From Limosilactobacillus reuteri (GTDB taxonomy: Bacteria; Bacillota; Bacilli; Lactobacillales; Lactobacillaceae): a stretch of 64,000 bases of DNA. The DNA lies in NCBI RefSeq assembly GCF_020784725.1, contig NZ_JAJGTZ010000043.1, positions 1 to 64,000 of the forward strand. Direction: 5' to 3'. The notes below the pieces were generated by a model. It did not search any database. It worked only from the letters and a program-made list of their open reading frames with translations, and was not told the origin of the DNA. The translations under genes were made by a program, and so were the position numbers. How positions within the stretch are numbered: the stretch's first letter is position 1; the number at the start of each line of letters is the position of its first letter. Shown here one piece after another: positions 1 to 64,000 of the stretch.

Positions 1-283
1 CATGTCGATCAAACATCATTAATGCACTTTTCCCTTTTAAGTATCCCATAAACTGCGATACACTTAGCTTCGGCGGAATACTTACTAACAAGTGCACATG
101 ATCTGGCATCATATGACCCTCAATTATTTCTACTCCCTTATATTTGCACAACAAACGAATATAATCTCTTAGGTCTCTTCGGTATTGATTGAAAATCGCT
201 TTACGTCTATACTTTGGTATGAATACGATGTGATACTTACATAACCACTTCGTATGGGCTAAGCTATTTAATTTATTAGCCAT
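1..283 (-). mobile_element. tnpA: IS200/IS605 transposase TnpA (partial, cut by window edge)
   Basis: Reading the minus strand from the ATG at 283 gives about 94 residues of a Y1 (HUH) single-strand transposase. The opening residues (MANKLNSLAHTKW, then CKYHIVFIPKYRRK) and the HUH motif in MMPDHVHLLVS are characteristic of IS200-type TnpA. The catalytic tyrosine lies beyond the window edge, so activity cannot be judged. The enzyme nicks and joins single-stranded transposon ends at hairpins. A fitting end hairpin lies just upstream at 373-391. No TnpB gene is visible on this side. Confidence 0.9.
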
Positions 284-372
284 ATTTATACAACCTCTTT
301 TCCCTTATTGATTTTGGCTTGAACACCTACATCTTAAGGCAAAAGAGGCCTTTTTTATATAATTCTTATCGC

Positions 373-391
373 CCACCCGCATAGCAGGTGG
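373..391. repeat. Imperfect hairpin at IS200/IS605 end
   Basis: CCACC at 373-377 pairs with GGTGG at 387-391. A C-A mismatch follows, then a GC/GC pair with an ATA loop. IS200/IS605 ends are recognised by TnpA as short subterminal hairpins with an irregularity in the stem. The position about 90 bp upstream of tnpA fits the left end of this element. The exact IS boundary and target motif were not determined. Confidence 0.55.
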
Positions 392-450
392 TTTTTTGTT
401 TCGTGCATTCGCTCTGCTCACGCACTCAACTAGGTCTAAAGACATTAATA

Positions 451-492
451 AAAAAATGACCAAGGGCAAAATTCTGCTCCTTGGTCATTTTT
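451..492. terminator. Rho-independent terminator after cls
   Basis: AAAATGACCAAGG (453-465) pairs perfectly with CCTTGGTCATTTT (479-491). A-tracts and T-tracts on both sides make it usable on either strand. It lies directly downstream of the minus-strand cardiolipin synthase gene. Confidence 0.85.
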
Positions 493-499
493 CGATTCT

Positions 500-1993
500 T
501 TATAAAATTGGTGAAAGTAGTCGTGAAAAGTATTGTTTGAATTTCCGCCACTTTGATTGATTAGCAAAATACTCAGGAGTAAGTAAAGTACTCTTTTTCA
601 TATCATTTTCAAAGTCTTGCTTTAACTGCGCTGTTAGTTTTTCATTGTACGCAAATGCATTGACTTCAAAATTAAGTCTAAAACTACGGTAATCCATATT
701 TGCCGAACCAACAGAAGCAATGTTGCTCCCACTAACCATCGTCTTTGAATGGATGAAACCATTATTATACTTATAAACTTTTACCCCATTGTTCACCAAG
801 TATTTAGCATAATATTCTGTTGCCCGATAAACAAATGGATGATCAGGCATGCATGGAATCATAATGCGAACGTCAATTCCACTTCTTGCGGCAATTACTA
901 ATGCTTCTAGCACTGAATCTTCTGGAATAAGGTATGGCGATTGAATATAGACGTATTTTCGGGCCGAACTAATAATTGATTCATATCCCCGTCGAATTGA
1001 ATAATTTTCATTATCCGGTCCAGAAGATACGATTTGCATTGGAACCTCATCTGGATCGCCATCTGGTGCAACCAGTTCAAAATTCTTAAATTCTTTTTCA
1101 AGATCAATTTTCTTTTTATGCGTTTTTCGACAGGTTGTGTTCCAGTCCATCGCAAACCGCACTGTCATCATCATCGTTGCTTGCCCGACGACACGGAGAT
1201 GGGTATCACGCCAATAACCAAATTTAGGATCTTCGCCAAGGTATTGATCACCGATATTGAATCCACCAATGTAACCAATCTTGCCATCGATAATAGCTAG
1301 TTTACGGTGAAGATGGTAGTTTAACCGCGGCGTTTGAAAATAAGCTTTAGCAGCAGCAATAAATGCTTGCGCTTCGCCGCCCAACTCTTCTAAATGCTTA
1401 AAAAATTTGAAAGTAGTTCCATGGGACCCACTTAAATCATAGAGAACACGGACTTTTACTCCCCGTGCAGCTGCGTCTTCTAAGGCTGCCAACACTCGCT
1501 TCCCTAGATTATCAGCATAAAAGGAATAGTATTCAATATATACATGGTCAGTTGCATGGTTTATATCGTCAATTAACTTATCAAACTTCTTTTTTCCATC
1601 AATAAATACGTGAACTTTATTATTAAAGGTTACTACTGAATCATTCAAACTCAAAAAAAGGTTAACCAATTGGCGATCGCGTGACAACCGGCTCCCTTTT
1701 GGCATTAATTCATGTTCTTCACTTAATTTCCGTTGCTTTTCAAGATATTTAGTTCGTAATTGTTTTTGCTCATCTTGAATACTAAATATCTCATCATGAG
1801 ATAATTGTCGTCCAACAAAAAGATATAGGATAAATCCAACTACTGGAAACACAGTTAATACTAATAACCATGCCCAAGTTGAAGCAATATCACGCCGGCT
1901 ACGAAAAACAGTCCATACCGCAAAGGCAATATTAATTAACCATAGAATTTCAATAATTCGGCGAATGATATCCCATGTCCAAACAATATTCAT
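500..1993 (-). CDS. cls: Cardiolipin synthase, phospholipase D family
   Basis: 497 residues, the normal length for bacterial Cls. Two N-terminal membrane segments (about 10-30 and 40-60) precede two phospholipase D domains. The first HKD motif is intact (H229, K231, D236 in HLHRKLAIID). The second reads HSKTMVSG (H415, K417), with glycine 422 where aspartate is expected, followed by the conserved GSANMDYRSFRLNFEVN-type stretch. The enzyme joins two phosphatidylglycerol molecules into cardiolipin at the membrane. The gene stands alone with its own terminator. The missing Asp may lower or alter activity. The family call is firm. Confidence 0.93.
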   Translation of the reverse strand: MNIVWTWDIIRRIIEILWLINIAFAVWTVFRSRRDIASTWAWLLVLTVFPVVGFILYLFVGRQLSHDEIFSIQDEQKQLRTKYLEKQRKLSEEHELMPKGSRLSRDRQLVNLFLSLNDSVVTFNNKVHVFIDGKKKFDKLIDDINHATDHVYIEYYSFYADNLGKRVLAALEDAAARGVKVRVLYDLSGSHGTTFKFFKHLEELGGEAQAFIAAAKAYFQTPRLNYHLHRKLAIIDGKIGYIGGFNIGDQYLGEDPKFGYWRDTHLRVVGQATMMMTVRFAMDWNTTCRKTHKKKIDLEKEFKNFELVAPDGDPDEVPMQIVSSGPDNENYSIRRGYESIISSARKYVYIQSPYLIPEDSVLEALVIAARSGIDVRIMIPCMPDHPFVYRATEYYAKYLVNNGVKVYKYNNGFIHSKTMVSGSNIASVGSANMDYRSFRLNFEVNAFAYNEKLTAQLKQDFENDMKKSTLLTPEYFANQSKWRKFKQYFSRLLSPIL

Positions 1994-2068
1994 AATTTTA
2001 TAATCTCCCTCATAGTATTACTGATTTATTATAGCTATTATTTGTCTACTTTTCAGCAGGTTCAGGAA

Positions 2069-3229
2069 TTATTTTGAATAAAAACGACGGAGCACAAAAG
2101 ATAAGCCGATCGCTAAAAGTCCGTAAACTGCCCCCACATAGCCAAGAGTTGTTAAACTAGCAAAGTTAACAGTAGTCGAAGCCGTGAAAGAGCCAAGCGA
2201 AATTCCAACATTAGCGAAAATTGAAATTAATGAAGTTGCTAAAGCCAATGACTGCGGATATTCCTTTTCTGCAACACTAATGAATACTAATTGAATAGTT
2301 GTTCCATAGATAATGACAACAACACAAAGAGCTGCTAGAACAAGCATTCCTGTAATCTTATTTCCTAATGCAATCCCAAGAATAAGACTTAAGATGGTCA
2401 TGATAATAAAGACAAGCGGCAGTTTTTGAACCCCATTGTGACTCGCAACTATCCCCGCAATTTCGTTACCAATAATACTCATTACCCCTAAAAGAAGCAG
2501 CAACCAATTTAAACTAGTTAAGCTAAAGCTCATCACAGTAGTAATTAGCGGTCGGACATAAGTATAAAAAGTATACTGTAGACTTAAGACAGCTACCGTG
2601 ATTCCTATTCCTAATAAAACACGGTGATCTTTCAATAATGCTAGCTGTTCTAAAATGCTCCCTTTAACTTGAGGTGTATCACGAGGAGTAAGCCAGGCTA
2701 ACAATGCAAACACAATTAATGTTAATCCCGAAATGATCCAAAAACTATCGTGCCAGGAAAGTAACGTTGCGATGGTTGTACCAAGAGGAACCCCAATGAC
2801 CGACGCAATACTAAAACCTGCGCCGACCCATGCTAGAACCATTGGTCGCTTGTCCATTGGTGTAATTATACTAACTAGCAAGTTAATTAATGAAATAATG
2901 GTTCCAGCGACGGCAGCAGTAATAATTCGTGCAAATAGGAGCCAGCCAAGTGTTGGTGCCATTGCAGTTAAAGTATTACCAATAAAAAAGATAGTCATTA
3001 ATAGCATCAGAAGCTTATATCGATTCCAATTGCTAGTTAGAGTAGTAATAATTGGTGTGCTAATCGCATATACTCCTGCAAAAGCTGTCACCAAAAAACC
3101 AACTGTGGAAAGCGGAACATGATAACTTCGTGCAATATCTGATAAAACACCCACAACCATAAACTCATTACATCCCAGCATAAATGCAACAAGAATAAAA
3201 GTAAATGATCGTAATTTAGCGTGTTTCAT
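2069..3229 (-). CDS. MFS transporter, DHA1 (AraJ/NepI-like) family
   Basis: 386 residues from the ATG at 3229, chosen because AAAGGAGG lies 8 bases before it; the reading frame also runs 15 codons further upstream without a better site. About 12 hydrophobic segments span the protein. LLFARIITAAVAGTIISL is the kind of motif seen in drug or sugar exporters of the DHA1 group, and GVPLGTTIATLLSWHDSFW resembles motif C. It probably exports small molecules (nucleosides, sugars or drugs); the substrate cannot be read from sequence. It is monocistronic. Confidence 0.85.
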   Translation of the reverse strand: MKHAKLRSFTFILVAFMLGCNEFMVVGVLSDIARSYHVPLSTVGFLVTAFAGVYAISTPIITTLTSNWNRYKLLMLLMTIFFIGNTLTAMAPTLGWLLFARIITAAVAGTIISLINLLVSIITPMDKRPMVLAWVGAGFSIASVIGVPLGTTIATLLSWHDSFWIISGLTLIVFALLAWLTPRDTPQVKGSILEQLALLKDHRVLLGIGITVAVLSLQYTFYTYVRPLITTVMSFSLTSLNWLLLLLGVMSIIGNEIAGIVASHNGVQKLPLVFIIMTILSLILGIALGNKITGMLVLAALCVVVIIYGTTIQLVFISVAEKEYPQSLALATSLISIFANVGISLGSFTASTTVNFASLTTLGYVGAVYGLLAIGLSFVLRRFYSK

Positions 3230-3330
3230 AATAAACCTCCTTTTTAAAACAAAAAATTTTCCGGAAAAAGTCAATCCAGAAAATTATAAACGTTTAACAA
3301 TTAATTTCCAACAGTTTTGAACTATTTAGC

Positions 3331-3834
3331 TTAATAAAGTTGTGATTGATATGCAGCAAAAGTTTTAGCATCAAAGCAGACCATGGTTACTTGATCAACA
3401 TAATTAGCAGTCGGGAGGAAGTCTTTAATCGTCTTAATCGCGATTTTCGCTGCCCTTTCAAGCGGGAAAGCATATACTCCTGTACTGATAGAAGAAAAGG
3501 CAACTATCTGACATAAATGTTTATCAGCCAATAGTAAACTATTGTGATAAGAATTAGCTAACAATTGGTCTTCGTCATTATCACCACCATGCCAAATTGG
3601 GCCAGGCGTGTGAATAATAAACTTGGCTGGTAAGTTAAAACCGCCAGTTATCCGTGCTTCTCCAGTTGGACATCCATGAAATTTCTCACAGGCGCCGTAT
3701 AACGCTGGACCCGCTGCTCGATGAATCGCACCATCGACACCACCGCCGCCCATTAAAGTTGTATTAGCGGCATTAACGATTGCATCAACTTTTATTTTGG
3801 TAATATCTCCCTTGATTACGTTAATTACTGACAA
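3331..3834 (-). CDS. Macrodomain O-acetyl-ADP-ribose deacetylase (YmdB-like)
   Basis: 167 residues. A TTG start at 3834 is preferred because AAGGGG sits 9 bases upstream; an in-frame TTG at 3843 overlaps the stop of the preceding gene. The macrodomain signatures are clear: DAIVNAANTTLMGGGGVDGAIH (shown in part, ADP-ribose binding Asn and Gly loop), then FIIHTPGPIW and SISTGVYAFP. Such enzymes hydrolyse O-acetyl-ADP-ribose and mono-ADP-ribose marks. The start region overlaps the end of the upstream XRE gene, so the two are probably translationally coupled. High certainty for the fold, moderate for the substrate. Confidence 0.92.
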   Translation of the reverse strand: MSVINVIKGDITKIKVDAIVNAANTTLMGGGGVDGAIHRAAGPALYGACEKFHGCPTGEARITGGFNLPAKFIIHTPGPIWHGGDNDEDQLLANSYHNSLLLADKHLCQIVAFSSISTGVYAFPLERAAKIAIKTIKDFLPTANYVDQVTMVCFDAKTFAAYQSQLY

Positions 3835-3839
3835 TAAAA

Positions 3840-4469
3840 TCAACCCCTTCGCTTTTTAAACTGTGGATATAGCCAAATTAATCCTGTAAAGGCAAAAGAT
3901 TTCATTGCTACCATAAACCCAGTAATGAAATCTTGTAAATCATTTTTACCAATATGGAAAACTAAGCTGTCTAATTTCATAACTAAAATAGTAAAGATTA
4001 ATAAAGTTATTAAGATTTTAATTTTTCTTTTCCAACTCATTAATTCCCATTTACTTTGACTAATTAAGTAGAGTACATTTATGGAAAATAGTCCTAACAA
4101 AATATAATTAATAATCCGCCATTTCTCACTCTCAACACCAATATAAACTATTCCGCTTGATTGAAGTAAGAAATAAATGCATCCAGCTATATTGATAAAA
4201 TACAAAACAGTTAAAAGTTGTTGTTTATGTATACTTGTTCTGTGCTCTTCTTTATAATTATTTATCATCTCATGGTCCTCCCGTAATAAATCATCCAAAC
4301 TAACATGGTAGAGATCACTTATTTGAACCAACATAAAAATATCAGGATAGCTTCGACCATTTTCCCAACTAGAAATTGTTTTACGTGAGATCAACAATCG
4401 TTCTGCTACATCCTGCTGAGTCCATCCTTTTTGATAACGATATAATTTCATTTTATCGGCAAATTTCAA
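3840..4469 (-). CDS. Membrane-associated XRE-family regulator
   Basis: 209 residues. Residues 5-60 form a Cro/C1-type helix-turn-helix (KGWTQQDVAERLLISRKTISSWENGRSYPD). A linker and about four hydrophobic segments follow (about 90-205), so the DNA-binding head is tethered to the membrane. This domain order is common in lactobacilli next to stress or transport genes. It is cotranscribed with the macrodomain gene downstream. A 14-bp palindrome lies 28-41 bp upstream of the start and could be an autoregulatory operator. The ligand is unknown. Confidence 0.85.
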   Translation of the reverse strand: MKFADKMKLYRYQKGWTQQDVAERLLISRKTISSWENGRSYPDIFMLVQISDLYHVSLDDLLREDHEMINNYKEEHRTSIHKQQLLTVLYFINIAGCIYFLLQSSGIVYIGVESEKWRIINYILLGLFSINVLYLISQSKWELMSWKRKIKILITLLIFTILVMKLDSLVFHIGKNDLQDFITGFMVAMKSFAFTGLIWLYPQFKKRRG

Positions 4470-4496
4470 TAAGTTCTCCTACCTTCAATTAAATTT

Positions 4497-4510
4497 ATTT
4501 CCCGGGAAAT
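4497..4510. promoter_or_regulatory. 14-bp perfect palindrome, candidate operator
   Basis: ATTTCCCGGGAAAT is a perfect palindrome upstream of the XRE gene on the minus strand. A one-base variant (ATTTCCCAGGAAAT) lies in the intergenic space at 42455-42468. An identical copy at 27740-27753 is inside a coding region. A regulatory role is inference. Confidence 0.4.
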
Positions 4511-5398
4511 TAATTATGCTTAAACTTTACCGAAGAAAGTGAAATTTGTCACGCTAAGAATCATAGCAAAGTTTTTTACAGAATATTCAAATTAGGAAAT
4601 TTGAAATCAACCTTCTCAGCAAAGCGCTTAATTAAGGTGCAAGAGCATAAGACTGATATAGTTAATAAATTAAATGAATTACATCATTGGCAACATAATT
4701 CTACTAAAAATTAAACTAAAGCAGCACATTTAGCCTTAATAAATAGGTTAACCGTACTAGCAATCAAATATTTATTCATTTGTGAACTACTCGGCCATAA
4801 ATGACCGAGCTTCTGAAAACACGAGATAGTATTTAAGATGTTATACGTGTATTCACAATACCTAACCATAGTAAAACAACTATGTTCTTTTACTGTGGTT
4901 ATTCCTTAGCCAACAGCTATTAATCCTTTATACAATATATTAATTACCACATTAATATATTGGTCGTGGTAGATCCCACAGGGGACATATCTTTAACGGT
5001 TTCTTTTCACTTCGATAGCCATACTAACTACAAATCTGATTGGTATAATTTGGTTTGACCATAATTAACTTTTTACCATACTAGGCACATTTATATTCCA
5101 ATATGATTCTAAATTGGTGCTAGCTAGCACCCCCCAACCCTAATACTGCCTAACGTTAGGAAGTTGAATTATTTACTTAGTTAATACTTTACAAGTAAAC
5201 CGGCCAGTACCAGTTATTGTGGCAACTTTTGAAACGAGGATGACCGTCACGATGGGTGAATAACATTTCAAATTATGATTGACTACCAGAAAACTGGTAA
5301 CGTCGCTTTCATTGAGATATAGCTACTCTTGCCTAAAGTCTTTTAATTTCTTTCATATCATCAACCATATTATTTATCATCCATAAGGGTTTTGTACA
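4511..5398. other. Noncoding hairpin-rich region with decayed gene fragments
   Basis: No credible gene is seen in about 1.1 kb. On the plus strand, around 4624-4714, a frame reads RLIKVQEHKTDIVNKLNEL and ends at a stop. This resembles the C-terminal coiled coil of MerR-type regulators but has no helix-turn-helix upstream, so it looks like a remnant. Three strong dyads follow: 4863-4901, 4933-4962 and a 16-bp palindrome at 5116-5131. The region may be degraded mobile DNA or encode an RNA. Confidence 0.45.
4863..4962. repeat. Two adjacent strong inverted repeats
   Basis: TAACCATAGTAAAA (4863-4876) pairs with TTTTACTGTGGTTA (4888-4901) with a single wobble. CAATATATTAAT (4933-4944) pairs perfectly with ATTAATATATTG (4951-4962) across six bases. 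No T-tract follows either, so they are not ordinary terminators. The function is unknown. Confidence 0.6.
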
Positions 5399-5443
5399 CA
5401 AAAAAGGCAAGGAAACTCGTCCTAAAACGTCTTTCCTTACCCT
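5399..5443 (-). terminator. Minus-strand terminator
   Basis: GGCAAGGAAA (5406-5415) pairs with TTTCCTTACC (5432-5441) with one mismatch. On the minus strand the stem is followed by a run of T. It lies about 145 bp downstream of the 389-residue membrane-anchored protein gene. Confidence 0.6.
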
Positions 5444-5586
5444 ATTTCAAAAAGCCCCTTATAACCATTAGATCTTTTATCTAATAATTGTAGAACACTT
5501 TCAACTCCTATAACAAATGTGCTTAATTTCTTTTAACTTGAATACTTGAAAAGATATTATATCTACCTGTATTTTCGATTTTTTAG

Positions 5587-6756
5587 TTACTTAGCAAAAA
5601 CAGCTGTTTGCTTATCATTTTGAGCTTTAGTTACTAAATAACCATTACTACTACCTCTAAAGTACCCAATAAAACGATTATCATAAATATTAAACTCAGT
5701 TGGCTCTTCCAGATGTAAAGTGTATTCTTCCTGATAGTTACCAAAAACATTATTCATGAGGTCATAACAAACTTCCTTCGTAAACATTTTATTAACCCCG
5801 TCTAAATACATCTTCCTAGCATCATCAGTCTTTTTACTATCTGAACTTGTTCTACTCTCTGCCGCTGCCTCTACCTTTGTTTGCTCTAAATGATAAAGTT
5901 GTTTCATCATTGTTGGGTTATTTTTTGCAATAGCCAAAAAATTACGTTCAATCCAAGTTGTCTTTAGACTTTCAGTATATTGAATTGTAACTTTTTGTTT
6001 CACAATATTATTACCAGAATCATCTGTTTTTGAAGTTGCTTTAACTTTAACTGGTTTTGGCGGTACATAATCCGTTTCCTTGATATGCGTAATCAAACTA
6101 TCATATAACCGATCACGCAACACCATATTATTCTCACTCTTATTTGTACTCGTAGGTAATCTAACACTTGTAATAGTAGCTCCCTTAGGAATCTGAGTTG
6201 TTCCGTTCTTATCACTAGTTACTTTACCATCAGCGTTAAAAATAACATAAGCTGGAAGTTGACTATTCTTATAAGCATTAATCGCGATCCCAATAAGCTT
6301 ATCATCTTTTTTTAATACAAAATATTCAGGCATCCAAATTGGTGATTTAAAATCAGCATTAAAGCCAGCATGCTTATTCCTTTTACCTAATGTCGTCTCT
6401 TTTACCGAAGCATTGAAATACTTTTTATCTTGCTCTTTAGCATAATTAATAATTTCGCTGTTATTCATCTTCGAAATTTTTCCTAAAGTTGTATTATCAT
6501 CATATGTTCGATATGTTTCTGCTTTTCCGTTTCGTAATATGATAATATAATAGACACTAGAGTCTTTTGCCTTACCTGTTGACATAAACCACACATGAGT
6601 ACCAGAACCATGGGCTTGTTTAACAAAAGACACCTCTTTAGGAGCAATAACTGTTCCTTCATTTTTCTTTAATTTACTAACTCCACAAACGATTAATAAA
6701 ATGATTATAAATCCAATAAGCAATTTCCACTTACTCAGAAATTGTTTTAAATTCAT
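5587..6756 (-). CDS. Membrane-anchored extracellular protein of unknown function
   Basis: 389 residues. A short basic start and one hydrophobic segment (about 12-28) suggest an uncleaved anchor with the remainder outside the cell. The body is Lys/Asn/Thr-rich without cysteine clusters or a recognised catalytic motif. Residues about 235-330 include a charged, helix-prone stretch. I do not recognise the family. It stands alone between PepO and the noncoding region and has its own terminator. The AT-rich, Asn/Lys-rich composition differs from the neighbouring pepO gene, which may indicate acquired DNA. Confidence 0.7.
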   Translation of the reverse strand: MNLKQFLSKWKLLIGFIIILLIVCGVSKLKKNEGTVIAPKEVSFVKQAHGSGTHVWFMSTGKAKDSSVYYIIILRNGKAETYRTYDDNTTLGKISKMNNSEIINYAKEQDKKYFNASVKETTLGKRNKHAGFNADFKSPIWMPEYFVLKKDDKLIGIAINAYKNSQLPAYVIFNADGKVTSDKNGTTQIPKGATITSVRLPTSTNKSENNMVLRDRLYDSLITHIKETDYVPPKPVKVKATSKTDDSGNNIVKQKVTIQYTESLKTTWIERNFLAIAKNNPTMMKQLYHLEQTKVEAAAESRTSSDSKKTDDARKMYLDGVNKMFTKEVCYDLMNNVFGNYQEEYTLHLEEPTEFNIYDNRFIGYFRGSSNGYLVTKAQNDKQTAVFAK

Positions 6757-6930
6757 TTACTTCTCTCCCTATCAATAATATTTATCACTGTTCCAATACT
6801 ACTTTCAAAAAATTAGCAGTATATTTAAGCTTTTTAATCATACCATAGTGAACATTAATTAATAAAGAGACTATTTTTTCAAATAAAATATACTTATAGA
6901 GTTATATTAGATAGATATTCACATCATAAA

Positions 6931-8835
6931 TTACCAAATATGAACCCGATCTTCTGGCGCCCGGTACATTTCATCACCAGGCTTAATGTCAAATGCTGTG
7001 TAGAAGTCATCGAGATTTTCTGCTTGAATATTAGCACGTAATTTTTGCGGTGCATGAACATCAATTGAAAGCAGTAATTGCATGTACTGTTCCGTTGCTT
7101 TCATCCGCCAAATGGTTGCCCAGTTAATAAAGAATTCTTGAGCATTGAAGTCATATTCAGTTTTTGCTGCTTCAAGTGCACAACTGAGGCCTCCTGCATC
7201 GGCGATATTTTCAGAAACCGTGAGCTTCCCATTGACCTTTTGACCAGCAAATGGGATCCCATCAAATTCATCAATCATCTTTTGGGCTAATTGCTTAAAG
7301 TGTGCAGAATCTTCATCTGTCCACCAGTTATTAAGATTTCCAAACTCATCAAATAATGACCCATTGTTGTCAAAGGCGTGGGAAATTTCATGAGCGATCA
7401 CTGCGCCAATTCCACCATAATTTTGGCTGCTGCTCTGCTTCAACGAGTAGAACGGTGCCTGTAGGATTGCAGCTGGAAATACAATGATATTCTTAAATGG
7501 GTGGTAGTAAGCATTGACTGTGGCCGCGCTCATTTCCCACCGCATCCGATCAACAGGTTTATTCCACCGACTGAATAATTCTTTATTAGCCGTCACTGTT
7601 AATTGATTTAAGTTTGCAATCAATGATTCTTCTTCATCAACCTTAAATTGATCATAAAGAGCAGGGATCTTATCTGGATACCCGACTTGAATGCCTAGTT
7701 TATCAAGCTTAAGAATAGCCTTATCACGGGTATCCTTACTAAGCCATTGATTATTGTTCAAGCGTCCCTTATAGACTTTAATCATTTGCTCAACCATGTG
7801 ATGAACGTCTGCCTTAGCTTGTGGTCCAAAGTACTTCTTCCCATAATAATCCCCAGCTACTTGGCTAAACATGTCACGTGCAAGATAGAACGCAAATTTA
7901 CGCTGGCTAACTGGTTTCTTGCTTCCAGAAAGGGCTCGACCATAACGTCCATTGATTTCACGCATTTCATCATCAAGGTAACTAGCATTTTCGCGAATGA
8001 CACGAATTAATGCCCAGTTTTTAAAGAGCTCAAAGTTATCTTGTAAGATCTTGTTCAGGGCCTTAAAGTATTCCGGTTCTGTCACAATTACTTTTTCCGG
8101 TTCTTCCCCAACTAACTGCTTAATTATTGCCGCAATATCAAGTTGGTTAGTCGCACTGGCTAGTTCTGCAACCGTTTGTGGATTATACATCTTACTATAA
8201 TCAGCCGCTTCTTCAGCACTCTTTACATTTGGCGCAAGAAAGGCATCGAATTTGATTGCATCATCAATGATCTTTTTTGCTTCTTCTTTGCTATACCCCA
8301 ACTTATCCATCAAGGCTTCCACCATTGAAGACCATAATTGGAGTAATTGATCGTGCTGAGCCTTCTTTTCTGCTTCATAGTAGCTCTTATCAGGCAAAAT
8401 AAGCGATGGTGATGAGGCAAATAAAGCATAAACAGTCGCATTCTTCATATCAGCATCAATATCAAAACTAATCGGCGAAGGCATCCCTGCTAAAATCCAG
8501 TTCTTCCATTGAGATTGGTAATCTTCATATGAATTAAGATTTTCTACACTTGCCAACATCCGTTTAAGCGGTTGTGGGCCAACTTTCTTACGCCAATCAA
8601 ATTTTTTAGTGAGGCGATATAGCTTAATCATCTCATTAAACCGAGAATCATCAGACTTTTCCTTCCCCGCTGCATAGGCATCAAAGTCATCCATTAGCTG
8701 CTTGTCAATCTCATCAACGAGGTCATTGAAGCCCCCGGTAGCTGGTTTATCATCAGGAATCTTCGCCGTCTTTAGCCATTCCCCGTTTACTGCTTCGTAT
8801 AAGTCGTCTTTAATTAGTTCGTTATTCACTGCCAT
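6931..8835 (-). CDS. pepO: M13-family zinc endopeptidase PepO
   Basis: 634 residues, typical of lactic acid bacterial PepO. The zinc site HEISH lies near residue 482 (VIAHEISHAFDNNGS). The third ligand Glu and a helper Asp are in the SENIADAGG segment, and NAYYHPF is the substrate-backbone motif seen in neprilysin-like enzymes. No signal peptide is visible, so it is a cytoplasmic oligopeptidase that cuts imported peptides of moderate size. AGGAGG lies before the ATG. It is monocistronic. Very secure call. Confidence 0.97.
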   Translation of the reverse strand: MAVNNELIKDDLYEAVNGEWLKTAKIPDDKPATGGFNDLVDEIDKQLMDDFDAYAAGKEKSDDSRFNEMIKLYRLTKKFDWRKKVGPQPLKRMLASVENLNSYEDYQSQWKNWILAGMPSPISFDIDADMKNATVYALFASSPSLILPDKSYYEAEKKAQHDQLLQLWSSMVEALMDKLGYSKEEAKKIIDDAIKFDAFLAPNVKSAEEAADYSKMYNPQTVAELASATNQLDIAAIIKQLVGEEPEKVIVTEPEYFKALNKILQDNFELFKNWALIRVIRENASYLDDEMREINGRYGRALSGSKKPVSQRKFAFYLARDMFSQVAGDYYGKKYFGPQAKADVHHMVEQMIKVYKGRLNNNQWLSKDTRDKAILKLDKLGIQVGYPDKIPALYDQFKVDEEESLIANLNQLTVTANKELFSRWNKPVDRMRWEMSAATVNAYYHPFKNIIVFPAAILQAPFYSLKQSSSQNYGGIGAVIAHEISHAFDNNGSLFDEFGNLNNWWTDEDSAHFKQLAQKMIDEFDGIPFAGQKVNGKLTVSENIADAGGLSCALEAAKTEYDFNAQEFFINWATIWRMKATEQYMQLLLSIDVHAPQKLRANIQAENLDDFYTAFDIKPGDEMYRAPEDRVHIW

Positions 8836-8908
8836 GTGCAGGGCCTCCTTAAAAGGTTACATTACTTACTATTATACTATGCCTACTATAAATTCACGTA
8901 AATTTGCT

Positions 8909-9202
8909 TCAATCTAAAAAAGGACTTAATAAAGTTTTCCGTGCACTTTCTGAAAACCATGAGTCATGTTGCATCAGTAATTGATTTACTTCCTGGTAAT
9001 TACTTAAGTCAACCTTTCCTTTAATTAATCCAGCAATTTGGAGCTGCCGAGCAAAGTGAACATCTGCGGACTGGAGAACGTTGCGAAAGATCGGCTGTTC
9101 ATCTGGATCCCACCGCTTATTAAGAAGACCAATTGCCCGCTCATATTCTTTGCTATGGGTAAGTACCTTTTGCATGGCCTGTGGATTTAAAATTGTTGTC
9201 AT
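8909..9202 (-). CDS. Small protein, third gene of the AAA/VWA operon
   Basis: 97 residues from the ATG at 9202, which has AGGGG seven bases upstream inside the end of the preceding gene. It is soluble, mostly helical in composition, with no recognised domain. It follows the VWA-metallopeptidase gene with essentially no gap, so it is very probably translated from the same transcript and may be an accessory subunit of that AAA ATPase system. Function unknown. Confidence 0.75.
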   Translation of the reverse strand: MTTILNPQAMQKVLTHSKEYERAIGLLNKRWDPDEQPIFRNVLQSADVHFARQLQIAGLIKGKVDLSNYQEVNQLLMQHDSWFSESARKTLLSPFLD

Positions 9203-9205
9203 CAA

Positions 9206-10498
9206 TTATCCCCTCATTTCTAATACTCTTCCCGGTGGCTCTTTTACTGATAATTGATTAGCCTTTGTCATCATTAGCCAATAAACATTTTGATAATGAT
9301 AATTATTGATTCGTTCCTCTCCCCACCCATCAGTAATAATGATAATTATGCGATTTCGTTTAGTTAGGTGGTGCTGATGGAGATAGTCAAAAATACACTG
9401 AAAACTTGTACCCCCGCCACCAGTTCGTCTAAAATCAAGTTTTTTACCATCACGTAGTTTTTGCTTGGCGGTCACCTGGGCATCAAACGAATAAACGTTA
9501 GCTGTCAGTTTCGTTTTCTTAAGCATCTTTTCAAGCGTCGTTAGTGTTTGAACGAGTTCTTGATCGGTGACTGATCCGGAATTATCAACAAAAATGTCAA
9601 CAGCCGGATCCAATCTCGTAACTTTGCCAGGCAAATCCATTCGTAATGGTTGCCGGCGATTAAAGCGAGCATGCGAATTAACTTGCCCGCGTGTAATTAA
9701 CCCAAACTGATGCCTAAGAACCTGCCGCCAATCGACTATTCTGGTTTGGTGAGCTTTTTGCAACTGTGATTTTACATTTCCTGGCAATAAACCGCGATCT
9801 CGTTGCGGGGTTTGCTTCCAGGAACGATTCAAAATCTGCTTAATATTCGCTAAGCGCACGACCTGATTGCTAACCTGCTGACTTGTCTTAGATTCCTGCC
9901 AACCGTTATGAGTATCGGCTGTTTTAACCTCATCTGCCGTTGCATTTCCTTTTTGTTTGCCACCATTCAATTTAAAACCTGGCTGATGTAATTTTTCTTG
10001 CTGTTCAGCAGGCAGCTGTTCTAATATATTGAGATAATCCTGCGAATCTAATTTTGGCATTAGTTTTTGACGAAGAACTTTCTCCAATTGGCTAAGGGTT
10101 ACTGTTCCTTGGGGCGGCTCAGTTAAATACTGGTTTACCGCTACATCGGTTGCAATCTGGACTAAATCTGGATGAGGATAAGAAGCATAGCGTAATGGAT
10201 GCATCCAGATAAGATGAAGGGCTTCATGTTCTAATAAGCTTTGAAGTTCATCATTACGAACGTGCGCTAACTTTTCTGGATTAATAACCAGTACAAGGCG
10301 ATTGTCTTCCCACCTCAATCCCATCATTGCAGGTAACTGTAAATCATTCTCTCGTGGAAGCTGTAATAACACTTCTCCGAAAAGTCGTTGTTTTTGGAGG
10401 ATGCTAATAATTGCCTCCTTAATCCGTTGCGCGGACGTTACATGGCTATTATCTCCACCTTTTTGTCGTAACCGTGTCAGAATGTCACCTAAACTCAT
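9206..10498 (-). CDS. DUF2201 protein: HExxH metallopeptidase-like domain plus VWA-like domain
   Basis: 430 residues. The N-terminal part carries an HExxH zinc motif near residue 91 (LLEHEALHLIWMHP). The C-terminal part carries a MIDAS-like DxSxS (DIFVDNSGSV, about residue 304) and a GGGGTSF loop, as in VWA-like DUF2201 proteins. Its ATG overlaps the stop of the upstream AAA ATPase gene (ATGA). MoxR-type AAA proteins and VWA proteins work in pairs as chaperone-like or metal-insertion machines, so the two products probably form one complex. The substrate is unknown. Confidence 0.9.
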   Translation of the reverse strand: MSLGDILTRLRQKGGDNSHVTSAQRIKEAIISILQKQRLFGEVLLQLPRENDLQLPAMMGLRWEDNRLVLVINPEKLAHVRNDELQSLLEHEALHLIWMHPLRYASYPHPDLVQIATDVAVNQYLTEPPQGTVTLSQLEKVLRQKLMPKLDSQDYLNILEQLPAEQQEKLHQPGFKLNGGKQKGNATADEVKTADTHNGWQESKTSQQVSNQVVRLANIKQILNRSWKQTPQRDRGLLPGNVKSQLQKAHQTRIVDWRQVLRHQFGLITRGQVNSHARFNRRQPLRMDLPGKVTRLDPAVDIFVDNSGSVTDQELVQTLTTLEKMLKKTKLTANVYSFDAQVTAKQKLRDGKKLDFRRTGGGGTSFQCIFDYLHQHHLTKRNRIIIIITDGWGEERINNYHYQNVYWLMMTKANQLSVKEPPGRVLEMRG

Positions 10499-11640
10499 CG
10501 ATTATCACCACGCGTCGCAACCTCCGCGAAATATTGATAAAGTTGCGCTACAGAGCCTTGGGGATGTTTGATGGCTTGCTCATACATTACTTGCAAGAGA
10601 TCGATAAAATCTTCACCAACTGTTTGAACAATCGCATACTGACCATCCTCACTAACTAATTGGAGATACTTAATAAATAGAGCTGCCTCTTCTTCAGATG
10701 CCAACTTAGGACTTAGCCATGACCGTAATACTTGAATTTTGGTTGCTTCATCAGCATTTTCAAACTGTTTCTTGCCATCTTTAGCGTCTTTCAGGGCCGC
10801 TACGGTAAGCTCTTGACCCTGTGCAAGGACAAACTGAGCAAAGGCCACCCCTACTTCGTCACCTAAGTCACCACTAAAGATATCAGCAGCAAGTTCTTTT
10901 TGCATTTTCTGATCTAACGCCTGTAATTGGTCAAGATTGCGGGAAACCCTTTCCCAAGCACGTGGCGTGGGAGCTAAATCTTCATTATTCGGATCAATAA
11001 CTAATAACTGTTCAGGGTATTGTGTAAGGTAGGCGGAAACAAGGTCATTAATTCCAGCGACCTTGGCCCATTTTAACCATTCAGTCGTCGAACTCGTCAT
11101 CACTAACCGAACTGTCCGATCTTTAATTGCAGCATCCCCAGTCGCGACACCATATTCACGATCAGTAAAGCCGGTCATCGTAGAATCAGGATTCTCCGCA
11201 ATAATGATCCGCACTGTGGAAGGTAACCGCAAAGAATTAATCTTTCGTTGAAGGACCAGGTTCATTAATTCACTTTGAACAGCTTGCGTTCCGCGATTAA
11301 ATTCATCTAAAAACCAAATAATTGATTGATTAGGATGGGCCTCGGCATACTTAATAATGCTGATCAAAGTTTCAGAGTAACCAAATTGCACATTTGCAAG
11401 GCGACCATAATTTTTCGTTTCAACAAAGGATTCACTGGTCAAAGGAGGAACCGGAATTGCAAGGTCTCCCTTTTCACTTAAGCTGACAACCGTAGTAAAT
11501 AATGCCGCATTCAGATTAGCAGCAATTTCACGAACTAAAGCAGATTTGCCGATTCCCGCATCCCCAACAATATTCGGAACATTACCCGCATCAAGAACAA
11601 CAGGAACTGCCGTTAATAGTTGTTGATAAGTTAGCGCCAT
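10495..11640 (-). CDS. MoxR-like AAA+ ATPase
   Basis: 381 residues. Walker A is GDAGIGKS (26-33). Walker B is in IIWFLDEFNRG (about residue 112), followed by the typical QSELMNLVLQRKI and IIAENPD stretches of MoxR-type AAA ATPases. A C-terminal helical lid follows. It is the first gene of an operon with the VWA/metallopeptidase protein and a 97-residue protein. It probably uses ATP to remodel a target protein with its VWA partner. No target gene is evident in the operon; the glycosylase upstream is separated by only three bases and may share the transcript. Confidence 0.9.
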   Translation of the reverse strand: MALTYQQLLTAVPVVLDAGNVPNIVGDAGIGKSALVREIAANLNAALFTTVVSLSEKGDLAIPVPPLTSESFVETKNYGRLANVQFGYSETLISIIKYAEAHPNQSIIWFLDEFNRGTQAVQSELMNLVLQRKINSLRLPSTVRIIIAENPDSTMTGFTDREYGVATGDAAIKDRTVRLVMTSSTTEWLKWAKVAGINDLVSAYLTQYPEQLLVIDPNNEDLAPTPRAWERVSRNLDQLQALDQKMQKELAADIFSGDLGDEVGVAFAQFVLAQGQELTVAALKDAKDGKKQFENADEATKIQVLRSWLSPKLASEEEAALFIKYLQLVSEDGQYAIVQTVGEDFIDLLQVMYEQAIKHPQGSVAQLYQYFAEVATRGDNR

Positions 11641-11643
11641 TAT

Positions 11644-12276
11644 TTACCCCTTCCAACCATGACATTCCAGATCCATATCTTGTTTTTTCACGTTTGATAC
11701 ATAGGGATTGCCTTTTACATAAAAGCGGCGTGGACTTAACCCATCCTTTCCCTTCAAATTAACTCCAATCCGCGCAGAAATAGCGATTTCTCCAGGAATT
11801 TTATAATTATGTAAATCAACCGTTAGTGGACTTGTTTCCATAGGCTGCCCATCTAAATCCCGTGAATGAATTCCGAGAGCTTGTACTAATTTACCGGGAC
11901 CGTTAGTAATATTTACCCCTGACATGTGCCGATTTTCGATCATTTTATCGATGTTTAGCGCCGGTTCTATTCCGCGAAGTAAAATTCCTTGAGGTTCTTC
12001 TGCATCCTGAACCACAATATCAAAACAATAATGTCCACGGATTTGGTATAGGTAAATATTCCCGGGCATCCCATACAAAGATTCCGAGTAGCCAGTGCGT
12101 CGTCCGTTAAAAGCATGCGATGCAGAATCTTTTTCTCCTAAATATGCTTCTGTTTCAACAATATAACCGCCAATAATCCCATTTTCAGTTTGGTATTTTA
12201 CTAATTTTCCTAAAAGATCCTTCGCAATTTCGACTGTGGGCCGTCCAGTAAAAAATTGTTGATATTTTGTTAGCAT
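11644..12276 (-). CDS. 3-methyladenine DNA glycosylase (AAG/MPG family)
   Basis: 210 residues from the ATG at 12276, which is preceded by TAGGAGG at the right distance; the frame extends 12 codons upstream without a better site. The catalytic glutamate lies in YIVETEAYLG, followed by SHAFNGRRTGYSESLYGMPG and YCFDIV, the family's DNA-intercalation and base pocket regions. It removes alkylated purines in base excision repair. It lies immediately before the AAA/VWA operon on the same strand and may be cotranscribed with it. Secure family call. Confidence 0.95.
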   Translation of the reverse strand: MLTKYQQFFTGRPTVEIAKDLLGKLVKYQTENGIIGGYIVETEAYLGEKDSASHAFNGRRTGYSESLYGMPGNIYLYQIRGHYCFDIVVQDAEEPQGILLRGIEPALNIDKMIENRHMSGVNITNGPGKLVQALGIHSRDLDGQPMETSPLTVDLHNYKIPGEIAISARIGVNLKGKDGLSPRRFYVKGNPYVSNVKKQDMDLECHGWKG

Positions 12277-12335
12277 ATTTATTTTCCTCCTAAAAAGAAC
12301 TATCCTAAACATAACACTAATTAAAGGGGATCGGC

Positions 12336-12716
12336 ATGATGGAACTGAAAATTGAACGAATCTATACTAAACCGGTTGATTTAGATGGTTATCGTATCCT
12401 CGTTGACCGCATTTGGCCACGCGGGATTTCAAAAGAAAATGCACATCTTAATAAGTGGCTCAAAGAAGTCGGACCCAGTACCGAACTTCGGAAATGGTTT
12501 GGTCATGATGTCGCTCGCTATCCAGAATTCAAAGAGCGTTATCTAGCAGAATTAACCAATAATCCTGTTTACTATAATTCATTAAAGGCAATTGTCCAAA
12601 GTCAGTTGCCGAGTCAGAACGTCATTCTCCTTTATGGGGCAAAAGATGAAGAACATAATCAAGCAGTTATTCTTGCTGATAAACTCCGAAAAGATTTACA
12701 ACTCGCTATAAAATAA
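12336..12716 (+). CDS. DUF488 family protein
   Basis: 126 residues with AAAGGGG before two consecutive ATG codons (12336, 12339). The family pattern is clear: RIYTKPVDLDGYRILVDRIWPRG, then WFGHDVARYPEFKERY (each quoted in part). DUF488 proteins are small soluble proteins of unknown biochemical role, proposed in some databases to act on heme or DNA-related substrates; nothing here settles this. It is divergent from the DNA glycosylase gene with a 59-bp shared upstream region. Confidence 0.88.
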   Translation: MMELKIERIYTKPVDLDGYRILVDRIWPRGISKENAHLNKWLKEVGPSTELRKWFGHDVARYPEFKERYLAELTNNPVYYNSLKAIVQSQLPSQNVILLYGAKDEEHNQAVILADKLRKDLQLAIK

Positions 12717-13010
12717 TATAAATCAATAATTTTGTATTTTTTAGGAATAATTTGTTTTATAATAATACATGAGGATTTTATTCATAATTCTCTAGTACCC
12801 ATTGTTTCACTGACTTAGTTATATAAATTTCCTTTGTAAGGTATCAATACCCAAGGATCTTTACAAACTTTTTAGTGACTTTTTCTAATCGTGCAATTAG
12901 AATTACGGGTATCAATAATCCCCTAGTTTCATTTTGAAACAATTATCTGATAAGGTGGGAGTCTATCGTTGAAGTGGTGGGTAGACCCCTGCTTTACATT
13001 TTTAAATCAA
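12717..13010. other. Intergenic stretch with hairpins, possible mobile-element remnant
   Basis: No gene was found. GTTTC/GAAAC forms a hairpin at 12926-12940. GGGAGTCTA pairs with TAGACCCC around a loop at 12957-12989, with one bulged A, followed by CTGCTTTA. The GC-rich block at 12950-12990 contrasts with the AT-rich surroundings. It resembles the structured right ends that follow tnpB-type genes, but no tnpB is present, so this remains a guess. Confidence 0.35.
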
Positions 13011-13184
13011 TTATTTATCAGCCCAACTACGACCATCAAGTTCACCAGCGGCATTGATTAGGCGTTGTGCTTGTTTAAGCATTAACTGATCTAATGCCCG
13101 GTAAAAAGCTTGATCTTCATATGTTGGGCTATTTTTCATTAATTTTGTTAGTTCTTCGTGTGCCCATTGTTGATTCTCATCCAT
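13011..13184 (-). CDS. Small hypothetical protein (57 aa)
   Basis: The ATG at 13184 lies two bases after the stop of the upstream oxidoreductase gene. The product is 57 residues, starts MDENQQWAHEEL and ends GRSWADK. It is soluble, acidic and helical in composition, with no membrane segment. Tight spacing behind the oxidoreductase and normal codon use support a real gene in the same transcript. No function recognised. Confidence 0.65.
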   Translation of the reverse strand: MDENQQWAHEELTKLMKNSPTYEDQAFYRALDQLMLKQAQRLINAAGELDGRSWADK

Positions 13185-13186
13185 TT

Positions 13187-13870
13187 TTAGTCATCCTCTT
13201 TTTCTCGTAGCCAGCCGATAGAAGTGTGTAAATCATCCAGTTCTTCTTGTTGATCTTGTAAAAGTGATAACAATTGTTCTAATTTAGCTTGTTGAAAGGG
13301 ATCTAACTCGCGAGCAATTTTGGCGTTAAGGCGAGCGATAAACCATTGTGTCTGGTCACTAAAATGCAAGAATTTATCTAAGGTCAAATATTGCTGATAG
13401 TGGATAAATAATGACTGGCGCTCTTCTTCACCCTGTTGGGCAAATTGATAAATCGGCAATGGTGGTAAATACTTCATCTCCATCGCGTGTGCTAAAGCCT
13501 GATATGGTCGTAAAATTTCAGCAATTGTATATCTTTGACTGGCGCCCGGTTGAAAGGCAGAGGCGGAATGAGCAACCGTCGTGACAATCCCCAATTCACG
13601 GCTCTTTAGCAAATGACTACTTGTAAGTTGTGAATTCCATACCTCATCAAGCCATTGCTTTAAGATCGCTGGCGCACTATACCAATACAGCGGAAATTGA
13701 AAAATTATTCGAGTTGCCGATTTTAACAATTCCTGCTCTCGAGAAATATCAAAAGGTGTTTTTAGTTCATGCCACAGAACGTTATTTTCATCATCAGCGG
13801 CTGCCTTTAAAAACGATTCAGTTGCTGAATTCGCAAGTTGAGGATGAGCCACTATCACTAGTGTTTTCAT
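13187..13870 (-). CDS. NAD(P)H-dependent flavin oxidoreductase, flavodoxin-like fold
   Basis: 227 residues from the ATG at 13870 (GGAG 8 bases upstream). The N-terminal flavodoxin-like fold shows MKTLVIVAHPQLANSATE and the FMN/FAD-site segment FQFPLYWYSAPAILKQWLDEVW (quoted in part), typical of MdaB/KefF/YwrO-like quinone reductases. The last 75 residues are a Gln/Glu/Leu-rich helical extension beyond the usual domain, possibly a dimerisation arm. It starts within bases of the 106-residue unknown gene upstream and is followed by the 57-residue gene, so all three are probably one operon. Confidence 0.88.
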   Translation of the reverse strand: MKTLVIVAHPQLANSATESFLKAAADDENNVLWHELKTPFDISREQELLKSATRIIFQFPLYWYSAPAILKQWLDEVWNSQLTSSHLLKSRELGIVTTVAHSASAFQPGASQRYTIAEILRPYQALAHAMEMKYLPPLPIYQFAQQGEEERQSLFIHYQQYLTLDKFLHFSDQTQWFIARLNAKIARELDPFQQAKLEQLLSLLQDQQEELDDLHTSIGWLREKEDD

Positions 13871-13875
13871 CAATT

Positions 13876-14196
13876 TCACTCCTTTAATTCTGCAAGGCCT
13901 TGTTTCAGTACATCTTCTGTAACATCGACAGTTAAAAATCGTTGCAGAGGAGTTTCACTATGACGATCCTTAAAAGCCATTGGTTCGGCTTTTAGAATTA
14001 AAACAGTCAAGTTATTTTCTGTCAGCATTAACTGACCTGGATGATTAAATTTCCCCTTAGTATGTTTTCCAGTCCGCCAAGTATGTAATTTTGCCTCACC
14101 ATTTTGGTCAAACTTTAACTGGTACTTTCCACTAGCATCTGTTTCGACGGGAATCCCAGTAAACTTTTGAACATCATACTTATCTTTTTTACTCAT
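13876..14196 (-). CDS. Hypothetical soluble protein (106 aa)
   Basis: 106 residues, basic at the start and beta-rich in composition (KYQLKFDQNGEAKLHTWRTG, then LMLTENNLTVLILKAEPMAF, each in part). No signal peptide and no known domain recognised. Its TGA at 13876 lies five bases before the oxidoreductase ATG and its ribosome site overlaps the stop, so the two genes are coupled. It lies 12 bp after the broken lipoprotein gene. Function unknown. Confidence 0.75.
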   Translation of the reverse strand: MSKKDKYDVQKFTGIPVETDASGKYQLKFDQNGEAKLHTWRTGKHTKGKFNHPGQLMLTENNLTVLILKAEPMAFKDRHSETPLQRFLTVDVTEDVLKQGLAELKE

Positions 14197-14208
14197 AATA
14201 TATCCTTC

Positions 14209-14884
14209 TTAGTAATTATTCATCAAATTCGTAACAGTAGTATGCGTAGTAGTCATTAGTGCCTCTGTCACACTTTGATTTTCAGTTGATGCAATCATTT
14301 TAATGGTGACATCATTGTCTTTACATCTAAAAGTCGAATCACTCTTAGTCGTTACATATTGGTAATCAGCAACTTCACCATAACCATAGTATGTTCCGTA
14401 ATACATTTCACCATTTTGAATCCCATTATTAAACCAATCAGAGTTCTTTAACAATGCAACTAATGTTCCGAGTTGCTGGATAGTTAATCCAACCTTATCT
14501 GTCGGAAGTTAATTTAATAGTATATAAAATTTTGGCGCCCTTAGGATAAGTCTTAGCAGAAGGTCCCTCTCCCCAAGGCACTACTTCTTTATCATAAATC
14601 TTAACCGTTGCTCCCTGATCATTGTTTTCCATATCAGCAGAATAATCGTAATCATTTGCTCCTGGCATATGCGCATCACGATAATACAACACGAGAGCAG
14701 CAGTTTGCTCAGACGTTAATCGTTCAGCGTTTAGTGCTGCATCATCCCTTGTTTGTTGTGTACTTGATAAAGAACTAGTCATACTACTAGTTGATGATCT
14801 ATTAGTACTTGAGGATGTTCTTCCACAAGCTACCATGACTAGCATCGTCAATGAAAGCATCAAAATTAGTGCTATTTTTCTTAT
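14209..14884 (-). pseudogene. Lipoprotein gene broken by a frameshift and possibly a lost start codon
   Basis: Two frames join into one lipoprotein-like protein. The upstream part has a signal region and lipobox (MLVMVACG), then a Ser/Thr-rich linker and LTSEQTAALVLYYRD. It stops at 14495. The frame offset by one base continues directly with PTDKVGLTIQQLGTLVALLKN (quoted in part) to 14209. One extra base near 14500 explains this. At the 5' end, AGGGAGT at 14892-14898 is spaced 7 bases before ATA (14884-14882) followed by Arg-Lys-Ile, where ATG would be expected. Two lesions support decay, unless one is a sequencing error. Confidence 0.75.
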
Positions 14885-14988
14885 AAAGATACTCCCTGCA
14901 GAGCTTATATTTAAATCTTCATTATACCTTAATCTGTAGGAGTTACCTAAAAAGCCTCCATAATTGATTTGGAGACTTCCTTCTCATT

Positions 14989-15960
14989 TTATTCAGCAAA
15001 ATAATCCTTAATTTCGTTGGCTGACAGGTCAAACTTTTCTTTTATTTCTTTCTTGATTGTTGTTTCATCAATATTCAGCTCTCTCATTGCCAAAATAGAT
15101 GTTTTAATTATTGTCTGCTGATTTTCGTGTAGTTTTTGTTCTCTTTCTTGAATTAGCTGTTCTTTTTCTTTGAGTCGATCCTGGCTTTCTTTAATTTCAC
15201 GTTTGCTTTCTAGGAGCTCACGTTTTCCTTCTAGGAGTTCAAGTTTGCCATCCCGTATTTTACGTTCACCCTCACGAATCTTTTTCTCGCGCATTTCTTG
15301 ATCCATTTCATATACTGAACGTCGCATATATTCCGACCTCCATTTCCGATTCCGCTTTACAACTGCTATTCTCTCCTTTAATTTTACGACAAGCGGATCG
15401 GTCGCTTCAACTTTTCGTTGGGCAATCATATCTAAAAACGCCTGCATCTTAGGATCAACATCGTGGCGTAAGGAAGGAACGTTAAATAAGATATCGGTTT
15501 GTCCATCTTCTATAATTTGTTCGGGAATTTCATCAATATGCTTATGTAATACATAACGTTGCTGGCCAAGCTGGAATGGGTCAAAATTACAGAAGAAAAT
15601 CACATAGGAATCATCAGCTTGTTCATATGGCTGTCCTTTATCATAAGCCTCCATTGAGCTGGCAGTTTGATAATAACGAATTCGTTTAGCGATATTGTGG
15701 TGGTCAGCTACTTGCATCTCAATATCATAATGGTTACCTTGTTCGTCGGTCGTATAGATGTCAAAACGCACTGCCTTAGCATCAGGAGCGACAGCAAACT
15801 CTTGCTGGTTATTAGGCAACTTAATCTTTTTAATATGCAAGTCGGGCAAGATCCGACGTAAAACTTCTAAACAAATATCATAATCAAGCATCACTTTGTT
15901 GAAGATATAGTCATCGGCTAAGCCCGCCATCTCCCACTTTTTGCGCAAGAATTCATTCAT
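14989..15960 (-). CDS. Rpn-family PD-(D/E)XK nuclease with heptad-repeat tail
   Basis: 323 residues. The start (LADDYIFNKVM) and the catalytic core D67 ... E81-M-Q83 with RIRYYQ (94-98) mark the Rpn / PDDEXK transposase-like family, whose members promote RecA-independent recombination or act in defence. Residues 227-282 contain eight consecutive seven-residue units of the form KIREGER, KIRDGKL, ELLEGKR, predicting a long charged coiled coil. Such repeats vary in number among strains in this family. It stands alone with an upstream gap and is probably a mobile or selfish-type gene. Confidence 0.88.
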   Translation of the reverse strand: MNEFLRKKWEMAGLADDYIFNKVMLDYDICLEVLRRILPDLHIKKIKLPNNQQEFAVAPDAKAVRFDIYTTDEQGNHYDIEMQVADHHNIAKRIRYYQTASSMEAYDKGQPYEQADDSYVIFFCNFDPFQLGQQRYVLHKHIDEIPEQIIEDGQTDILFNVPSLRHDVDPKMQAFLDMIAQRKVEATDPLVVKLKERIAVVKRNRKWRSEYMRRSVYEMDQEMREKKIREGERKIRDGKLELLEGKRELLESKREIKESQDRLKEKEQLIQEREQKLHENQQTIIKTSILAMRELNIDETTIKKEIKEKFDLSANEIKDYFAE

Positions 15961-16186
15961 CCTTATATCCCCCTGTTAAATAGTTCTATAAAGATATATA
16001 CGTAAAAAGCGGTAATCTGCACTTTTTTACTCAATATTTTTCCAATGTATCATTAATGCATATTAATAATGCTTTATCTTTTGGCTATGGATAAGATTCG
16101 ACTATAATAGATAGTGAAAAGTAAATCTTCTTTATTAGGTATTATCTATGGTATGTGTAGATAGGATGTTGAAAGGAAGTAATACT

Positions 16187-16471
16187 ATGTTCGACGTTAT
16201 CTTTTGGATTCTTGCAATCTGGTTTGTAGTAAACGTTGTATGGATGTGGTTTGCCCTTAACAATCAAATTCTACAAAAGACATTCGCATGGATTAATGTA
16301 TGTGCTATCGTAATTGGTTTTTGGGTATACTACGGCATGACACACGACGGCAACGTACTTAATGGCTGGTTCCTTACGATGAATTGGGTCAACATTGCAA
16401 TTGCTGCTATCCAATTCTACTTTGGTTATCGTGAAAATAACGTTACCCACAACGGTCACACAACCGCATGA
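16187..16471 (+). CDS. Small three-helix membrane protein (94 aa)
   Basis: The ATG at 16187 has GAAAGGAAG upstream; the frame reads through 13 codons further but without a ribosome site. The product has three hydrophobic segments (about 3-23, 29-47 and 56-80) rich in tryptophan, and a polar tail. Family not recognised. It is monocistronic and followed by a clear terminator. It faces the Rpn gene divergently. Confidence 0.78.
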   Translation: MFDVIFWILAIWFVVNVVWMWFALNNQILQKTFAWINVCAIVIGFWVYYGMTHDGNVLNGWFLTMNWVNIAIAAIQFYFGYRENNVTHNGHTTA

Positions 16472-16491
16472 TTGGTTTACTTTTCAATTAC

Positions 16492-16523
16492 AGAGCTATG
16501 GCTTAGGGTCATGGTTCTTTTTT
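16492..16523 (+). terminator. Terminator after the 94-aa membrane protein
   Basis: AGAGCTATGG (16492-16501) pairs with the TCATGGTTCT arm, including several G-U pairs, and a run of six T follows. Confidence 0.7.
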
Positions 16524-16526
16524 AGT

Positions 16527-16567
16527 TAAAAAATCCGGTGACGACATCAATGCCCTCACCGGATTTA
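16527..16567 (-). terminator. Terminator of the surface-protein operon
   Basis: On the minus strand, TAAATCCGGTGA pairs with TCACCGGATTT and is followed by a T-run. It lies four bases past the stop of the 204-residue gene. Confidence 0.8.
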
Positions 16568-16570
16568 GTT

Positions 16571-17185
16571 TTATTCTTTATTATTACCCACTGCGTTCAA
16601 GGCAGCTTCAGTTAACTTGACCGCATTATCATCGTGTTCTTGCTTACCTTTAGCAATCACAGAATCTAAATGGACTTCGGGCTTGTCCAAAAACTTATCA
16701 TCAGAATAAACATATACTAACTTTTCTTGTGCGTTATATATTCTAATTTTCCAGCCATCTCCAAAATCGTTAACAAACTTTTTATCAGAAGCAATCGTAT
16801 CGCAAACTGGTTCTACCTCATCGCCTGTAACGATTAGGTTTCCCTCACCATCTTCATGACGGGTTGGATCACCAAACATTCGCGTAATTACAGAAATATT
16901 ATCCTCAATATACGCGTTAATATTTGATTTAAGTTGGTTGCTCAGTTCCTCATTCATTTGCAGATCTAATACTTTTTTATGAGCATTGACACCAGCAATC
17001 TGAAACTTACTAAAAAGCCCCTTCATTGATGGCGTCTTCTTACATGCTTTAGAAATTTCATCCGCAGCTTGCTCATCACGATGCTGTTCATAAATATGAT
17101 GACTTACCATAATTCCTATTACAAGACAAACTATTGCTAATACTACAACCAATAACTTCCTATTATTTTTAACAAAACTTCCCAT
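16571..17185 (-). CDS. Membrane-anchored partner protein of the LPQTG operon
   Basis: 204 residues. Lys-rich start, one hydrophobic anchor (about 10-28), then an outside domain with two cysteines (C48 and one near 127) that could form a disulfide. The segment ITRMFGDPTRHEDGEG and the Lys/Glu-rich tail are not recognised. It starts 14 bp after the LPQTG protein gene and ends at the operon terminator, so it most likely works with that surface protein. Function unknown. Confidence 0.75.
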   Translation of the reverse strand: MGSFVKNNRKLLVVVLAIVCLVIGIMVSHHIYEQHRDEQAADEISKACKKTPSMKGLFSKFQIAGVNAHKKVLDLQMNEELSNQLKSNINAYIEDNISVITRMFGDPTRHEDGEGNLIVTGDEVEPVCDTIASDKKFVNDFGDGWKIRIYNAQEKLVYVYSDDKFLDKPEVHLDSVIAKGKQEHDDNAVKLTEAALNAVGNNKE

Positions 17186-17199
17186 CTAATCTCATCTTT

Positions 17200-20100
17200 C
17201 TAATAACGGCGCTTACGCATCAGACCAAAACCAAACATTGAAGTTAGTGTTCCAAGGGCGACTAATACTAATGATTGGGAGTTACCAGTTTGTGGTAATT
17301 TCTTAGTTTGTTGCTTGTCTTCTTTACGAGTCATTGTAACTGATTCAGAGGTAGCATTTACCGCAAGAACAGTAACCGCCGTGTCATCGTTATTAGTATC
17401 AACATTAGCCGTTGCAACACTAGTTTGTGTTTGATTATCAGAATTATTATTCTTTTCCGCCAATGAGGCAGTCGATTTTGAATTATCACTGTTTGCTGAT
17501 GGATGTTCTTGAGCAACGTCTTTAGCAGATTGGTTCTTATTTTCCACTGAGTCTGTATCTGTTGCATTACTTGATTGACTAGCATTATTATGAGTAGCAG
17601 ATTCATTCTTCGTATCATCGGGCAATACGATAGTGTGATCCCCAGTATTAATAACATTGCCTGAATTATCAGTATTAGTTTCATGCTTAGGCATTAAAGT
17701 GGCTAATTCAGCATCAAGCTTAGCCTTTAAATCATTGTAGGCTTTGGCATCTTCTGCCTTAAGTTGTGCTAGCTTATCAGCATTTTCTTTTACAAAAGTG
17801 TCATGTGCATCTTGTAATTGCTTGATTTGAGCTTGAACAGCTTGATCATCAACACCGAGTTCCTTTAGTTTAGCGTCATATTCAGATTGAGCAGTAGCTT
17901 GAATTTGCTTAATAGCAGTTTGACGATCGGTTTCAATCTTATCGAGCTTAGCTTTATCACTAGCTACTAATTGTTGATACTTGTCATCAAGACTCTTCTT
18001 TAATGCGTCAACATTAACTTGACTACCCTTAGCTTCAGCAATCTTGTTATCACAAGTTTGCTTAGCTTGTCTGACAGCATTTTGCAAGGCTGTATCTGCT
18101 TGCTTAATCGCATTATCGCGGATGCTTTCAAGATTCTTTAAGTGATCTTGATGAGTTTGTGCTAATTGTTGTAACTTGCTATTAGCATCATTTGTTACTT
18201 GGGTTAAATGAGATTTAGCATTGTTTAAGGCGTCAGTGTATTGTTGTGGTGTCACTTGCTTAGTTTCAGTGCGTGAACCATCACCGTTCTTTTCATATGA
18301 AACAGCACTCATAAATGTTGGATCTTGAATTTCTTGACCCATAGCATTGTCGATAGTAGATTGCATTCTGTTATATGCATCGACTACTTTTTGATCATTT
18401 GGCAATGAGGATAATACATTTAGTTGATCATCAAGTGACATCACATAAGGAACATAATCATAAGCATCATATGTAAATGCGTAGAGTGGCATATTATGAC
18501 TAAAAGCGTAATTTTCACGATAACTTTTTTCATTATTTGTTAACTCATTACTAAAAGTAGAAGGTGTCATTTTTTCAAACCCACCGGTAATATAACCAAG
18601 ATCGTTGCTTAAAATTCCTCGTGCATGACCGCCTAAACCATTGGAATAGATTTCACCATACCACATAGCTTGAGTCATATTATATGCACTGATTAAATAA
18701 TTCAACATTGTTGGCTTTGCACTGTCAATTGTTGACGGTTCAACAGTCATTAAATTTTCCATATTGCTTTGAACAGCATTGACCATATAGTTACCAACTT
18801 GTTGTCCAGTAATATTGATTGAAGGGATCGCTTTAGCATAATCAACATTGGTTGTACCTGAAGGAATAGTGTGCTGATCGTTAGTTAAACCAGCATCAGT
18901 ACGCATTTGACCGATCTTGTCTCCTGCAGCATTCATAGTAGTAGTAAATTTAAGTTCATGAGGTGCTTGATCTTTAAAATAGTGGAACTTATTGGCTTCA
19001 TTCCAAACATCGCGATCATTATTGTAAATCCAATTGCGGAATGAATTAGCCCAGCTAGCCATAAATGCACGAATTGTTTGTTTTTGTGCTTCAGTAAACC
19101 CATCAGATGATACAACTTCAGATGTATCAAGATCTGGATTATAAATTAACAAACCAGGTTGAAAATCCGTTGGCATCTCTGAGACATTAGTTGGAACGTG
19201 AGTATAGTCATAAACCGCTGTATGATTAGCAGCATCTTCACGACTATAAGGTGTTTGGCCGGGATACATTCCCATAATTGTATTGTAATAAATTGATTTA
19301 CGGAAATAAGATTCTTCAATAGGTGAAGTGACAAATGTTCCACTACCTACCGATGTCCAGTTAGTTGAATTCCCACGCTTTTCAGCAGCATTGGTAATGT
19401 GATCAATTGTCCGCTTTTGGCCCGGCACTGTTACTGTTTGAGTAGTAGTGTGATCCTTAACATCTTGTTGCGCTTGATTTACAGCGTTTTGAGCAGCAGT
19501 TACATCATTTTTTACTTGTTGTTGATTAGCACGATATGTATTATTTTCGTTGTTAACATTAGCAGTGTAATCCGCATTTGCGGCTGATGTTGCTAATTGA
19601 TGAGTTGCGTTAGCTGAATCAACAGCTACTTGATAGTTACTATTAGCTGCACTAATAGCTGCTGCCGAATGAGCTGCAGCATCTTGTGCTTGTTGTTGGG
19701 CTTGAGCAATTGCTGCCGCATTTGCAGATTGCATCTGGGCTTCACTAGTAGCGTTAGCTTGTTGAGTGGCACTGGTTGCAGAAGCTGCTGAATTATTAAC
19801 GACTTGCGTTTGGCTGGCTACAGAAGAAGCCATCGCGTCAGAAGCCGCTTGAATTTGTTGTTTTGCTTGTGGCTTCTTTTGTGTATATTGATTTTGAATG
19901 TCAGCAATTTGCTGGCTTGTGGCATTTGCACTTTGTAGATTTGCTTGTGCATATGAGTTAGCTGCATTAGCTTCTTTAGTGGCATTAGCAGATGCTAAAT
20001 CTGATAATTGTTGCTCATTTTGAGAAGCTTTTTGTTGATAAGCACTTTGACTAGTTTGTTCACTTTGTTCATTGCTATTTTGAACTGGTGTGGCATCAGC

Positions 20101-20211
20101 ATGTACTGTTCCAGTAGCTCCTAATGTTGTTAATACTGCAACTGTAGATAATGCCATTGTGCACAAAAACTTACCATTCTTAAATAATTTATAATGTACT
20201 TGATTTTCCAT
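17200..20211 (-). CDS. SEC10/PgrA-like LPxTG cell-wall surface protein
   Basis: 1003 residues. The start (HYKLFKNGKFLCTMALS) is a KxYKxGKxW-like signal peptide, ending near VHADA. Residues about 40-240 are Ala/Gln/Asn/Ser-rich coil. The middle (about 260-650) matches what I know of SEC10/PgrA surface-exclusion proteins, with CAP-like segments such as YMVNAVQSNMENLM. Residues 660-820 are coiled coil, then a Ser/Asn/Asp-rich wall spacer and the sortase signal LPQTG at 972 followed by a hydrophobic stretch and KRRY. It is wall-anchored and likely acts in adhesion, aggregation or conjugation exclusion. Centre of a three-gene operon. Confidence 0.93.
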   Translation of the reverse strand: MENQVHYKLFKNGKFLCTMALSTVAVLTTLGATGTVHADATPVQNSNEQSEQTSQSAYQQKASQNEQQLSDLASANATKEANAANSYAQANLQSANATSQQIADIQNQYTQKKPQAKQQIQAASDAMASSVASQTQVVNNSAASATSATQQANATSEAQMQSANAAAIAQAQQQAQDAAAHSAAAISAANSNYQVAVDSANATHQLATSAANADYTANVNNENNTYRANQQQVKNDVTAAQNAVNQAQQDVKDHTTTQTVTVPGQKRTIDHITNAAEKRGNSTNWTSVGSGTFVTSPIEESYFRKSIYYNTIMGMYPGQTPYSREDAANHTAVYDYTHVPTNVSEMPTDFQPGLLIYNPDLDTSEVVSSDGFTEAQKQTIRAFMASWANSFRNWIYNNDRDVWNEANKFHYFKDQAPHELKFTTTMNAAGDKIGQMRTDAGLTNDQHTIPSGTTNVDYAKAIPSINITGQQVGNYMVNAVQSNMENLMTVEPSTIDSAKPTMLNYLISAYNMTQAMWYGEIYSNGLGGHARGILSNDLGYITGGFEKMTPSTFSNELTNNEKSYRENYAFSHNMPLYAFTYDAYDYVPYVMSLDDQLNVLSSLPNDQKVVDAYNRMQSTIDNAMGQEIQDPTFMSAVSYEKNGDGSRTETKQVTPQQYTDALNNAKSHLTQVTNDANSKLQQLAQTHQDHLKNLESIRDNAIKQADTALQNAVRQAKQTCDNKIAEAKGSQVNVDALKKSLDDKYQQLVASDKAKLDKIETDRQTAIKQIQATAQSEYDAKLKELGVDDQAVQAQIKQLQDAHDTFVKENADKLAQLKAEDAKAYNDLKAKLDAELATLMPKHETNTDNSGNVINTGDHTIVLPDDTKNESATHNNASQSSNATDTDSVENKNQSAKDVAQEHPSANSDNSKSTASLAEKNNNSDNQTQTSVATANVDTNNDDTAVTVLAVNATSESVTMTRKEDKQQTKKLPQTGNSQSLVLVALGTLTSMFGFGLMRKRRY

Positions 20212-20228
20212 CTTAAAAATCCCCCAAT

Positions 20229-20672
20229 TTAATCATCAATAGCCTTGTCAAATTCATATCTTCTTGATTGACCATCTGGAGTAGTCACGATGTCAGTCCC
20301 AAGTTGATGACCATCGACTACCTGTCCAGACATTGTAATGTGGTGTGTATTTCCTTCATCATCTACTGACGTACTCTCCGCATTAACCGATTGACTATCT
20401 GAATTCGGACTGTTACTTTGTGCATCATTTGCTGGAGCACTTTGTTCAGTGTTAGTGGATGATGTATTAGTTTCACTACTACTTGACGACACAGTAGAAC
20501 TAACACTACTTGAACTACTGCTATTTGAATTCTTCTTTCCATGATGTTTAACTATCCTTTTTGAAGAACTCACACTATTCTTTTCATTACTTGCGGACCT
20601 TGAAGTATTTCCACAAGCCGCTAGTGACAACGCAACAGCTACGGAAGCGGTCACTGCCAAGATTCTTTTCAT
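20229..20672 (-). CDS. Ser-rich lipoprotein, first gene of the surface operon
   Basis: 147 residues. A signal peptide ends in a clean lipobox (LSLAACG, cysteine about 20). Residues 25-95 are almost entirely Ser/Asn/Thr, a flexible linker, and the C-terminal 50 residues (NTHHITMSGQVVDGHQ onward) are the only ordered-looking part. It is 17 bp ahead of the LPQTG protein and shares its promoter. It is probably a membrane-side partner. Function unknown. Confidence 0.8.
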   Translation of the reverse strand: MKRILAVTASVAVALSLAACGNTSRSASNEKNSVSSSKRIVKHHGKKNSNSSSSSSVSSTVSSSSSETNTSSTNTEQSAPANDAQSNSPNSDSQSVNAESTSVDDEGNTHHITMSGQVVDGHQLGTDIVTTPDGQSRRYEFDKAIDD

Positions 20673-20781
20673 GACAAAATCCTCCCTAACTATTTCCTCC
20701 TATTTTTATATAAAATCATTAACATAATCCGTTTTTAAAATACCACTATATTAATAGTTTTCAACTAGATAACTTTTATAT

Positions 20782-20835
20782 TTATCGCTTAATATTTACA
20801 GTTATTCCTTAACAAATGTTTAATATTAACGATAA
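20782..20835. promoter_or_regulatory. Inverted repeat between divergent surface operon and XRE gene
   Basis: TTATCGCTTAATATT (20782-20796) mirrors AATATTAACGATAA (20822-20835) with one extra base in the left arm. It sits in the 320-bp divergent region, which otherwise holds only AT-rich promoter-like sequence. A binding site for the adjacent XRE protein is the natural guess. Confidence 0.4.
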
Positions 20836-20995
20836 GCAAAAAATTTAAAAAGAATGTATCATGCAATCTCATTTTAATAGTGATAACTATTTATTTGTAC
20901 ACATATGCATTGATAAACAGTTATTATGGTCGAAAACTATTTCCAAAAGTCGTTATATCAAGCGGATTTTTCAGTTATCTTTAATAAAAAAGAAG

Positions 20996-21349
20996 GTGAC
21001 TGTTATCGCAGATATTGGGGACAACATGAGAGCAATTCGAAAGCATCTTGGTGTAACACAAGAACGTTTAGCCGAACTTAGTGGTCTCTCCGTGAACTTC
21101 ATTTCACGACTTGAACGAACCAATGACCAAAATGTAAGTTTAAAATCTCTGAGGCGGATTGCGAATGCTTTGCAAATTCCAATAACACAACTACTTGAAA
21201 ATACAAATTTTAATAATAATGAGCCTTCTGAAACTCAAAATAATTATTATAAGGTTGATCAACTATGCTTTGAGTTAAAATCAAAAGATCCGAAAACAGC
21301 AATTGAATTAACGGATTCATTTTTAAATATCCTTAAATACACAAAATAA
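20996..21349 (+). CDS. XRE-family transcriptional regulator
   Basis: 117 residues if started at the GTG at 20996. The helix-turn-helix covers IGDNMRAIRKHLGVTQERLA (in part) through LSGLSVNFISRLERT, and a short tail follows. The start is uncertain: the frame stays open from an ATG at 20861, the GTG keeps the usual IGxN opening of the domain, and an ATG at 21026 has GGGGA in front but would trim the first helix. It is divergent from the surface operon and probably controls it. No membrane segment or sensor domain. Confidence 0.82.
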   Translation: MTVIADIGDNMRAIRKHLGVTQERLAELSGLSVNFISRLERTNDQNVSLKSLRRIANALQIPITQLLENTNFNNNEPSETQNNYYKVDQLCFELKSKDPKTAIELTDSFLNILKYTK

Positions 21350-21361
21350 TTATTTAAACGT

Positions 21362-21395
21362 AACAGCCCCAATCTAAAAACAGATTGGGGCTGTT
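21362..21395. terminator. Hairpin after XRE gene
   Basis: AACAGCCCCAATCT (21362-21375) pairs perfectly with AGATTGGGGCTGTT (21382-21395) around a short A-rich loop. The T-tract on the plus strand is weak, so the hairpin may act with other elements. Confidence 0.65.
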
Positions 21396-21455
21396 ACTAT
21401 TCGAGGCTAATCGCCTCGCTAAAACCTTTGAATAAATTCAAAGGAGTTATTTTAT

Positions 21456-21836
21456 ATGATTTTAACGCAAGAACAAATTGTTCCGCTTCTCAACAAACTA
21501 TTACAAACCGCCTGGCAAGATCATCAGAAATACTTTTCATTAGAGCAAAAGCAGGTAGCTCAAGAGCAGCTCATCCAATTGGAACATAGCTGCCGGAAAC
21601 TAACGACAATTACTCATGATTTACAGTTGCTTATGAGCTTACCAACCGATACTACTTACTACATTAAGTGGCAAATCAACATTCAAGAAGCAGAATTACC
21701 AGATATAAGTCTAAATGTCCGACCTGTTACGCCAGCTTCACATCATCCTCTCAGAATCTCACCACAGCTGACCGACCTCTTTATCGACTACTTTGTTAAA
21801 GTTGGCCGTATCCCTAATCCGTGGTTAATCAGTTAA
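21456..21836 (+). CDS. Hypothetical soluble protein (126 aa)
   Basis: 126 residues with AAAGGAG before the ATG. The first 65 residues are helical and Gln-rich, followed by a strand-rich part (YYIKWQINIQEAELPDISLN in part). No signal peptide or membrane segment. Family not recognised. It is flanked by hairpins on both sides, so it forms its own transcription unit. Confidence 0.75.
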   Translation: MILTQEQIVPLLNKLLQTAWQDHQKYFSLEQKQVAQEQLIQLEHSCRKLTTITHDLQLLMSLPTDTTYYIKWQINIQEAELPDISLNVRPVTPASHHPLRISPQLTDLFIDYFVKVGRIPNPWLIS

Positions 21837-21838
21837 CT

Positions 21839-21872
21839 AAAAAAGCTCCTCGATTTGAGGGGCTTTTTTTAC
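21839..21872. terminator. Bidirectional terminator between convergent genes
   Basis: AAAAAGCTCCTC pairs with GAGGGGCTTTTT around a short loop, with A and T runs on both sides. It serves the 126-residue gene and the minus-strand DHH gene. Confidence 0.85.
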
Positions 21873-21901
21873 TTCCGTGCTGTAGAGATTAACGCTCCAC
21901 C

Positions 21902-22981
21902 CTACTTCTTCCCAAACAAAGCTGCCATCTTTGCCGCTACTTCGGGATCAAGATTATCGGCAAGCGTACTTTCATTTGATTTTTGTTCATTTTGCTGATT
22001 AGCAATTGTTTGTTTAAGGTCGTCAATAACTGCTTGTTCACCAACTTCAATCGGATTAACCGTTAATCGGCCACCTGCTGCGTCAGCATGACCGCCACCG
22101 TTGAAATACTTCTCCGCAAATTTAGCAACGTCTAACTTACCATTGCTACGGAGGGAGACACTAACCGGACTAACCACTAAGGCGGCATCGACCTCTGGAT
22201 GCTCTTCTAATAGCTCATGGGCAATTTCAGACTTATAGTCACTTGCATATACGACACCAAATTTATGATCATCGATATCTGTAATTAAAACATCTTTCAA
22301 ATGACTTTTAAGGTATTTTGCCCGCCGTTCGTTTAGGGTCCGAATTAACAGCCGATTTTCTTTCTGATATTGTTGCCAGCTGGTATTAAAAACATTTTGA
22401 ACAAACTCTTCCGAATCTTGGAGAGGATAAAACCAAAAGAGTTGATCAAGATTATCGGCATCAGTTCGTTCCTGCTCATTCATTTCTGGATCATTTTGCC
22501 AATCCCAAGTATCATATGCCCGAATTAATTCCACAAGATAAGCAAGGTCTGTTTGCCGTTGTTCATCAACCTTTGCAAAAGACGATTGTTGTTTTAACCA
22601 ATCCCATACCAAGCTTGTGGCACTTGGGTTAACTGCTGGATTAGCAGGTACGATACTATTGGCCGCATACTTTTGTCGTAGTTCCGCTTCACTTTCATGA
22701 TGGTCAAAGACAAGCCAATGATTAGCGAACCGTTCATTCAATAGTTTGAATGTATAGTCGCTATCCGGTGTCATGTCCATAATATAAACATCTGTAAAGC
22801 GCCCTACTTCCGCTGTTTGCATCCATCGACTTAATTCTTCATCGATTCGTCCAGCGCCACAGTTTGTCATCTCAAATTCTGCATCTTCAAACATTACTGG
22901 TTGTAGTGTTTTTAATAATAATGGAGCCCCGAATCCATCTAAATCATTGTGGGAAAATAATTTTATTAACCGTTGTGCCAT
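21902..22981 (-). CDS. DHH-family phosphoesterase (NrnB-like)
   Basis: 359 residues from the ATG at 22981, with GAGGATCG just upstream; a TTG 15 bases earlier lacks a ribosome site. DHH-type metal motifs are present: FSHNDLDGFGAP at the start, VYIMDMTPD, WLVFDHHESE (the DHH) and a C-terminal DHHA1-like FNGGGHADAAGGRL. These enzymes degrade nanoRNA or cyclic-dinucleotide products; this version most resembles the oligoribonuclease-type NrnB. Cytoplasmic. Single gene. Confidence 0.9.
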   Translation of the reverse strand: MAQRLIKLFSHNDLDGFGAPLLLKTLQPVMFEDAEFEMTNCGAGRIDEELSRWMQTAEVGRFTDVYIMDMTPDSDYTFKLLNERFANHWLVFDHHESEAELRQKYAANSIVPANPAVNPSATSLVWDWLKQQSSFAKVDEQRQTDLAYLVELIRAYDTWDWQNDPEMNEQERTDADNLDQLFWFYPLQDSEEFVQNVFNTSWQQYQKENRLLIRTLNERRAKYLKSHLKDVLITDIDDHKFGVVYASDYKSEIAHELLEEHPEVDAALVVSPVSVSLRSNGKLDVAKFAEKYFNGGGHADAAGGRLTVNPIEVGEQAVIDDLKQTIANQQNEQKSNESTLADNLDPEVAAKMAALFGKK

Positions 22982-23116
22982 TTTCGATCCTCGCAATTCT
23001 GATTTTGTTTCTTATTATACCGTAGAAAATCGGCTAAACCACACTTAATTACTGACATCACGCTAACGAACTGCTATCATTGAAATTAGTAACTTATTTT
23101 AAGAAAGGAAAATAAT

Positions 23117-24352
23117 ATGGAAGTTTATGATTATCGTCAAGAATTAATTGACCTCTTAAATAATACCGCTGATGATCCACAAAGCTTACTGCAGACACAG
23201 CGGAGTCTTACCACCATTCTTAATATTTTAAATCATTATCAGGAAAGCAAACCCGTTAAACAAAATGCACCTCGGTTTGTTCAACGCAAAGTTCAATCAT
23301 CAAACGAGTTGCCTCCGCAAGCACGCAAAACATTGAAGTCACTGCTTACCGGTCCAGCTAATGATGAAGAAAAGTCAACATCAATAACAAGCTCCGCTAC
23401 ATCTTCTTCAGTTGAAGCACCAAAAGAAATTACTGAAGAAGAACGCCTAGCAGCCGACAATCGTTACTTAGTACACCGAAAATTAAGCGGTGCCGAGATT
23501 AATCATCGTTATTATCCAGAAGCAATTCTGCATGCATTACCGTTTCCTGTTGAGGATGGGGATATTGCTCAACTAGACTATGAACAAAAAGTCCGTGGTC
23601 TTCCAGTTATTCGGCGGATCACCGGTGATCACCTTAGCGATTACACCCCTGAAAAAGTCAATGTGATTGAATATGGTGAATTAAAACGCGTCCCCGGTTC
23701 TGATGTCCTTCAACTGAGTAAAACAATTAAAGGTAATTCAATCGTTGACGAAGCGCCAGAGAATACCATCGTAATTGATCCCTTTAAGTACCCTGGTCGT
23801 GATATTAAGCCTGGAATGGTTATTGATTTTGCCTACTATGATCGAGGAAATGGCTTAACTGATGCCAAAGATGGCGCAATTCGCTGGATCCATGAAAAGC
23901 AAGATTATGATACAACCAAGCAACCAGCTAAACCAAAAGTTGTTAAAAAGCCTGCTAATCCTCGTCATGATTATGAAAAGAAACTTGATTATGACCTCCA
24001 TCAACGAAAGGTACTTGTTATTACCGGAATCCGCAGCAAGGTTAAAGGCCTTAAACCAGTCGTCTATAAACACCACGGTCTGTTCCGTGGATTAGACGCG
24101 TCTGCAGAAGAAAAAGTTTCCAGCAGCAAATTAAAACGCGAAATTCGGGATGCGGACTTTGTGATTGTCTGCATCGATGCAATTCACCATCGAATTAGTC
24201 AACTCGCCAACCATCACGCTAAACGATATGAGAAGCCACTCGCCATTGCAAATGTTACTTCTAATACTGCTGTTGAGCGAGCCATTGCCCGGGCATTAAA
24301 TGGTGATCCTGCATACGCCGAAAGTAGCGAAGATTTGAAAAATTATAAATAA
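23117..24352 (+). CDS. DUF2325 domain protein
   Basis: 411 residues. A helical N-terminus with a Ser-rich linker (about 55-110) leads to a middle domain. A C-terminal DUF2325 domain follows from about residue 298 (KVLVITGIRSKVKG ... DADFVIVCIDAIHHRIS ... AIANVTSNTAVERAI), a Rossmann-like fold of about 100 residues. DUF2325 proteins are associated with DNA or stress contexts, but no activity is established. AAAGGAAA precedes the ATG. It stands alone ahead of the T-box leader of brnQ. Confidence 0.88.
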   Translation: MEVYDYRQELIDLLNNTADDPQSLLQTQRSLTTILNILNHYQESKPVKQNAPRFVQRKVQSSNELPPQARKTLKSLLTGPANDEEKSTSITSSATSSSVEAPKEITEEERLAADNRYLVHRKLSGAEINHRYYPEAILHALPFPVEDGDIAQLDYEQKVRGLPVIRRITGDHLSDYTPEKVNVIEYGELKRVPGSDVLQLSKTIKGNSIVDEAPENTIVIDPFKYPGRDIKPGMVIDFAYYDRGNGLTDAKDGAIRWIHEKQDYDTTKQPAKPKVVKKPANPRHDYEKKLDYDLHQRKVLVITGIRSKVKGLKPVVYKHHGLFRGLDASAEEKVSSSKLKREIRDADFVIVCIDAIHHRISQLANHHAKRYEKPLAIANVTSNTAVERAIARALNGDPAYAESSEDLKNYK

Positions 24353-24423
24353 TTTTTAATTTACTATTGACTTTTATGAGAAATCAGTTAATATTAATGA
24401 CGATAATTTAATTATTCGATCGC

Positions 24424-24680
24424 AATGAGAAAGAAGAGTATGTTAGACGATAGCTTCAGCGAGTCTCGTTTGGTGTGAGGAGACAGTTTTAACTCTAACT
24501 GAAAATCACTTTCGAGTCTACAGCTTAAATACCAGTAAGCTGTAGTGGTTACACCCATTATCGTGTCAGCGTATCGCCATTACGGCCGTACGTGTGAGGT
24601 ATTGTTAGCAATAGCAGTACAATGATAGGGTGGTACCACGCTCAGCGTCCCTTAGCCATTTTGGCTAAGGGACTTTTTTG
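24424..24680 (+). promoter_or_regulatory. T-box leader with isoleucine-type specifier, controls brnQ
   Basis: The T-box sequence AGGGTGGTACCACG is at 24627-24640 and the terminator GTCCCTTAGCC/GGCTAAGGGAC with a T-run at 24647-24679. At the base of stem I, GAAAG pairs with CTTTC and GTTAG with CTAAC, which frames a specifier loop whose 3' strand carries ATC (24505-24507) followed by A, the usual purine. This predicts readthrough when uncharged tRNA-Ile accumulates. Confidence 0.9.
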
Positions 24681-24706
24681 TTGGGATCAGATTAGGAGGA
24701 GAAAAC

Positions 24707-26092
24707 ATGCAAGATTTAACATCGCGCAAGTTAACATTCAAAAACTATTTAGTTGTTGCATCATTGCTTTTCGGTTTATTCTTTGGGGCCGGAAACTTGA
24801 TTTTCCCGTTACACCTTGGTCAATTAGCTGGTAGTCATTGGGGACCAGCTGCAGTTGGCTTTCTGATTACTGGAGTTCTTTTACCACTTCTATCAGTTCT
24901 CGCCGTTGCTGTTACGCGTGCAGAGGGGGTCTTTGATATCGGTCGTCCGCTTGGCGTCGGTTTTGCCTTAGTATTCATGGTTCTTATCCACGCTACGATC
25001 GGTCCATTATTCGGTACCCCACGGACTGCCACTGTCTCATTCACAGTTGGTCTTGCCCCATTCGTTGATAAACAATATCAATCCCTTGCCTTGCTATTAT
25101 TCTCAGCATTATTCTTCGGGGCGGCCTTCCTCTTCTCATACCGGGAAAATGATATCCTAGCTAACATCGGAAAAGTATTAAATCCCGTCTTCTTAGCCCT
25201 TTTATTCCTTGTCTTTGTTGTTGGTTTCGCTCGCCCGCTTGGTAACCCTGCTACTGCACCTACAACTAGTGCTTATGTTCACGGTGCACTCACTAACGGG
25301 TTCCTTGAAGGGTACAACACTATGGATGCTCTTGCCGGTCTTGCTTTTGGGGTAACAGTGGTAACCGCCGTTCGTTCTATGGGACAACGTTCAGCAAAAG
25401 ATGTATCCAAAGTTGTTGCAAAAGCTGGTGTCCTCTCAATGGGTGCCGTTGCTTTTATCTACTTATTACTAATCCTTCTTGGCGCAATGTCTCTTGGTCG
25501 TTTCAAAGTTTCCCCAGATGGTGGAGTTGCCTTTAACCAATTAGTTAATGCTTATGCCGGTGCATTCGGACAAGTTGTACTAGCATTCTTGTTAACGGTT
25601 ACCTGTTTAACGACTGCTGTTGGTTTAGTTGCTGCTTTTGCTCAAGACTTCCATAAGCACTTTCCAAAGGTTAGCTACCATGCATGGCTTGCACTTAGTT
25701 GCCTCGCCTCGTTCCTTACTGCTAATTTTGGCTTAGACCAAATCATCGCTTGGTCAACACCAATGTTAATGTTCCTTTACCCATTATCAATGGTACTTAT
25801 CCTTTTATCTGTGACATCACCACTTTTTAAGCGTGATGGCGTTGTCTACTTCTTCGTGGTCCTTTTCACCGTTGTACCAGCTCTCGGTGATATGGTTGTT
25901 GCCTTTCCAGCGGTTGTTAGCCAAAGTTCATTTGGGTTATCTGTTGCCGCTTTACGAAATAACTTACCACTTGCAAGTATGGGATTATCCTGGCTTGTTC
26001 CAGCACTTGTCGGCTTAGTCCTTGGTCTCTTAGTTCACTGGTTCCGTCATCAACGGGTTGCTTCCACCAGCATGCAAAGCGAAGTACATTAA
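24707..26092 (+). CDS. brnQ: Branched-chain amino acid carrier BrnQ (LIVCS family)
   Basis: 461 residues, 12 or so hydrophobic segments. LLFGLFFGAGNLIFPLHLGQ (in part) and FAVTVVTAVRSMG-like segments are typical of LIVCS permeases, which import leucine, isoleucine and valine with sodium or protons. AGGAGG lies before the ATG. Control by the upstream T-box, with an isoleucine-type specifier, agrees with the substrate. A bidirectional terminator follows. Secure call. Confidence 0.97.
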   Translation: MQDLTSRKLTFKNYLVVASLLFGLFFGAGNLIFPLHLGQLAGSHWGPAAVGFLITGVLLPLLSVLAVAVTRAEGVFDIGRPLGVGFALVFMVLIHATIGPLFGTPRTATVSFTVGLAPFVDKQYQSLALLLFSALFFGAAFLFSYRENDILANIGKVLNPVFLALLFLVFVVGFARPLGNPATAPTTSAYVHGALTNGFLEGYNTMDALAGLAFGVTVVTAVRSMGQRSAKDVSKVVAKAGVLSMGAVAFIYLLLILLGAMSLGRFKVSPDGGVAFNQLVNAYAGAFGQVVLAFLLTVTCLTTAVGLVAAFAQDFHKHFPKVSYHAWLALSCLASFLTANFGLDQIIAWSTPMLMFLYPLSMVLILLSVTSPLFKRDGVVYFFVVLFTVVPALGDMVVAFPAVVSQSSFGLSVAALRNNLPLASMGLSWLVPALVGLVLGLLVHWFRHQRVASTSMQSEVH

Positions 26093-26109
26093 TAAGTGTC
26101 TTATAGGTT

Positions 26110-26157
26110 AAAAAGCGTGAGAAATAGCTCATTACAAGAGTCGTTTCTCACGCTTTT
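26110..26157. terminator. Bidirectional terminator between brnQ and glucosaminidase
   Basis: AAAAGCGTGAGAAA (26111-26124) pairs perfectly with TTTCTCACGCTTTT (26144-26157), with A and T runs outside. The genes are convergent. Confidence 0.85.
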
Positions 26158-26163
26158 AAATTA

Positions 26164-26757
26164 TTATTTAACATTATCGTATTGGGCAAGATTAAACTTC
26201 TTAATCGCGTAGATCAGCTTGCTGGCATAATCTGGATCGGTTGCGTAACCATTCCGCTGTAATTCATGAGCTGCCTGTTGATAAGTTTTCGCTGTTTGTA
26301 CTCCATGGAAACGTGCATGATTATCAGCAGTTCCATTTACAATGAGCAATGTGTGCGCATTAATTGAATCTGCCCAGCTATTGTAAACCGTAAAATATTG
26401 TTTTACTTGAACATTTTTACCCCGAATATTTTCGGTAGTATACATTTGAACCTTCTCGTCATCCCTGTTAGCTTTAATTCCAAATAAGTTATTGTATTTA
26501 TTTGCTAACCGACTCCGACCCCAGTTAGATTCAAGTCCTGCTTGCGCAATCGTAATGCTAGCTGGGATATGATATTTCTTCTGTTCACGTTGAGCAGCTG
26601 GTGCAATCTGCCGAACAAATTCATTGACGGTTATATCTGTTGGGTGGGTCTCACGTTGAATTTGGGGAGATTCGTGAATAATAATCGCCACAATCCCAAA
26701 TAAAATAATCAAAAACGCAAGTACACTTCCACAAATGATTTTTGTTTCTTTTTTCAT
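26164..26757 (-). CDS. N-acetylglucosaminidase, GH73 family, membrane-anchored
   Basis: 197 residues. One N-terminal hydrophobic segment (about 8-28) anchors or exports it. The GH73 domain follows: ITIAQAGLESNWGRSRLA contains the catalytic glutamate, then YNNLFGIKA and YFTVYNSWADSI. It lacks LysM or SH3 wall-binding repeats, so it is a minimal peptidoglycan hydrolase working near the membrane, likely on nascent or old glycan strands during growth. Single gene. Confidence 0.92.
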   Translation of the reverse strand: MKKETKIICGSVLAFLIILFGIVAIIIHESPQIQRETHPTDITVNEFVRQIAPAAQREQKKYHIPASITIAQAGLESNWGRSRLANKYNNLFGIKANRDDEKVQMYTTENIRGKNVQVKQYFTVYNSWADSINAHTLLIVNGTADNHARFHGVQTAKTYQQAAHELQRNGYATDPDYASKLIYAIKKFNLAQYDNVK

Positions 26758-26835
26758 GATGTGTCTTTCCCTTTTTATGAATTTGACGCTATTATAACCA
26801 CTTCACTACAAGAAAGCGAGAATTTTACGCTGATC

Positions 26836-27615
26836 TTACTTACTTTTAAGGTCCTTTTTATAGTTATTAAAGTATTTACTATCAGTAATCTTCATCTTAG
26901 GAAAGCTCTTAATTAGCCGACGATGGTTCCAGCTTAATCGCTTGTCAGCTCCCTCTTTGTTTAGGTGTTGCACAAATTGATGTTGCCAATCTTGAAGGTG
27001 AGCTTTAATTGCTAACTTATCCTTAGGAGCTGCTTTTTCAATTCGATCCAGCAGTTTCTTTCGATAGTCAGCTGCTCGTTCATCCCATTGTTGAGTTGTA
27101 ATATGGAATTTTTCCACACTGATAACGCTGAGGATAGTGTCAGTTCCCATCACGAGGACGATAATTAAGGCAAGCATCCCGTGGGTCCATAATTCTTCCC
27201 AATTAATAATCCGCTGAATGAATGGCTGAACGAACTTAACCAGCAAGACAACGCCAATCCCCCAGAAAAATGAAATTTGGGGAGCAACTCTTCCTTGAAT
27301 ATTCCCTTTTAGGTGCGAATAGTCCCATAACTTCATATGAAAAAGCTTTTCGAGCAGCCAACTTGCTACATATTCAAAGATTGAAGCCACAATAAAACCT
27401 ACTACAAATAGCAGTAAAATATTATCTTGGAACGGATAGGTAGTAATCAAGATCGTCGTAACGGCAAATCCATACACCGGACAATAAGGGCCGAATAAGA
27501 ATCCACGGTAGGCAAAATGATGGTCCTTAATTGAACAGTAACAAGTCTCCCATAGCCAGCCAATAAATGAATAGGTAAAAAATAAGACAATGATTTCAGA
27601 AATTGAATAGGGCAC
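26836..27615 (-). CDS. Putative ABC transporter permease-like membrane protein (DUF1113-type)
   Basis: 259 residues, about five membrane segments in the first 165 residues, then a charged cytoplasmic helical tail. The opening ISEIIVLFFTYSFIGWLWET and RGFLFGPYCPVYGFA are characteristic of a Firmicute family annotated as putative ABC permease, although no ATPase partner is encoded here. Family recognition is good; the function is unproven. The neighbouring ABC-F gene is not an import ATPase. Confidence 0.85.
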   Translation of the reverse strand: MPYSISEIIVLFFTYSFIGWLWETCYCSIKDHHFAYRGFLFGPYCPVYGFAVTTILITTYPFQDNILLLFVVGFIVASIFEYVASWLLEKLFHMKLWDYSHLKGNIQGRVAPQISFFWGIGVVLLVKFVQPFIQRIINWEELWTHGMLALIIVLVMGTDTILSVISVEKFHITTQQWDERAADYRKKLLDRIEKAAPKDKLAIKAHLQDWQHQFVQHLNKEGADKRLSWNHRRLIKSFPKMKITDSKYFNNYKKDLKSK

Positions 27616-27655
27616 TCGTTTCCCCTCCTTTTTGAATTCATTGTCTCATATCTTC

Positions 27656-29197
27656 CTATTTCAAGCTAAGTTTTTCAACGTTAAGGATCTTATCAAGCCA
27701 TCCTTCAAAGAATCCTTGTTCGTGACTAACTAAAATTAAATTTCCCGGGAAATCTTGCAGGGCTTTCTTCAAACCTTCCTTAGTTTCGTCGTCCAGGTGG
27801 TTTGTCGGTTCGTCCATGATAAGAAAATTACATGGCGTTAACTCGAGAATGGCAAGTTTAACTTTCGTCTGCTCGCCCCCTGATAAAAGGTTCATTTCCT
27901 TCATTGTATTAGCAGCGTTGATTCCAGCACGCGCAAGTTTTGTCCGAATCGTCCGCGGCTGCATCGTTGGGAACATATTTTGAATTGTTTGCAGTGGCGT
28001 AAGCGTTGGGTCATCCCATTCCAAATCTTGGTCAAAGTAATTTATCCGGGCTGATGGGGAGAAGGTTGCTGTTCCGCCTAATGCTGGAATTTTCTTTAAA
28101 ATTGATTTAATCAAAGTCGACTTACCAACCCCGTTAAATCCAGTGAACAATAATTTTTCACCCATTGTCATCGAGAAAGTTACTGGCGCTAATAATGGCC
28201 GGTTATAACCAACTGATAATTTTTCTACCCGCAGCGCATTCGCTGATCCGGTATTTTCATACGGAAAATGGAAAGTTGCTTTTAGATTATCTTCGGGTGG
28301 ATCAACCTTTTTCATCCGCGCAAGCATCTTTTCCCGTGACTTAGCCATAGTCGATTTTGAACCAGCTTTGTTTTTCCGAATAAACCGTTGTGCCTTTTCA
28401 ATGACCACTTGTTGTTTTTCGTATTCCCGTTCTTGAGCTTCCTTGCGCTCTTCCTTTTGACGCATCGCTTGTTGGAAGCTTCCGCGGTACTTAGTGATTT
28501 TTCCAAATGATACATCACAAATAGTATTCGTAACTTGTTCAAGAAAGTCATAGTCATGCGAGATAATCATTGCGGCACCATCAAAATCATTAAGATAGTC
28601 GATTAGCCATTCAATGTGAGCCGTATCAAGGTAGTTTGTCGGTTCGTCTAGTAAAATGACATCTGGATTTTCTAATAACATCTTGGCAAGGATAATCTTT
28701 GACCGTTGTCCCCCACTCATCTCAGAGACAACATGATCCTTACCGATATCTGTCAATCCTAAACCGTTCATCACTCGTTCGACTTCCGTTTCAATTTCAT
28801 AGAAGTTATTAGCATCGAGTTTTTCTTGAATTCGGCCTGCCTTGGTGAGGAGCTCATCATCCATCTTTTCTGCATAATCCGCATAAAGCTTATTCATCTG
28901 GTCATTAAGTTGATAAAGTTCCGTGAAAGCAGTATGAAGGAAGTCAATCAAGGTCATCCCCGCTGGAATATCAACGTACTGGTCTAAGTATCCAATCTTG
29001 ACTCCTTTTTGCCATTTGATAGCGCCATCGACCGGGAGGGTTTTCCCGATCAAGATTTTAATCAAGGTACTCTTCCCGGCACCATTTTGCCCGACAATCC
29101 CCATGTGTTCGTGCTTTTCTAGTTGAAAGCTGGCATTCTCATAGAGCTTTTTATCGGCATAGCTCATTGTCAGTCCTTCAACATCTAATACTGCCAT
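27656..29197 (-). CDS. ABC-F family ATPase (YfmM/YbiT-like)
   Basis: 513 residues with two ABC domains in tandem and no membrane segments. Walker A motifs: GQNGAGKST (about 36) and GFNGVGKST (about 350). Signatures: SEMSGGQRSK and LLSGGEQTK. Walker B: VILLDEPTNYLD and FLIMDEPTNHLD. The linker between domains is long and basic. ABC-F proteins act on the ribosome, as translation factors or in antibiotic protection; the overall form is that of the housekeeping YfmM/YbiT branch. A resistance role is not supported by the sequence alone. Confidence 0.92.
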   Translation of the reverse strand: MAVLDVEGLTMSYADKKLYENASFQLEKHEHMGIVGQNGAGKSTLIKILIGKTLPVDGAIKWQKGVKIGYLDQYVDIPAGMTLIDFLHTAFTELYQLNDQMNKLYADYAEKMDDELLTKAGRIQEKLDANNFYEIETEVERVMNGLGLTDIGKDHVVSEMSGGQRSKIILAKMLLENPDVILLDEPTNYLDTAHIEWLIDYLNDFDGAAMIISHDYDFLEQVTNTICDVSFGKITKYRGSFQQAMRQKEERKEAQEREYEKQQVVIEKAQRFIRKNKAGSKSTMAKSREKMLARMKKVDPPEDNLKATFHFPYENTGSANALRVEKLSVGYNRPLLAPVTFSMTMGEKLLFTGFNGVGKSTLIKSILKKIPALGGTATFSPSARINYFDQDLEWDDPTLTPLQTIQNMFPTMQPRTIRTKLARAGINAANTMKEMNLLSGGEQTKVKLAILELTPCNFLIMDEPTNHLDDETKEGLKKALQDFPGNLILVSHEQGFFEGWLDKILNVEKLSLK

Positions 29198-29292
29198 TAT
29201 ATTCTCTCCTCTTTTTCTTACTTATTACGAGCTAAAACTGCTATCCATACTATCATATTTTAGGCACGGGCTTCAATTTATTGGTAATAGTC

Positions 29293-29409
29293 CTACTTTA
29301 ATGAAGCAAGGATCCACCATATCATTCCTAAAACAACTACAATAATCCACCACTTTTTTGCAAGAAAGTCCCCTACTGATGAATAATGGTTATTCTCTTT
29401 CTTTTTCAT
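29293..29409 (-). CDS. Very small membrane protein (38 aa)
   Basis: The ATG at 29409 is preceded by GGAAGGTGAAAAGG, an excellent ribosome site. The product has a lysine-rich start (MKKKENNHYSSVGDF) and one Trp/Val-rich membrane helix ending LASLK. Size and pattern fit small membrane regulators or stress peptides, but no family was recognised. It lies upstream of the ABC-F gene on the same strand. Confidence 0.6.
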   Translation of the reverse strand: MKKKENNHYSSVGDFLAKKWWIIVVVLGMIWWILASLK

Positions 29410-29651
29410 CCTTTTCACCTTCCAACTAATTTTCTAAAGGCAACAAATTATTTTAGGTATTAAAGATAAAAAATATAACGTGACAGCTAAATGAAAACTT
29501 TATTTTAAATAGTTCTTATATATTAAGTATAAGTTATCTAATAAAATTCTTCAGTAATTTGAATCGTTGATATAACAAGCATGCAACAAATCTTTGCTAG
29601 TTTTAGCTTAATAAATTTCATATACTTATCCAAAAATACAGGAGCGCCATA

Positions 29652-30263
29652 ATGGAATTCGGAAACTATATCAAAAAACAACGCAATAATTTAGGCTTTA
29701 CTCAAGCTGAAATTGCCGAAAAATTACATGTCACTCGGCAAACAATTTCCAACTGGGAGCAAGGAAAAAGTTATCCCGATTTAGACACACTCGTTAAGAT
29801 TAGCGACATATATAAAATCACAATTGACGCTTTGCTTAAAGGAGACAAAGATTTGAAAAAATATTTGGATCAAGGAAAAGCTTATAATGCTTTTAGTGTT
29901 TTTAAGGGATTATTCTTCATAATGGATGGATTATTTTTCTTACTGACAAATTATCTAGTGGATTATAATTCTCTCATCGTTAATTTTTGTACATTTTCCT
30001 TTTTAATTACATTTGGAATAGCTATTCTTTATGGTGAGCATGTAAAACCGTTCTTTTTAGGAATAAGTAAACAAACGTACAGACAAAAAGGATACAAAAA
30101 CAGTCAAAAATTTTCTTTAATTGGTAAAATATTTTTCGGGATTTTGATTATCATTATTGCAATCATGGTAATCATTCGAAATGATCTTAATAATTATTTA
30201 GGAACTTTAGTATTCATAATGGTCGGACTAATGAATATTTTTCAGAAATACATGTTTAAATAG
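29652..30263 (+). CDS. XRE-family regulator with membrane domain
   Basis: 203 residues. Residues 1-65 form a helix-turn-helix (NNLGFTQAEIAEKLHVTRQT in part, NWEQGKSYPDLDTL). About four hydrophobic segments follow (about 90-200). The architecture matches the XRE protein at 3840-4469, though sequence similarity outside the DNA-binding part is low. CAGGAG precedes the ATG. The next gene encodes a short unknown protein. Probably a membrane-sensing repressor. Confidence 0.85.
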   Translation: MEFGNYIKKQRNNLGFTQAEIAEKLHVTRQTISNWEQGKSYPDLDTLVKISDIYKITIDALLKGDKDLKKYLDQGKAYNAFSVFKGLFFIMDGLFFLLTNYLVDYNSLIVNFCTFSFLITFGIAILYGEHVKPFFLGISKQTYRQKGYKNSQKFSLIGKIFFGILIIIIAIMVIIRNDLNNYLGTLVFIMVGLMNIFQKYMFK

Positions 30264-30306
30264 AACTCTATTCAAAATACTAAACAAAGGTAAAGGTACT
30301 TTTAAA

Positions 30307-30609
30307 ATGTTACTATTCCAACTCCATGATATGATTAAGCATAATTATGAACACGGCTTATACTCTCAAGGTTATACTTCTAAATCGAACGATTCCAACC
30401 TCTCTAAAATTAAGGATTTAAAGAACTTATCTGACTTTCAAATGGGAAAACATCAGGCATACGAAGATTATCAAATTAGCAAAAAATTTAGATTTTATCC
30501 GAAATTACCATTTGTACTTTTAAACTTAATTTCTGGAAATAGAATGCAAGAAGTCATAAGTTTTATAGATGGATATAACTATGAAAAACATAGACTTAAA
30601 AATAAATAA
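30307..30609 (+). CDS. Hypothetical protein (100 aa)
   Basis: 100 residues, basic, Lys/Tyr-rich, with no membrane segment or signal. The C-terminal half (SGNRMQEVISFIDGYNYEKH) is helical. AAAGGTAAAGG-like sequence lies upstream of the ATG. It follows the membrane XRE gene by 43 bp and probably shares its transcript. AT-rich codon use. Not recognised. Confidence 0.6.
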   Translation: MLLFQLHDMIKHNYEHGLYSQGYTSKSNDSNLSKIKDLKNLSDFQMGKHQAYEDYQISKKFRFYPKLPFVLLNLISGNRMQEVISFIDGYNYEKHRLKNK

Positions 30610-30850
30610 TCTAAAATTCAAGGATTATTTATTTTTAGCTGGATTTACAGATTAAGAAAATCTTCTATGAATATAGATTCCTTCAGTTAACTTGCTAATG
30701 GATTAATTATATTTATTGGACATGGAAGCAACAATGTACTTCTATGTCTATTTATTTTTTGTCATATATAATTGACACCAGATTTAAGCAATGATAAAAT
30801 CTCTAACATAGATGTCATATATATGTGTCATAAGGAGGGAGAGTCAATAT

Positions 30851-31075
30851 TTGAACCGTGTTAAACAATTTCGAAAAGATCAAGGATTATCCCAGTTAAA
30901 GCTAGCTCAAAAAATTGGAGTAGCTCGTCAAACTATCAACTTAATCGAAAATAATAAGTATAATCCCTCGTTAGAACTTTGTATTAATTTAGCTAAAGCA
31001 TTAAATACTGATCTTAATTCACTATTTTGGGAGGAACGTACAGATGAAAGAAACAATCAGCACCAAAATCATTAA
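30851..31075 (+). CDS. Small XRE-family regulator (YozG/YgzD-like)
   Basis: 74 residues from a TTG at 30851, chosen because AAGGAGGGAG lies upstream and the product then starts directly with the domain (NRVKQFRKDQGLSQLKLAQK in part). An ATG at 30812 in the same frame has no ribosome site. The whole protein is one helix-turn-helix (VARQTINLIENNKYNPSLEL) with a short acidic tail. It overlaps the next gene by 32 bases, the classical pairing of such regulators with a membrane partner. Confidence 0.88.
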   Translation: MNRVKQFRKDQGLSQLKLAQKIGVARQTINLIENNKYNPSLELCINLAKALNTDLNSLFWEERTDERNNQHQNH

Positions 31076-31667
31076 ATGGTTTTACGGTATTCATGGACCA
31101 TTAGATGAATATCGCCGCAACGAACTCAATCGAATCGGTAATAATATTGCCATATTTTTATTATCAATAAATATATTATTAAGTTTTATTGCTAGCCTTT
31201 TAATGCTTAGTACTAATAATTCTGAACTTACTCTTGATATCGTAGTAAGCGTCTTACTATTAACTGTTTTCGCTTCTTTAGGCTACATTCTATATGAAAC
31301 TAAACGACATCATTTAACAGAAATTGATGTTGAAGCTAAACAGGTGGGTAAGACTAAACAAAACTTTATTAAAAGATCAATTGGCTTAGGAATTTACTTT
31401 GCAATTGCAATGTATGGATTAACAATCCTTATCGATTGGCTGCCTAATAGAGAAGCACTAATTCCATTACTTACAGAACCTTCTACAATTAGTAGTGCTA
31501 TTGTCAGTGGCATTATCTACGGACTATTAATGGGTACTTGGGAAACACATCAAATTAAAAGCGATCCTAATGATAAAAAGGTAACTCAAAATCACTTACA
31601 TCAAAAGTATTGGTTAATTTTATTTATTATTATCATTATTACCAGTCTTCTGTTAATACATAAGTAA
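31044..31667 (+). CDS. DUF3278 membrane protein
   Basis: 207 residues, four to five membrane segments. The opening (IIKWFYGIHGPLDEYRRNEL, then NRIGNNIAI) is the typical start of DUF3278 proteins. Its start lies inside the preceding XRE gene, with GGGAGG upstream, so the two are translationally coupled. Such pairs are common in lactobacilli and may form a regulator / membrane-sensor module. Function unknown. Confidence 0.85.
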   Translation: MKETISTKIIKWFYGIHGPLDEYRRNELNRIGNNIAIFLLSINILLSFIASLLMLSTNNSELTLDIVVSVLLLTVFASLGYILYETKRHHLTEIDVEAKQVGKTKQNFIKRSIGLGIYFAIAMYGLTILIDWLPNREALIPLLTEPSTISSAIVSGIIYGLLMGTWETHQIKSDPNDKKVTQNHLHQKYWLILFIIIIITSLLLIHK

Positions 31668-31787
31668 TCATATTTACAAAAAAGGAGACAGCATTATGTC
31701 TTAAATTACTTTTTGTACCAAGATTTATGGTCGTTTCCCTCCTCGTTTGATACTATTAGATAAATTAATACGCAAAGGGAGTAACTT

Positions 31788-31982
31788 ATGAAATTAGATA
31801 ACAATAACGGGGTAATCGTTCCTTTTTGTTCAGCGTTAAATACTTTATTTATTATTGGTATAATTGTTCTCAATAAATATTGGGACACATTACCAGATCT
31901 ACTATTTTTTCTATATATGTTTCTTATGATAACTAATGGCGTGATCTTAATTATTTATGCTGCCAAAAATAATCAAAAGTAA
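31788..31982 (+). CDS. Small membrane protein (64 aa)
   Basis: 64 residues with AAAGGGAG before the ATG. Two hydrophobic helices (about 8-27 and 35-58) with charged ends. No family recognised. It lies 120 bp after the DUF3278 gene and could belong to the same module or stand alone. Confidence 0.6.
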   Translation: MKLDNNNGVIVPFCSALNTLFIIGIIVLNKYWDTLPDLLFFLYMFLMITNGVILIIYAAKNNQK

Positions 31983-32350
31983 ACTAAGAGTACCTATAAT
32001 ACTTAAATATCTTAGATTAGATCAAATAAGTCGAGAGAAAATACCAGAACAAATTGATTTCGGCTAATAAAAAAGGCTCCTCAACGTGAAAATTGATGAC
32101 CTTCTTCTATCTGCCCCATTCCCCGCAGTTACAACGTTTTAGCGCGTAAGAAGAATTCATATTCCAATAAAATTCTCTTCAAATTATTACAGTAATTTAA
32201 CAATTATGTAACAACTGCCACCCTTAAGATATTTTTCATATCTTCTTCACAATATCATCATATAGTAAAAGAGTGCACAATTAATTGCATGCATAAAAGA
32301 AAAAACAAACAATAATTCAGGAGTGAATAATTATCGCTAAGAAAAAAACA
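31983..32350. other. Intergenic region / long leader of the cell-wall hydrolase gene
   Basis: No gene seen in 368 bp. It contains AAGATAT-ttttc-ATATCTT (around 32227-32245) and a run of AT-rich promoter-like sequence. The last 30 bases hold the ribosome site CAGGAG (32319-32324) of the LysM/NlpC gene. Confidence 0.4.
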
Positions 32351-33382
32351 ATGTCAAAAGTTCTTGTTGCTGCTTTAGGTGCTGCTGGTGCATTAGCTGT
32401 TGCTAACACTGCAAGTGCTGACACACAAGTTCAAGTACAATCAGGAGATACAGTATGGGGATTTGCTCAACAATACGCTACTACTGTTGATTCAATTTCT
32501 ACTGCTAACCAATTGGCTGATCCTAACGTAATTTACGTTGGTCAACAATTAGTTATCCCATCTTCTGCTATTAGTACTGCTTCTGCTGCCGCAACTGTTA
32601 CTGCACCTACTGCAACTGACAACGCTACTGCTAGTCAAGCAGCCGTTGAAACTACTGAAACAACAGCGGCATCAACTACTCCAGCTGTTTCTACCACAAA
32701 CGCAAGCAACGTAGCCGACCAAGCACAACCAACAACAGTCGTATCTGCTGCTTCTGATAACAACACTACTGCTACTCAAGTTAGTGTTACGTCCCAAGCT
32801 CCAGCCCAAGTAAGTGCTGCTTCTGCTACTATTAATGTTGCTCAAACTAGTGCTGCAAATACTAACAACAACGTTACTACTTTAGCGGCTACTACTAACA
32901 CTGCAACTCCAACACAAACTACATCCGCTACCACTGAAGCAGTTGCTACTCCACAAAGCAACACTACTGTTCAAAGTACTGCTGCTGTAACTGCTACTCC
33001 AGCAACTTCAACTCCTGCTGGTCAAGGTAATGGTTCTACTGCTAATGCGGTTGCCGTTGCGCAAGCACAAATTGGTACTCCATACGTTTGGGGTGGTAAC
33101 CAACCAGGCGGATTTGACTGCTCAGGATTAGTTCAATATGCATATGGTCTTGGTTCAAACTACCGGACTACTTACCAACAAACTAACCTTGGTGCCCACC
33201 ACAGTGATATCCAAAACGCTCAAAGTGGTGACCTTTACTTCTGGGGCCCAGATAGTGCTCCTTACCACGTTGCAATCGCTACTGGTAATGGCGGTTACAT
33301 CCAAGCTCCTACACCAGGTCAAAACGTTCAAACTGGTAACATCAATTACTACACTCCTAGTTTCTACATCAGCATGAACTAG
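32351..33382 (+). CDS. LysM-NlpC/P60 peptidoglycan endopeptidase
   Basis: 343 residues from the ATG. Signal peptide (VLVAALGAAGALAVANTASA), one LysM domain (about 26-71, VQSGDTVWGFAQQY), a 160-residue Thr/Ala/Ser-rich linker, then an NlpC/P60 domain with catalytic cysteine in GGFDCSGLVQ and histidine in YHVAIAT. It cuts peptide stems in the wall. The good ribosome site CAGGAG is 27 bases before this ATG, too far; an in-frame ATT at 32330, six bases from it, would add the basic stretch IAKKKT expected in a signal peptide. A non-ATG start is therefore possible. Confidence 0.93.
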   Translation: MSKVLVAALGAAGALAVANTASADTQVQVQSGDTVWGFAQQYATTVDSISTANQLADPNVIYVGQQLVIPSSAISTASAAATVTAPTATDNATASQAAVETTETTAASTTPAVSTTNASNVADQAQPTTVVSAASDNNTTATQVSVTSQAPAQVSAASATINVAQTSAANTNNNVTTLAATTNTATPTQTTSATTEAVATPQSNTTVQSTAAVTATPATSTPAGQGNGSTANAVAVAQAQIGTPYVWGGNQPGGFDCSGLVQYAYGLGSNYRTTYQQTNLGAHHSDIQNAQSGDLYFWGPDSAPYHVAIATGNGGYIQAPTPGQNVQTGNINYYTPSFYISMN

Positions 33383-33403
33383 GATACGAATAGCATAATC
33401 ATT

Positions 33404-33443
33404 GAGTAAGATAGAGGATTTTCTTCTACTTACTCTTTTTTCT
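33404..33443 (+). terminator. Terminator after the NlpC/P60 gene
   Basis: GAGTAAG (33404-33410) pairs with CTTACTC (33429-33435), with an inner TAGA/TCTA pairing, followed by six T. Confidence 0.8.
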
Positions 33444-33464
33444 TAGCAAATTTTAATAATTATA

Positions 33465-33492
33465 TTGACAGCTTTATTATCATTGGTTATAC
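33465..33492 (+). promoter_or_regulatory. Sigma-A-type promoter of the trp-transporter leader
   Basis: TTGACA (33465-33470), 16-base spacer, TTATAC (33487-33492). Initiation a few bases later would place the leader-peptide ATG about 28 bases into the transcript. Confidence 0.7.
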
Positions 33493-33526
33493 TTAACAAC
33501 AATCAATTATGTAGGGAGTAAGTATA

Positions 33527-33577
33527 ATGAACGCATATCAAGCTATCAACGTTAATACTCGTTGGCAAAGCCGGTAA
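33527..33577 (+). CDS. Leader peptide of the trp-transporter attenuator (16 aa)
   Basis: AGGGAG lies 9 bases before the ATG. The peptide is MNAYQAINVNTRWQSR. The single tryptophan codon TGG (33563-33565) is four codons before the stop, exactly ahead of the first leader stem (33569-33574). Position, ribosome site and the transporter downstream support a stalling peptide that senses charged tRNA-Trp. Confidence 0.75.
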   Translation: MNAYQAINVNTRWQSR

Positions 33578-33730
33578 TTCAGGTTGTTTCGTCATGGATG
33601 CGACCTGAAGAACAGATTGCATCTGTGCCGGCTGAGTTTGATGTTCATTTCAGTCCGCATGGATCCACATGCGGACTTTTATTTTGCCTTTCAAAAAACG
33701 AGGGTCCGTCATGTGGGCTCTCGTTTTTTA
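33569..33730 (+). promoter_or_regulatory. Attenuator RNA with two terminators and mutually exclusive pairings
   Basis: P1 AGCCGG/CCGGCT (33569-33574, 33628-33633) encloses P2 TCAGGTTG/CGACCTGA (33579-33586, 33601-33608) and P3 ACAGAT/ATCTGT (33612-33617, 33621-33626). Terminator 1 is AGTCCGCATG/CATGCGGACT (33652-33661, 33668-33677) with a T-run. Terminator 2 is ACGAGGGTCC/GGGCTCTCGT (33698-33707, 33715-33724) with a T-run. The P2 3' strand can pair with 33648-33660, the 5' half of terminator 1; terminator 1's 3' half (33668-33676) can pair with 33704-33713, breaking terminator 2. Confidence 0.75.
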
Positions 33731-33754
33731 TTATTTTGTGAGGTGAGATTTTAA

Positions 33755-34750
33755 ATGAAAAGAATGTATAGTTTAATTGCAATTATTATCGCTTTCCTTT
33801 GTTTCGCATTCTTTAGAGAAAACAATGGGTTCGTAACTAAGCAACGAATTCCAAAAGTCGGTGTGTTAACCTTGATGCACCACCCAGCGTTAGATGAAAT
33901 TTACAAGGGATATGTTGATGAATTAGCAAAGGAAGGTTACCACAACGGTAAGAATATCAAGATTGAGTATCAAAATGCGAATGGTGACCAAAGTAATCTT
34001 AAAACAATGGCTTCAAAACTTGTTAATGATAACTCAACTGTTCTTTTTGGAATTACAACTCCTGCGGCACAAGCATTAGCTAATTCTACTACCAAAACAC
34101 CAATTGTACTTGGTGCAGTTACCGATCCAAAAGCAGCTGGATTAGTTAAAAATAATCAACATCCTGGGGGCAACATCACCGGAGTATCCGACCAAGCACC
34201 AATTCGCGAACAACTCAACTTGATCAAGCAATTTATGCCGCGAATGAAAACACTCGGAGTCATCTACACTTCAAGTGATGCTTCAGCAGTAGCCGGTTAC
34301 CACCAAATCAAACGTGAATGTCGCAAGATGAATATTAACTTGAAGGCCTATTCAATTGCCAACAGTAACGACTTAAATCAGGTTTCCGAACAAATGCTTA
34401 GCCAGGTTGATGCAGTAATTGTACCAACAGATAATACGATCGCTGGGGCAATGCAAACCTTAGTTAAGAATGCCGATGCCGCTAACAAACCAGTCTTCCC
34501 AGCAACTGACACAATGGTTAAGCAAGGTGGCGTTGCAACTTACAGTGTTAACCAGCGTGCTCTAGGTGTCCAAGGCGCAAAAATGACCGTTGCAATTCTC
34601 AAAGGCAAATCAAAGCCCGCGGATACTCCAATTGAATATATGAAGCATGGGACGCCTGTTCTCAACATTAAGCAAGCTCGAAAACTTAATTTACAAATTC
34701 CCGCTCAATTTGAAAAGGATGCAGAAGCGAAAGGAGAGATTTACAAATGA
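33755..34750 (+). CDS. trpX: Tryptophan-type ABC transporter substrate-binding protein
   Basis: 331 residues. N-terminal hydrophobic segment (about 4-20) without a clear lipobox, so a membrane-anchored binding protein. The body has the ABC_sub_bind family pattern (KVGVLTLMHHPALDEIYKGY in part, VPTDNTIAGAM, FPATDTMVKQGG), as in TrpX/YcjN-like proteins of streptococci. First gene of a three-gene importer operon; its stop overlaps the permease start. The tryptophan assignment rests on the family and on the TGG codon in the leader peptide. Confidence 0.88.
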   Translation: MKRMYSLIAIIIAFLCFAFFRENNGFVTKQRIPKVGVLTLMHHPALDEIYKGYVDELAKEGYHNGKNIKIEYQNANGDQSNLKTMASKLVNDNSTVLFGITTPAAQALANSTTKTPIVLGAVTDPKAAGLVKNNQHPGGNITGVSDQAPIREQLNLIKQFMPRMKTLGVIYTSSDASAVAGYHQIKRECRKMNINLKAYSIANSNDLNQVSEQMLSQVDAVIVPTDNTIAGAMQTLVKNADAANKPVFPATDTMVKQGGVATYSVNQRALGVQGAKMTVAILKGKSKPADTPIEYMKHGTPVLNIKQARKLNLQIPAQFEKDAEAKGEIYK

Positions 34751-35646
34751 ATCTAATTGTATCGTCAATCGGTCAAGGGCTATTATGGGCTTTACTTGGT
34801 CTTGGCCTTTACCTGACTTTTAGAATTCTTGATTTTGCGGATATGACTGTTGAAGGAACTTTCCCTCTTGGTGCTGCCAGTGCTGTTGCTGCAATCACAC
34901 ATGGCATTAATCCCTTTTTGGCAACTTTAATTGCGATTGGTGCGGGAATGCTCGCCGGTTTGATCACCGGGTTGCTCTACACTAAAGGAAAAATCCCAAG
35001 TTTATTAGCCGGAATTTTAACGATGACTGCCGCTTACTCTGTTAACCTCCGCATTATGGGTAAATCAAACGTTTCATTGCTTGGCCAAAAGACACTTTTT
35101 AGTGGGGAATTCATGCGAAGTCTGCCCCAATACTTTGATAGTGTCTTCTTGGGAATAGTTACGATTGCGATTATTACCGTAATCCTAGTCTTCTTCCTTT
35201 CAACTGACTATGGACAGGCCTTCATCGCGACTGGTGATAATCCTGTAATGGCCAAATCATTTGGGATTCATACCGACACAATGGTCATCATCGGCCTAAT
35301 GGTGTCAAACGGAATCGTTGGCCTTTGTGGGGCATTGATTGCTCAAAACAATGGGTATGCTGATATTAATATGGGAATTGGGACGATTGTTATCGCCCTT
35401 GCCTCAATCATTATTGGTGAAGTAGCCTTTGGTGAATTAACGCTTAACCAGCGACTTGTAGCCGTTACTCTTGGTAGTATCATTTACCGAATCATCTTAC
35501 TTGCCGTGCTACAACTTGGTTTCTCTGCCAACGACCTCAACCTTATCTCCTCCGTTGTTCTTGCAATCTGCATGATGTTGCCACAACTTGAAGAACGCAT
35601 TCACCTAAAAAAGCCAATTTTGAAAGGAGTCCGGCCTCATGAATAA
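34747..35646 (+). CDS. trpY: ABC transporter permease (tryptophan-type)
   Basis: 299 residues, eight or nine hydrophobic segments, of the BPD_transp_2 / LivM-like permease type (LYLTFRILDFADMTVEGTFP in part, SLLAGILTMTAAYS). It overlaps the preceding gene by four bases and the ATPase gene by eight. It forms the membrane channel with the ATPase and binding protein. Substrate inferred from the operon leader. Confidence 0.88.
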   Translation: MNLIVSSIGQGLLWALLGLGLYLTFRILDFADMTVEGTFPLGAASAVAAITHGINPFLATLIAIGAGMLAGLITGLLYTKGKIPSLLAGILTMTAAYSVNLRIMGKSNVSLLGQKTLFSGEFMRSLPQYFDSVFLGIVTIAIITVILVFFLSTDYGQAFIATGDNPVMAKSFGIHTDTMVIIGLMVSNGIVGLCGALIAQNNGYADINMGIGTIVIALASIIIGEVAFGELTLNQRLVAVTLGSIIYRIILLAVLQLGFSANDLNLISSVVLAICMMLPQLEERIHLKKPILKGVRPHE

Positions 35647-36403
35647 ACCTATTTTAGAATTGCAAGGCGTCAAAACCATTGTTAATAAGGGCACATCTAG
35701 TGAAACGACTATTCTTAAGGGCTTAAACCTTAAAATTAATGAGGGAGACTTCATTACAATCGTTGGAACGAATGGTGCCGGTAAATCGACTCTTTTTAAT
35801 GTCATTGGTGGAAACCTGCACGCTGACGAAGGAAAAATTTTGCATAATGGACAAGATATTACCAATACGACAGAAGAACAGCGAACAGCTTTCCTATCCC
35901 GTGTTTTTCAAGATCCAAAATTGGGAACGGCTGCGCGAATGACAGTTGCTGAAAATATGTTGTTAGCAACTAAGCGGGGTGAGCGTCGCCATCTTATTCC
36001 TCGGAAGCTCAAAAGTAACATGGAACGTTTCACCAAGCTAGCTGCAACAATGAATAACGGCCTCGAAAATCGTATGAATACAGCTACCGGCGCCCTTTCA
36101 GGAGGACAACGGCAAGCATTAAGTTTTTTAATGGCAACAATCAAACGACCTGATATTATTTTGCTGGATGAACACACTGCTGCTCTTGACCCGCACACAA
36201 GTCTAAATTTATTACACGCTACTAATGAACGGATCACTAAAGATCATTTAACCGCTCTAATGATTACCCATAACCTTGAAGATGCCTTAGAGTATGGGAA
36301 TCGTCTAATCGTGCTTAAAGATGGTGAAATCAAAGCAGATTTTAATGCAGAGCAACGAAAATCTCTTACTCCTGAGAAACTTTATACTTATTTTGAAGGA
36401 TAG
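35639..36403 (+). CDS. trpZ: ABC transporter ATPase (tryptophan-type)
   Basis: 254 residues. Walker A GTNGAGKST, signature LSGGQRQALSFLMAT and Walker B DIILLDEHTAALD. The histidine in LLDEHTAALD in place of the usual proline is frequent in this sub-family. It overlaps the permease by eight bases, with AAAGGAG inside the end of the permease gene. It supplies ATP hydrolysis for the importer. Confidence 0.92.
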   Translation: MNKPILELQGVKTIVNKGTSSETTILKGLNLKINEGDFITIVGTNGAGKSTLFNVIGGNLHADEGKILHNGQDITNTTEEQRTAFLSRVFQDPKLGTAARMTVAENMLLATKRGERRHLIPRKLKSNMERFTKLAATMNNGLENRMNTATGALSGGQRQALSFLMATIKRPDIILLDEHTAALDPHTSLNLLHATNERITKDHLTALMITHNLEDALEYGNRLIVLKDGEIKADFNAEQRKSLTPEKLYTYFEG

Positions 36404-36404
36404 T

Positions 36405-36457
36405 TTGACTATATATCAAATTCGATATATATTAAGTATATCGAATTTGATATATAG
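36405..36457 (+). promoter_or_regulatory. Promoter embedded in a 21-bp perfect inverted repeat (metal-sensor operator)
   Basis: The arms at 36409-36429 and 36437-36457 are perfect reverse complements (core ATCAAATTCGATAT) around the 7-base spacer TATTAAG. TTGACT (36405-36410) and TATATT (36428-36433) with a 17-base spacer form a consensus promoter overlapping the left arm and spacer. The right arm reaches the ribosome site of the cadD-like gene. A repressor bound here would block RNA polymerase; the ArsR-family gene two positions downstream is the likely partner. Confidence 0.75.
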
Positions 36458-36468
36458 GAGACTTAATT

Positions 36469-37032
36469 ATGAATTGGTGGATTATTTTTATCACATTTCT
36501 TGCCGTAAACCTCGATTTCTTTTTTATCTTAATCTTTCTACTCGAACGGTATAACCTTCGCGACGTAATCATTGGCTATCTCGTCGCCCTCTTTTTCCTA
36601 GTTACTATCAGCTTTTTACTAGGAAAAACACTTGCTATTTTTCTCCCTGAGTGGATTCTAGGACTACTTGGTGTTTTACCTATTTACATGGCTCTCCATG
36701 ACAACGATGAAGATCCAACTCATACCGAAAAGTATGGCCCAATTATTACCACATTAATAACCTATCTGGCAGTCTGCGCTGGTTGCAACCTCTCAATTTT
36801 CTTACCAATTTTAACGAATCTTACCTTCCAACAATTTACTCAGGCACTTCTTTTTATTGCAGTCCTTTCAATTGCGATTGTGATTCTCATAAAAGGAATT
36901 GGTAATATTCCACTAATTAAGCAAGCAATGCAGCGTTATAGCGAAACCTTAATGAAGGTCATTTATATCGGTGTTGGTTGTTATGTTTTTTGGGATAGTG
37001 GATTAATTACACACCTTATCCACCTTCTTTAG
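36469..37032 (+). CDS. CadD-like cation transporter family protein
   Basis: 187 residues, five to six hydrophobic segments. Family pattern of CadD/Cad resistance transporters of Gram-positive bacteria (FITFLAVNLDFFFILIFLLE in part, LGLLGVLPIYMAL, CAGCNLSIFLPIL). These confer cadmium or zinc resistance. AGGAG lies 9 bases before the ATG. Followed by its ArsR-type sensor and preceded by a large operator, so a metal-inducible export unit. Confidence 0.85.
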   Translation: MNWWIIFITFLAVNLDFFFILIFLLERYNLRDVIIGYLVALFFLVTISFLLGKTLAIFLPEWILGLLGVLPIYMALHDNDEDPTHTEKYGPIITTLITYLAVCAGCNLSIFLPILTNLTFQQFTQALLFIAVLSIAIVILIKGIGNIPLIKQAMQRYSETLMKVIYIGVGCYVFWDSGLITHLIHLL

Positions 37033-37079
37033 TTTGGTATAATAATTACTAAACCGATTAAAAGGAGGAGCAGCAACCA

Positions 37080-37412
37080 TTGTCTTCCACACAAGCCTTT
37101 ATTGATGAAGCTGCTAAAATCTATAAAGTCCTAAGCAATAGTACGCGTTTAAACATCTTATATTATCTTCGGCACTATGACGGTGAAGCTGATGTTAAAA
37201 CAATCGTTAATGATCTTCATCTTGCTCAACCGATCGTTTCAAAGCAACTCGGTATTTTATATCGCTACCAGTTAGTCAGTCGCCACAAAGAAGGAACACG
37301 CGTTTACTATGCTTTAGATGATCCTCATGTTATTGAAATGATTGATGACATGCTAAAACACGTTAAACACGAAATAAAGGGCGAACCACATCCTCGAAAT
37401 TTATATAAATAA
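37080..37412 (+). CDS. ArsR/SmtB-family metal sensor, CzrA-type
   Basis: 110 residues from a TTG start, with AAAGGAGGAG upstream. Winged helix: LSNSTRLNILYYL, LHLAQPIVSKQLGIL recognition helix, GTRVYYALDD wing. The last helix carries D81-x-H83-x10-H94-x2-H97, the alpha-5 zinc/cobalt site of CzrA and SmtB. There are no cysteines, so the cysteine-based cadmium/arsenic sites of CadC and ArsR are excluded. It likely releases the 36409-36457 operator on binding zinc or cobalt. It has its own possible TATAAT box at 37039. Confidence 0.92.
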   Translation: MSSTQAFIDEAAKIYKVLSNSTRLNILYYLRHYDGEADVKTIVNDLHLAQPIVSKQLGILYRYQLVSRHKEGTRVYYALDDPHVIEMIDDMLKHVKHEIKGEPHPRNLYK

Positions 37413-37462
37413 AGAGTGAACAGGAAACAATCAACAAAGATTATTCTCTATTCACTCTTTTT
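37411..37462 (+). terminator. Terminator of the cadD/czrA unit
   Basis: AAAGAGTGAA (37411-37420) pairs with TTCACTCTTT (37451-37460) with a T-run after it. Confidence 0.75.
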
Positions 37463-37470
37463 GTTATTAA

Positions 37471-37655
37471 TTATTTTTCACTCTTCCGTTTTCCAAAACC
37501 AAAGAGACTAGCAAAGGTAGTTACAAGACCTAAACCAATAACTACTGTTGAATTTTGATTACCAGTTTGAGGACGCTTATTATTTGGTTCTTCATCTTTA
37601 ATATATTTGACAACATACTAAAGGTTTTCGCCGCCAGAATTAATTGCTTTTGTTA
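37471..37655 (-). pseudogene. Remnant C-terminus of an LPxTG surface protein
   Basis: On the minus strand a frame reads NSGGENL, stop, YVVKYIKDEEPNNK, RPQTGN, then a hydrophobic stretch (TVVIGLGLVTTFASLFGFG) and KRKSEK before the stop at 37471. This is a sorting signal whose first residue has changed from Leu to Arg, plus an internal TAG. No start or body of the protein is present, and other stops lie upstream. It is the decayed tail of a wall-anchored adhesin, possibly of the mucus-binding type. Confidence 0.7.
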
Positions 37656-37770
37656 GCTACAGTTAACCATTTTTAAACTTTTGTATAAAAAATTAATGAA
37701 ATAATCAATCTTTCACTTTATAGCTTGACTAGCGTAAAATGATTAGCAGATTGTTAAAAGGAGATTTAAA

Positions 37771-39093
37771 ATGGACGAGCTATTTGAACATTCTTCAATC
37801 AAGCGAGCATACTTTACGCTGGCCTTACCTGTTGTATTAAGCATGGCTGTAACCTTAATTTATAACATGGTTGATACTTTTTTCGTGGCCAAAACTGGGA
37901 ATCCTAATTTAGTTGCCGGCGTTTCCCAAGGAGCACCAATTTTTACGTTAATGATTGCTCTTGGAGACATCTTTGGTCTTGGCGGAAGCTCAGTTATTTC
38001 CCGCTTATTTGGTGAACACCGTGATAAATTAGCACGCTTTGTCAGTGGTTATTGTTTCTATGCACCAATTATTTGCGGAATCATCGTAACTGCAATAATG
38101 ATTATCTTTCAAACCCCAATTTTACATTTATTGGGTGCTTCCCCTGCCACTTGGAAATATGCACGAGAATATTACTTAGTGATCGCTTGGGGCGCAGTTT
38201 TCATTATCTTTGGCCTTTCACCAACTAATATTTTACGAACAGAAGGTCTAGCCATTCAGTCGATGATCGCTAGTATGGTAGGGACAGGAATTAATATTGT
38301 TTTAAATCCAATCTTTATTTTCACATGTGGGCTCGGTGCAGCTGGTTCAGCGTTGGCCACTGTAACAAGTACTGTTATTGGCGATATTTTAATGATTTAT
38401 TATTTACGAACAAAGAGTAAAAAATTAACGACTTCAATTCGTGAAACGAAAATCGGCTGGAAGCTTCAATTTGAAATCTACGCTATCGGAATCCCGGCCT
38501 CGGTCACTAATATCATGGCAACGTTTGCGGTTGCGTTAACTAATCGTTACTTGATTGTTTATGGTGCGGATAGTGTAGCAGCCATGGGAATTGCGATGAA
38601 AGCAAACATGATCATCAATATGGTAATGGTTGGTTTTGCATTCGGCGCGCAACCCTTGATCGGATACGTATATGGTGCCAAAGATGAACAACGATTCAAT
38701 AAAGTTGTCAAATTTGATATTCAAGTTGTTGCTAGTCTTGCCTTTATACTCACTATTATTCTTTTCATTTTTGCTCCCCAGGTTATTCGTATTTTCATGA
38801 ATGATTCCCAAATAGTAAAAGAAGGTGCCTTGATGCTACGTTGGCTATCAATTTCGACAACTCTTGCTGGTATCATTCTTGTTTTTACAACCATGTTCCA
38901 ATCAATGGGAAAAGCAACTCCTGCATTTTGGCTTTCATTCTGTCGTCAGGGATTGATTTTCGGAGTAGTGATTAGTGTTTCCGCAAAATTATTTGGTTAT
39001 ACTGGAATTATTGCTGCTCAAGCTATTTCTGATTGTTTAACCTTTATCCTGGCACTTATTTTCTTCTATTGCTATCGTCCACGTTTTAAATAG
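37771..39093 (+). CDS. MATE-family multidrug/sodium efflux transporter
   Basis: 440 residues, about 12 membrane segments with the repeated MATE architecture: LALPVVLSMAVTLIYNMVDT (in part), SVISRLFGEHRDKLARF, GFAFGAQPLIGYVYGA. Exporters of this family pump cationic drugs or metabolites out in exchange for sodium or protons. AAAGGAG precedes the ATG. Single gene between the LPxTG remnant and the prenyltransferase. Substrate not predictable. Confidence 0.93.
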   Translation: MDELFEHSSIKRAYFTLALPVVLSMAVTLIYNMVDTFFVAKTGNPNLVAGVSQGAPIFTLMIALGDIFGLGGSSVISRLFGEHRDKLARFVSGYCFYAPIICGIIVTAIMIIFQTPILHLLGASPATWKYAREYYLVIAWGAVFIIFGLSPTNILRTEGLAIQSMIASMVGTGINIVLNPIFIFTCGLGAAGSALATVTSTVIGDILMIYYLRTKSKKLTTSIRETKIGWKLQFEIYAIGIPASVTNIMATFAVALTNRYLIVYGADSVAAMGIAMKANMIINMVMVGFAFGAQPLIGYVYGAKDEQRFNKVVKFDIQVVASLAFILTIILFIFAPQVIRIFMNDSQIVKEGALMLRWLSISTTLAGIILVFTTMFQSMGKATPAFWLSFCRQGLIFGVVISVSAKLFGYTGIIAAQAISDCLTFILALIFFYCYRPRFK

Positions 39094-39164
39094 TTAAGAG
39101 ATGTTTATGACTGTTGGGCGTTGAGCTGCCCATCATCTTTGTTTCTCAAAAATGCCTCTCTTAA
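39094..39164 (+). other. Nested-stem structured intergenic element
   Basis: TTAAGAG (39094-39100) pairs with CTCTTAA (39158-39164), AGATG (39099-39103) with CATCT (39134-39138), and TGGGC (39115-39119) with GCCCA (39128-39132). No T-run follows, so it is not a classical terminator. It lies directly behind the MATE gene and may act at the mRNA 3' end or in the leader of the prenyltransferase gene. Confidence 0.4.
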
Positions 39165-39254
39165 CGCACCTATCTCAACTAACTTGTCATTTGCTCCCGT
39201 TACGTAAAAATGATAGTCTGGATTATTGAAGTAAGTACCGAACGGAGGCTTTTT

Positions 39255-40184
39255 ATGCGAGAATCAACAAAATCATGGCTGACCTGGCCAACTTTTTATA
39301 CTCTCTCAGAAATTTATCAAGTTCCCTTGAACATCATATGGTTTATCTTAAGCGGCGCAATTGCCTATCGTGAATTTCACACGATTAACCTGATCAATAT
39401 TTTTCTCTGTTGTCTTGATGTGATGATTTTTGACCTAGCAGTAAATGTCGCTGACAATTATTTTGATTATCGTCATGGTAAGGACCCTCATTTCCTAACC
39501 GTTAGTAATCCGGTGGGACGATTAAAATTACCCATCAAAAAAGTTCGTAATTTAATGATTATCCTCTATCTTATTTCAATTATTCCAGGAATCATTCTAG
39601 TAGCCCGTACCCACTGGTCTGTTCTCATCTTAGGAGTCATCGGATATTTTGTTGGGATCTTCTATACCGCTGGAAAATTCCCAATTAATGCGACCCCCTT
39701 TTGTGAAGCTATCGTCGCTTTCTTTATCAGTTTCTTTATTGTCTTTGTTGGTGTGTACGTAGCTGTTTATCCTCACTTAGTTATGGGTTTTGACACAATT
39801 GGTCAAATTTTCGCTATCTGTCTCCCCTTAATGATTATCTTTTATGCCCTTCAGTTAGCGAATAATGTTTGCGATCTAGAAGAAGATCTAATTAATGGAC
39901 GAAAAACAATGGCTAGTTTTGTTGGTAAAAAACGAGGCTTCCAAGTCGTTAAAGTGCTCATTATTATTGGAATGATAATGCCACTAATCTTAGCTGTCAT
40001 GCATCTTATTCCTCCCGTTACCGGTCTTGTCTCTTTATGGGTTCTTCCAACTTTACGAAATACACATAATTTTTTTACCAATCCTGATAAAGAGACAACC
40101 TATTTGCACCTACTTAAAGAATTATCTGTCTTCCTTATCCTCTATATTATGATCTATACTCTTTGTGCTATCCTTACATTTTAA
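39255..40184 (+). CDS. UbiA-family prenyltransferase (MenA-like)
   Basis: 309 residues from the ATG at 39255 (CGGAGG upstream; the frame extends 15 codons further without a site). Eight or nine hydrophobic segments. Two Asp-rich motifs: NVADNYFDYRHGKD and NNVCDLEEDLINGRKT, which hold magnesium-diphosphate in UbiA enzymes. It probably attaches a polyprenyl chain to an aromatic ring, as MenA does for demethylmenaquinone. No other menaquinone genes are nearby. Family secure, acceptor unproven. Confidence 0.87.
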   Translation: MRESTKSWLTWPTFYTLSEIYQVPLNIIWFILSGAIAYREFHTINLINIFLCCLDVMIFDLAVNVADNYFDYRHGKDPHFLTVSNPVGRLKLPIKKVRNLMIILYLISIIPGIILVARTHWSVLILGVIGYFVGIFYTAGKFPINATPFCEAIVAFFISFFIVFVGVYVAVYPHLVMGFDTIGQIFAICLPLMIIFYALQLANNVCDLEEDLINGRKTMASFVGKKRGFQVVKVLIIIGMIMPLILAVMHLIPPVTGLVSLWVLPTLRNTHNFFTNPDKETTYLHLLKELSVFLILYIMIYTLCAILTF

Positions 40185-40224
40185 AAAACTATTGACGCAT
40201 GAACACCTAACGTTCTTTTACCTT

Positions 40225-40285
40225 CTCCCATTAGAGCAAACACGAAAAGATTGAAAATTCGCTGTTTATTCTAATGGGAGTTTTT
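40225..40285 (+). terminator. Terminator after the prenyltransferase
   Basis: CTCCCATTAGA (40225-40235) pairs with TCTAATGGGAG (40270-40280), then TTTTT. Confidence 0.8.
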
Positions 40286-40328
40286 AGCTCAAAAAAAGCT
40301 ACGCAAGGGAAGCTCATAAACTTTATTA

Positions 40329-40378
40329 AAAAAATAGACAGCCTAACACTGGACTAATCCTGGGAATAAGCTGTCTAA
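40329..40378 (-). terminator. Terminator after trxA
   Basis: TAGACAGC (40335-40342) pairs with GCTGTCTA (40370-40377); on the minus strand the stem is followed by a run of seven T. Confidence 0.8.
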
Positions 40379-40392
40379 AAAGTTGATATATT

Positions 40393-40710
40393 TTATTCTT
40401 TCATCTTTCGTTCAAGGTAGTGAGCTAATTTGGGCTCAGGATAATATCCCGTTACCTTTTCTTTTGCTTGACCATCCCTAAAGAGGACAAGGCTCGGAAC
40501 GCTCATTACTTTGTACCGTTGTGCGATTTCTTGATTGCCATCCACATTCATTCGCACAAATTTGATTTTATCGCCATATTGCTTTTCAAGCTTCTGCATC
40601 GCTGGTTCCATCATTTTACATGGACCACACCATGGCGCCCAAAAGTCAACAATCGTCATTGAGCCTTGAATATCCTTATCAAAGGTCTCAGCTGTAGCAT
40701 CAATTGCCAT
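40393..40710 (-). CDS. trxA: Thioredoxin
   Basis: 105 residues. The redox-active WCGPC lies in VDFWAPWCGPCKM (about 27-34) and the cis-proline in VMSVPSLVLF. Complete, normal length. It keeps cytoplasmic protein thiols reduced with thioredoxin reductase, which is not in this window. It follows the TerC-like gene with one base between stop and start, so both are one transcript ending at the terminator downstream. Confidence 0.97.
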   Translation of the reverse strand: MAIDATAETFDKDIQGSMTIVDFWAPWCGPCKMMEPAMQKLEKQYGDKIKFVRMNVDGNQEIAQRYKVMSVPSLVLFRDGQAKEKVTGYYPEPKLAHYLERKMKE

Positions 40711-40711
40711 T

Positions 40712-41467
40712 TTATTCTACCTTCTTTTTCTGTGATCTACGTATAAAGTGAATAATAATCGTTACCGCAAAAACAAGCAAGATAAAACTACCGAAAATCC
40801 CAGATGGAATCTCGATGTCAATCGCAGGAATCGTTAAAAAGAGCTTAATAGCAATCACAAAAATTAAGATATATGCCATCGGTTCTAGCTCTGGTACTTT
40901 ACGCATCAGTTTCATGATAACTTCAGCTATTCCACGCATACATGCAATCCCAATCAGGCCACCAATTAAGACAATAACGGGATTATCGGAGACGGCCAAT
41001 GATGCCAAAACAGAATCAATGGAGAAAATAATATCCATAAATTCAATCTGTAAAACAACTGTCCAAAAAAGCTTTCGTCCAGTTAAACGCGTTTTACCTT
41101 CACGGGCCTTTCGCATTGCACGCTTACCAAAGAACTTATTATGAAAGTAACGATAGACAAGGTAAATTAAGTAAGCAGCTCCAATAACTTTGATTTCCCA
41201 AAAGTTAATAAGATAAACACCAATCCCGATAATTAAGAAGCGAAAAATGTAAGAACCCCAAATACCGTAGAAAAGTGATTCTTCTTGTTCTTTTAACGTT
41301 GGCAATACTCGAGTTTGAGCCGCTAATACAACAGCATTATCAACTGACAATAAACATTCAATCATAACCAAGGAAAAAATGATTAACCAGTCCTGTCCTG
41401 ATGTAACAACTGTTGCCCAGTTATGTGGATCAAAAAATGGTCCATACAACTTCTCTAAAAGTGACAA
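40712..41467 (-). CDS. TerC-family integral membrane protein
   Basis: 251 residues, seven or so hydrophobic segments. TerC-family landmarks: IECLLSVDNAVVLA and FMDIIFSIDSVLASLA, with conserved aspartates inside membrane helices, and a basic cytoplasmic loop. Family members are linked to tellurite resistance and, more recently, to manganese export (MeeF/Alx group). It is coupled to trxA downstream, which suggests a shared role in redox or metal stress. Substrate inference only. Confidence 0.9.
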   Translation of the reverse strand: MSLLEKLYGPFFDPHNWATVVTSGQDWLIIFSLVMIECLLSVDNAVVLAAQTRVLPTLKEQEESLFYGIWGSYIFRFLIIGIGVYLINFWEIKVIGAAYLIYLVYRYFHNKFFGKRAMRKAREGKTRLTGRKLFWTVVLQIEFMDIIFSIDSVLASLAVSDNPVIVLIGGLIGIACMRGIAEVIMKLMRKVPELEPMAYILIFVIAIKLFLTIPAIDIEIPSGIFGSFILLVFAVTIIIHFIRRSQKKKVE

Positions 41468-41494
41468 TTAATGTCCTCCCTTAATTTAAATTTG

Positions 41495-42406
41495 CTACTT
41501 AGCTAAGTTATATTTTACCAAATAATTTTCAAAATACGATGGTAATGGCGCACTAATATTTAAAGATTTCATTACGAAAGGCAATATAAGTTTTTGCGAC
41601 ACACCATGAAGGAGCATTCCCTCTGTCGACGAAGGGTTATAAAGCGGATCACCGACGATCGGATGACCACTATGCGCCAAATGAACCCTAAGTTGGTGTG
41701 TCCGGCCAGTTACTAAGCGAAGTTTCACTAAGGAACGTTCACGATTACTTGCCAGTGTTTCATAATAGGTCAAGGCTGGTTGCGCGTTTTGCCCGTTTAC
41801 TTGATGGAGATGGGAATTCACCGGATTACGTCCAATTGCCCAATCAAACTTTCCACTTTGGGCCATTTCTCCCTCTACTACCGCCAAATATTGTCGATGG
41901 ATTTGTCCATCGCTAATTAGTTGATTAAGGATTGGGACAACGATTGGATTTTTAGCAACAACTACTGCGCCACTCGTTTGTAAATCTATCCGGTGAACCA
42001 TGTAAGCATTATTTTGACTATGCGCTAAATAGCCTGCTACATCGTTCATTAATGTTCCTGTTTCGCCATGGTAATTAGGGTGTGTTTTTTGCCCCCGTGG
42101 TTTATTTACTACTAATAAGTCACGATTCTCATATAGGACTTCCAAGTGTGGCCGGGATGACGGAAGATAATCATTTGCGGTGGGGGTACGAATTTCATCA
42201 CCACAAAATAATAATTGAATATTGTCGTTTCTTTCCACCAGTTCATTCATTGACCGATATTTGCCATTAACAAGCACTGTTCGTCTAATTCGTAAATAAT
42301 GGATTAGCCGATTAGGAAGCAGCCATTGATCGTGAAGCAATTTGCGCAGTGGTTTTGCCACCTGCTCATCAGCTAACTTTTCATTAATCTGCCACCGATA
42401 TTTCAT
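41495..42406 (-). CDS. RluA-family pseudouridine synthase
   Basis: 303 residues from the ATG at 42406, with GAGAGGTGAGG upstream. The catalytic aspartate is in MVHRIDLQTSGAVV, with the family's GRTHQLRVHLAHSGHPIVGDPLY stretch (in part) towards the end. The N-terminal 80 residues form a short S4-like RNA-binding domain (RLIHYLRIRRTVLVNGK). It modifies uridines in rRNA or tRNA. Upstream, a 7+2+7 palindrome (42454-42469) is shared with corA. Confidence 0.93.
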   Translation of the reverse strand: MKYRWQINEKLADEQVAKPLRKLLHDQWLLPNRLIHYLRIRRTVLVNGKYRSMNELVERNDNIQLLFCGDEIRTPTANDYLPSSRPHLEVLYENRDLLVVNKPRGQKTHPNYHGETGTLMNDVAGYLAHSQNNAYMVHRIDLQTSGAVVVAKNPIVVPILNQLISDGQIHRQYLAVVEGEMAQSGKFDWAIGRNPVNSHLHQVNGQNAQPALTYYETLASNRERSLVKLRLVTGRTHQLRVHLAHSGHPIVGDPLYNPSSTEGMLLHGVSQKLILPFVMKSLNISAPLPSYFENYLVKYNLAK

Positions 42407-42453
42407 TTTCCTCACCTCTCTTTAGTCTAAATTCTGATAAGATTATTTTACTG

Positions 42454-42469
42454 TATTTCCCAGGAAATA
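42454..42469. promoter_or_regulatory. Palindrome TATTTCC-CA-GGAAATA in a divergent intergenic region
   Basis: TATTTCC (42454-42460) and GGAAATA (42463-42469) are perfect mirror arms. The inner 14 bases differ by a single base from the palindrome at 4497-4510. It lies between the divergent rluA-like and corA genes. Confidence 0.4.
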
Positions 42470-42552
42470 TTTATAATATTTTTAAGCCGGTTTACTTTTA
42501 TCCAATAATAGCGTTGAATAGAGTATGAGTAAATTTAAGGGGATGGGTACCG

Positions 42553-43470
42553 ATGTTAACAACAGAACAAATTAATGATCATAGTAAATGGATAAGTATA
42601 TTCGAACCTCTTCCCCATGAACGATTAGATTTAATTGAAAAATACGAGGTTACTCAAGAATTACTTGATTACGCAATTGACCCCTATGAAAAAGCCCGGG
42701 TTGAAATTGATCCAGATGCAGGAGTTACATTATTAATTTTCGATGTCTATGTGCCAACTCATGCCGTGACGGCTCCACAAACTGCACCAATCGGCATCAT
42801 GCTAACCGCTAATAATATCATTACTTTTACAAACGCAAAAACTAACTTTGTAAATGGAATCATTGCCAATCAGTTACAATTATTAAAGAAACACGGCGAA
42901 AATGACGACAAATTAAACTTAGTCTTCCCTGTCCTTTATCGACTTTCGACTGATTATTTTGGTCCCCTTCGTCGTGCAGACCAACAGCGACAAGAAATCC
43001 AACAAAATCTTCAACGGCGAACGGGACGCCAAGCGATCACTCAATTTATGGAAATCGAAACTGGATTAGTCTATATTCTTACCTCACTCAAAGGGAATGT
43101 TTCCCTACTTGAAGAATTTAAACGTCGCTTTGGTAACCACATTACTACTAAGCAATATAATGATCTTGATGATGTAATTGTCGAAGCACAGCAAGGTTTA
43201 GAAATGGCACAAATGACTTCAGATGTTTCTGCCCGTGTCTCTAACGCTTATAGCAAGGTTCTTGATAGTGACCTAAACCAAACGATGAAATATCTAACCA
43301 TCTATTCAATTGTTCTCTCAATTCCAACAATTGTATCTGGTTTTTACGGTGAAAACGTCAAACTTCCCCTCGCAAACGGAGACTATTCATGGGTTTTTAC
43401 AATCTTCATTACTATTGTCCTAATGTTGGCATGTGTCATCTTTCTTATTAATCGTCATTGGTGGAAATAA
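42553..43470 (+). CDS. corA: CorA-family magnesium transporter
   Basis: 305 residues. A long helical cytoplasmic domain (1-240), two C-terminal membrane helices and a short charged tail. The signature normally reads YGMN; here it is YGENVKLPL, with Glu in place of Met in the otherwise near-invariant GMN. The remainder of the pore region (IVLSIPTIVSGFYGEN) fits the family well. It is a probable pentameric magnesium/divalent channel or exporter variant. AAGGGGATGGG lies before the ATG. The GEN change makes the transported ion less certain. Confidence 0.88.
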   Translation: MLTTEQINDHSKWISIFEPLPHERLDLIEKYEVTQELLDYAIDPYEKARVEIDPDAGVTLLIFDVYVPTHAVTAPQTAPIGIMLTANNIITFTNAKTNFVNGIIANQLQLLKKHGENDDKLNLVFPVLYRLSTDYFGPLRRADQQRQEIQQNLQRRTGRQAITQFMEIETGLVYILTSLKGNVSLLEEFKRRFGNHITTKQYNDLDDVIVEAQQGLEMAQMTSDVSARVSNAYSKVLDSDLNQTMKYLTIYSIVLSIPTIVSGFYGENVKLPLANGDYSWVFTIFITIVLMLACVIFLINRHWWK

Positions 43471-43478
43471 AATAGTGA

Positions 43479-43590
43479 GTGAAAATTAACCGCCTCGACA
43501 AGGCGGTGGGCTAAGGATAGAACGGTGATTAGCACGGTACGGGCTGATCATCGTTCGGACTTAGCCTCGAGCCTTGTGGTTAATTTCCAC
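43479..43590. other. Roughly 112-nt long imperfect hairpin between convergent genes
   Basis: GTGAAAATTAACC (43479-43491) pairs with GGTTAATTTCCAC (43578-43590); ACAAGGC (43498-43504) with GCCTTGT (43571-43577); GGCTAAG with CTTAGCC; AACG with CGTT; GAT-AGC with GCT-ATC. An alternative small hairpin CCGCCT/AGGCGG competes at its base. It is followed by a separate ordinary terminator, so it seems to be an RNA element or miniature repeat rather than a terminator. Confidence 0.55.
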
Positions 43591-43613
43591 GATATCTTGA
43601 CTAATCGTAGAAA

Positions 43614-43652
43614 AGAGGCTGAGAAAAAACTCCGTTTTTTTCTCAGCCTCTA
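43614..43652. terminator. Terminator of the C69 dipeptidase
   Basis: AGAGGCTGAGAAAAAA (43614-43629) pairs with TTTTTTCTCAGCCTCT (43637-43652) around a short loop, usable on both strands. It lies two bases from the dipeptidase stop. Confidence 0.9.
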
Positions 43653-43654
43653 TT

Positions 43655-45088
43655 TTATAAGTTATCGCCACGTTCAAATTGGAACTTAGAATTTAACAAC
43701 GCTTCATGTAAAAGTTGGTTAATCAATTCATGCGTTTCATTCAGAATATGATTAGCGGTTTTCATATTTTGTTCAGTTAGATAGTTAATTAAATTAGCCG
43801 AATTTTGGATCTGAGCTGTTTTTGTAATTGTATCTACTCGTCCTACGCCATAGCTTTGACACCGATCTCGGAAATCATTTACTTCATTGATAAATTCATG
43901 ATAGCGTGGTTCTACAATTACTTCTAACAATTTATTTAACCAATAAGCACTTTTATCCGGCTGAGCATCGTCAGTAGCATACTTATATTTTGCCGGAGTA
44001 TCACTAATATTTGTAAAGAACGGAACATAAGGGCTATAGCAATAAAAGCCAAAATTAATCCATTGAATAGCAGCATATTGCGCTGGTACATCATTCCGAA
44101 TTTGTAAAATACATGAACTTTGATTACGATCAAGAGCAATTGAACGGAATTTCCGCTGTTCCTCTAGTGTTCCAGAAGCATAAGTTCCCATTGGATCATA
44201 CGGGGTACCATTATAATGTGATGAGAGGAAATACTCTACATCCTCAACGGCAATTTTCTTTTCTGCATGTTGAATAAATGGAATATTTTGACTGGTAGGT
44301 TCCTGTTTTAAGGAGGGGGTAAAGAGTTTTTGACCATACCAAGAACGAGGAGTGTTGTAGTAAGCATCTGCCTCATCTTGCGTACCAAAAATATTCCGGA
44401 AATTAAAGGTTTGAGGATTAGGATTTAAATGATATTTTTCTACAAAATCTTTAATTTGCGGCGCATACATAAAGCTATTGTGATCGTTAAAGTCGACCTC
44501 TTCAATGCACATAATGTTTGGGGCAATTGCATAAGCATCATCAGGAATCCGCTGGGCAACCCATTGATGGCCACCACCAGTTTCAAAGTACCAGACTTCA
44601 TCATTATCGCTAAAGGCAATTCCATTACTCTCACCAGTACCGTATTTTTCAATTAAAGAGCCAAGACGCTGAACTCCTTCGCGGGCCGACTTAATAAATG
44701 GTAGGACGAGATAAACCATTGAATCTTCATTAATCCCGTTTTCTACTAATGGATCATGACCAAGTACCCTGGCATTTGTCATCTCGGTTTCTGTCGCACT
44801 CATTGCAACATTATATTCATTAATACCCTGTTCATCCCAGCGCCCTTCATCAGGCACGCCATTGGGAGTTGCAGTATAACGACATCCCTTTCCCTCCATT
44901 TCAACGGTTAATCCATTATATTTTGAAACATAATGTTCACCAGTATAATCCTTGGCTGGAAATACTTTGAAGGTCTTAGGATTAACTCCATCTTCTGCAT
45001 CCTCATCGCGTGCAATAATTGTTGAGCCATCAATCGTCGCATTCTTTCCAACAAGCATTGCCGTACAACTACTCCTTAGCTTTTTCAT
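43655..45088 (-). CDS. pepD: C69-family dipeptidase PepD
   Basis: 477 residues. The catalytic N-terminal cysteine after autoprocessing is C8 in SCTAMLVGKNATIDGSTI (in part), followed by IARDEDAED, as in PepD Ntn-hydrolases of lactobacilli. It hydrolyses dipeptides in the cytoplasm after oligopeptide uptake. GGAAGGAAG precedes the ATG. Single gene. It complements PepO at 6931-8835. Confidence 0.95.
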   Translation of the reverse strand: MKKLRSSCTAMLVGKNATIDGSTIIARDEDAEDGVNPKTFKVFPAKDYTGEHYVSKYNGLTVEMEGKGCRYTATPNGVPDEGRWDEQGINEYNVAMSATETEMTNARVLGHDPLVENGINEDSMVYLVLPFIKSAREGVQRLGSLIEKYGTGESNGIAFSDNDEVWYFETGGGHQWVAQRIPDDAYAIAPNIMCIEEVDFNDHNSFMYAPQIKDFVEKYHLNPNPQTFNFRNIFGTQDEADAYYNTPRSWYGQKLFTPSLKQEPTSQNIPFIQHAEKKIAVEDVEYFLSSHYNGTPYDPMGTYASGTLEEQRKFRSIALDRNQSSCILQIRNDVPAQYAAIQWINFGFYCYSPYVPFFTNISDTPAKYKYATDDAQPDKSAYWLNKLLEVIVEPRYHEFINEVNDFRDRCQSYGVGRVDTITKTAQIQNSANLINYLTEQNMKTANHILNETHELINQLLHEALLNSKFQFERGDNL

Positions 45089-45203
45089 GATATACGCTTC
45101 CTTCCACAGTAGTTAATGTACTTTTTAATAATACCACTATCTGGAATCAACTGGATTACAAGAAAAAACTGAACTTTAATTCCATAACTCGGTCTAAAAC
45201 ATT

Positions 45204-45420
45204 ATTAATGCCGAACAAGTCATTGCAACTGTTCGGTATTAGTGCTAGGATAACTACATTAAATAAATAGCCTATATAATACCGAAATATGGTCGGTTAG
45301 TCTCTACCTAAAGCCGTAAACTTTAGACTATAAGCACTTCTTAAAAACTGACACTGTCTGTTTTTAATTTAAAGCTTTAAAAATCGGTAGAGAGGCTGAA
45401 CTTTCAGTCTCTTATTTTTA
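45204..45420 (+). promoter_or_regulatory. Purine riboswitch (guanine/xanthine type) with terminator
   Basis: The conserved core is present: TATAAT at 45274-45280, ATATGG (45287-45292), TCTCTACC (45301-45308), CCGTAAA and GACTATA (45326-45332). The position equivalent to C74 of the xpt aptamer is C, which predicts guanine, hypoxanthine or xanthine rather than adenine. A stem AGAGGCTGAA/TTCAGTCTCT (45391-45412) with TTATTTTTA is the terminator. A separate hairpin (TGCCGAACA/TGTTCGGTA, about 45212-45240) precedes the aptamer. Confidence 0.9.
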
Positions 45421-45452
45421 TTTAGGCGTGTTAATTTTTAAGGAGGTACATT

Positions 45453-46781
45453 TTGAAAGAACCCGTTTCATCTATTCAAGCACCTAGTCGTCACACTAAA
45501 ATCGATTTCACTCGTCAATGGCAAAATTTTGTCCTCGGTTTCCAGCACTTACTCGCAATGTATTCTGGGGATGTTCTTGTTCCATTATTAATTGGACATT
45601 ACTTACATTTCTCTCCTCTGCAAATGACTTACCTGGTCTCAATCGATATTTTCATGTGTGGTGTTGCAACGCTCTTACAATTAAAGCGAACCCCATTAAC
45701 TGGGATTGGTTTACCGGTTGTGCTCGGTTGTGCAGTTCAAGCTGTTACTCCTCTCGAAACAATTGGTGGAAAGCTAGGAATCACTTATATGTATGGGGCC
45801 ATTATTGCAGCCGGAATCTTTGTTTTCTTAATTGCTGGCTTTTTTGCCCGCTTGAAAAAGTTTTTTCCGCCAGTTGTTACCGGATCTTTAATAACTATTA
45901 TTGGATTTACCCTTGTGCCAGTAGGTTTCCAGGATTTGGGAGGAGGTACGCCAACAGCTACTTCCTTTGGAGATCCCGCTAACCTTCTTATCGGTTTTCT
46001 AACAATTGCTATTATTCTATTATTTAATGCCTTTGCTCGTGGTTTTATGAAATCAATTGCCATTTTATTAGGAATTTTAATTTCTTCTTTCATTGCGGGC
46101 GCATTAGGCTTTGTTTCTCTTAAACCGGTTAGTGAAGCTGCCTGGTTTCATGCTCCTCAGTTATTTTTCTTTGGCGTTCCCCGTTTTAACGTGAGTGCCA
46201 TGATTACAATGATTCTTGTTTCACTCACGACAATGATTGAATCAACTGGGGTGTTCTTTGCCCTTAGCGATATTACAGGTCGACAATTAACAACCAAAGA
46301 CTTAGAACGTGGATACCGGGCTGAAGGGATTGCTGCAATTTTAGGCGGACTTTTTAATACCTTTCCTTATTCTACTTTTTCTGAAAATGTGGGTGTCCTT
46401 AAAATGTCAGGAGTAAAAAGTCGCCAACCCGTTTACTATGCTGCCTTTTTACTCTTATTGCTTGGCCTTCTACCGAAAGTCGGTGCCCTCGCAACGGTTA
46501 TTCCCGAACCTGTCCTTGGCGGTGCAATGATTGTTATGTTTGGGATGGTCGGCGTTCAAGGAGTCCAAATTCTCCATAAAGTTGATTTTTCTAATAATGC
46601 TAACCTTCTTACAGCATCTGTTTCCATCGGCTTGGGCTTAGGGATTACTATGTATCCTCAACTATTCCAACATATGCCAACTGAATTTCAAATTATCCTT
46701 GGTAACGGAATTGTTGTTACCAGTCTTTCGGCCGTTTTTCTTAACATGTTATTTAATCATCGGTCGGCTAGCCATAGTTAA
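45453..46781 (+). CDS. pbuX: Xanthine/purine permease, NCS2 family
   Basis: 442 residues from a TTG start, with AAGGAGG eight bases upstream. About 12 to 14 hydrophobic segments. NCS2 features: GFQHLLAMYSGDVLVPLLIG (in part), TGIGLPVVLGCAVQAVTPL and FSENVGVLKMSGVKSRQPV. The upstream guanine-type riboswitch supports purine uptake, xanthine or guanine most probably. Single gene. Confidence 0.93.
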   Translation: MKEPVSSIQAPSRHTKIDFTRQWQNFVLGFQHLLAMYSGDVLVPLLIGHYLHFSPLQMTYLVSIDIFMCGVATLLQLKRTPLTGIGLPVVLGCAVQAVTPLETIGGKLGITYMYGAIIAAGIFVFLIAGFFARLKKFFPPVVTGSLITIIGFTLVPVGFQDLGGGTPTATSFGDPANLLIGFLTIAIILLFNAFARGFMKSIAILLGILISSFIAGALGFVSLKPVSEAAWFHAPQLFFFGVPRFNVSAMITMILVSLTTMIESTGVFFALSDITGRQLTTKDLERGYRAEGIAAILGGLFNTFPYSTFSENVGVLKMSGVKSRQPVYYAAFLLLLLGLLPKVGALATVIPEPVLGGAMIVMFGMVGVQGVQILHKVDFSNNANLLTASVSIGLGLGITMYPQLFQHMPTEFQIILGNGIVVTSLSAVFLNMLFNHRSASHS

Positions 46782-46854
46782 TTCTCATTATTTTTTAATT
46801 TAGTTATTGACATTCAAATCTAAGCACGATATTATAATTTCAACAATTATCGTT

Positions 46855-47068
46855 TCAGTAGATCCTTCGTTGGGCGTAAGAGAGCCGGTGGTGAGGTGCG
46901 AACCGGTCAGGCGGAGTGTTTCGAATTATCACGAGATCTGAATTGTCCGGCCATATTCAGTGCCGTTACCACCTGATATGAGTGCGCATAAGATTAATAT
47001 GCGTAGGTGGGTGGTACCGCGATTAAAATAATCGTCCCGTTGATATCTTTATCAACGGGACTTTTTTA
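46855..47068 (+). promoter_or_regulatory. T-box leader controlling the NhaC antiporter
   Basis: The T-box sequence AGGTGGGTGGTACCGCG is at 47005-47021 and the terminator GTCCCGTTGATA/TATCAACGGGAC with a T-run at 47034-47068. Stem I is suggested by AGATC ... TCGT (46859 onward) and ACGAGATCT. The specifier loop 3' strand reads GAATTATCACGAG: both TAT (Tyr, 46927-46929) and ATC (Ile, 46928-46930, followed by A) are possible. Known T-box control of NhaC-like YheL transporters by tyrosine favours Tyr, but this is not settled here. Confidence 0.88.
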
Positions 47069-47092
47069 TTTCTTTTCTAAGGAGGAACAACG

Positions 47093-48502
47093 ATGAAAAG
47101 TATTCGTTTCAAAGAGGCAGTAACTCTTTTACTTATCATGTTAATAATTTTAGGAACTGCCGTGATTAAGTTTGGTTTATCACCACAGATTCCTGTCCTA
47201 TTTGTCATTGCTTTGCTTATTTTTTGGGTTAAATTTCGTGGTGCTAGTTGGGATGAGATTCATAAAGGTATCCAAGAAGGAATCGGTACCGCAATCATCC
47301 CCATTTTTATCTTCATTCTTATTGGGGCATTAATTGCTGTTTGGATTCAAGCTGGAGTTATCCCTACAATTATGATTGTGGGATTTAATTTAATCAGTAG
47401 CCAATTTTTTGTCCCATCAACATTTATTGTCTGTTCTTTAGTTGGTTTATCCATTGGGAGTGGTTTTACAACTATTTCAACAATCGGCATTGCTTTATTC
47501 GGAATGGGGGTTGCACTCAATGCCAATCCTGCTTTAGTAGCGGGTGCAATCATTTCGGGAGCGGTTTTTGGTGATAAAATGTCGCCACTCTCTGATTCAA
47601 CTAATCTTGCCTCGGCAATCGCCGGTAGTGACCTTTTCGCCCATATCAAGAATATGATGTGGTCAACAATTCCTTCTTTTCTTGTTTCGCTAATTCTATT
47701 CTGGTTCTTTGGTAATTCTAGTTCACATGTGAATGCCGGTAAGATTGCTCATATAATGGCTATCCTTAATCAACAATTTACGATTTCATGGTGGGCCTTA
47801 TTACCAATTGCCTTAATGTTTATCTGTGCATGGCGTCATATTCCGGCTATTCCAACCTTATTTATCAATATCATCATTACAGTAATCATGATCTTCTTCC
47901 AAAAGCCAGGAACTTCTCTTCAATCTCTCGCCAAATTAATTAGTGATGGTTTTGTTGCTCACACTAGCGACGCAACTGTTAATACGCTGCTTACCCGTGG
48001 CGGGATTAGCAGTATGATGGGAACAGTTTCCCTGATCATTGTTACCCTTTCACTGGGAGGAATTTTGATGAAGTTTAACATTGTTCAGTCAGCAATGAAG
48101 CCACTCGTTGATCATCTTCATAAGCCTGGCAGTCTTATTACTGTTACCATTCTTTCTGGTATTGGAATCAATCTTTTTGTAGGAGAGCAATACCTTTCCG
48201 TTATTCTTCCGGGTAAGGCATTTAAGGGTGCATTTAATAAAATGGGCCTTTCCCCATTAGCTCTTAGTCGTGTCCTTGAAGATGGCGGAAGTGTTATTAA
48301 CTACTTAATTCCGTGGGGAGTTGCTGGCTCATTTGCCGCCTCAACCCTTGGTGTACCAGTTCTTCACTTCTTACCATTCGCTTTCTTTAGTCTTTTTTCA
48401 CCAGTCTTCTCAATTTTAAGTGGGGTTACAGGAATTGGGTTGAAGTGGCAAAAAGGAAAGCAACGCAATACTGCGAATGAAAATCAAATAAAAGAAGCTT
48501 AA
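47093..48502 (+). CDS. nhaC: NhaC-family Na+/H+ antiporter (YheL-like)
   Basis: 469 residues, about 11 to 12 membrane segments. NhaC-type features: SGFTTISTIGIALFGMG, GAVFGDKMSPLSDSTNLAS and GINLFVGEQYLSVILPGKAF. Annotated as sodium/proton antiporters, but control by an amino-acid T-box means this copy is more likely an amino-acid transporter (tyrosine favoured) driven by sodium or protons. AAGGAGG precedes the ATG. Confidence 0.9.
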   Translation: MKSIRFKEAVTLLLIMLIILGTAVIKFGLSPQIPVLFVIALLIFWVKFRGASWDEIHKGIQEGIGTAIIPIFIFILIGALIAVWIQAGVIPTIMIVGFNLISSQFFVPSTFIVCSLVGLSIGSGFTTISTIGIALFGMGVALNANPALVAGAIISGAVFGDKMSPLSDSTNLASAIAGSDLFAHIKNMMWSTIPSFLVSLILFWFFGNSSSHVNAGKIAHIMAILNQQFTISWWALLPIALMFICAWRHIPAIPTLFINIIITVIMIFFQKPGTSLQSLAKLISDGFVAHTSDATVNTLLTRGGISSMMGTVSLIIVTLSLGGILMKFNIVQSAMKPLVDHLHKPGSLITVTILSGIGINLFVGEQYLSVILPGKAFKGAFNKMGLSPLALSRVLEDGGSVINYLIPWGVAGSFAASTLGVPVLHFLPFAFFSLFSPVFSILSGVTGIGLKWQKGKQRNTANENQIKEA

Positions 48503-48503
48503 A

Positions 48504-48541
48504 AAATCTGGGTTTGAGAATTTCTCTTACCCAGACTTTTT
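48504..48541. terminator. Bidirectional terminator between nhaC and yfcC-like gene
   Basis: AAATCTGGGT pairs with ACCCAGACTTT with an inner TTGAGAA/TTCTC pairing. A and T runs on both sides. Confidence 0.75.
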
Positions 48542-48542
48542 A

Positions 48543-50093
48543 TTATCCTGCAATTAATACTTCCGTTACCAATAATCCACCACCAAAGATTAATACAAAG
48601 ACAACTACCGGCCACACAAAACGCAGCCAATGAGAATACCGCATATCGAGCATTTGCAAGGTTGCCATTACTAATCCAGTCGGTGCTAAGAATAACATTG
48701 CATATTGACCAAATTGATATGCAGTAACAACCGTATATCGTGGAATATGAACTGTATCCGCCAATGGTGCTAAAATTGGCATTGCTAGCACTGCTAAACC
48801 AGATGATGATGGGACGATAAAACCTAAGACAAAGAATACTAGCATCATCACAATAATAAAAAATGATCCGTTCATATGCGCAACCATTTTTGAAGAAGCA
48901 TAGAGAATCGTGTCAGAAATATAGCCATCGTTAAGCACTTTATTAATTCCTCGTGCCAAACCAATAATTAATGATACACCGACTAAACTAGCTGCTCCAT
49001 CAGAAAAAGCTGTTGTCGTCTTATATTCACCCAAACCATCTTGATGTCCAAAACAAGTTAAAAACATAATAATAATAGCAATTGTCAAGAAGGCTGATGC
49101 CATATTAGGAAAAGCCCATCCTTTGGCCATTACTCCCCAAATCATAATTGGGAAAGCACAAGCAAATAAAATTAAAATGATTTTCTTTTTTAAAGTAAAC
49201 CGCTGATCTTTTTCTTCGCTAGTAGTCATTCCCCACATTTGATCAAATTTAGCCCGATCATCATATGAATAAGAAAACTGGGGGTTCTGTTGTACTTTGC
49301 GTGCATACCAATGCAGATAAAATAATAAACAAGCAACTGCAATAACCAAACCAAAGATTCGTCCTGCCATTCCTTGCGTAAAAGTTGTCCCAGCAGCATT
49401 TGATGCAATTACAACTGAAAACGGATTGATTACTGAAAATGTTGTTCCAAGTGAACTTGCTAAGAAAATAGCCCCAACACAAACAATTGAATCATAACCC
49501 ATTGCAATAAAAACCGGGGCTAAGATTGGATAAAAGGCAACTGCTTCTTCTTCAATCCCACATAGCGTGCCACCAAGGGCTAGTAAAACTGTCACGAGAA
49601 ACACTAAAATAAATTCTTTTCCTTTAGTCTTGGTAGATAGTGCGGCTAGCCCAGATTCAAAGGCTCCACTTGCTTTAACAACACCAATCAAACCACCTAA
49701 AACTAAGATAAAAATCATAATATCAACTGATTCAATCGTACCGTCGACCATACTAGAGAAAATATCGCTGACCGAAGCCGGATGTTGTTCAAGCCGCTTA
49801 TAAGTTCCTGGCACTGAAATCGGTTTATTGATTGCGCCGGATTTAAACTGGTCGACATCAATCTGAATATGCAATTTATCTAATGTTGCCTGTGTTGCCG
49901 GATAACTAATTTTTTCTCCAGTTGGTTGTGTTACTTGGAGATGGTTATTGACATATGCTAGCTTAGAATAACTTCCCGCTGGAACAATCCAAGTAAGCAT
50001 TACTGCAATCACCGTTAGAAAGAATAAAATCGTAAACGCGCCTGGCATCTTTAGTTTAAACCGATGTTTTTTCTCTGCTGTTGCTTCTCCCAT
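48543..50093 (-). CDS. YfcC-family transporter (basic amino acid / C4 carboxylate type)
   Basis: 516 residues from the ATG at 50093 (AAGGAG upstream). About 12 membrane segments. YfcC-family pattern: MPGAFTILFFLTVIAVMLTW (in part), GTLCGIEEEAVAFYPILAP, SSGLAVLAMPILAPLAD. Relatives include ArcD-like arginine/ornithine exchangers and dicarboxylate carriers. A full-match cre-type site lies 44-58 bp upstream, suggesting carbon catabolite control. Substrate not determined. Confidence 0.9.
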   Translation of the reverse strand: MGEATAEKKHRFKLKMPGAFTILFFLTVIAVMLTWIVPAGSYSKLAYVNNHLQVTQPTGEKISYPATQATLDKLHIQIDVDQFKSGAINKPISVPGTYKRLEQHPASVSDIFSSMVDGTIESVDIMIFILVLGGLIGVVKASGAFESGLAALSTKTKGKEFILVFLVTVLLALGGTLCGIEEEAVAFYPILAPVFIAMGYDSIVCVGAIFLASSLGTTFSVINPFSVVIASNAAGTTFTQGMAGRIFGLVIAVACLLFYLHWYARKVQQNPQFSYSYDDRAKFDQMWGMTTSEEKDQRFTLKKKIILILFACAFPIMIWGVMAKGWAFPNMASAFLTIAIIIMFLTCFGHQDGLGEYKTTTAFSDGAASLVGVSLIIGLARGINKVLNDGYISDTILYASSKMVAHMNGSFFIIVMMLVFFVLGFIVPSSSGLAVLAMPILAPLADTVHIPRYTVVTAYQFGQYAMLFLAPTGLVMATLQMLDMRYSHWLRFVWPVVVFVLIFGGGLLVTEVLIAG

Positions 50094-50136
50094 CTTCCTC
50101 ACTCCTTAAGTCTTCTTTCTCCCTCCTGTTAATTTT

Positions 50137-50151
50137 AGCAAGCGTTTTCAA
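50137..50151 (-). promoter_or_regulatory. Candidate cre (CcpA) site upstream of yfcC-like gene
   Basis: On the minus strand TTGAAAACGCTTGCT fits the Gram-positive consensus WTGNAANCGNWNNCW at every position. It lies in the promoter region of the transporter at 48543-50093. Confidence 0.55.
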
Positions 50152-50202
50152 TAAACTTCATAATAAGTCAGATTAATTCAACAAATGCATATTTATTGTT
50201 TA

Positions 50203-50380
50203 AAAGGAACTGTGATATAAGTTAGGTAACTTCCATAAAATACGAACAGCGCAGTACAACAATGGCCTTCAGTGTCCGGCAAAGTCGAACGCTGAAGGCC
50301 TATTGTTGCTTGCGGGGGCTCCCAGAGGCTAGCTTCGCGTCGAAAAACGAAGTCACGAGTGACTTCTGTCTCGCTCCTTT
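50203..50380 (-). repeat. Intergenic structured repeat, copy A
   Basis: Read on the minus strand this starts AAGGAGCGAGACAGAAGTCA and ends with ATATCACAGTTCCTT. It matches copy B (60581-60754) over nearly its whole length, in opposite orientation. Inside, GAAGTCA/TGACTTC makes one hairpin and CAACAATAGGCCTTCAG/CTGAAGGCCATTGTTG another. It begins about 27 bases past the stop of the phosphatase gene on the same strand. Confidence 0.85.
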
Positions 50381-50406
50381 TAACATTTTCGCCTTTATTA
50401 CTTAGG

Positions 50407-51060
50407 CTACTTATTATATTCAACAATTTCCATATCATTATCAGTCAACGTTGCGCGCGTCAGACTTCCATTTGCTGGACGCTCAGTCACATCATACTTT
50501 CCATGACCAAACCGTTCTACTAAGCTTAGAACAGTATTTCCATGACTTACCCATAAAATATTTGCGTCGTCAGGTAAATCAGCATTACGAATTAATTCAA
50601 TGCCTTTATCCATTCGTTGCCAATATTCTTCATTGTTTTCGGCATCATGAAATGGGTCAGCATCCTTTAACCAGTCTTTAGCTTGTCCAATGGAATATGC
50701 TGTTACAATTTCACGGAAGTTCTTAAAGCCATGAGGAGCGCCCGCGTTGTACCAAGCAAGATCCATATTCGTTCCTTCATATGATCCATAAAACTCTTCC
50801 CGAAAATAAGGAGCAGTGACTGGATGAGCTACAGAATTAGCGTTATTAAGATTTAAAATTACTTGTGCTGTTTCCATTGCTCGGGAAAGGTCACTACAAA
50901 AAGCACCATCGAAGTGAATGTTTTGTAACTTCTCACCAGCTACCTTTGCATCTTCTTTACCCTTCATCGTTAGTGGGGAGTTGCTCCACCCCTGCAGTTT
51001 ATTGTAAATATTAAAGAAAGTCTGTCCATGGCGAACAAGGTAAATATTTAATTTAGTCAT
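50407..51060 (-). CDS. Histidine phosphatase family protein (phosphoglycerate-mutase-like)
   Basis: 217 residues. The catalytic histidine is in IYLVRHGQTFFN and the second in ILWVSHGNTVLSL, with EEFYGSYEG between. These enzymes remove or transfer phosphate through phosphohistidine; this branch is annotated as phosphatase or cofactor-independent mutase-like, and glycolytic mutase activity is not implied. AGGGATCG precedes the ATG. Copy A of the structured repeat follows its stop. Confidence 0.9.
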   Translation of the reverse strand: MTKLNIYLVRHGQTFFNIYNKLQGWSNSPLTMKGKEDAKVAGEKLQNIHFDGAFCSDLSRAMETAQVILNLNNANSVAHPVTAPYFREEFYGSYEGTNMDLAWYNAGAPHGFKNFREIVTAYSIGQAKDWLKDADPFHDAENNEEYWQRMDKGIELIRNADLPDDANILWVSHGNTVLSLVERFGHGKYDVTERPANGSLTRATLTDNDMEIVEYNK

Positions 51061-51191
51061 AACGATCCCTCCATATTCTTATTGTACCGCTTACAAACGC
51101 TTAAAACTATTTAAGAATTAATTTTGAGCTTTAAACACATATTCTTCATATTCTCCACGTAGACTAAAAAATATAGAAGGAAGGAATTATT

Positions 51192-51455
51192 ATGAAACTT
51201 AGAGACACTAGTCAACCAAATATTGTTGCCGCTAAGATTATTAAAGTTACTTCGAAAAACGTTACCGTAATTACTGAAGAAGGCCACCTGCTCAAGATTC
51301 CATTAACTAAACAATATCGGGAAGATAAAACTTTACGCGCATCATTAGTTGATATTTTGAAAGCAGGGATATGGATTCCAGTAAATAAAAAGCTTAAAAA
51401 ATTATTTAGTTACGACTGGCTTTCTGTTCCTGCCTTGGTCCCAGCAAAGAATTAA
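51192..51455 (+). CDS. Hypothetical soluble protein (87 aa)
   Basis: 87 residues with AAGGAAGG before the ATG. Basic, beta-rich start (IVAAKIIKVTSKNVTVITEE in part) like a small barrel fold, no membrane segment. No family recognised. It stands alone between the phosphatase and the LtaS-like gene. Confidence 0.7.
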   Translation: MKLRDTSQPNIVAAKIIKVTSKNVTVITEEGHLLKIPLTKQYREDKTLRASLVDILKAGIWIPVNKKLKKLFSYDWLSVPALVPAKN

Positions 51456-51580
51456 GTTTCTTCAATGATTTCCATAAAAAGGATGTTTTATAGTAATCTA
51501 TGATAAAATAATTCTTGATTTGTCGAAATTGGACTTCGATAATCTAGAACAAACCATATTGATTGCGAGGAACATTCCTA

Positions 51581-53710
51581 ATGAAAAAATTAAGCAAATT
51601 TGTGGATACTAGGATTGGTTTTTTCACCCTCCTAGTTATCCTTTTTTGGTTAAAGACCCTGTTTGCTTACTTTACTGACTTTAAGCTTGGTGTTACGGGA
51701 ATTTTTCAATACCTTATTTTAATTTTTAACCCGTTAGCAACCACCTTTTTTATTTACAGTTTAGCATTCTACTTTAAGCGTTCACGGTTCTTCTACCCAG
51801 TTATTATGGGGCTAGACATTGCGAACACATTATTACTTTATTTAAACGTCATCTATTATCGTGAATTTACCGATTTTATGACAATTGCTACGATGACAGG
51901 TTATTCAAAAGTTAATCAAGGTTTAAGTGGTAGTTCACTTGCCCTCACTAACTTTCATGATGTCTTTTACTGGTTAGATATCGTCGTAATTCTTATTTTA
52001 ATGCTCTGTAAAGTTATCAAATTTGATCCCCGAGCAATTGGAACACGGTTAGCATTCGCATTTAGCTCCGTTGGTCTTGTCTTATTTGGGGTTAATTTGT
52101 CTTTTGCGGAAATGAGTCGTCCTCAATTACTTGGCCGGACATTTGATCGTTCTTACATTGTAAAATATCTTGGAATTGATACTTTTACTGGCTATGATTT
52201 AGTAAAATCGCAACATATCAATAACATGCGACAGAGTGCTACTAAACCTGAACTACTGAAAGTTAAGAAATTTACTGACAAGCACTACGCTCCGGCTAAT
52301 CCACAAATGTATGGAATTGCTAAAGGACGTAACGTGATTATCATTCACCTTGAAAGTTTCCAACAATTTTTGATTAACAAGAAGATCAACGGGCAAGAAG
52401 TTACCCCATTCCTTAACTCGCTTTATAATGGCAAGGATACCTACTCGTTTGATAATTTCTTCCATCAAGTCGGTCAAGGTAAAACTAGTGATGCGGAAAA
52501 CCTTTTAGAGACTAGTACATTTGGCTTGCCACAAGGATCTTTATTTGCCACACTCGGAAGCGATAATACCTTCCAAGGCGCTCCAGCTATTCTTAATCAA
52601 CGTGCCGGTTACACGAGTGCAGTCCTCCATGGAAATGTTGCTAGTTTCTGGAACCGCAATAATGTATACAAAAATTTAGGCTATCAGTACTTCTTTGATG
52701 CTAGTTATTATGATACTTCTGGAGACAAAGCTACCGGATATGGACTTAAAGATAAGTTATTATTTAAAAACTCCATCAAGTATCTTCAAAGTTTACAGCA
52801 ACCATTCTACGCGAAATATATCACTGTTACTAACCACTTCCCTTACACGCTTGATGATGAGGATAAAGATCCAAACTTCCAAACTACTAATACTGGGGAC
52901 AGTAACGTCGATAATTACTTTGTAACTGCTCATTATCTGGATCAATCAATTCAAGAATTCTTTAATTATCTTCAAAAGACTGGTCTTGACAAGAAATCAA
53001 TCATAATGATCTATGGTGACCATTATGGGATTTCAAATAGTGAGAATACTTCCTTAGCAAGTGTTCTGGGAAAGAGTGCCGATGATTGGACAGACTTCGA
53101 TAACGCTCAACTTCAACGTGTGCCGCTAATGTTTGTCATCCCTGGTACGGGTCACGGAAAAGTTTATCATACCTATGGTGGGGAAGTTGATGTTCTTCCA
53201 ACCCTCCTTCACTTATTAGGAATTAGCAGTAAACGCTACATTCAATTCGGAACCGATCTCTTTTCTAGCAAGCATAATCAAGTGGTTGCCTTCCGTAATC
53301 GGGATTTTGTTACGCCAACTTATACTAGTGTGGGCGGAACAATTTACAATAATAAAACTGGTAAAGAAGCTAAACTTACCAAAAAGCAGCAAGAGAAGTT
53401 AAAGAAAGATCAAGATTTTGTAAATGAGGAATTAACCCTTTCTGATTCGTTAAACGAAAAAAATCTCTTGCGGTTCTACCATCCAAAAGGGTTTAAAAAT
53501 GTTAACCCAGCTGATTACAATTATTCAAATGGTCTAAAACGAGCACAGCAAATTGAGAAGAAGAAAGGAATTAAATCAACAAGTATTTACTCAGAAAATG
53601 GGGATCGTTCAACTGTAGATGACTACAGCACTGACGCCCCTGAGCAAAACCATTCTTCCACTGATTCCAACCGTATTAAGATCACTAACCCAGACGCTAA
53701 TAATAAGTAG
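51581..53710 (+). CDS. LtaS-family lipoteichoic acid synthase / phosphoglycerol transferase
   Basis: 709 residues from the ATG at 51581 (GCGAGGA 10 bases upstream; the frame extends six codons further). Five N-terminal membrane segments (about 10-200), then an outside sulfatase-like domain. The catalytic threonine is in GQGKTSDAENLLETS; metal ligands fit NVIIIHLESFQ and IYGDHYGIS. It adds glycerol phosphate to the lipoteichoic acid chain, using phosphatidylglycerol. The last 90 residues are a Ser/Asn/Asp-rich disordered tail beyond the usual domain. Single gene with its own terminator. Confidence 0.94.
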   Translation: MKKLSKFVDTRIGFFTLLVILFWLKTLFAYFTDFKLGVTGIFQYLILIFNPLATTFFIYSLAFYFKRSRFFYPVIMGLDIANTLLLYLNVIYYREFTDFMTIATMTGYSKVNQGLSGSSLALTNFHDVFYWLDIVVILILMLCKVIKFDPRAIGTRLAFAFSSVGLVLFGVNLSFAEMSRPQLLGRTFDRSYIVKYLGIDTFTGYDLVKSQHINNMRQSATKPELLKVKKFTDKHYAPANPQMYGIAKGRNVIIIHLESFQQFLINKKINGQEVTPFLNSLYNGKDTYSFDNFFHQVGQGKTSDAENLLETSTFGLPQGSLFATLGSDNTFQGAPAILNQRAGYTSAVLHGNVASFWNRNNVYKNLGYQYFFDASYYDTSGDKATGYGLKDKLLFKNSIKYLQSLQQPFYAKYITVTNHFPYTLDDEDKDPNFQTTNTGDSNVDNYFVTAHYLDQSIQEFFNYLQKTGLDKKSIIMIYGDHYGISNSENTSLASVLGKSADDWTDFDNAQLQRVPLMFVIPGTGHGKVYHTYGGEVDVLPTLLHLLGISSKRYIQFGTDLFSSKHNQVVAFRNRDFVTPTYTSVGGTIYNNKTGKEAKLTKKQQEKLKKDQDFVNEELTLSDSLNEKNLLRFYHPKGFKNVNPADYNYSNGLKRAQQIEKKKGIKSTSIYSENGDRSTVDDYSTDAPEQNHSSTDSNRIKITNPDANNK

Positions 53711-53731
53711 TAAAGGTACAAAATAGAATAG

Positions 53732-53776
53732 TAGAGTCTAGCAGAGCACTGTGTTCTACCTAGGCTCTATTTTTTT
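53732..53776 (+). terminator. Terminator after ltaS-like gene
   Basis: TAGAGTCTAG (53732-53741) pairs with CTAGGCTCTA (53760-53769), then seven T. Confidence 0.8.
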
Positions 53777-53868
53777 AAGTTTAAGCTAATTTCAGTCAGC
53801 TAAACTTTCTCTCCATTAATAAAAGTGATATTGTTAATCTGTACACAAAGAATAATGGAGGGATTTTT

Positions 53869-54990
53869 ATGGTTGAAGAATTTGGCTCACCATCATCTTA
53901 CATTCAAGGCAAAGGTGTTCTTTTTGAAAGTGATAAGTATCTTAAAAACTTTGGCACAAAGCCATTATTATTGGCTGGCGAAACAGTCTATAAAATTGTA
54001 GGTAAGCGTTTTGAACAATATCTTCAAGAAAGTGGTTATGATGTCACCCGTGTTCAATTTAATGGTGAATCATCCACTAACGAAGTAAACCGGGTCACAG
54101 AAATCGGTAAAGAAAATAATGTAACCGTCGTTTATGGTCTTGGTGGTGGTAAAACAGTTGATACCGCCAAAGCGATTGCCGACAATCTCCATTTACCAGT
54201 TGTAATTATGCCAACATTGGCTTCAAATGATGCTCCTTGTTCACGTCTCTCAGTAATCTATACTGATGACGGTGGATTTGACCATTATCGTTTCTACAAC
54301 CAAAATCCTGACTTGGTCTTAGTTGATACTCAAGTTATCGCTAATGGCCCTGTTCGAATGTTAATTTCAGGTATTGCTGATGCTTTAGCTACCAATGTTG
54401 AAGCACAAGCAGTTGCTAAAGCTAATAGCGATACAATGCTTGGTGAAAAACAAACCCTTGTCGGAAATGCAATCGCTCAGAAGTGTGAAGAAACATTATT
54501 TAATTACTCGCACCTAGCAGTAGCTGATGCAGAAGCACATGTTGTTACACCAGCATTTGCTAATATTGTTGAGGCTAATACCTTGATGAGTGGTCTCGGT
54601 TTTGAAAGTGGTGGTTTATCTGGTGCCCATGCTATTCATGATGGCTTAACAATTTTAGAAGAGACTCATGATTTTACACACGGTGAAAAAGTCGCATACG
54701 GAACTCTTACCCAATTAATGCTTGAAGGCGCTGATCAAGAACGTTATAACAAATACTTCCAATTTATTCTTTCTTTAGGGCTGCCAACTACTCTTGCTGA
54801 TTTACATTTAGAAAATGTCACTGATGAAGAATTGCTCAATGCTGGAAAAGCCGCCTGTTCAGAACAAGATACTATGGATCGTTTGCCATTTAAGGTAACT
54901 CCAGATGATGTTGCTCAAGCATTACGAGCAGTTGATGCATATACTAAACAATATTTAAATAGTCACCATTGTCATCATAGCCAAATGTAA
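53869..54990 (+). CDS. gldA: Glycerol dehydrogenase
   Basis: 373 residues, an iron-containing alcohol dehydrogenase fold. NAD site GLGGGKTVDTAKA and metal ligands in ISGIADALAT, GLSGAHAIHDGLT and THGEKVAYG. It oxidises glycerol to dihydroxyacetone or reduces related carbonyls with NADH, part of glycerol metabolism in such lactobacilli. The C-terminus ends SHHCHHSQM, a histidine/cysteine-rich tail beyond the domain. Single gene with a strong terminator. Confidence 0.95.
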   Translation: MVEEFGSPSSYIQGKGVLFESDKYLKNFGTKPLLLAGETVYKIVGKRFEQYLQESGYDVTRVQFNGESSTNEVNRVTEIGKENNVTVVYGLGGGKTVDTAKAIADNLHLPVVIMPTLASNDAPCSRLSVIYTDDGGFDHYRFYNQNPDLVLVDTQVIANGPVRMLISGIADALATNVEAQAVAKANSDTMLGEKQTLVGNAIAQKCEETLFNYSHLAVADAEAHVVTPAFANIVEANTLMSGLGFESGGLSGAHAIHDGLTILEETHDFTHGEKVAYGTLTQLMLEGADQERYNKYFQFILSLGLPTTLADLHLENVTDEELLNAGKAACSEQDTMDRLPFKVTPDDVAQALRAVDAYTKQYLNSHHCHHSQM

Positions 54991-54991
54991 C

Positions 54992-55030
54992 AAAAAATCA
55001 GACGCGGAATTTTTCTGCGTCTGATTTTTT
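54992..55030. terminator. Bidirectional terminator after gldA
   Basis: AAAAATCAGACGC (54993-55005) pairs with GCGTCTGATTTTT (55017-55029), with A and T runs. The genes are convergent. Confidence 0.9.
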
Positions 55031-55031
55031 A

Positions 55032-55886
55032 TTATTTACCCCATAAGAAATTAATCAATGCCTTATCAACTTGAGCATTATTATGAAGTTTCGAATGTTG
55101 AGCATCTTTTCCTGTTATTTTTAGAACACGGTATGATTTTGCACGAGCAGCCACTAAATATTTAAGTGACAACGAAGATGCATTATCAACAGTTCCATCT
55201 GAACGATTGCCAATATCACCAATAATATTAAGAACTGCTACTTGGCCTTTCGGATAAATTTGCCGTACTTTTGTCATTTGACGATATGTGGCATTCATTT
55301 CGTTTGGCTTCCCATCTTTATTTAATTTCATTCCAACTGGTTGCCGAATAGCAGCAGGTACCTGTTTAAAATTCAAGCCAGCAAAATGGCCTGCGATATC
55401 AACCTGTTTTTGTAATTGCGGCATATTCTGCTTTTTACCGTTTTGCAACATATAGTAAATAATCGAAATATTTCCCAGGGAATGGCCAACCATATTAATC
55501 TTAGTTATGCGATAGCGTTTCTGTAATATCTTTACAACATTTGTCGCATATTCACCGTGTTTATTAAAATCCAACTGCCTATTATTATCATAGTTTACCT
55601 CAACAATCGGATTGATGGCTCCTTTATGCATTGAACCATGAAGGGTGACTTTTCCGTTATTAGCAACATCAGCTCGCAGGACTGTGCTCGTTACCCCGGC
55701 TTTTTTAGCAGCGTTTACCATGTGCTCTTCTGCATGATAACTACTGCCTCCACCATGAAAGAATAGCGTTGGCGTTGTTGATTGGATATATTTACTGTGT
55801 TTTTGCTGCCACCAAACTGCACTACTAATTATTGCCAGGATAACAACTACTATCACTACACCAATTCCAATATGACTTTTTTTCAT
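55032..55886 (-). CDS. Alpha/beta hydrolase, DUF915 family, membrane-anchored
   Basis: 284 residues from the ATG at 55886 (GCGGGTGA upstream). One N-terminal anchor (about 6-26), then a hydrolase fold: PTLFFHGGGSSYHAEEHMV (oxyanion region), nucleophile serine in MVGHSLGNISI and a late histidine in DAQHSKLHNN. DUF915 proteins are surface hydrolases of lactic bacteria, substrate unknown. It lies next to dacA on the same strand but with a separate 64-bp gap. Confidence 0.9.
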   Translation of the reverse strand: MKKSHIGIGVVIVVVILAIISSAVWWQQKHSKYIQSTTPTLFFHGGGSSYHAEEHMVNAAKKAGVTSTVLRADVANNGKVTLHGSMHKGAINPIVEVNYDNNRQLDFNKHGEYATNVVKILQKRYRITKINMVGHSLGNISIIYYMLQNGKKQNMPQLQKQVDIAGHFAGLNFKQVPAAIRQPVGMKLNKDGKPNEMNATYRQMTKVRQIYPKGQVAVLNIIGDIGNRSDGTVDNASSLSLKYLVAARAKSYRVLKITGKDAQHSKLHNNAQVDKALINFLWGK

Positions 55887-55950
55887 AATTTTCACCCGCT
55901 TTTTTACTTAGATTGTAAGCCTAAGAACAATAATGCAGTCAAAAATTATT

Positions 55951-57162
55951 TTAATGCAGAAGGCGTTGCCAAAAGTTTCCGCGGCGAACATCATTAGCAC
56001 TGTATAAAGAGTAAGTTAACGGTTCACCATTAAGCGTTTCTAACTGATCACTCGTTATCCTTAAACTGCCAACACGTTCACCTTTCCAGATGGGTGCTTC
56101 TAGTTTTTTCTTTTTATATTGTGTTCCAATCGTATAGTTCGTTTTTGTATCGTACGGACTCCAGATAGTTACATGTTGTGGCGTGAGTTTCATTGTTTTT
56201 TCAACCCCATTAGCTACTTTACGTGTTGTCACTGATGATGGAACTTTTATTTTTTGTAAATGATCCTCTGTTTTAAGGATCTTATATAAATTCTGAGTAG
56301 CCTTAAATCGATTATCTTTATTGCTCCCTTTTGAATGTAAGATAACAGTAATAATGCGATGGCCCTGGTACTTACCTGTACTTGCAAAACAAGCTCCCGC
56401 ACTGTCAGAGGTTCCCGTCTTCAGTCCGTCAATCGTTACCCCTTTTACAGCATACTGCTCTCCCGGTAACATCTTATTAAGATTTTTTTCAGTCTTAACT
56501 TGATCTTTTGCTATTTGAAATTTTACTTCTTTTTGTGCTGTAATTTGCAAAAGTTCAGGATAATGTTTTACAAAGTATTGCGATAAAATGGCAACATCCC
56601 GTGCACTCATCGTATTAGCAGCATTATTAGGAAGGTCAGCTAACTTAAAACTTTTCATATCTCCATTATCTAATCCGACCGAATTAACAATGTTTGTCTT
56701 AGTCATTCCAATTTTTTTGGCTTTTTGCATCATTTTAAGATTAAATTCATCGGTTCCATCCCCGGTAGCTGTTGCAAGTGCGACAGTAGCCCCATCAGCT
56801 GACTTTACAAGGGCTGCATTGATTAATGTCCGAACTGAATAAGAGTGACCAGATTTTAATCCGATTGAAGAATAAGCAGCATCATTAGAAATAGCCGCAA
56901 TTTCAGGAGTTATTTTTACTTGAGTATCCCACGAAAGTTGCTTCTGTTGGATTTCATCTTCTATTACTAAAATGGTTAATAATTTTGTAATTGAGGCTAC
57001 CGGAAGAGCCTTATCTACATTTTGCTTATAGATAATTTGCCCTGTTGAAGCATCAGCCATGATCGCTGCAGAAGCATCAATTCGATTATTTGCTAATACG
57101 GATTGACTTCCCACCATTAGCATCATGAATAGAGATAAAATAAAAACTGTCAATTTTTTCAT
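55951..57162 (-). CDS. dacA: D-alanyl-D-alanine carboxypeptidase (S11, DacA)
   Basis: 403 residues. Signal peptide (about 1-24), then SxxK as S57-I-T-K60 in PVASITKLLT and KTG in IDGLKTGTSDSAG. The second motif, usually SGN or SAN, reads S121-A-D123 in VKSADGATVA. A C-terminal beta-rich domain and an amphipathic end anchor it. It removes the terminal D-Ala from stem peptides, producing the tetrapeptide acceptors and donors that L,D-transpeptidases use, which fits the neighbouring cluster. AGGAGAAT-like site before the ATG. Confidence 0.93.
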   Translation of the reverse strand: MKKLTVFILSLFMMLMVGSQSVLANNRIDASAAIMADASTGQIIYKQNVDKALPVASITKLLTILVIEDEIQQKQLSWDTQVKITPEIAAISNDAAYSSIGLKSGHSYSVRTLINAALVKSADGATVALATATGDGTDEFNLKMMQKAKKIGMTKTNIVNSVGLDNGDMKSFKLADLPNNAANTMSARDVAILSQYFVKHYPELLQITAQKEVKFQIAKDQVKTEKNLNKMLPGEQYAVKGVTIDGLKTGTSDSAGACFASTGKYQGHRIITVILHSKGSNKDNRFKATQNLYKILKTEDHLQKIKVPSSVTTRKVANGVEKTMKLTPQHVTIWSPYDTKTNYTIGTQYKKKKLEAPIWKGERVGSLRITSDQLETLNGEPLTYSLYSANDVRRGNFWQRLLH

Positions 57163-57232
57163 AAAATCTATTCTCCTATTTTCTTCAAGTACGGTAAGAT
57201 AAACTTAATAATAAATAATAAAGGAATTCATT

Positions 57233-57814
57233 ATGAATAAAGAACTTAAATCTCTGCTTTTCATCTCAACTGGTCTATTCCTTATTTTTGTTCTAATTTT
57301 TAATCTTTGTATATATAATGCTGCTAGTTTTATTCCCCAGGCTAGCAAAACAAGTCAAATTCTTAACCAAAATCGGCTTCGTACCCCTAATATTCACCGT
57401 TCCTCTGAAAATTGGACATACCCCAAGATCGATAACACTCCTATTGAATTGGTCGCTATCAAGCAAGCAAAAAGAATTCTAGTTATCAACTCAAATAAGC
57501 GACAAGTTATTTACATTATCCACGCACAGATTAATCTACCAGCACAAAAAAATCCTTTCCGCTTACTTCATGCTCAAGGGCAGCAAATTTATCATATTAA
57601 TGGTTCTCAGCAAGCTATCGCTAAGAATTGGTTAGGAGTGACTAACGGGAACTACATTGAAACACCCGTTACAGATATGAATAATCATCAGGCCTCACGC
57701 AACCTACGAAAAGCATCTAAAATTGAAAATACTATCCAGGTGTCAACCCCCGATGCTAAATGGCTTCAAACTTTGCCTGAAAACACACTCTTAATAGTTA
57801 AGGAGGACTATTAA
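57233..57814 (+). CDS. L,D-transpeptidase-like protein without the catalytic motif
   Basis: 193 residues, one N-terminal membrane segment (about 9-28). It aligns by eye with the true enzyme at 58013-58669: R50-T-P against R61-T-P, SSENWTYP against SSETVPYP, QVIYIIHA against KVIYTMYS, and VSTPDAKWLQTLP against LSVPDAQWMEKNLP. Where that enzyme has H191-G192-C193, this protein has E165-N166-T167. It therefore cannot act as a YkuD transpeptidase. It probably binds wall peptides or regulates the others. Followed at once by a small membrane protein gene. Confidence 0.75.
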   Translation: MNKELKSLLFISTGLFLIFVLIFNLCIYNAASFIPQASKTSQILNQNRLRTPNIHRSSENWTYPKIDNTPIELVAIKQAKRILVINSNKRQVIYIIHAQINLPAQKNPFRLLHAQGQQIYHINGSQQAIAKNWLGVTNGNYIETPVTDMNNHQASRNLRKASKIENTIQVSTPDAKWLQTLPENTLLIVKEDY

Positions 57815-57815
57815 T

Positions 57816-58016
57816 ATGATTTCACGCCTAAAACATGGACATTTTTTTAATCACTTACTTGGAAGTAATTTTATTTTGCTAATTATAATTAGCTTTTATA
57901 ATCTTCTTACATACTTCATCCCATTAATCAAAATTTCAATCACTCAAATAATTTTCTTCTTTCTAATAATTGATCTACTCTTGATTACCTTTAAGATTTT
58001 AGCGCTACACAATTAG
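57816..58016 (+). CDS. Small two-helix membrane protein (66 aa)
   Basis: 66 residues with AAGGAGG before the ATG, one base after the end of the preceding gene. Basic start, then two hydrophobic helices (about 17-36 and 41-62), rich in Ile/Leu/Phe. It is translationally coupled to the inactive L,D-transpeptidase. It resembles in size and layout the 80-residue protein at 58860-59102. Its last four bases overlap the end of the convergent enzyme gene. Function unknown. Confidence 0.75.
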   Translation: MISRLKHGHFFNHLLGSNFILLIIISFYNLLTYFIPLIKISITQIIFFFLIIDLLLITFKILALHN

Positions 58017-58669
58017 CCAACAATCTCAACCTTAGTACCGACTGGCAAATTCTTTTCCATCCATTGAGCGTCTGGCACCGAAAGCCGAATACATCCGTGT
58101 GAACCCTGCGTTTTTCCAAGTTTAGCAGCTTCTTGTTCATTATATTTTCCGTCCGCTTTAGTCGGAACACTATGGAACAAGTATTCTCCATGATTCTTCC
58201 AAGAAACGTAGTAATTAGCTCCCTCTTTCAACGATTGATTAAAAAAGCTATCTCCTCGCTCTTGTTGAGCATAAAATGTTCCTGTCGGGGTCGCACTTTT
58301 CAGCTTACCAGTTTTAGGATCTTTTTTATAAATTCCACCTGTGCTATACATTGTATAAATAACTTTTGAACCATCATACAAATATGTCCGATTATTTTTT
58401 AAGTCAACTTTAATCCAGAAGTCCTTCACTTTATTTAAATCTGGATACGGAACTGTTTCCGATGACTTATGCCAATCAATTGGGGTTCGCATATGACTTT
58501 CACTATTATCGAGTTCCTTTTCTTGTGTTGGTTTTTCTTTTACTTGCGATTCAACTACTGCTTTTTGGGGATGGGCATTCGAAGTAGCACGTAATTCTGG
58601 ACCAATTGCAATTATTGCTACTAATAAGCAAAATATTCCATAAATCCAATGCTTTACTCGTAAGTTCAA
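58013..58669 (-). CDS. L,D-transpeptidase (YkuD family)
   Basis: 218 residues from a TTG start (AAAGGAG upstream). One membrane segment (about 8-23), a short linker, then a YkuD domain: WIKVDLKNNRTYLYDGSKVI (in part), TPTGTFYAQQ and the catalytic SHGCIRLSVPDA with C193. It makes 3-3 crosslinks in peptidoglycan or attaches proteins to it. It is flanked convergently and divergently by the other members of the cluster. Confidence 0.93.
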   Translation of the reverse strand: MNLRVKHWIYGIFCLLVAIIAIGPELRATSNAHPQKAVVESQVKEKPTQEKELDNSESHMRTPIDWHKSSETVPYPDLNKVKDFWIKVDLKNNRTYLYDGSKVIYTMYSTGGIYKKDPKTGKLKSATPTGTFYAQQERGDSFFNQSLKEGANYYVSWKNHGEYLFHSVPTKADGKYNEQEAAKLGKTQGSHGCIRLSVPDAQWMEKNLPVGTKVEIVG

Positions 58670-58759
58670 ATTAATTTCTCCTTTACAGATAATTCAAAAC
58701 ATCACTATTATAATTATAGGGAATTTTTTATTCAATATACTTTAAAAAAGGTGTACAAA

Positions 58760-58840
58760 ATGCGAGATAATCTTAAAGTTTCATACTTAACTGCTATCTT
58801 TTTCTTTATTGTTGCTATCATTTATGCAAATCTTGCGTAA
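58760..58840 (+). CDS. Micro-membrane peptide (26 aa)
   Basis: MRDNLKVSYL followed by one hydrophobic helix to LA. AAAAGGTG lies upstream of the ATG. It lies 19 bases before the 80-residue membrane protein gene and probably belongs to its transcript. Short but with a plausible ribosome site. Confidence 0.45.
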   Translation: MRDNLKVSYLTAIFFFIVAIIYANLA

Positions 58841-58859
58841 TAATCGTGAGGATTCTATT

Positions 58860-59102
58860 ATGACATCAATTTTTTCATTCATATCAAATATTTGGTCGTA
58901 TACCATCAACCATAAATGGTCAAAGGATATTTTACGAGCCAACATCCTTTTTATTCTTTTAGTTATTATTTATGATCTTTTTCACTTTTCATTAAAAATA
59001 ATTAATTGGCGGGTCTTCTTCAAAGTATTTCTGCTATTAAATATTTGTTTATTTTTTAAGTTTCTTTTAGATGGTATTGATCGTTATTTAAGAACACTGT
59101 AA
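58860..59102 (+). CDS. Small membrane protein (80 aa)
   Basis: 80 residues from the ATG at 58860 (GTGAGGA upstream; the frame extends 17 codons earlier without a site). Two or three hydrophobic helices (about 28-45 and 50-72) after a polar start. The layout echoes the 66-residue protein at 57816-58016. It precedes the large L,D-transpeptidase by 83 bp. Confidence 0.7.
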   Translation: MTSIFSFISNIWSYTINHKWSKDILRANILFILLVIIYDLFHFSLKIINWRVFFKVFLLLNICLFFKFLLDGIDRYLRTL

Positions 59103-59185
59103 CTTTATAAATTCTTTATTGAGTTATCACTTTTCCATGCTAAGATAGGAACGTAATTATTTATTTTCGATTTGAGGAAGGTACA

Positions 59186-60571
59186 ATGCATTCATATATT
59201 AAATACTGGATAGCAGGAATAGGAGCATTATTAATTATAATGATTGCGGGGATGACTGTTCACCAGAAAAATCATTTCAATAAAAACGTAACCATCAATA
59301 ACGTTGCCGTTGGGGGACTAACAGCCAAGCAAGCTTTTGATAAGGTAAAGGGGACCTCAGGAGCAACCAAGGTATATGTTGACAATAAGCTAGTTTACCA
59401 AACTAAATCCATGAAGGCTAATTTTAGCAATAATGATGAACAAAAATTTAATCAAGCACTAAAAAAGCAGTTTACATTTTTTCCATCACATCAAGCAAGA
59501 AACTTATCAATAAAGCCAGATAACTTTGATCAAGATTCGCTTAATATTGCTAAAAACAAATTAACTAACAAGATACATCAGCTCAACACAGGTCGTAAAG
59601 CTCCCGTTGATGCTTACGCAATCTACCAAAATGAGAAAATTTCTATAGTTCCTGCAGTTAAGGGTAATAAATATGATTTACAAAATGCTGTTAATCAACT
59701 AAATAATCAAGCAGGAAGTACTAAAATTAACATTACTTTACATAAGGAACAGCCGATTACCGCAAATAGTAAAATTGTTAAAAACGAGGAAAAACAGTTA
59801 AGTAAGCTAAAAGGGAAGAAAGTTACTTACCTTGTTCAAAATGAAAAGTATAGCCTCACTACCAATCAAATTATTACCCGGGCAACTTATCAAAACGGCA
59901 AGTATCATTTCGACACCACAGCCTTAAATAAACAAGTAAAGAAAATCAATGAAAAACATGCAACTCTTGATAAACCATTTAAATTTAAAACCCATTCTGG
60001 AGCAGAAATTACCACTACAGCTAATGGTTCCTATGGTTGGAAAATTAGCGAGAAAAAAGCTGGTAATTCATTAACTAAAGCAATTATCGATGGTCGTCAA
60101 GAAGTTGATGGCAAACACGATATTGAAGGGAAAGGCTATAACACTGCTGGACTCGGCTACAATGTTACATCCAATAATGGTATTGGCGACACTTATGCTG
60201 AGGTTTCATTAGCTGACCAACGAGCTTATTTCTACAAAGATGGTAAATGTGTCCTTGAAACAGATATCGTTAGCGGAACTAATAATGAAGGCAACAAAAC
60301 GCCAAAGGGAGTCTGGTATATCATGTACCAACAAAGTCCTTCCGTTCTCCGTGGTCAAAACGATGATGGATCAAGTTATGCAAGTAAAGTTAATTATTGG
60401 TCGCCGTTTACTTTAACAGGATGTGGCTTCCACGATGCAAGTTGGCGTCACAATTGGTCTAAGACTGCTTACCTAAGCGATGGTTCGCACGGTTGTATTA
60501 ATATGCAACCAAGTGTGGCTGGTCAAGCCTTCCATGAGTTAAAGCAAAATGAACCCGTTATTATTTATTAA
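59186..60571 (+). CDS. L,D-transpeptidase with peptidoglycan-binding N-terminus (ErfK/YbiS type)
   Basis: 461 residues. One membrane anchor (about 7-24), two YkuD-associated PG-binding-4-like modules (about 35-150 and 175-300), then a YkuD catalytic domain with DGSHGCINM (C437). The longer form is typical of Gram-positive L,D-transpeptidases such as those of enterococci. GAGGAAGG precedes the ATG. Copy B of the structured repeat begins 10 bases past its stop. It crosslinks the wall in the 3-3 manner. Confidence 0.93.
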   Translation: MHSYIKYWIAGIGALLIIMIAGMTVHQKNHFNKNVTINNVAVGGLTAKQAFDKVKGTSGATKVYVDNKLVYQTKSMKANFSNNDEQKFNQALKKQFTFFPSHQARNLSIKPDNFDQDSLNIAKNKLTNKIHQLNTGRKAPVDAYAIYQNEKISIVPAVKGNKYDLQNAVNQLNNQAGSTKINITLHKEQPITANSKIVKNEEKQLSKLKGKKVTYLVQNEKYSLTTNQIITRATYQNGKYHFDTTALNKQVKKINEKHATLDKPFKFKTHSGAEITTTANGSYGWKISEKKAGNSLTKAIIDGRQEVDGKHDIEGKGYNTAGLGYNVTSNNGIGDTYAEVSLADQRAYFYKDGKCVLETDIVSGTNNEGNKTPKGVWYIMYQQSPSVLRGQNDDGSSYASKVNYWSPFTLTGCGFHDASWRHNWSKTAYLSDGSHGCINMQPSVAGQAFHELKQNEPVIIY

Positions 60572-60580
60572 TACTCTAAA

Positions 60581-60754
60581 GGGAGCGAGACAGAAGTCAC
60601 TTGTGACTTCGTTTTTCGACGCGAAGCTAGCCTCTGGGAGCCCCCGCAAGCAACAATAGGCCTCTAACGTTCGGTTTTTGCCGGACATTAGAGGCCATTG
60701 TTGTACTGCGTATTTGCTTTTTATAAAAGTAACTTAACTTATGTCACAGTCCCT
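60581..60754 (+). repeat. Intergenic structured repeat, copy B
   Basis: Nearly identical to copy A (50203-50380) in the opposite orientation, 10.2 kb away. The hairpin arms differ in a compensatory way: GGCCTCTAA/TTAGAGGCC here against GGCCTTCAG/CTGAAGGCC in copy A. Flanks CAACAAT/ATTGTTG are identical. It begins directly after the L,D-transpeptidase stop on the same strand, mirroring the placement of copy A. Confidence 0.85.
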
Positions 60755-60920
60755 ATTATTTTAAGTAAAATATTTAACCGGAGTGTGGCGAAAAACTCAC
60801 AAGCTAGCTTACTTTTTATTCTCTTAATTAATATATACGTAAAAAAATTCTCCTTTGCATCTCATGATTCTAAAATAGTGGTACATTAAAAATGTATCTT
60901 AATCTTAGGAGGCTTAGATT

Positions 60921-61559
60921 ATGACTGACAAAATTGTTACTGCAGAAGAAATGCGATATTACGATTCTTACACCATTAATACAATCGGTATCCCTTCCCT
61001 TGTGTTAATGGAACGAGCTTCATTAGCCGTTCGCGATGAAATTTTACATGCTTTTCCAATTGCACTAAAAGATGTGGTAGTAGTTGCTGGTAGTGGAAAT
61101 AATGGCGGGGATGGAATAGCCATTGCACGTTTGCTGCATATTGCTGGTGTCCATGTAACAATCCTCAACATCGGTAATCCTAAACATGCATCTGCTGAAC
61201 ACCAAACACAAGAAAAAATCGCTCAATATTATCAAATTCCCGAAACCGCTGATCTCGCTGTCCTTAATAAGGCAACATTAATTGTCGATGCCATGTTTGG
61301 AATCGGAATCGATCGTGCAGTAAAAGGAACTTATGCTGATGCGATTAATGCGATTAATAAAACTAATGCGGTTGTCATTGCGGTAGATATGCCATCAGGA
61401 GTTAATACTGATACTGGAGAAGTAATGGGAACTGCTGTCAGAGCTACTACAACCGTAACTTTTGCCTATAATAAAGTTGGCTTAACCAAGAATGACGGAA
61501 AAGATTACGCAGGAAATGTTGTCGTCGCAAATGATATGGGAACCTATGCAGTAGACTGA
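60921..61559 (+). CDS. nnrE: NAD(P)H-hydrate epimerase
   Basis: 212 residues, YjeF N-terminal domain only. AGSGNNGGDGIAIARLLH binds the hydrate, with DAMFGIGIDRAVKG and VAVDMPSGVNTDTGEV further on. It interconverts the two forms of damaged NAD(P)H hydrate so that a separate dehydratase can repair it. TAGGAGG precedes the ATG. The dehydratase (YjeF C-terminal domain) is not fused and not in this window. Confidence 0.94.
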   Translation: MTDKIVTAEEMRYYDSYTINTIGIPSLVLMERASLAVRDEILHAFPIALKDVVVVAGSGNNGGDGIAIARLLHIAGVHVTILNIGNPKHASAEHQTQEKIAQYYQIPETADLAVLNKATLIVDAMFGIGIDRAVKGTYADAINAINKTNAVVIAVDMPSGVNTDTGEVMGTAVRATTTVTFAYNKVGLTKNDGKDYAGNVVVANDMGTYAVD

Positions 61560-61662
61560 TTGGAATATTATTTACCGAGCCGTTTTACTATTAATCACTT
61601 AATATTAATATTATTATAATAAGTGACGAACGTTTCAGTGAACTAATTTGGAGGTAAATAAT

Positions 61663-62157
61663 ATGTCAGAGTTAACAACCAAATTATTTATAGATGTTAA
61701 AAATTTTGAAAAATACCAATCAATGTTGAAGTGCCAAGTACACATTGAAGAAGAACGTCATGGTGATTATTGCTTACCAGGTTTTCCTGATCGTCACAAT
61801 TTTCACCGTCTTCTCCGGATTTTACGTAAACATGATGACGGTTTAACTAGCAAACAACTAATTTACGACTTCGATTACCGGCCAAGTGACCTTGAAGATG
61901 CTACTAAAGCATTAGTAACAAACAACTTGGCAACTACCACCCCAATTAACGAGGAGGACTACAAAATTCAACTTAACACAGAAGGTATCGAAGTTGCTGA
62001 TAATCTGCTAAAGCGTCGAGACAAAATTGCTGAAGCTGCTTACCACACATTGAGTGAAAATGAACAACGAGAATTAGATCGCCTTGTAAACAAGCTAATA
62101 GAGGATTATGCAACCCGCGATGTAAATTATAACGCCCTTGGAAATATTTGCCGTTAA
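61663..62157 (+). CDS. MarR-like winged-helix protein (inferred)
   Basis: 164 residues from the ATG at 61663 (TTGGAGG upstream). The middle part (LLRILRKHDDGLTSKQLIYD in part, LEDATKALVTNNLATTTP) fits a winged helix, followed by a C-terminal helical pair, as in MarR proteins. Clear MarR signatures are weak, so the call is inferred. Single gene ending at a bidirectional terminator. Confidence 0.65.
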   Translation: MSELTTKLFIDVKNFEKYQSMLKCQVHIEEERHGDYCLPGFPDRHNFHRLLRILRKHDDGLTSKQLIYDFDYRPSDLEDATKALVTNNLATTTPINEEDYKIQLNTEGIEVADNLLKRRDKIAEAAYHTLSENEQRELDRLVNKLIEDYATRDVNYNALGNICR

Positions 62158-62172
62158 AATAATATCCTATTC

Positions 62173-62228
62173 AAAAAAGGCAGAGGCTAAGAGAACTTTT
62201 CTATGATCTCTTAGTTTCTGCCTTTTTT
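62173..62228. terminator. Bidirectional terminator before hisS
   Basis: AAAAAAGGCAGA pairs with TCTGCCTTTTTT, with an inner CTAAGAGA/TCTCTTAG pairing. It separates convergent genes. Confidence 0.9.
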
Positions 62229-62280
62229 AGTGGCGGCTAGCCTTATTAAGAAAGTACTTTCCCGCTCGCTTTTATTTTAG

Positions 62281-63558
62281 TTATTTCAAATATTCTGCTG
62301 GATTTGCTACAAAATCGCTAACTTTAATAGTTGTTGCATCCTTAGTAGCAGCATTCTTTAATTGGAAAGTTCCTTCTTCAACTTCACGAGCGCCAAACAC
62401 TGCAAAATATTTTGCATTACGACGGAAAGCTTCTTTGATCTGCTTACCAACTTTTACTCCACTGTAATCTTTATCAGCCACAATTCCTTGCTGACGAATT
62501 TTACTGAGGACTTCAAATGCCATTTCATCCCCCTGCTGATCAGCACTAGCGAAGAAGACATCTAGTTGATCTTGAGGAGCAAATGCAGGATTTTCTTCTT
62601 GGAGTAAGAGCATTAACCGTTCGACACCCATTCCGAAGCCAATTCCACCTTCTTCAGGACCACCAAGCTGGCTAATCAAACCATTATAACGGCCCCCTGC
62701 ACAAACAGTTGTGTAACCCCCACCAAATACTGGTGAGTCTGACATAATTTCAAAAATAGTATGGTTATAGTAATCTAATCCCCGCACCATATTAGTGTCA
62801 ATTTCAAAGTCAATTCCTAATTTATTTAATAGTGCCTGCACTTCGTCAAAGTAAGCTTGGGACTCTTCATCAAGATAATCAAGGATTGATGGTGCTTCCG
62901 CAACAATCTTCTTATCACCTTCATCCTTACTATCAAGCACACGCAATGGATTCTTATATAAACGTTCTTGAGAGTCTTTACTCAATTCATCATAGTGAGG
63001 CTTCAAATAGTTAATTAATGCTTCACGGTAATCTTCACGAACTTTCTTATCCCCAAGGGTATTAATAACTAATTTAACATTTGGTACCCCAAACTTCTTA
63101 AAGAGAGCCATTGCCATTGAAATAACTTCCACATCAATCTGTGGTGACTCATTGTTTAATGCCTCAACTCCAATTTGGTGGAATTCACGTTGTCGCCCTG
63201 ATTGTGGTCGTTCATACCGAAACATTGGTCCCATGTAATAAACTTTATAAGGTTTAGGATATTCTGGACCATAGAGCTTATTTTCTACATAAGCCCGTAC
63301 TACTCCAGCTGTCCCCTCTGGACGCAATGCAATATGACGATCACCCTTATCATGGAAATCGTACATTTCTTTTTCAACAATATCTGAAGTATCACCCACA
63401 TTCCGTGAAAAAACATGATAGTCTTCAAACATCGGTGTTCGAATTCCACGGTATCCAAACTGGTTAAAAACTTCGTGCGCATTTTGTTCTACTTTTTCCC
63501 AAATGCTTGTAGTTCCTGGTAAGATATCTGCAGTTCCCTTTGGCTTTTGATAATCCAT
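62281..63558 (-). CDS. hisS: Histidyl-tRNA synthetase
   Basis: 425 residues from the ATG at 63558 (GAAAGGGG 11 bases upstream; the frame extends 12 codons earlier without a site). Class II synthetase motifs: RGIRTPMFEDYHVF, GPMFRYERPQSGRQREFHQ (motif 2, in part), the histidine motif MVRGLDYYNHTIFE and GGGYTTVCAGGRYNGL. It charges tRNA-His. The T-box leader upstream controls it. Secure call. Confidence 0.97.
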   Translation of the reverse strand: MDYQKPKGTADILPGTTSIWEKVEQNAHEVFNQFGYRGIRTPMFEDYHVFSRNVGDTSDIVEKEMYDFHDKGDRHIALRPEGTAGVVRAYVENKLYGPEYPKPYKVYYMGPMFRYERPQSGRQREFHQIGVEALNNESPQIDVEVISMAMALFKKFGVPNVKLVINTLGDKKVREDYREALINYLKPHYDELSKDSQERLYKNPLRVLDSKDEGDKKIVAEAPSILDYLDEESQAYFDEVQALLNKLGIDFEIDTNMVRGLDYYNHTIFEIMSDSPVFGGGYTTVCAGGRYNGLISQLGGPEEGGIGFGMGVERLMLLLQEENPAFAPQDQLDVFFASADQQGDEMAFEVLSKIRQQGIVADKDYSGVKVGKQIKEAFRRNAKYFAVFGAREVEEGTFQLKNAATKDATTIKVSDFVANPAEYLK

Positions 63559-63586
63559 TAACTGTGTTTCCCCTTTCGTTACGTAT

Positions 63587-63840
63587 AAAAACAAAAGCCC
63601 TCTAAGACCTTAACAGCCTTAGAGGGCGATATTCATCACTGTTCCACCTCTATTTCACAGTAACCTCACAGCCACTGCCTCATGGAGTTGCGTTAACTCC
63701 TGACGATAACGGAATCACCGGAACAGACTACTAAAATTCATCCTTTCAGCTAGTAGAGGTGGATCATGTCTGCTCCCAGCTCTCAGTTCAACTGGATCTC
63801 TGTCAATTACACAGGCACTTTGTTTCTACATCAATGCTTT
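63587..63840 (-). promoter_or_regulatory. T-box leader of hisS
   Basis: On the minus strand the T-box sequence reads AGAGGTGGAACAGTG (63652-63638), and the terminator AGCCCTCTAAG/CTTAGAGGGC with a T-run lies at 63627-63587. A CAC histidine codon (63761-63759) lies on the 3' strand of the likely specifier loop, after GACATGATC and before CTCT. The next base is C rather than the usual purine, so the specifier position is likely but not proven. Confidence 0.85.
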
Positions 63841-63884
63841 TATAATACATTAGTGATTTTACCATAGCTTACAGATTTTGGGTA

Positions 63885-64000
63885 TCATTTATCTAAATTA
63901 AGCCGTCGCTGAACTCGGTGTAAATACCATAAATAAAGACAGATAATAATCAAAGTACCGGTCATTAGACAAAAGACTGAAATAAATAAAAATTGATAAC
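63885..64000 (-). CDS. C-terminus of a membrane protein (cut by window edge)
   Basis: On the minus strand the frame reads YQFLFISVFCLMTGTLIII (in part), then CLYLWYLHRVQRRLNLDK and a stop at 63885. It is one hydrophobic helix and a basic tail. The rest lies outside the window, so no family can be named. It lies upstream of hisS on the same strand. Confidence 0.5.
   Translation of the reverse strand, partial: YQFLFISVFCLMTGTLIIICLYLWYLHRVQRRLNLDK

Follow-up and report, generated by a model that had tools for sequence, protein, structure and literature searches.

A probable leader-peptide attenuator with a putative two-terminator relay upstream of trpX in Limosilactobacillus reuteri, and its likely kinship with the RF04312 trpB motif

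Introduction

In the 64,000-nucleotide stretch of Limosilactobacillus reuteri DNA analysed here (the window), a leader of about 260 bases precedes a trpX-type ABC importer (33755-36403), with a LysM/NlpC-P60 gene (32351-33382) on its other side. It carries a short ORF with a single Trp codon and two terminators, and the question is how such a leader could control the importer behind it and whether the same arrangement serves other genes elsewhere. We conclude that the element is very likely a leader-peptide transcription attenuator, in which one RNA strand has three alternative partners, two terminators are joined in a relay, and the scaffold is retargeted through its leader codons. The computed support consists of the ORF, the conservation and covariation of the helices, and the matching of leader codons to downstream genes across relatives.

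Results

The trpX leader and its operon

The features of the locus are collected in Table 1. The first gene of the importer scores 469.7 bits with the NCBIfam equivalog ABC_SBP_TrpX, whose cut-off is 390. Scanned for patterns, 33380-33800 showed two terminator-like hairpins, while shuffled sequences averaged 0.2 terminators, and folding of the window leader yielded P1, P2, T1 and T2. At the trpX leader no Rfam family, T-box included, was found at cut-off; the sole T-box at cut-off within the window is located at 24416-24655, away from this leader. The initial annotation, made from the sequence alone, had described a Trp-codon attenuator of a Trp transporter, a reading that is supported; the promoter, the leader, the two terminators and the TrpX score confirm the observation itself. 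The leader peptide with one Trp codon that it had named is likewise present.

Table 1. Features of the trpX leader and importer (positions in the window)
Feature	Position	Strand	Basis or remark
Promoter TTGACA-17-TATACT, sigma-70 type, near-consensus	33465..33493	+	pattern scan 33380-33800; 11/12 matches
SD AGGGAG of leader ORF	33513-33518	+	read from sequence
Leader ORF MNAYQAINVNTRWQSR	33527..33577	+	ATG 33527, stop TAA 33575-33577, 16 codons
Regulatory Trp codon TGG, single Trp codon of leader	33563..33565	+	invariant in alignment A1, whose rows were picked by a pattern that contains TGG
P1 5' strand (Ser-Arg codons), partner 33627-33633	33569..33575	+	97% paired in A1; no-ribosome state
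P2 hairpin	33578..33609	+	folding; 82% of A1 cells paired
AH alternative helix, 33593-33603/33617-33627 plus 33589-33591/33629-33631	33593..33627	+	90.6% paired
AT1 antiterminator, 33621-33628/33657-33664 and 33630-33636/33649-33655	33621..33664	+	92.2% paired; -19.3 kcal
Terminator 1 (T1)	33652..33677	+	folding, pattern scan; 97% of A1 cells paired
AT2 relay helix, 33668-33685 (T1 3' arm, U tract) with 33695-33713 (T2 5' arm, loop), 17 pairs	33668..33713	+	energies, swap tests
Terminator 2 (T2)	33693..33729	+	folding, pattern scan
TrpX substrate-binding lipoprotein	33755..34750	+	NCBIfam NF041285 (ABC_SBP_TrpX), PF04392
Importer ABC permease	34747..35646	+	PF02653
Importer ABC ATPase	35639..36403	+	PF00005

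Conservation of the leader in the genus and in Lactobacillaceae

The gene is present in 44/50 genomes of the window's genus. The leader end TGG-CAA-AGC-C[GA]G was found in 72/78 loci, the leaders being selected by this pattern itself, and 52 of them are distinct (51 from the genus and one from Paucilactobacillus). A paralogue of about 57% identity is included among the genus leaders. Of the six loci that lack the pattern, L002 and L003 are decayed copy remnants in the window's own genome, L058 and L059 come from outside Lactobacillaceae, and in L008 the gene stands directly behind a permease end, as judged by sequence; the sixth is L075.

A covariance model of the element (R1) gave matches in 252/397 Lactobacillaceae genomes, belonging to 27/40 genera. 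Loci were read from 14 of these 27 genera, and the 13 genera with weaker matches were left out. Trp occupied the regulatory position in 105/109 loci from 13 other Lactobacillaceae genera (WQSR, WWRR, WQGQ, WQSRLSRL etc.), a count that is partly by construction because R1 itself includes the Trp codon. In the other four loci, all in one genus and upstream of other genes, LRSR or LRSQ replaces Trp; three of these leaders precede a fusion of a family-3 binding protein and a permease (L125 and L130 by HMM, L129 by sequence), and that of L127 precedes an OppA-like protein.

Alternative helices around one strand

Alignment A1 was made of 36 of 37 non-redundant sequences obtained from the 52 distinct leaders, with the divergent L078 left out. 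By our own count, 97% of the A1 cells are paired in P1, 82% in P2, 89% in P3 and 97% in T1. In AH 90.6% of cells are paired, and 32 double-change cells were counted against 7.8 in shuffles (0/500 as high); counted by pairs, its covariation is modest (6 against 3.9, with 25/500 shuffles reaching 6). AT1 is paired in 92.2% of cells, with 40 double-change cells against 16.5 in shuffles (0/500), and is again modest by pairs (7 against 5.4, with 59/500 reaching 7). One AT1 pair changes from G-C to A-U in 11 sequences. When the AT1 partner was slid by 1-3 columns, pairing dropped to 20-46%, a control that matters because the shuffles ignore relatedness. Bases 33652-33661 are common to AT1 and T1, which are mutually exclusive. 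A covariation search in other lactobacilli had been proposed as a check on the leader; the leader ORF is conserved in other Lactobacillaceae genera, and both AT1 and AH covary in A1.

A general swap test was carried out on 107 RF04312 loci with leader and gene, falling into 21 sequence groups. P1 (leader end with strand 3, -5.8 kcal), AH (-7.6 kcal, partly circular because strand 3 is located by AH) and AT1 (-3.3 kcal, 19/21 groups) each reached p=5e-5. Much of the conserved sequence of the class falls in these three alternative helices.

Proposed mechanism and its energies

A ribosome with TGG in the A site would have a footprint that extends to about 33575, and that of one at the stop codon would extend to about 33587. 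By this textbook footprint the TGG-stalled ribosome would mask P1 and not P2, and the P2 5' strand would be masked once the ribosome has moved on to the stop codon. The initial annotation had the ribosome at TGG cover both P1 and the P2 5' strand; the former agrees with the footprint but the latter does not.

From the attenuator model we infer ribosome pausing, its footprint, the order of folding and read-through. Strand 3 (33617-33636) would have three alternative partners, namely the leader codons (P1), the P2 3' strand (AH) and T1 (AT1). Without a ribosome, strand 3 would pair with the leader codons to give P1. With a ribosome at the stop codon, the P2 5' strand would be masked and strand 3 would pair with the freed P2 3' strand to give AH. 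With a ribosome paused at TGG, P1 would be masked, P2 would form, and strand 3 would be free to form AT1 with the 5' arm and loop of T1. AT1 would in turn release the T1 3' arm and U tract, which could form AT2 with the T2 5' arm, and both terminators would open in sequence. Scarcity of charged Trp-tRNA would in this way switch on the trpX importer, and other amino acids could be reached on the same RNA scaffold through changed leader codons.

As long as the T1 3' arm has not emerged, P2+AT1 in the Trp stall has a computed energy of -33.6 kcal, compared with -20.9 kcal for P2+P3. Once T1 can form, it beats AT1 by 5.6 kcal in the Trp stall, by 14.7 kcal with the ribosome at the stop codon and by 16.9 kcal when there is no ribosome. 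At equilibrium T1 prevails in all states, the Trp stall included, where (RNA 33576-33680) its probability is 1.0 and that of the AT1 core 0.02. At -50.3 kcal the fully open state also lies 9.5 kcal above the closed one, which has -59.8 kcal; antiterminated read-through would therefore need a kinetic trap. Such a trap is the usual assumption for attenuators. While T1 has still to emerge, AT1 keeps a slight lead without a ribosome too (-33.6 against -32.2 kcal for P1), and with the ribosome at the stop codon it has -17.3 kcal against -13.7 kcal for AH. Since AT1 is thus favoured in all states before T1, P1 and AH must act by forming first, and they would be made earlier than AT1.

Pairing between the two terminators

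The initial annotation had linked the two terminators by pairing of the T1 3' side with the T2 5' side. The relay duplex 33668-33677/33703-33713 exists, with -12.7 kcal, and swap tests uphold the link. In these tests the duplex energy of every T1 3' region was calculated against every T2 5' region and the row and column means were removed. Within Lactobacillaceae the true pairs were better by 3.7 kcal on average in 14/14 genera, with p=5e-5, the lowest value that 20,000 permutations can give. The mirror pairing of the T1 5' with the T2 3' side reached -0.5 kcal (p=0.088) in the cross-genus swap test, and this low specificity speaks against simple duplication as the cause of AT2. Outside the family, 27/50 TrpX loci carry two terminators, and the swap test again favoured the true AT2 pairs in 6/6 groups, all with a negative energy difference (p=0.0013), the mirror pairing giving -0.8 kcal (p=0.093). 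Within the window's genus AT2 is weak (p=0.056), and the mirror pairing has p=0.022 there. The mirror pairing, which is present in the window with -12.2 kcal, was set aside as a candidate for its low swap specificity across genera.

A cruder decoy test, whose query included the T1 5' arm, gave p<0.05 against other genera in 26/146 loci, against shuffles in 50/146 and for a mirror-type control in 39/146; the double-centred swap test took its place. The decoy test left out L123 and L140, where only T1 was detected, and the swap test also L218 (T2 not conserved) and L078. In the 44/161 loci where a single terminator was detected, the 34 bases before T2 were used as the T1 3' side. Foldings that began at strand 3 and let pairs span at most 46 bases, so that P1 and AH cannot form, gave AT1+AT2 in L016 (20 AT2 pairs), L018, L022, L026, L048 and L050, and T1+T2 or mixtures in other species. 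In 23/151 loci, judged by eye, T1 has no run of four U (e.g. L147 and L072) while T2 retains its U run; the program had listed 41/151, the rest were dropped because the arm as called contained a U run or was misplaced, and 7 loci were skipped. Lacking a U run, such a T1 should scarcely terminate transcription, and a role as relay fits it best.

Kinship with the trpB motif and spread of the class

In a permissive Rfam search, window positions 33591-33686 matched the RF04312 trpB motif with 48.4 bits (E 6.6e-6), short of the curated 59. This threshold is passed, with 60.1 bits, by another TrpX leader from the genus (genome G017). Among related loci searched with RF04312, 6/12 align to the same two hairpins, all of them below the cut-off. 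AH and T1 occupy the alignment columns of the two RF04312 hairpins, of which the second is a terminator. The window element is taken to be a homologue of RF04312 below the cut-off and not a filed member. The RF04312 model begins 28 bases downstream of the Trp codon and so does not select for the leader.

The main text of the paper on the trpB motif (SRC-39-1, NAR 2024) counts it among the strong riboswitch candidates and gives it more than 900 representatives, which come from Firmicutes and Fusobacteria; the gene behind it is usually that of an amino-acid-type ABC transporter and at times trpB. The paper proposes an antiterminator in the right shoulder of the motif's P1, its authors state that they cannot rule out a classic attenuator, and the wording 'leader peptide' is absent from that main text (PMC11109978).

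Counting matches at E up to 0.001, RF04312 was found in 211/395 genomes of the order Lactobacillales (59 over the cut-off), in 19/348 genomes of a class sample (five outside the order), in 39/61 genomes in the family of a Fusobacterium locus and 38/98 of its phylum, and in 11/245 genomes of a further Firmicutes class, that of a MAG. From all matches, 121 loci were fetched, the best ones together with a selection of others. In 112/121 of them an ORF of 8-40 codons, led by an SD, has its end beside the motif, against 73/715 shifted control positions (10%). The nine loci without a leader include three of the five class matches outside the order (L188, L189 and L191), which indicates that weak matches are partly due to chance; in the class sample outside Lactobacillales only 2/5 matches have a leader. 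A second model, R2, was built from 32 of these loci. It matched 60/98 genomes in the Fusobacterium phylum, where one genome can hold as many as nine copies, and 15/240 genomes of the further Firmicutes class. After this search, 40 further loci of the Fusobacterium phylum were read.

Leader codons match the downstream genes

Leader and gene were both available for 144 loci, of which 141 were assigned by BLAST to families anchored by HMM-annotated representatives and three were unplaced. A codon-gene match was defined as at least one cognate residue among the last 14. Where the amino acid is fixed independently by the gene, a cognate residue was found in 102/104 loci, and two or more in 91/104. 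Divided by search, the matches were 73/75 for RF04312 alone and 29/29 for R2. Because R1 contains the Trp codon and R2 the leader end, leaders found with these models are partly so by construction, and the RF04312 count is therefore the test free of that effect.

Trp leaders precede TrpX (47/49) and TrpB (4/4), His leaders HisZ-like genes (17/17), Pro leaders PutP (12/12), Asn leaders AsnA (5/5), Tyr leaders TyrS (4/4), Thr leaders ThrS (4/4), Met leaders MetN (2/2) and MetG (1/1), Thr/Ile/Met leaders aspartate-semialdehyde dehydrogenase (Asd, 4/4), and aromatic leaders DAHP synthase (2/2). The HisZ representatives L182 and L308, MetN and one PutP, which is cut by its contig stretch, score below the curated cut-offs, yet these families are their best ones. 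The mean cognate fraction was 0.23, and the top of 5000 shuffles was 0.103. In five gene clusters, a cognate residue was found in 71/74 loci against 11/441 control positions. The two misses, L186 and L190, are TrpX-like loci with Tyr/Phe leaders, whose proteins, at 384 and 269, fall short of the TrpX cut-off of 390; these transporters may import another aromatic amino acid.

At least two His codons stand in the leader of each of the 31 loci with SBP_bac_3 family-3 binding proteins. The HMMs that fit these proteins best belong to lysine/arginine/ornithine or cystine families and stay below cut-off; since they do not name histidine, the 31 loci were removed from the count and histidine is a prediction there. 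With them included, the match is 133/135. Six further loci stand outside the count for want of a fixed cognate, three with Tyr-run leaders upstream of AGCS carriers and three with aromatic leaders upstream of NSS transporters. In L389 and L402, Met-rich ORFs seen by eye, without an SD match, lie upstream of homoserine dehydrogenase and O-acetylhomoserine sulfhydrylase. The Asd gene lies about 615 bases downstream in 3/4 Asd loci. In one of these three (L394), a tandem glycine riboswitch is situated between leader and gene. Taken as a class, the RF04312/trpB motif is most likely a codon-retargetable leader-peptide attenuator.

Discussion

A reading as leader-peptide attenuator has to be weighed against other explanations of the same RNA. 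The trpB motif, of which more than 900 representatives are known, was published as a strong candidate for a riboswitch (PMC11109978), which favours an RNA that binds an amino acid or related ligand, the short ORF being incidental; a leader ORF in 112/121 loci, codon identities that fit the gene, and the placing of much conserved sequence in three alternative helices make this very improbable. The high conservation of the peptide-terminal WQSR could point instead to a Trp-sensing arrest peptide of the TnaC type, in which free tryptophan or the WQSR end would stall the ribosome at the stop codon. In TnaC the Trp lies inside the peptide, which counts as a likeness. We give this arrest peptide very little credence, since sister loci swap Trp for runs of His, Asn, Tyr, Thr or Met before matching genes, P1 pairing holds the AGC CGG codons as nucleotide sequence, and starvation should be the inducer for an importer.

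Within the attenuator, the initial annotation had proposed a different trigger, in which T1 is opened by the P2 3' strand while a ribosome covers the P2 5' strand. The duplex 33598-33610/33648-33660 does exist in the window, with -11.5 kcal and, by RNAduplex, 10 pairs round a 2x2 internal loop, and its paired cells are slightly above shuffles (10/500 reach the value). Against this, 74.1% of cells are paired compared with 72.0% in shuffles, 15 pair types occur compared with a shuffled average of 15.9, one pair fails in 19/36 sequences, and AH takes up the P2 3' strand (probability 1.0) when P2 is blocked and T1 has been made. That trigger was dropped for lack of covariation and is hardly credible; the conserved one is 33621-33636 with 33649-33664. 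A greater share of doubt attaches to the second terminator, which could be an independent back-up, T1 alone being regulated and the T1-T2 complementarity without role. The open state is less stable than both terminators, exactly one terminator is present in 45/50 loci before SBP_bac_3, HisZ, TrpB, PutP and TyrS genes, and AT2 is weak within the genus. We still consider a mere back-up unlikely, because AT2, unlike the mirror pairing, is specific across all the genera and outside groups compared, a T2 free of regulation would shut off the operon, and T1 has no U run in several clades.

Under the reading preferred here, a leader-peptide attenuator with linked terminators, the homologous scaffold in Lactobacillales, the further Firmicutes class and the Fusobacterium relatives is probably a leader-peptide counterpart of the T-box. 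It would serve at least seven amino acids (singly Trp, His, Pro, Tyr, Asn, Thr and Met) and mixtures (Thr/Ile/Met and aromatic), and the two-terminator domino would have been gained in the trpX branch of Lactobacillales. If this is true, leader codons predict transporter substrates, His for family-3 binding proteins and Tyr for AGCS carriers, and what is now an orphan among strong riboswitch candidates, published with more than 900 representatives, becomes a testable ribosome-operated attenuator. Classical attenuation would be extended in Lactobacillales and to Fusobacterium relatives, on a scaffold that appears to serve biosynthesis, tRNA charging and import. The relay, if true, would be an unusual mechanism, with strand release handed from one terminator to the next.

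Within the open-licence literature, no link of the trpB motif to a leader peptide, no two-terminator strand-release relay in leader-peptide attenuators, and nothing under RF04312, TrpX ABC transporter attenuator or trpXYZ leader peptide was found, and the available part of PMC4833913 holds nothing on this element. The remark of the initial annotation that it knew of no attenuator described with such a relay agrees with this search as far as the relay goes, but the RNA itself has been published as the trpB motif. The two hairpins of that motif correspond to AH and T1, and the antiterminator proposed in its P1 right shoulder corresponds to strand 3; the difference is that it was published as a riboswitch candidate, whereas a leader-peptide attenuator is proposed here, and that the window, at 48.4 bits, falls short of 59.

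Runs of His codons upstream of his genes and hisS*/hisZ, with alternative hairpins, are described in Firmicutes in the available parts of two papers, for some Bacillus, Peptostreptococcaceae (with Lutispora) and Erysipelotrichales (PMC2965389, PMC9413887). On account of these His-codon leaders, classical attenuation is already known in Firmicutes. They resemble the present class in the His runs before his genes and in the alternative hairpins; they differ in that they are described for his genes, and those parts of the papers draw no link to the trpB motif, other amino acids or Fusobacteria.

T-box leaders likewise have one scaffold that is retargeted among amino acids via one codon-like element, but T-boxes bind tRNA directly and need no translation, and the locus has no T-box match. 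With the trpL, hisL and thrL attenuators of E. coli the element has in common a short ORF with cognate codons, mutually exclusive helices and an intrinsic terminator before the structural gene. Beyond these, the leader codons would form an additional helix (P1), the antiterminator strand could choose among three partners, the opening of the first terminator would be relayed to a second, and a single scaffold would serve many amino acids.

Leader variants with other codons

In four leaders, all from one genus (loci L125, L127, L129 and L130), CTG CGA stands in place of the Trp codon, and the peptides read LRSR or LRSQ there. The genes 3' of these leaders encode other amino-acid or peptide transporters, and the four leaders are possibly an arginine version of the element. 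At three further loci, AGCS-type carriers, assigned by HMM at L299 and by BLAST at L390 and L403, lie 3' of leaders with five Tyr codons, and these codons suggest that tyrosine is the substrate of the carriers. The leaders at L186 and L190 are rich in Tyr/Phe in place of Trp, and the binding proteins there are TrpX-like with scores below the TrpX cut-off (390 bits).

Second copy and further RNA elements

The genome to which the window belongs carries a decayed second copy at G000:C34:104418-104982 on the minus strand (loci L002, L003 and L194). It includes a TrpX-like gene in fragments, one with an internal stop, and a remnant resembling the Rfam trpB motif (RF04312) without a recognisable leader. 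At another locus, a tandem glycine riboswitch (L394:534-677) is located between a Thr/Ile/Met leader element on its 5' side and an aspartate-semialdehyde dehydrogenase gene on its 3' side. Two other RNA elements were detected in the window itself.

Other RNA elements of the window
Element	Window position	Strand	Score (bits)
T-box leader	24416-24655	+	111.4
Purine riboswitch aptamer	45252-45350	+	70.7
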